From Nanobdellota archaeon (lineage in GTDB: Archaea > Nanobdellota > Nanobdellia > Pacearchaeales > GW2011-AR1): a stretch of 8,154 nucleotides of DNA. Numbering within the stretch: position 1 is the stretch's first letter; each line of letters begins with the position of its first letter. The stretch is taken from the NCBI GenBank assembly GCA_018830685.1, contig JAHJRR010000054.1, forward strand, positions 1-8,154, in the 5' to 3' direction. Positions 1 through 8,154 of this stretch are shown here, piece by piece. The notes beneath the pieces were generated by a model. It was not told the origin of the DNA. It made no database searches and worked only from the letters and a program-made list of their open reading frames with translations. Both the position numbers and the translations under genes were made by a program.

Positions 1-647
1 TAACAAATGTTGGCAAAGCATATGGTTTTAGTAATACCACAGATGTTTGTGAACTAAAAGAAGAAAAAGTTGGTTTAGCGTGTGGTGATGCACATGGTCA
101 AATATTCAAGAATGAAGGGAATTTAATTGGAACAAGTCTATGTAAGAATGGAAATTCTTCTAGTTTCTATTACAGTCTTTCTAACAAAAGATGGTATTGG
201 AATTGTGAGGCATCTGGAGGAGATTATGTTTATTGTGGGGCTTACAAAAGTGTGGAACCTGTAGGACCCGAATGCTCTAGTGGAGGAACAAAATGTGAAG
301 GAGTAAATTATTTTACCTGTGCAAATAATAAATGGGTTAGTCAAGGAGAAGTTTCGGGATACTGTGGAGTTGAAATTTTGGACGTTTGTGAAGACAGCGA
401 CGGGGGGATGGATTATTATGAGAAGGGGCAAGCGAGAATAAAACTTGAAGGAAAATACAAGGGATATTCAGACCTTTGTAAAAATAGTTACACAACAAAT
501 TTAGGAGATTTGTTAAAAGGCATCGGGTCCGGAGGAGGTCCTGTTGTTACAGAGGGAAATTATCTCTATGAAGCATACTGCGGAAGCAAGGGATTGCCTA
601 CTATCAAAGTGATAGAATGCGATTGCTTTAATGGGGCTTGCATTTAA
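1..647 (+). CDS. Cys-rich secreted/surface protein, C-terminal part (5' end outside window)
   Basis: The frame is open from base 3 (ACA) to the TAA at 645-647, giving 214 residues with no stop, so this is the tail of a longer protein whose start lies before the window. Three different Cys modules can be seen. Residues about 27-80 read CGDAHG..LCKNG..RWYWNC..SGG..YCGAY, a repeat type I know from bacterial and archaeal surface proteins (CGxAxG..LCxxG..WxWxC.G..GG..C.A). Residues about 91-122 read C..GG.KC.G.NYFTCANNKWV..G...GYCGV. Residues about 129-213 begin CEDSDGG, followed by YYEKG, EGNYLYEAYC and C.C.NGAC, the DSDGG module common in DPANN archaea. The even spread of cysteines suggests disulfides and an extracellular position. 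No membrane anchor is present in the visible part, so anchoring, if any, would be N-terminal. The function is unknown. A GTG at 252 could be mistaken for a start, but the open frame and the first Cys module upstream of it argue for the longer reading. Confidence 0.85.
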   Translation, partial: TNVGKAYGFSNTTDVCELKEEKVGLACGDAHGQIFKNEGNLIGTSLCKNGNSSSFYYSLSNKRWYWNCEASGGDYVYCGAYKSVEPVGPECSSGGTKCEGVNYFTCANNKWVSQGEVSGYCGVEILDVCEDSDGGMDYYEKGQARIKLEGKYKGYSDLCKNSYTTNLGDLLKGIGSGGGPVVTEGNYLYEAYCGSKGLPTIKVIECDCFNGACI

Positions 648-697
648 GTTCATTGATTTTAAGGGGTTACAAAAAGTAGTTTCTCGACGACAATAAT

Positions 698-707
698 ACT
701 TATAAAG
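698..707 (+). promoter_or_regulatory. TATA box for the PKD-domain gene
   Basis: The sequence ACTTATAAAG matches an archaeal TATA element. Transcription would be expected to start about 25 nt downstream, near 725-732, leaving a 5' leader of roughly 50-60 nt before the GTG at 784. Unlike other promoters in the window, this one therefore predicts a leadered mRNA. The start site is inferred, not observed. Confidence 0.55.
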
Positions 708-729
708 AAAATGAGTTAAGTAATTAAGT

Positions 730-746
730 AATCTGCTTAACAGATT
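730..746 (+). repeat. Short inverted repeat at the start of the 5' leader of the PKD gene
   Basis: AATCTG (730-735) and CAGATT (741-746) are exact reverse complements around the 5-nt spacer CTTAA. If transcription starts near 725-732, this would form a small hairpin close to the 5' end of the mRNA; as DNA it could be a protein-binding site just downstream of the promoter. The stem is only 6 bp, so chance is a real alternative. Confidence 0.35.
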
Positions 747-762
747 TGCTATAGAGTTGAAA

Positions 763-767
763 GGGGG
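763..767 (+). promoter_or_regulatory. Possible Shine-Dalgarno (GGGGG) for the PKD gene
   Basis: The run AAGGGGG lies about 16 nt before the GTG at 784. This is farther than the usual 5-10 nt and not a perfect match to GGAGG, so it is at best a weak ribosome-binding site. It is listed because the transcript appears to have a leader, so some ribosome recruitment site is expected. Confidence 0.3.
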
Positions 768-783
768 TTAAAAAAAGATAAAA

Positions 784-2232
784 GTGAAAAAACAAAAAGT
801 GATTTTAAGTTTGGCGGTGATGTTCAGTTTAGTTTTGATTTCTGCTAATTTTGTGAGTGCTGATAATGGCGTTGACTTTACTTCCCCCGTAGCATACCAG
901 AATGTTTCAGGAGTATTAGATGTAACTTGGAACAATACAGAGAGTATCCCTGGACTAACATTACAGTATAAGATTGGTGCTGGATCTTGGATTGATTTAA
1001 CAACAATTTCTGGAAGTAGTCCAAGATACTATTCATGGAATACAATGGTAGTTGAAGATGGTAATTATTATCTAAGACTTCAATCTGTAGTGACTACATA
1101 CGCTAATATCACAGAGGGGTTTACAATTGATAATACAAAACCAACGCCAAGATTTACAATTGCAGGAACAACTATCGTCGGTGAGACTCTAACATTTAAT
1201 GCAAGTAGTTCTACAGATAGTGAGACCGGAATCGAAGTATATGATTGGGATTTTGGAGATGGCAGTGAGGATGATGGTGAAGACGCTATTCATGTATATA
1301 GCTCCGAAGGAGATTATAGTGTTGTTTTAACTACAACAGATTTTGCAGGAAATACAAATTCAACCACTGCACAAGTTTCAATTTCAGAAATTGAATATGA
1401 AGAAAGTGAAATATCCTTAATAGGCGTTGTAGAAGGAATTAAAAACATTAGCTCTACATGGAACACTGGACTGGATGATGTTAGTTGTACATCTATCACT
1501 ACGGGGCTACCTCTTGAAATAATGGTTGGAAACAGTTCAAGTAACTGTACTATTAATTGGGCTAATATTCTATTTGCGGAAATAGGAGGGTATGATATTT
1601 CAATCAGAGCAGACAACGGAACAAGTGTTAAATGGTACAGAGCAGATTTGACCGTTTATACTTGGATGACTCCTTTGTATGAAAGCCAAAGAAATTTTAT
1701 TTCAGTACCATACTCCTTAGAAGACAATGATTACAAGATTGCTTTTGAGGGAATTAAAGAAACTCTGAACAAAGCATGGGGTTATGTTTATAATGAAGAG
1801 ACCGGAGAAAATGCATGGGTATGGATGACTGGTGGAACCTCATGGAGTAGAAGCACTGGTTTTGATGGTTGGAACGGAGAAGTTGTTCCCGGAAGAGGAT
1901 ATATCGTATTCGTAGACCAGAATACAACTCTGTATGGGAATGCTAAAGGAATATCCTCAAATCCAGATGATACTCCTGTGACGCCAGCGTCGGTAAAATT
2001 AGCTAATGGCTATAACCTTATTGGGATGTTTGGGAACAGCACAACAGATGTTAGTGTCGCATTAGAAAGTCTAAAATCTCTTGCAAGCCAGAAATACTGG
2101 AATAAAGTTTTGGATAAGAATGAAGCAACAGTAGCAGATAATTCAAGTATGCAACCAAACATAGCTTACTGGGTTTCAATGAAGCATTTACCAGATACCG
2201 CGACAGACGATTACTACACCTATTACATCTAA
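784..2232 (+). CDS. Secreted PKD-domain surface protein, probably N-glycosylated
   Basis: The 482-residue product starts at GTG; this start is chosen because it gives a clean Sec signal peptide (MKKQK, a hydrophobic stretch, cleavage near SA|DNG at 26/27). Residues about 28-117 form a beta-rich Ig-like domain. Residues about 120-200 are a PKD domain with the hallmark WDFGDG at 155-160. Residues about 203-294 are another beta-rich region with two cysteines (235, 255) that could pair. The tail (about 300-482) seems to hold two related halves: NFISVPYSLE..PGRGYIVFVDQNTTLYG and GYNLIGMFGNSTTD..NIAYWVSM, a layout I recognise from archaeal surface proteins. About 12 N-X-S/T sequons are spread through it, in line with archaeal N-glycosylation. 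There is no C-terminal helix or other obvious anchor, so it is either released or held by other surface components. A role in adhesion or cell-envelope structure is inference. It has its own promoter and a U-rich terminator and stands alone. Confidence 0.85.
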   Translation: MKKQKVILSLAVMFSLVLISANFVSADNGVDFTSPVAYQNVSGVLDVTWNNTESIPGLTLQYKIGAGSWIDLTTISGSSPRYYSWNTMVVEDGNYYLRLQSVVTTYANITEGFTIDNTKPTPRFTIAGTTIVGETLTFNASSSTDSETGIEVYDWDFGDGSEDDGEDAIHVYSSEGDYSVVLTTTDFAGNTNSTTAQVSISEIEYEESEISLIGVVEGIKNISSTWNTGLDDVSCTSITTGLPLEIMVGNSSSNCTINWANILFAEIGGYDISIRADNGTSVKWYRADLTVYTWMTPLYESQRNFISVPYSLEDNDYKIAFEGIKETLNKAWGYVYNEETGENAWVWMTGGTSWSRSTGFDGWNGEVVPGRGYIVFVDQNTTLYGNAKGISSNPDDTPVTPASVKLANGYNLIGMFGNSTTDVSVALESLKSLASQKYWNKVLDKNEATVADNSSMQPNIAYWVSMKHLPDTATDDYYTYYI

Positions 2233-2268
2233 TTTATTTTTTTCTTTTTCTTTCTTTTTTCTTTTTTT
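2233..2268 (+). terminator. T-rich archaeal terminator
   Basis: Directly after the TAA of the PKD gene there are several runs of 5-7 T separated by single C bases, with no preceding GC-rich hairpin. Runs of T on the coding strand are the intrinsic termination signal of archaeal RNA polymerase. The position fits the end of a one-gene transcript and separates it from the MNT-HEPN promoter that follows. Confidence 0.75.
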
Positions 2269-2293
2269 CAAAGATTCTTATCAGATCAAAACA

Positions 2294-2303
2294 TTTAAAT
2301 ATA
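2294..2303 (+). promoter_or_regulatory. TATA box of the MNT-HEPN module
   Basis: TTTAAATATA is a good archaeal TATA element, preceded by an A-rich stretch (ATCAAAACA) that could act as the TFB-recognition element. Transcription would be expected to start about 25 nt downstream, near 2322-2330, just before the ATG at 2331. The palindrome at 2301-2320 starts within its 3' edge, so a protein bound there would block the promoter. Confidence 0.6.
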
Positions 2304-2341
2304 ACCCTAATTTAGGTTATTATAACTATTATGGAGGTTAT
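2301..2341 (+). promoter_or_regulatory. Candidate operator: imperfect palindrome plus spaced AGGTTAT half-site
   Basis: ATAACC(C)TAA at 2301-2310 and TTAGGTTAT at 2312-2320 form an inverted repeat with 9-bp arms and one bulged C. A second direct copy of AGGTTAT lies at 2335-2341, 21 bp after the copy at 2314-2320, that is about two helical turns, on the same DNA face. The cluster runs from the TATA box through the expected transcription start. This is the layout of an autoregulated toxin-antitoxin operator. Binding by the nucleotidyltransferase, or by its complex with the HEPN protein, is inference; nothing in the sequence shows which protein binds. Confidence 0.5.
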
Positions 2342-2363
2342 ATTCCCTACTGATCTAAGATGA
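2331..2363 (+). CDS. Possible 10-residue leader ORF (MEVIFPTDLR) upstream of the nucleotidyltransferase
   Basis: An ATG at 2331 opens a 10-codon frame that ends at TGA 2361-2363. That stop overlaps the ATG of the nucleotidyltransferase (2360-2362) as ATGA, the classic overlap for termination-reinitiation. The ATG lies where the mRNA is expected to begin (about 30-35 nt after the TATA box), so it could be read in leaderless fashion. The nucleotidyltransferase ATG lacks a well-spaced GGAGG: the only one, at 2333-2337, is 22 nt away and inside this small ORF. Translational coupling is therefore plausible. A chance ORF this short is also common, and no conservation evidence is available here. Confidence 0.35.
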   Translation: MEVIFPTDLR

Positions 2364-2848
2364 ACTTAATACAATTTTTAGAGAAGAATGATAACACCAG
2401 AAAAATATTTGGGCAGCGTGAGCTAAAAATAATTGAGAAGCAGTTGAACGGAATTAATCTAACTCAATCAGAAAAAAACAGATTATCAAGAGATATCAGG
2501 AAAAAATTTCAATTTATTAAAGATATTTCTAAATTTGAAGATTTTAGTTTAAAGAAGGCAGGCATTATTAAGGATATTATTAAAGAAACTAAAAAAATAA
2601 TTTTAGAGGATGAGTATGTAAAAAAAATTAGGAAAATAATTTTGTTTGGTTCTGTTATTGAAAATAAATTGACAATCAGATCTGATATTGATATCGCTGT
2701 TGAATTTGATAAAATTTCTTTAAGGGAAGCTACTTTATTTAGGAAAAGAGTTTCTGGGCAATTACCTGATAAGGTAGATGTTCAAGTGTTAAATGTTCTA
2801 CCGAAAAAGGTTAAAAAATCAATTTTAAAAAACCATAGAATATTATAG
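2360..2848 (+). CDS. MNT-type minimal nucleotidyltransferase (MntA-like antitoxin) with N-terminal helical domain
   Basis: The 162-residue protein carries the polymerase-beta-type nucleotidyltransferase signature: LFGS at 95-98, the metal-binding pair SDIDIAV (D109, D111) and a third acidic residue in KVDVQVL (D140). In characterised MntA-HepT (type VII) pairs the MNT protein inactivates the HEPN toxin by adding AMP units to a Tyr of the toxin; with a HEPN gene 3 nt downstream the same role is likely here. Residues about 1-75 are an added, very basic, helical region (FGQREL..LTQSEKNRLSRDIRKKF) that I recall from archaeal members of this family. It could be a DNA-binding or HEPN-binding domain, which would suit autoregulation at the upstream palindrome. 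There is no GGAGG at normal spacing; TGATC at 2351-2355 resembles the end of an extended archaeal Shine-Dalgarno. The module is very AT-rich (10 G/C in 60 at 2581-2640), which hints at a mobile origin. Confidence 0.85.
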   Translation: MNLIQFLEKNDNTRKIFGQRELKIIEKQLNGINLTQSEKNRLSRDIRKKFQFIKDISKFEDFSLKKAGIIKDIIKETKKIILEDEYVKKIRKIILFGSVIENKLTIRSDIDIAVEFDKISLREATLFRKRVSGQLPDKVDVQVLNVLPKKVKKSILKNHRIL

Positions 2849-2851
2849 GAA

Positions 2852-3262
2852 ATGAAAGGAAGAATTAGTGATAAAATAAGTGAGATAGAAAAGTTTCTTG
2901 AAGAATTAGAATCTTCTTTACCTACTAATTTTGAAGAATATAAAAGAGATTATAAGATTAGAGCGATTAGTGAGAGATATTTTGAAAAGATAATAGAGGC
3001 AATTATCGACCTCTCATTTATGATAGTTAAAGAAAAAAACCTTAAACAACCAGAACATGAGAAACAAGTTTTTGATATTTTGAAAAACGAAGGAATAATC
3101 TCAGAGATTTTAGCAACCAGGCTTAAAGATTCTAAAGGTATGAGAAATATAATTGCCCATGAATACGGAAAGATTGATGATGAACTGGTTTTTGGATTTA
3201 TAACAAAAGAGATTATAAGAGATGCAAATGAATTTATTGATTTGATTAAGAAATTGTATTAA
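2852..3262 (+). CDS. HEPN domain protein, HepT-like (DUF86) RNase toxin
   Basis: The 136-residue all-helical protein matches the HepT/DUF86 layout. A first helix pair bears YKIRAISERYFEKIIEAI (residues about 34-51), and the catalytic motif RNIIAHEY sits at 98-105 and fits RX4HXY exactly: R98 and H103 as the RNase residues, and Y105 as the residue that partner MNT enzymes modify in characterised pairs. Its length is usual for the family. In known systems HepT is an RNase, acting on tRNA or mRNA, whose activity stops growth, and it dimerises through the HEPN fold. It follows the nucleotidyltransferase by 3 nt (TAG GAA ATG), so the two are certainly co-transcribed. The pair could serve in stress response, plasmid/element stability or antiviral defence; the sequence does not say which. 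All key residues are intact, so the toxin looks active. Confidence 0.85.
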   Translation: MKGRISDKISEIEKFLEELESSLPTNFEEYKRDYKIRAISERYFEKIIEAIIDLSFMIVKEKNLKQPEHEKQVFDILKNEGIISEILATRLKDSKGMRNIIAHEYGKIDDELVFGFITKEIIRDANEFIDLIKKLY

Positions 3263-3266
3263 TAAA

Positions 3267-3287
3267 TTTCCTTTTTTCTTATATTTT
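3267..3287 (+). terminator. T-rich terminator of the MNT-HEPN module
   Basis: A few bases after the HEPN stop codon the sequence becomes T-rich (TTTCC, TTTTTT, CTTATATTTT) without a GC hairpin, as expected for an archaeal intrinsic terminator. It is weaker than the one at 2233-2268. Together they bracket the MNT-HEPN pair as one self-contained transcription unit. Confidence 0.55.
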
Positions 3288-3316
3288 ATAACCTAGTTTA
3301 TCGAGGATAACAATGC

Positions 3317-3324
3317 TTTTAAAC
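3317..3324 (+). promoter_or_regulatory. TATA box for the ITGAAIG-tail surface protein
   Basis: TTTTAAAC is a TATA-like element centred about 25 nt before the ATG at 3345. Transcription would begin at or next to the start codon. No Shine-Dalgarno precedes the ATG (only AATCATGAGTAATT), which agrees with a leaderless mRNA. Confidence 0.5.
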
Positions 3325-3344
3325 AAAATAAATCATGAGTAATT

Positions 3345-4016
3345 ATGAAAAAACAATTGATACTTATGACTTTAGGTTTGCTTCTGATTGGACTCGTGTC
3401 CGCGATTCCGTCGCCACACGGATTTTACGGGAATGTCTATTATTCGGACGGGAACACTTTATTGGGCGATGGTTATTCGGTGATAGCGAAAATAAACGGA
3501 GGAGAAGTTGGAAGTAGTGAAATTGTGAGCGGTTCTTATGATTTAGTAGTTGAATCGGATTCGGGAGGAAATATTTATTTTTATGTAAACGGAGAAACCG
3601 TCGGGAGTGAGACGTTCAAGACTTTTGAAGTTACTGAAAAAGATTTTACAACAAGCATTGTTATTCCTACAGATTCAGAAGATAGTGGAGATAATAGTAA
3701 CTCCAATAATAACCCTGGAGGGGGGAGCCCTGGGGGTGGAAGTTCTGGGAGTAGCAGTTCCCCAAGTTCTGGTAGCACAATCATATTAGGGGTTGTTGAA
3801 AATAATGAAACAACTTATACGACACTAGGAAATTCTGATGAGGCTCAAGAGGGCTATAACGAGCGTGAAATTTCTGGAGGATGGGGCTTTGGAATTACCG
3901 GAGCCGCAATTGGTTTCTTAAGTTCAAAAAATGGTGTAGGGGTAATATTTATCATCTTAGTAATTCTTGGTGCAGGTCTAGTGGTCATTGATAAGAGAAA
4001 AATGCAGAGAAAATAA
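3345..4016 (+). CDS. Membrane-anchored surface protein with Gly/Ser stalk and ITGAAIG-helix-basic C-terminus
   Basis: The 223-residue protein starts with a clean signal peptide (MKKQL, hydrophobic core, cleavage near VSA|IPS at 20/21). Residues about 24-108 form one beta-rich domain beginning HGFYGNVYYSDG and containing IYFYVNGETV; I know similar domains from archaeal surface proteins, where they resemble carboxypeptidase-regulatory/carbohydrate-binding-like folds. Residues about 109-145 are a low-complexity stalk of Asn, Ser, Gly and Pro with two tandem PGGGS units. A linker with one sequon (NET, about 154) follows. The end holds ITGAAIG at 184-190, a membrane helix at about 197-215, and the basic tail KRKMQRK. 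This three-part tail looks like a sorting or anchoring signal. The protein would be held in the membrane with the beta domain outside. The target of the domain is unknown. The gene ends 2 nt from the stop of a gene on the opposite strand. Confidence 0.8.
   Translation: MKKQLILMTLGLLLIGLVSAIPSPHGFYGNVYYSDGNTLLGDGYSVIAKINGGEVGSSEIVSGSYDLVVESDSGGNIYFYVNGETVGSETFKTFEVTEKDFTTSIVIPTDSEDSGDNSNSNNNPGGGSPGGGSSGSSSSPSSGSTIILGVVENNETTYTTLGNSDEAQEGYNEREISGGWGFGITGAAIGFLSSKNGVGVIFIILVILGAGLVVIDKRKMQRK
3713..3742 (+). repeat. Tandem 15-nt repeat, G-rich, encoding PGGGS twice
   Basis: Two adjacent 15-nt units start at 3713 and 3728 (each opening CCCTGG and rich in G) and encode PGGGS-PGGGS in the stalk of the surface protein. 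They contain runs of six and five G. The repeat probably arose by slippage and could vary in copy number between strains. Its G-runs might also form a two-layer quadruplex, but the protein-coding reason for the repeat is sufficient. Confidence 0.6.
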
Positions 4017-4018
4017 TT

Positions 4019-4498
4019 CTATTTTAGTTTTAATAGATAACCATCGGCTAGGAGATGAGAATAATACGAAGCAAATGCTATTATCGTGAAAAGAGTGTTG
4101 TTAAATAATAAATGGATAAAAAATGTTGCCAAAGCACCTATCAATAAAGAGTGTATTATCCCTCTGTGATGGAATACTCTTGGACCAAGAATCGGAAAGA
4201 ATAAGATAACTGTTGAGAAGATTAGTAATTTTATTGGATCATTAACTAGCTGAAGAGTCGTTGCTAATTGGAACACAGAAATAGATAGAGCGGCGAAACC
4301 TATTACTAAGAAGTATCCAGTCATTTTGCTACTTCGGTGGTCTATATCTGGAAGTAAACTGTAAAAGCTTATTATCAAGACTAGAAGAACTATATTTTCT
4401 ATGCTTGAACTAAATTTTACAAAAGCCAGATAATCTAGTAAGAATATTACAAATATGGAAAACGCGAAACCTGAGAGTAGATGTCCTTTTGCGTTCAT
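4019..4498 (-). CDS. YdjM-like membrane-bound metal-dependent hydrolase
   Basis: The 159-residue protein (start ATG at 4498, stop TAG at 4021-4019) fits the YdjM/DUF457 family of small integral-membrane, metal-dependent hydrolases. The family's polar residues are all present: H6 in AKGHLLSG, PDIDHRSS at about 50-57 (D51, D53, H54), FHHRGIIHS at 109-117 (H110, H111, H116), and YSHLLADG at 146-153 (H148, D152). Between them lie about four or five hydrophobic helices. The substrate is not known for the family; the E. coli member is linked to the LexA regulon. The frame stays open upstream to 4780, but that part overlaps the divergent gene and has no family features, so the start MNAKGH is preferred. 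There is no Shine-Dalgarno, suggesting a leaderless transcript. The neighbours give no clue to its role; it is a stand-alone gene between surface-protein genes. Confidence 0.8.
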   Translation of the reverse strand: MNAKGHLLSGFAFSIFVIFLLDYLAFVKFSSSIENIVLLVLIISFYSLLPDIDHRSSKMTGYFLVIGFAALSISVFQLATTLQLVNDPIKLLIFSTVILFFPILGPRVFHHRGIIHSLLIGALATFFIHLLFNNTLFTIIAFASYYSHLLADGYLLKLK

Positions 4499-4520
4499 TT
4501 GATTGGGAAGACATAAGACA

Positions 4521-4532
4521 TTTTTAATATTT
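4521..4532 (-). promoter_or_regulatory. TATA-like element for the YdjM-like gene
   Basis: Read on the minus strand this is AAATATTAAAAA, centred about 29 nt upstream of the ATG at 4498. It fits a TATA element driving a nearly leaderless mRNA and supports the 4498 start over the longer frame. The stretch is AT-rich, so the exact element is uncertain. Confidence 0.35.
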
Positions 4533-4580
4533 TTGAAAAGAGCATTCCGTAACAGGATAAATTCTAAAAGTCTCACAATA

Positions 4581-4588
4581 TTTATAAA
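4581..4588 (+). promoter_or_regulatory. TATA box of the three-gene surface operon
   Basis: TTTATAAA is a near-perfect archaeal TATA box centred about 25 nt before the ATG at 4610, so the mRNA should start at or beside the start codon and be leaderless. The space 4499-4609 thus holds divergent promoters for this operon and the YdjM-like gene. No other promoter is evident between 4610 and 8154. Confidence 0.65.
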
Positions 4589-4609
4589 CAAAATTTCCCT
4601 ATAGAAATT

Positions 4610-5392
4610 ATGCAAAAAAGGTGTAGTGAGATTCTTGAAGATAAGTCTGGACAGGTGACTATCTTTGTTATCATTGCGATTGTGATTGTTGGTGCGGTCC
4701 TGTTGTATTTCTTTGTTCTTCCAGGTTCGAGAGTTAATATTTCTGATTTTAATTCTGAGAACCCTCAAGGATTTATGCAAACTTGTTTAAATGAAAGAAT
4801 TATTGAAGTTGTTCAGTTAGTTTCGATACAAGGAGGGAGTGTTGAGCCAGAGCATTATTTTACTTACAATGAGGTTCCCATCGAGTATTTGTGTTATACT
4901 AACGAGAATTTGAAGCCATGTGTCGTTCAGCAGCCATTATTGAAACAACATATTGAATCAGAAGTGGAGAGTGCAATTGGAAATGATGTGCAGAGGTGCT
5001 TTGATTCTTTAAAAGAAAGTTATGAGGGAAAAGGTTATAATGTTGCCCTTGATACAGGGATTACACGAGTGGAGCTTCTTCCAAATAGAATTAATATCGA
5101 TATGAATTATATTCTTACAACGTCTAAGTCCGAGACGACGAGGTTTGATGATTTTAGTGTGGCTGTGGACAATAATCTTTATGAACTTGTTAGCATTGCG
5201 AATTCAATAATCGAGTGGGAAACGACAATTGGTGATGCTGACCCTAGGATTTACGGAAGACTTGATTCGAATATAATTGTAGATAAAAATTTGAGGGACG
5301 ATGGAACGAAGATTTACAAGATAGAGGAATTGAGCAGTGGAGATATCTTCCAGCTTGCTTCTAGGAGTCTTGTGTTCCCCGTTGGATACTAA
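4610..5392 (+). CDS. Single-helix membrane protein with SGQVTIF motif (first gene of surface operon)
   Basis: The 260-residue protein has a short, charged N-terminus (MQKRCSEILEDKSGQ), then one strongly hydrophobic helix VTIFVIIAIVIVGAVLLYFFV at about 16-36, followed by a soluble domain of about 220 residues. The basic/polar start, Gly-Gln just before the helix and a long hydrophobic run resemble an archaeal class III (type IV pilin-like) signal, with possible cleavage at G14|Q15. However, it lacks the Glu at +5 typical of pilins, and simple membrane anchoring fits equally well. I recognise the SGQVTIF..IAIVIV start as recurrent in DPANN genomes, without a known function. The outer domain has cysteines at 59, 95, 104 and 130 that could form two disulfides. 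The start is supported by the TATA box 25 nt upstream. The next gene begins one base after the stop codon, so this is the first member of an operon with two Cys-rich proteins. Confidence 0.75.
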   Translation: MQKRCSEILEDKSGQVTIFVIIAIVIVGAVLLYFFVLPGSRVNISDFNSENPQGFMQTCLNERIIEVVQLVSIQGGSVEPEHYFTYNEVPIEYLCYTNENLKPCVVQQPLLKQHIESEVESAIGNDVQRCFDSLKESYEGKGYNVALDTGITRVELLPNRINIDMNYILTTSKSETTRFDDFSVAVDNNLYELVSIANSIIEWETTIGDADPRIYGRLDSNIIVDKNLRDDGTKIYKIEELSSGDIFQLASRSLVFPVGY

Positions 5393-5393
5393 G

Positions 5394-7130
5394 ATGATAA
5401 ATAGAAAGAAATATTTGGTAGTGATTTTGCTTTTAGTTTTGGTTTCGTTCATTTTAGTAGGAAGCATTTCTGCACAGGAAGGTCAGGAAACATTGTATTG
5501 TGCGGAGAAAACTGTTAGTGGTGCTAGGTGCCAAAATGTTCCGTTGGAAGAAGTTGATACTGGTTTTAGGTCGGATAGGACTTCTTGCGAGAGTACTGCA
5601 TACTGCTCAAAGGGAACGTGCGTTAACACGCGAACGGGCGAGTGTCTGCCGAGTCCAGAAGCAACGTGTAATCCTGCGAAAGGAGGGTATTTTTACAGCC
5701 AACCAAAGGAGGAGGTTCCACAGTGTAGTATAGGTTGTTGCCTTCTTGGAGATGAGACGAAGTTTGTTGAAAGAGTTGCGTGTGATGCTCTTGGAAGCGA
5801 TTATAATGTTAAAGCTACTTTCAGAGCAGATGTTCAGGACGAGCCGTCGTGTCAGGCGTTGGCTTCGCCTCAAGAAGAAGGGGCTTGTATTTTTGAGGTA
5901 GAGATTGGAAGAGATTGTAGCCATGATACAAGAGAGCAGTGTCAGAGTAATGGGGGAGAGTTTCACCCAGGGCTTTTGTGTACCGCACCACAGTTGGGAA
6001 CGCTTTGTTCTATGACAGAAAGAACTAGGTGTGAGGTTGGAAAGAATGATGTTTACTACGTAGACAATTGTGGAAATACTGCCAATGTTTATGATGCGAA
6101 CAAAATAAAGGATATTAATTACTGGAGCTACATAGCTGGAAACCAGGATGTTAAAGTTGACGAGGGCGATGGTAAAGGAAACAAGGGTTCGGACACATAT
6201 GGTTCTTGTGGTGTTGGAGAGGGCAGTACATGCAGGAGTTACGAGAGGGGAGTTGATTCTAATGTTCCAAAGTATGGAGATAGTATTTGTAGGAAGACTG
6301 ATTGTGTTGCGAGTTCTTTGACTGGAAATGTTCCGAGGGCGAACGGGGATGAATGGTGTTCTGCTTCGATAAATACTTTTGAAGATGCTAAGCCGGGACA
6401 GTTGTCGTATGCTATGTGGTGCCAGAACGGAGAGGTAGAATATGAATTGTGTGATTCTTTCAGAAATAAACTTTGTTCAGAAGACATAGGGGGAGGTGCT
6501 AGGTGCGTGGTGAATAAATGGGGGGATTGTATGCTCCAGAATAGCACGACAGATTGTTTGAATGAAGATGAAAGAGATTGTGAGGTTGTGAAGGATGCAG
6601 GCGTTTTGAGAACACAGTATGGTGTTGAAAAGAAAATGTGGGACGACGACGCGGACAAAGAGATAATTGCTGCGTGCGTTCCCAAGTATTCCCCAGGATT
6701 TAAGTTTTGGGACCCTACTGGAACAATTGCAGAGAGTGAAAATAATGAAGACGTTGTGAGTATTTGTAGCTTTGCGAGTGTGACATGTTCTGTTCCTTAT
6801 ACGCAAGAAATTGTTGGTTTGACAGATTTCAGGGCGGGGGCGGATGTGAATTGTGTGAAGCTTTGTCGGTCAACGGAAGGTTGGAGCGAATCCAAGTGTT
6901 ATCAGGAATGTACACCCAGATGTTTAGATAAGACTTTAAAAGATAAGAAAGAAAAAACAAAGATTAACCAAGATTGGGCAGAAGGTTATCAAAACTTGTG
7001 CGTCTCCCTCGGAGATTGCGGGGTTATTGGAGATTACAAGGGTGGAGAGGGATATGGTAGCTGGAAGGACTTATTCAAGGGAGAGAAAATAAATTGGGAC
7101 ACATTGCCTGGAGTAAATGATAAAAGGTAA
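5394..7130 (+). CDS. Large Cys-rich secreted protein with GKNDVYYVDNCGN motif (second gene of surface operon)
   Basis: The 578-residue protein begins with a clear signal peptide (MINRKKYL, a long Leu/Val core, cleavage near SISA|QEG at 27/28). I count about 41 cysteines in the mature part (about 7%), spread evenly, which points to a disulfide-stabilised extracellular protein. Landmarks are CSIGCCLLGD at 111-120, EEGACIFE at 161-168, and GKNDVYYVDNCGNTANVYD at 216-234 followed by INYW. I recognise this middle block as conserved in Woesearchaeota-type genomes, but I know of no assigned function. There is no C-terminal helix, so it may be secreted and held by the neighbouring membrane proteins. 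The frame is open back to 5337, but the ATG at 5394 is chosen because the signal peptide then starts properly and the upstream gene ends at 5392. Stop-to-start spacing of one base on both sides suggests coupled translation. Confidence 0.8.
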   Translation: MINRKKYLVVILLLVLVSFILVGSISAQEGQETLYCAEKTVSGARCQNVPLEEVDTGFRSDRTSCESTAYCSKGTCVNTRTGECLPSPEATCNPAKGGYFYSQPKEEVPQCSIGCCLLGDETKFVERVACDALGSDYNVKATFRADVQDEPSCQALASPQEEGACIFEVEIGRDCSHDTREQCQSNGGEFHPGLLCTAPQLGTLCSMTERTRCEVGKNDVYYVDNCGNTANVYDANKIKDINYWSYIAGNQDVKVDEGDGKGNKGSDTYGSCGVGEGSTCRSYERGVDSNVPKYGDSICRKTDCVASSLTGNVPRANGDEWCSASINTFEDAKPGQLSYAMWCQNGEVEYELCDSFRNKLCSEDIGGGARCVVNKWGDCMLQNSTTDCLNEDERDCEVVKDAGVLRTQYGVEKKMWDDDADKEIIAACVPKYSPGFKFWDPTGTIAESENNEDVVSICSFASVTCSVPYTQEIVGLTDFRAGADVNCVKLCRSTEGWSESKCYQECTPRCLDKTLKDKKEKTKINQDWAEGYQNLCVSLGDCGVIGDYKGGEGYGSWKDLFKGEKINWDTLPGVNDKR

Positions 7131-7131
7131 G

Positions 7132-8154
7132 ATGTTAAAAAATACCAGAGGAAAGTTGGCTGTGGGGCAGATAATTGTCTTGGTAGTTGGGCTGTTTGCG
7201 TTTTCTTACATGTTGAGTTTGGAGGTTGGGGTTGTTCGTGGGCAGGGAGAAGCAAATACTCTTGGGGATTCTTTACCTCAATTACCTATTTCTCCAGATC
7301 AATTAAAAGAAGGGACTCTAACAGATAAGTCATTTCAAACAAAAGATGGAAAAAGCTATATTCTTGAAGGAGGAAAATGGATTTTAGCTGTAAAAGGAGC
7401 AGAAGTAACAAAAGCTCCAAAGACAGGTTTGAAGATTAGTAAAGTGGTTAAGTTTTTTTCTCCAAGCACAAGGGGAGGATTTTGGAATCCACAGGGTATT
7501 GACACAGCGTTAAAATATTCTGGAATAGGTTCTGCAATTACTGGTGCTATCAAAGCAACACTAGTTTTTAGGAGCACTGGAGATAAAACAAGAGCGGCTC
7601 AAGCAGGGGCAAGAGTTGGGGGAAGTGCTTTTGCTGGTTACTGGGCTGGAATTGGTGTCTCTAAAGGACTCGTTGCATTAGGCTGGATGGGAACTGGGCC
7701 TGCGGGATGGTTTGCCATGGGAGGTACCGCACTAGCATTTTGGGCTTCAAAATATTTGAAAGATGACACAGATAGGACAATCATATTTGAATGTAAGCCG
7801 TGGCAGGCGCAGGCGAAGGGGGAGAATTGTGACTTGTGTAATGACGGAGATTTCCCTTGCACAGAGTATCAGTGTAGAAGTCTTGGTGCAGGATGTGGCT
7901 TGATAAATAAAGATACTGATGAGGAGAGATGTATTTGGAAGAATGAAAAAGATTTGACAGCTCCGAGGATAAGTGCGGACGAGAGTGGATTACCTGATGG
8001 CTACAGATACGATGAGCTTTCTGACGGAAGCGGTGTTGAGATAAAATATGAAAATGAGGAATGCCTTCCTGCATTCAAACCATTTGAACTCCAATTAAAT
8101 TTGGATAAGGAAGGTTATTGTAAGATGAGTTTTGATAGAACAGATAGTTTTGCA
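7132..8154 (+). CDS. CKPWQAQ-type Cys-rich membrane protein, N-terminal 341 residues (third gene of surface operon, 3' end outside window)
   Basis: The frame runs open from the ATG at 7132 to the last base, 341 codons, so the protein continues past the window. It opens with RGKLAVGQ and a hydrophobic helix (about 12-29), an N-terminus I know from DPANN surface proteins. A polar region with SYILEGGKWILAV follows, then a Gly/Ala-rich stretch (about 121-200) with one to three possible membrane helices. Next comes a compact Cys domain: CKPWQAQ at 221, C233, C236, PCTEYQCRSLGAGC (243, 248, 255) and ERCIW (267). I recognise this CKPWQAP/EYxCxSLGxxC block as strongly conserved in Woesearchaeota/Pacearchaeota proteins of unknown function. 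Cysteines 311 and 330 follow. CN..C spacing recalls metal-binding knuckles, but an exported location favours disulfides. An in-frame ATG at 7117 with GGAG 3 nt ahead is a possible alternative start, overlapping the previous gene by 14 nt. Confidence 0.8.
   Translation, partial: MLKNTRGKLAVGQIIVLVVGLFAFSYMLSLEVGVVRGQGEANTLGDSLPQLPISPDQLKEGTLTDKSFQTKDGKSYILEGGKWILAVKGAEVTKAPKTGLKISKVVKFFSPSTRGGFWNPQGIDTALKYSGIGSAITGAIKATLVFRSTGDKTRAAQAGARVGGSAFAGYWAGIGVSKGLVALGWMGTGPAGWFAMGGTALAFWASKYLKDDTDRTIIFECKPWQAQAKGENCDLCNDGDFPCTEYQCRSLGAGCGLINKDTDEERCIWKNEKDLTAPRISADESGLPDGYRYDELSDGSGVEIKYENEECLPAFKPFELQLNLDKEGYCKMSFDRTDSFA

Follow-up and report, generated by a model that had tools for sequence, protein, structure and literature searches.

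A conserved seven-gene set in Pacearchaeal genomes may encode a cell-surface complex that joins prepilin-like anchors to a disulfide-rich head

Three closely packed genes, A, B and C, in the window (the whole 8,154-nucleotide stretch analyzed here, which is one entire contig) stand at the start of a longer set of seven, A-G, whose order is kept in many genomes. We lean slightly towards the view that A-G build a membrane-anchored, motor-independent surface complex, in which prepilin-like anchors are combined with a disulfide-rich head in the style of a minor-pilin/PilY1 tip.

All three genes are encoded on the + strand. A TATA-like element, TTTATAAA (4581..4588, + strand), lies 22-29 bases 5' of the ATG of gene A and is the putative promoter element. 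Gene A (4610..5392, +) encodes 260 residues with a prepilin-like KSGQ signal anchor and an alpha/beta ectodomain; the AlphaFold2 model (mean pLDDT 89.5) places the helix at residues 14-36 and the ectodomain at 52-252, the latter with four conserved cysteines (59, 95, 104 and 130). Gene B (5394..7130, +) encodes a predicted disulfide-rich head behind an N-terminal hydrophobic helix (residues 5-26 in an AlphaFold2 model with mean pLDDT 88.9 and pTM 0.61), which is likely a signal peptide. Gene C (7132..8154, +) runs open off the 3' end of the contig, leaving the first 341 of its 714 residues in the window: a signal anchor, a Gly/Ala-rich hydrophobic region (7501..7765, +) and a Cys-rich domain that begins with the motif CKPWQAQ (7792..7812, +). 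The start of C is uncertain, as an alternative in-frame ATG at 7117 would overlap B. The last 141 bases (8014..8154) overlap exactly with another contig of the same genome, C47, which holds the remainder of C, then D and E, with F and G sitting on yet another contig. A sequence-only reading of this DNA had described the packing of A, B and C correctly, as these are real open frames with 1-base gaps at 5393 (A/B) and 7131 (B/C), and its count of 578 residues and 41 cysteines for B also holds. However, the three-gene operon that it proposed was too short, given that the contig stops inside C, that C47 adds D and E, and that relatives show A-B-C-D-E-F-G. The same reading took B to be anchorless, at odds with the predicted N-terminal helix, which we read as a Sec signal peptide, and A to be bitopic, which is not supported in those terms, A carrying a prepilin-like signal.

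The profile search matched B in 149 of the 180 genomes of the window's order, the named relatives being Pacearchaeota/Nanoarchaeota MAGs, while the A profile matched 2,015 of 7,994 scored database candidates. Gene order was analyzed in 80 Pacearchaeal loci, taken from 80 of the 149 B-matching genomes (mostly the better matches, the window's genome left out), with open frames picked longest-first, a procedure under which short inserted frames may be spurious. In these loci, A was found upstream of B on the same strand within 1.5 kb for 75 of 76 B genes (within 60 bases for 49) and, by the same 1.5-kb measure, upstream of 37 of 38 BC fusions; C followed B within 6 kb in 59 of 69 loci, being undetected in the other 10, and 39 of 54 loci carried D-E-F-G, arranged in this way, no more than 13 kb downstream of B, with none of D-G detected in 10 of the 54. 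This constant adjacency supports the earlier reading, as do the occurrence of B and C as one polypeptide in relatives and the lack of known families: none of A, B and C is accepted by a Pfam or NCBIfam model, and the PDB sequence search gave nothing convincing for A or B.

Paralogous copies, and loci from other orders, have B and C as a single protein of ~1,000-1,400 residues, gene B being the N-terminal half of this BC protein, and tandem A-BC units as well as split and fused variants occur. Among 20 regions fetched mostly from other orders, eight, all from other orders, have the fused-BC version of the locus (six of them with all or part of D-G), one from the same order as the window (L255) has A-BC units, five have a second module, three combine an A-like gene and a large protein low in cysteine, and three have the A part fused into a longer protein. 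All 144 genomes carrying E also have A, where, as in all our genome tallies, A-family counts include distant members. An hhalign comparison shows homology between D and E across ~88 columns at the N terminus (probability 96%, E 6.5e-9).

The cysteine counts of B and C are usually odd (41 and 21 in the window), and those of A and D-G are mostly even. Odd counts in both B and C, together with even counts in the other subunits, predict a disulfide bond between B and C. Both members were odd in 39 of 60 B-C pairs and the sum was even in 43; the 21 pairs in which the two were not both odd, as well as the relatedness of the sequences, count against this link. Within BC fusions, both parts were odd in 30 of 48, and 43 of the 48 had a hydrophobicity maximum above 1.7 between the two parts, the cut position for parity being arbitrary in the five without a clear hydrophobic stretch. 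No close fold match was found for B, searched as one large model, nor any PilY1 or DUF2341 Pfam match at E up to 1.

The class III signal of type IV pilins is a basic leader ending in Gly or Ala directly before the hydrophobic segment, and Glu at mature position 5 is a rule for bacterial type IV pilins. A relaxed form of the signal, [KR]x0-3[GAS]Q before the N-terminal hydrophobic segment, was present in A (124/124), D (41/52), F (47/48) and G (49/49); elsewhere, the relaxed K-x-[GA]-Q signal was rare (E, which mostly lacks the Gln, 3/51, C 1/65, B 0/73, other such ORFs 3/198). With the strict class III motif, the counts were A 96/124, D 29/52, E 16/51, F 37/48 and G 2/49, vs. C 14/65, B 6/73 and 13/198 for other ORFs. 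The order has a detected prepilin peptidase (PF01478) in 164 of its 180 genomes and the class in 190 of 194, with three matches in the window's genome. Several observations count against pilin likeness: 1) the window's A has Ser at -2 of the strict motif; 2) Glu at mature position 5, counted from the residue after the conserved Gly/Ala, is not conserved in the alignments of A or D-G; 3) in the model of A, the helix is short (14-36) and followed by a linker of low confidence, where a pilin would have one long continuous helix; 4) profile comparison of D-G with one pilin family from pilus operons gave nothing significant; and 5) none of A-G has an accepted Pfam match to a pilin or PilY1 family. 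The pilin nature of D-G is an inference.

The proposed complex seems not to need a type IV pilus motor. In 41 genomes with neither TadC over the cut-off (sub-cut-off TadC being scored as absent) nor a strong ATPase match (E 1e-39 or better), E was found in 35, the A family in 40 and prepilin peptidase in 40; genomes without a match were taken as the complement of those listed, and motor absence is relative to profile detection and the thresholds given. Of 20 motor-less loci fetched around E, in which E is present by construction, 19 carried D-E-F-G and one E-F-G. No pilus ATPase or TadC was found in these loci or in the 80 Pacearchaeal ones. The motor-less loci encode a large partner of 1,311-2,911 residues in 19 of 20 cases, with 75-80 cysteines in 15, but neither the B nor the C profile matched it, and it is directly preceded by an A-like gene in only five of 20; only D-G are therefore firmly shown to persist in motor-less genomes.

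A competing reading, which we consider plausible though somewhat doubtful, is that the operon encodes an envelope structure, e.g., an S-layer anchor or a stalk that every cell needs, with no special role in partner contact. The near-universal occurrence in the order (149/180) fits with this idea, as does the S-layer-like gene (PF05124 in the member tested) that lies no more than 6 kb past G in 30 of 32 loci, and A, B and C diverge less than this gene (median identity 46, 43 and 36% vs. 31%). However, 23 of the 194 class genomes lack A, with TadC above its cut-off in 22 of those 23, and the tandem, split and fused A-BC units look more like adhesin diversification. In Makarova 2019 (PMC6393860), cls.004306 / NEQ255 is described as a DPANN-specific secreted protein adjoining S-layer-like genes; by description, A-G are likewise DPANN-specific, secreted, functionally unassigned and next to S-layer-like proteins, and cls.004306 / NEQ255 may be one of A-G.

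It is unlikely, in our judgment, that the locus is the minor-pilin/tip set of an ordinary type IV pilus, with D-G as priming minor pilins and A plus BC as the tip adhesin, extended by an ATPase/TadC operon encoded elsewhere. The window's genome does have such a pilus operon on contig C42, with an ATPase, two TadC-like proteins and pilin-like genes; the pilus operon of genome G007 has an A-like gene and a 2,840-residue Cys-rich secreted protein as neighbors; and one pilin of a pilus operon (L068) was a weak match to the E profile (E 2.4e-4). Bacterial type IVa minor pilins with PilC/PilY1 are described as a tip complex in PMC10191384, and four small subunits with a large non-pilin tip protein would fit minor pilins capped in this way, both loci co-encoding several small prepilin-like proteins with one large secreted non-pilin protein. 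Unlike that system, A-G lack accepted pilin/PilY1 matches, D-G persist without a detected ATPase/TadC and the model of A lacks the pilin helix. According to Makarova 2016 (PMC4858521), archaeal type IV pilus loci carry at least five minor pilins along with PilY-like proteins of the DUF2341 family, and nanoarchaeal ATPases without identifiable cognate pilins were noted; A-G resemble these loci in their class III-like signals, several minor-pilin-like genes and large predicted tip proteins, but differ in that B lacks a DUF2341 match and that the 80 Pacearchaeal loci have no linked ATPase/TadC. Similarly, the DPANN pilin islands (Makarova 2019, PMC6393860, Figure 2A) include dark-matter genes with signal peptides predicted as diverged pilins, but are said to contain previously described pilus components, incl. 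the ATPase and TadC, neither of which is in the A-G locus. Together with the occurrence of E and the A family in motor-less genomes, the lack of a detected ATPase or TadC in the 80 Pacearchaeal and the 20 motor-less loci argues against this reading. PCNA is encoded no more than 4 kb upstream in 27 of 34 loci, but the idea that A-G are unrelated surface proteins, with a housekeeping cluster around PCNA as the only thing that holds them together, is highly improbable in light of the B-C fusion, the fixed D-E-F-G order and the shared signals, and of an order kept where PCNA is not seen nearby, as in the window. The accessible literature on DPANN/archaeal pili and surface proteins, mostly open-access with few preprints, yielded no description of the A-G operon.

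For the motor-independent surface complex that we favor, we surmise that the leaders of A and D-G would be trimmed by prepilin peptidase and that D-G would form a membrane-anchored stalk. B and C, as probable halves of an ancestral protein joined by one disulfide, would be carried outward as the head, while A, almost always encoded just ahead of the head gene, may load or tether it. By analogy with type IV pili, the complex might act as their minor-pilin/PilY1 tip does, yet without the motor. Partner-cell contact and S-layer anchoring are candidate roles; since the genes occur almost throughout the order, adjoin the S-layer gene and are less diverged than it, an envelope role is no less a candidate than host contact. 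More speculatively, and with considerable doubt, we postulate that Nanoarchaeia own an ancient prepilin-type organelle, with D-E-F-G anchors and a giant disulfide-welded head but no extension motor, that was ancestral in the class, was kept after pili were lost and serves as the main partner-gripping tool.

The way in which episymbiotic DPANN archaea organize their surface and hold their partners awaits explanation, and they have many surface genes without a name. A widespread, fixed-order seven-gene set with a predicted B-C disulfide and predicted processing by prepilin peptidase offers concrete targets, and could account for the prepilin peptidase in genomes without a detected pilus motor.

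Genes A (4610-5392), B (5394-7130; 578 residues, 41 Cys) and C (from 7132) follow a TATA-like element read from the sequence at 4581-4588, upstream of A, and are separated by gaps of one base, at the positions given by the sequence-only reading, which saw in them a three-gene operon. This extent proved too small: C runs off the end of contig C43, which is the whole window, and 141 identical bases, in reverse complement, open contig C47 of the same genome (694 kb, 119 contigs, 90.9% complete), which completes C in frame (714 residues in all) and then carries D and E; relatives carry D-E-F-G too. F and G lie on contig C68, a 25-residue piece of F is also found at the other end of C47, and E and F are separated by a gene for a low-molecular-weight phosphatase (PF01451). 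Given that C47 and C68 carry slightly different phosphatase copies and that a search for an exact overlap of these contigs found none, C68 may derive from a near strain within the bin. Searches of A, B and C against Pfam and NCBIfam gave zero accepted matches, and among the matches listed for A, B and E the proteins that bear a name are hypothetical proteins, most of the matches having none. Named relatives are MAGs of Pacearchaeota and Nanoarchaeota, with bacterial labels on a few. Four A-carrying contigs (L166, L172, L211, L219) bear the MAG labels Patescibacteria, bacterium and Dojkabacteria; they are probably archaeal, with wrong labels.

B was present in 149 of 180 genomes of the order, and neighbourhoods were fetched from 80 of these, with genes labelled by profiles. 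Among the 79 B genes in these loci, 76 had more than 1 kb of upstream sequence, and 75 of the 76 had A upstream on the same strand within 1.5 kb (49 of those within 60 bases), while C lay within 6 kb downstream of B in 59/69, such that the proposal that these families are neighbours clearly held. The exact order D-E-F-G followed within 13 kb downstream of B in 39/54, and none of D-G in 10/54. Many loci harbor a second tandem unit of A plus a fused BC gene (53 BC genes across the 80 loci), with A upstream of the fusion, again on the same strand and within 1.5 kb, in 37/38; in other orders, A-BC units followed by D-E-F-G are the usual form (L246-L251, L258, L259), with D-E-F-G in four of these eight loci, E-F-G in two and none within the stretch in two. 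Because B and C occur as a single protein, in the tandem units and in other orders, they represent two halves of one protein.

Cysteine counts in length-filtered sets were mostly even for A (114/124), D (46/52), E (47/51), F (44/48), G (45/49) and fused BC (37/51), and mostly odd for B (60/76) and C (53/67). For 60 complete B-C pairs from one locus, both counts were odd in 39 and the sum was even in 43 and odd in 17; when 48 complete BC fusions were divided at the stretch of highest hydrophobicity, both parts were odd in 30. Binomial values computed for these counts take no account of relatedness among the sequences and do not serve as probabilities here. The window's pair has 41 and 21 Cys. 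A single disulfide between B and C would explain this pattern.

PCNA (PF00705) lies within 4 kb upstream in 27/34 Pacearchaeal loci and an S-layer-like gene (PF05124) after G in 30/32, each of these names, like that of the HTH gene below, having been confirmed on one member. The window departs from the PCNA link, as the gene before A is YdjM-like (PF04307, Pfam match). A small HTH gene (HVO_A0114-type, PF25212) on the opposite strand within 3 kb after G in 28/32 loci (e.g. L033 2858-3208) may regulate the operon or the S-layer gene. Further upstream in the window are a C-terminal piece of a Cys-rich, secreted-looking protein cut by the contig start (3-647), two predicted surface proteins (784-2232 and 3345-4016), one with a PKD domain and the other with a Gly/Ser-rich stalk and C-terminal hydrophobic segment, and a Polbeta-type nucleotidyltransferase (PF18765) with a HepT-like partner (PF01934) at 2360-3262, likely a toxin-antitoxin or AMPylation pair. 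L048 likewise has small frames resembling such pairs in the spaces between A, B and C.

The N-termini of A, D, F and G can be read as prepilin-like leaders. K-x-[GA]-Q followed by a hydrophobic segment was found in A 124/124, D 41/52, F 47/48 and G 49/49, vs. E 3/51, C 1/65, B 0/73 and 3/198 other N-terminally hydrophobic ORFs of these loci. The strict class III motif was less discriminating (A 96/124, D 29/52, E 16/51, F 37/48, G 2/49, C 14/65, B 6/73, other 13/198). Pilin-like genes of pilus operons share the leader form (RGQVWVET in contig C42 and relatives, KKGQFYLIA in relatives). D and E share their N-terminal region (hhalign 96%); profile comparison of D-G with pilus-operon pilins found no tie, bar one weak E-profile match (E 2.4e-4). 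We surmise that the leaders are cleaved by the prepilin peptidase (PF01478).

The module seems separable from the type IV pilus motor (ATPase and TadC). In the order sample, the ATPase family, which includes members other than pilus ATPases, was found in 178/180 genomes, TadC in 172 and the peptidase in 164. In a wider, class-level sample of 194 genomes, the A family was found in 171, E in 144 (all also with A), TadC in 158 (151 over cut-off), the peptidase in 190 and the ATPase in 190 at E 1e-15 or better, 152 of these at 1e-39 or better. When TadC over cut-off and a strong ATPase match are both absent, as in 41 genomes, E is present in 35, an A-family protein in 40 and the peptidase in 40; conversely, of the 23 genomes in which A is missing, 22 carry TadC over cut-off. 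Of 20 loci fetched around E from these motor-less genomes, 19 have complete D-E-F-G and one E-F-G, and neither they nor the 80 Pacearchaeal loci encode a pilus ATPase or TadC. Most simply, the module would use the prepilin peptidase and not the pilus motor. Upstream in 19/20 motor-less loci is a protein of 1,311-2,911 aa (75-80 Cys in 15), immediately preceded by an A-like gene in 5; neither the B nor the C profile matched it, and its place and Cys content suggest kinship to BC. In L261-L280, whose genomes have no detected pilus motor, D-E-F-G is often trailed by a run of small proteins, each with one N-terminal hydrophobic segment; 26/144 such other ORFs have K-x-G-Q starts. In five other regions (L241-L244, L260), a second, related module pairs an A-like protein of 600-670 aa with an immediately following secreted protein of ~2,000-2,840 aa with 26-78 Cys, and in G007 this pair adjoins a pilus operon; the pairing of an A-like gene with a large secreted neighbour therefore recurs.

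These data support the idea of a surface complex, for which host contact would be one possible role. Median identity between genome pairs of the order, which differ from gene to gene, was A 46%, B 43%, C 36%, D 41%, E 44%, F 47% and G 39%, compared to S-layer 31%, primase small subunit 57% and PCNA 65%. The putative head formed by B and C is not unusually variable among surface proteins, which weakens a pure host-adhesin reading; a structural role suits these rates at least as well.

In the published passages on DPANN and archaeal pili and surface proteins that we consulted, the A-G operon is not described. Passages of Makarova 2019 (PMC6393860) report a DPANN secreted family adjoining S-layer-like genes, which may overlap one of A-G. 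Pilus genes are discussed in parts of a Nanoarchaeota single-cell study (PMC6142677) and a Nanohaloarchaeota study (PMC9563170), the latter of which notes a lack of annotated pilins, and sections of Makarova 2016 (PMC4858521) describe PilY-like tips in pilus loci of archaea as well as nanoarchaeal ATPases without identified pilins. In the window's genome, contig C42 (L063) carries a separate type IV pilus operon with an ATPase, two TadC-like proteins and pilin-like genes whose products begin with VSPVIA-type and RGQVWVET sequences; these pilin-like genes are candidate cognate pilins for this group's ATPases.
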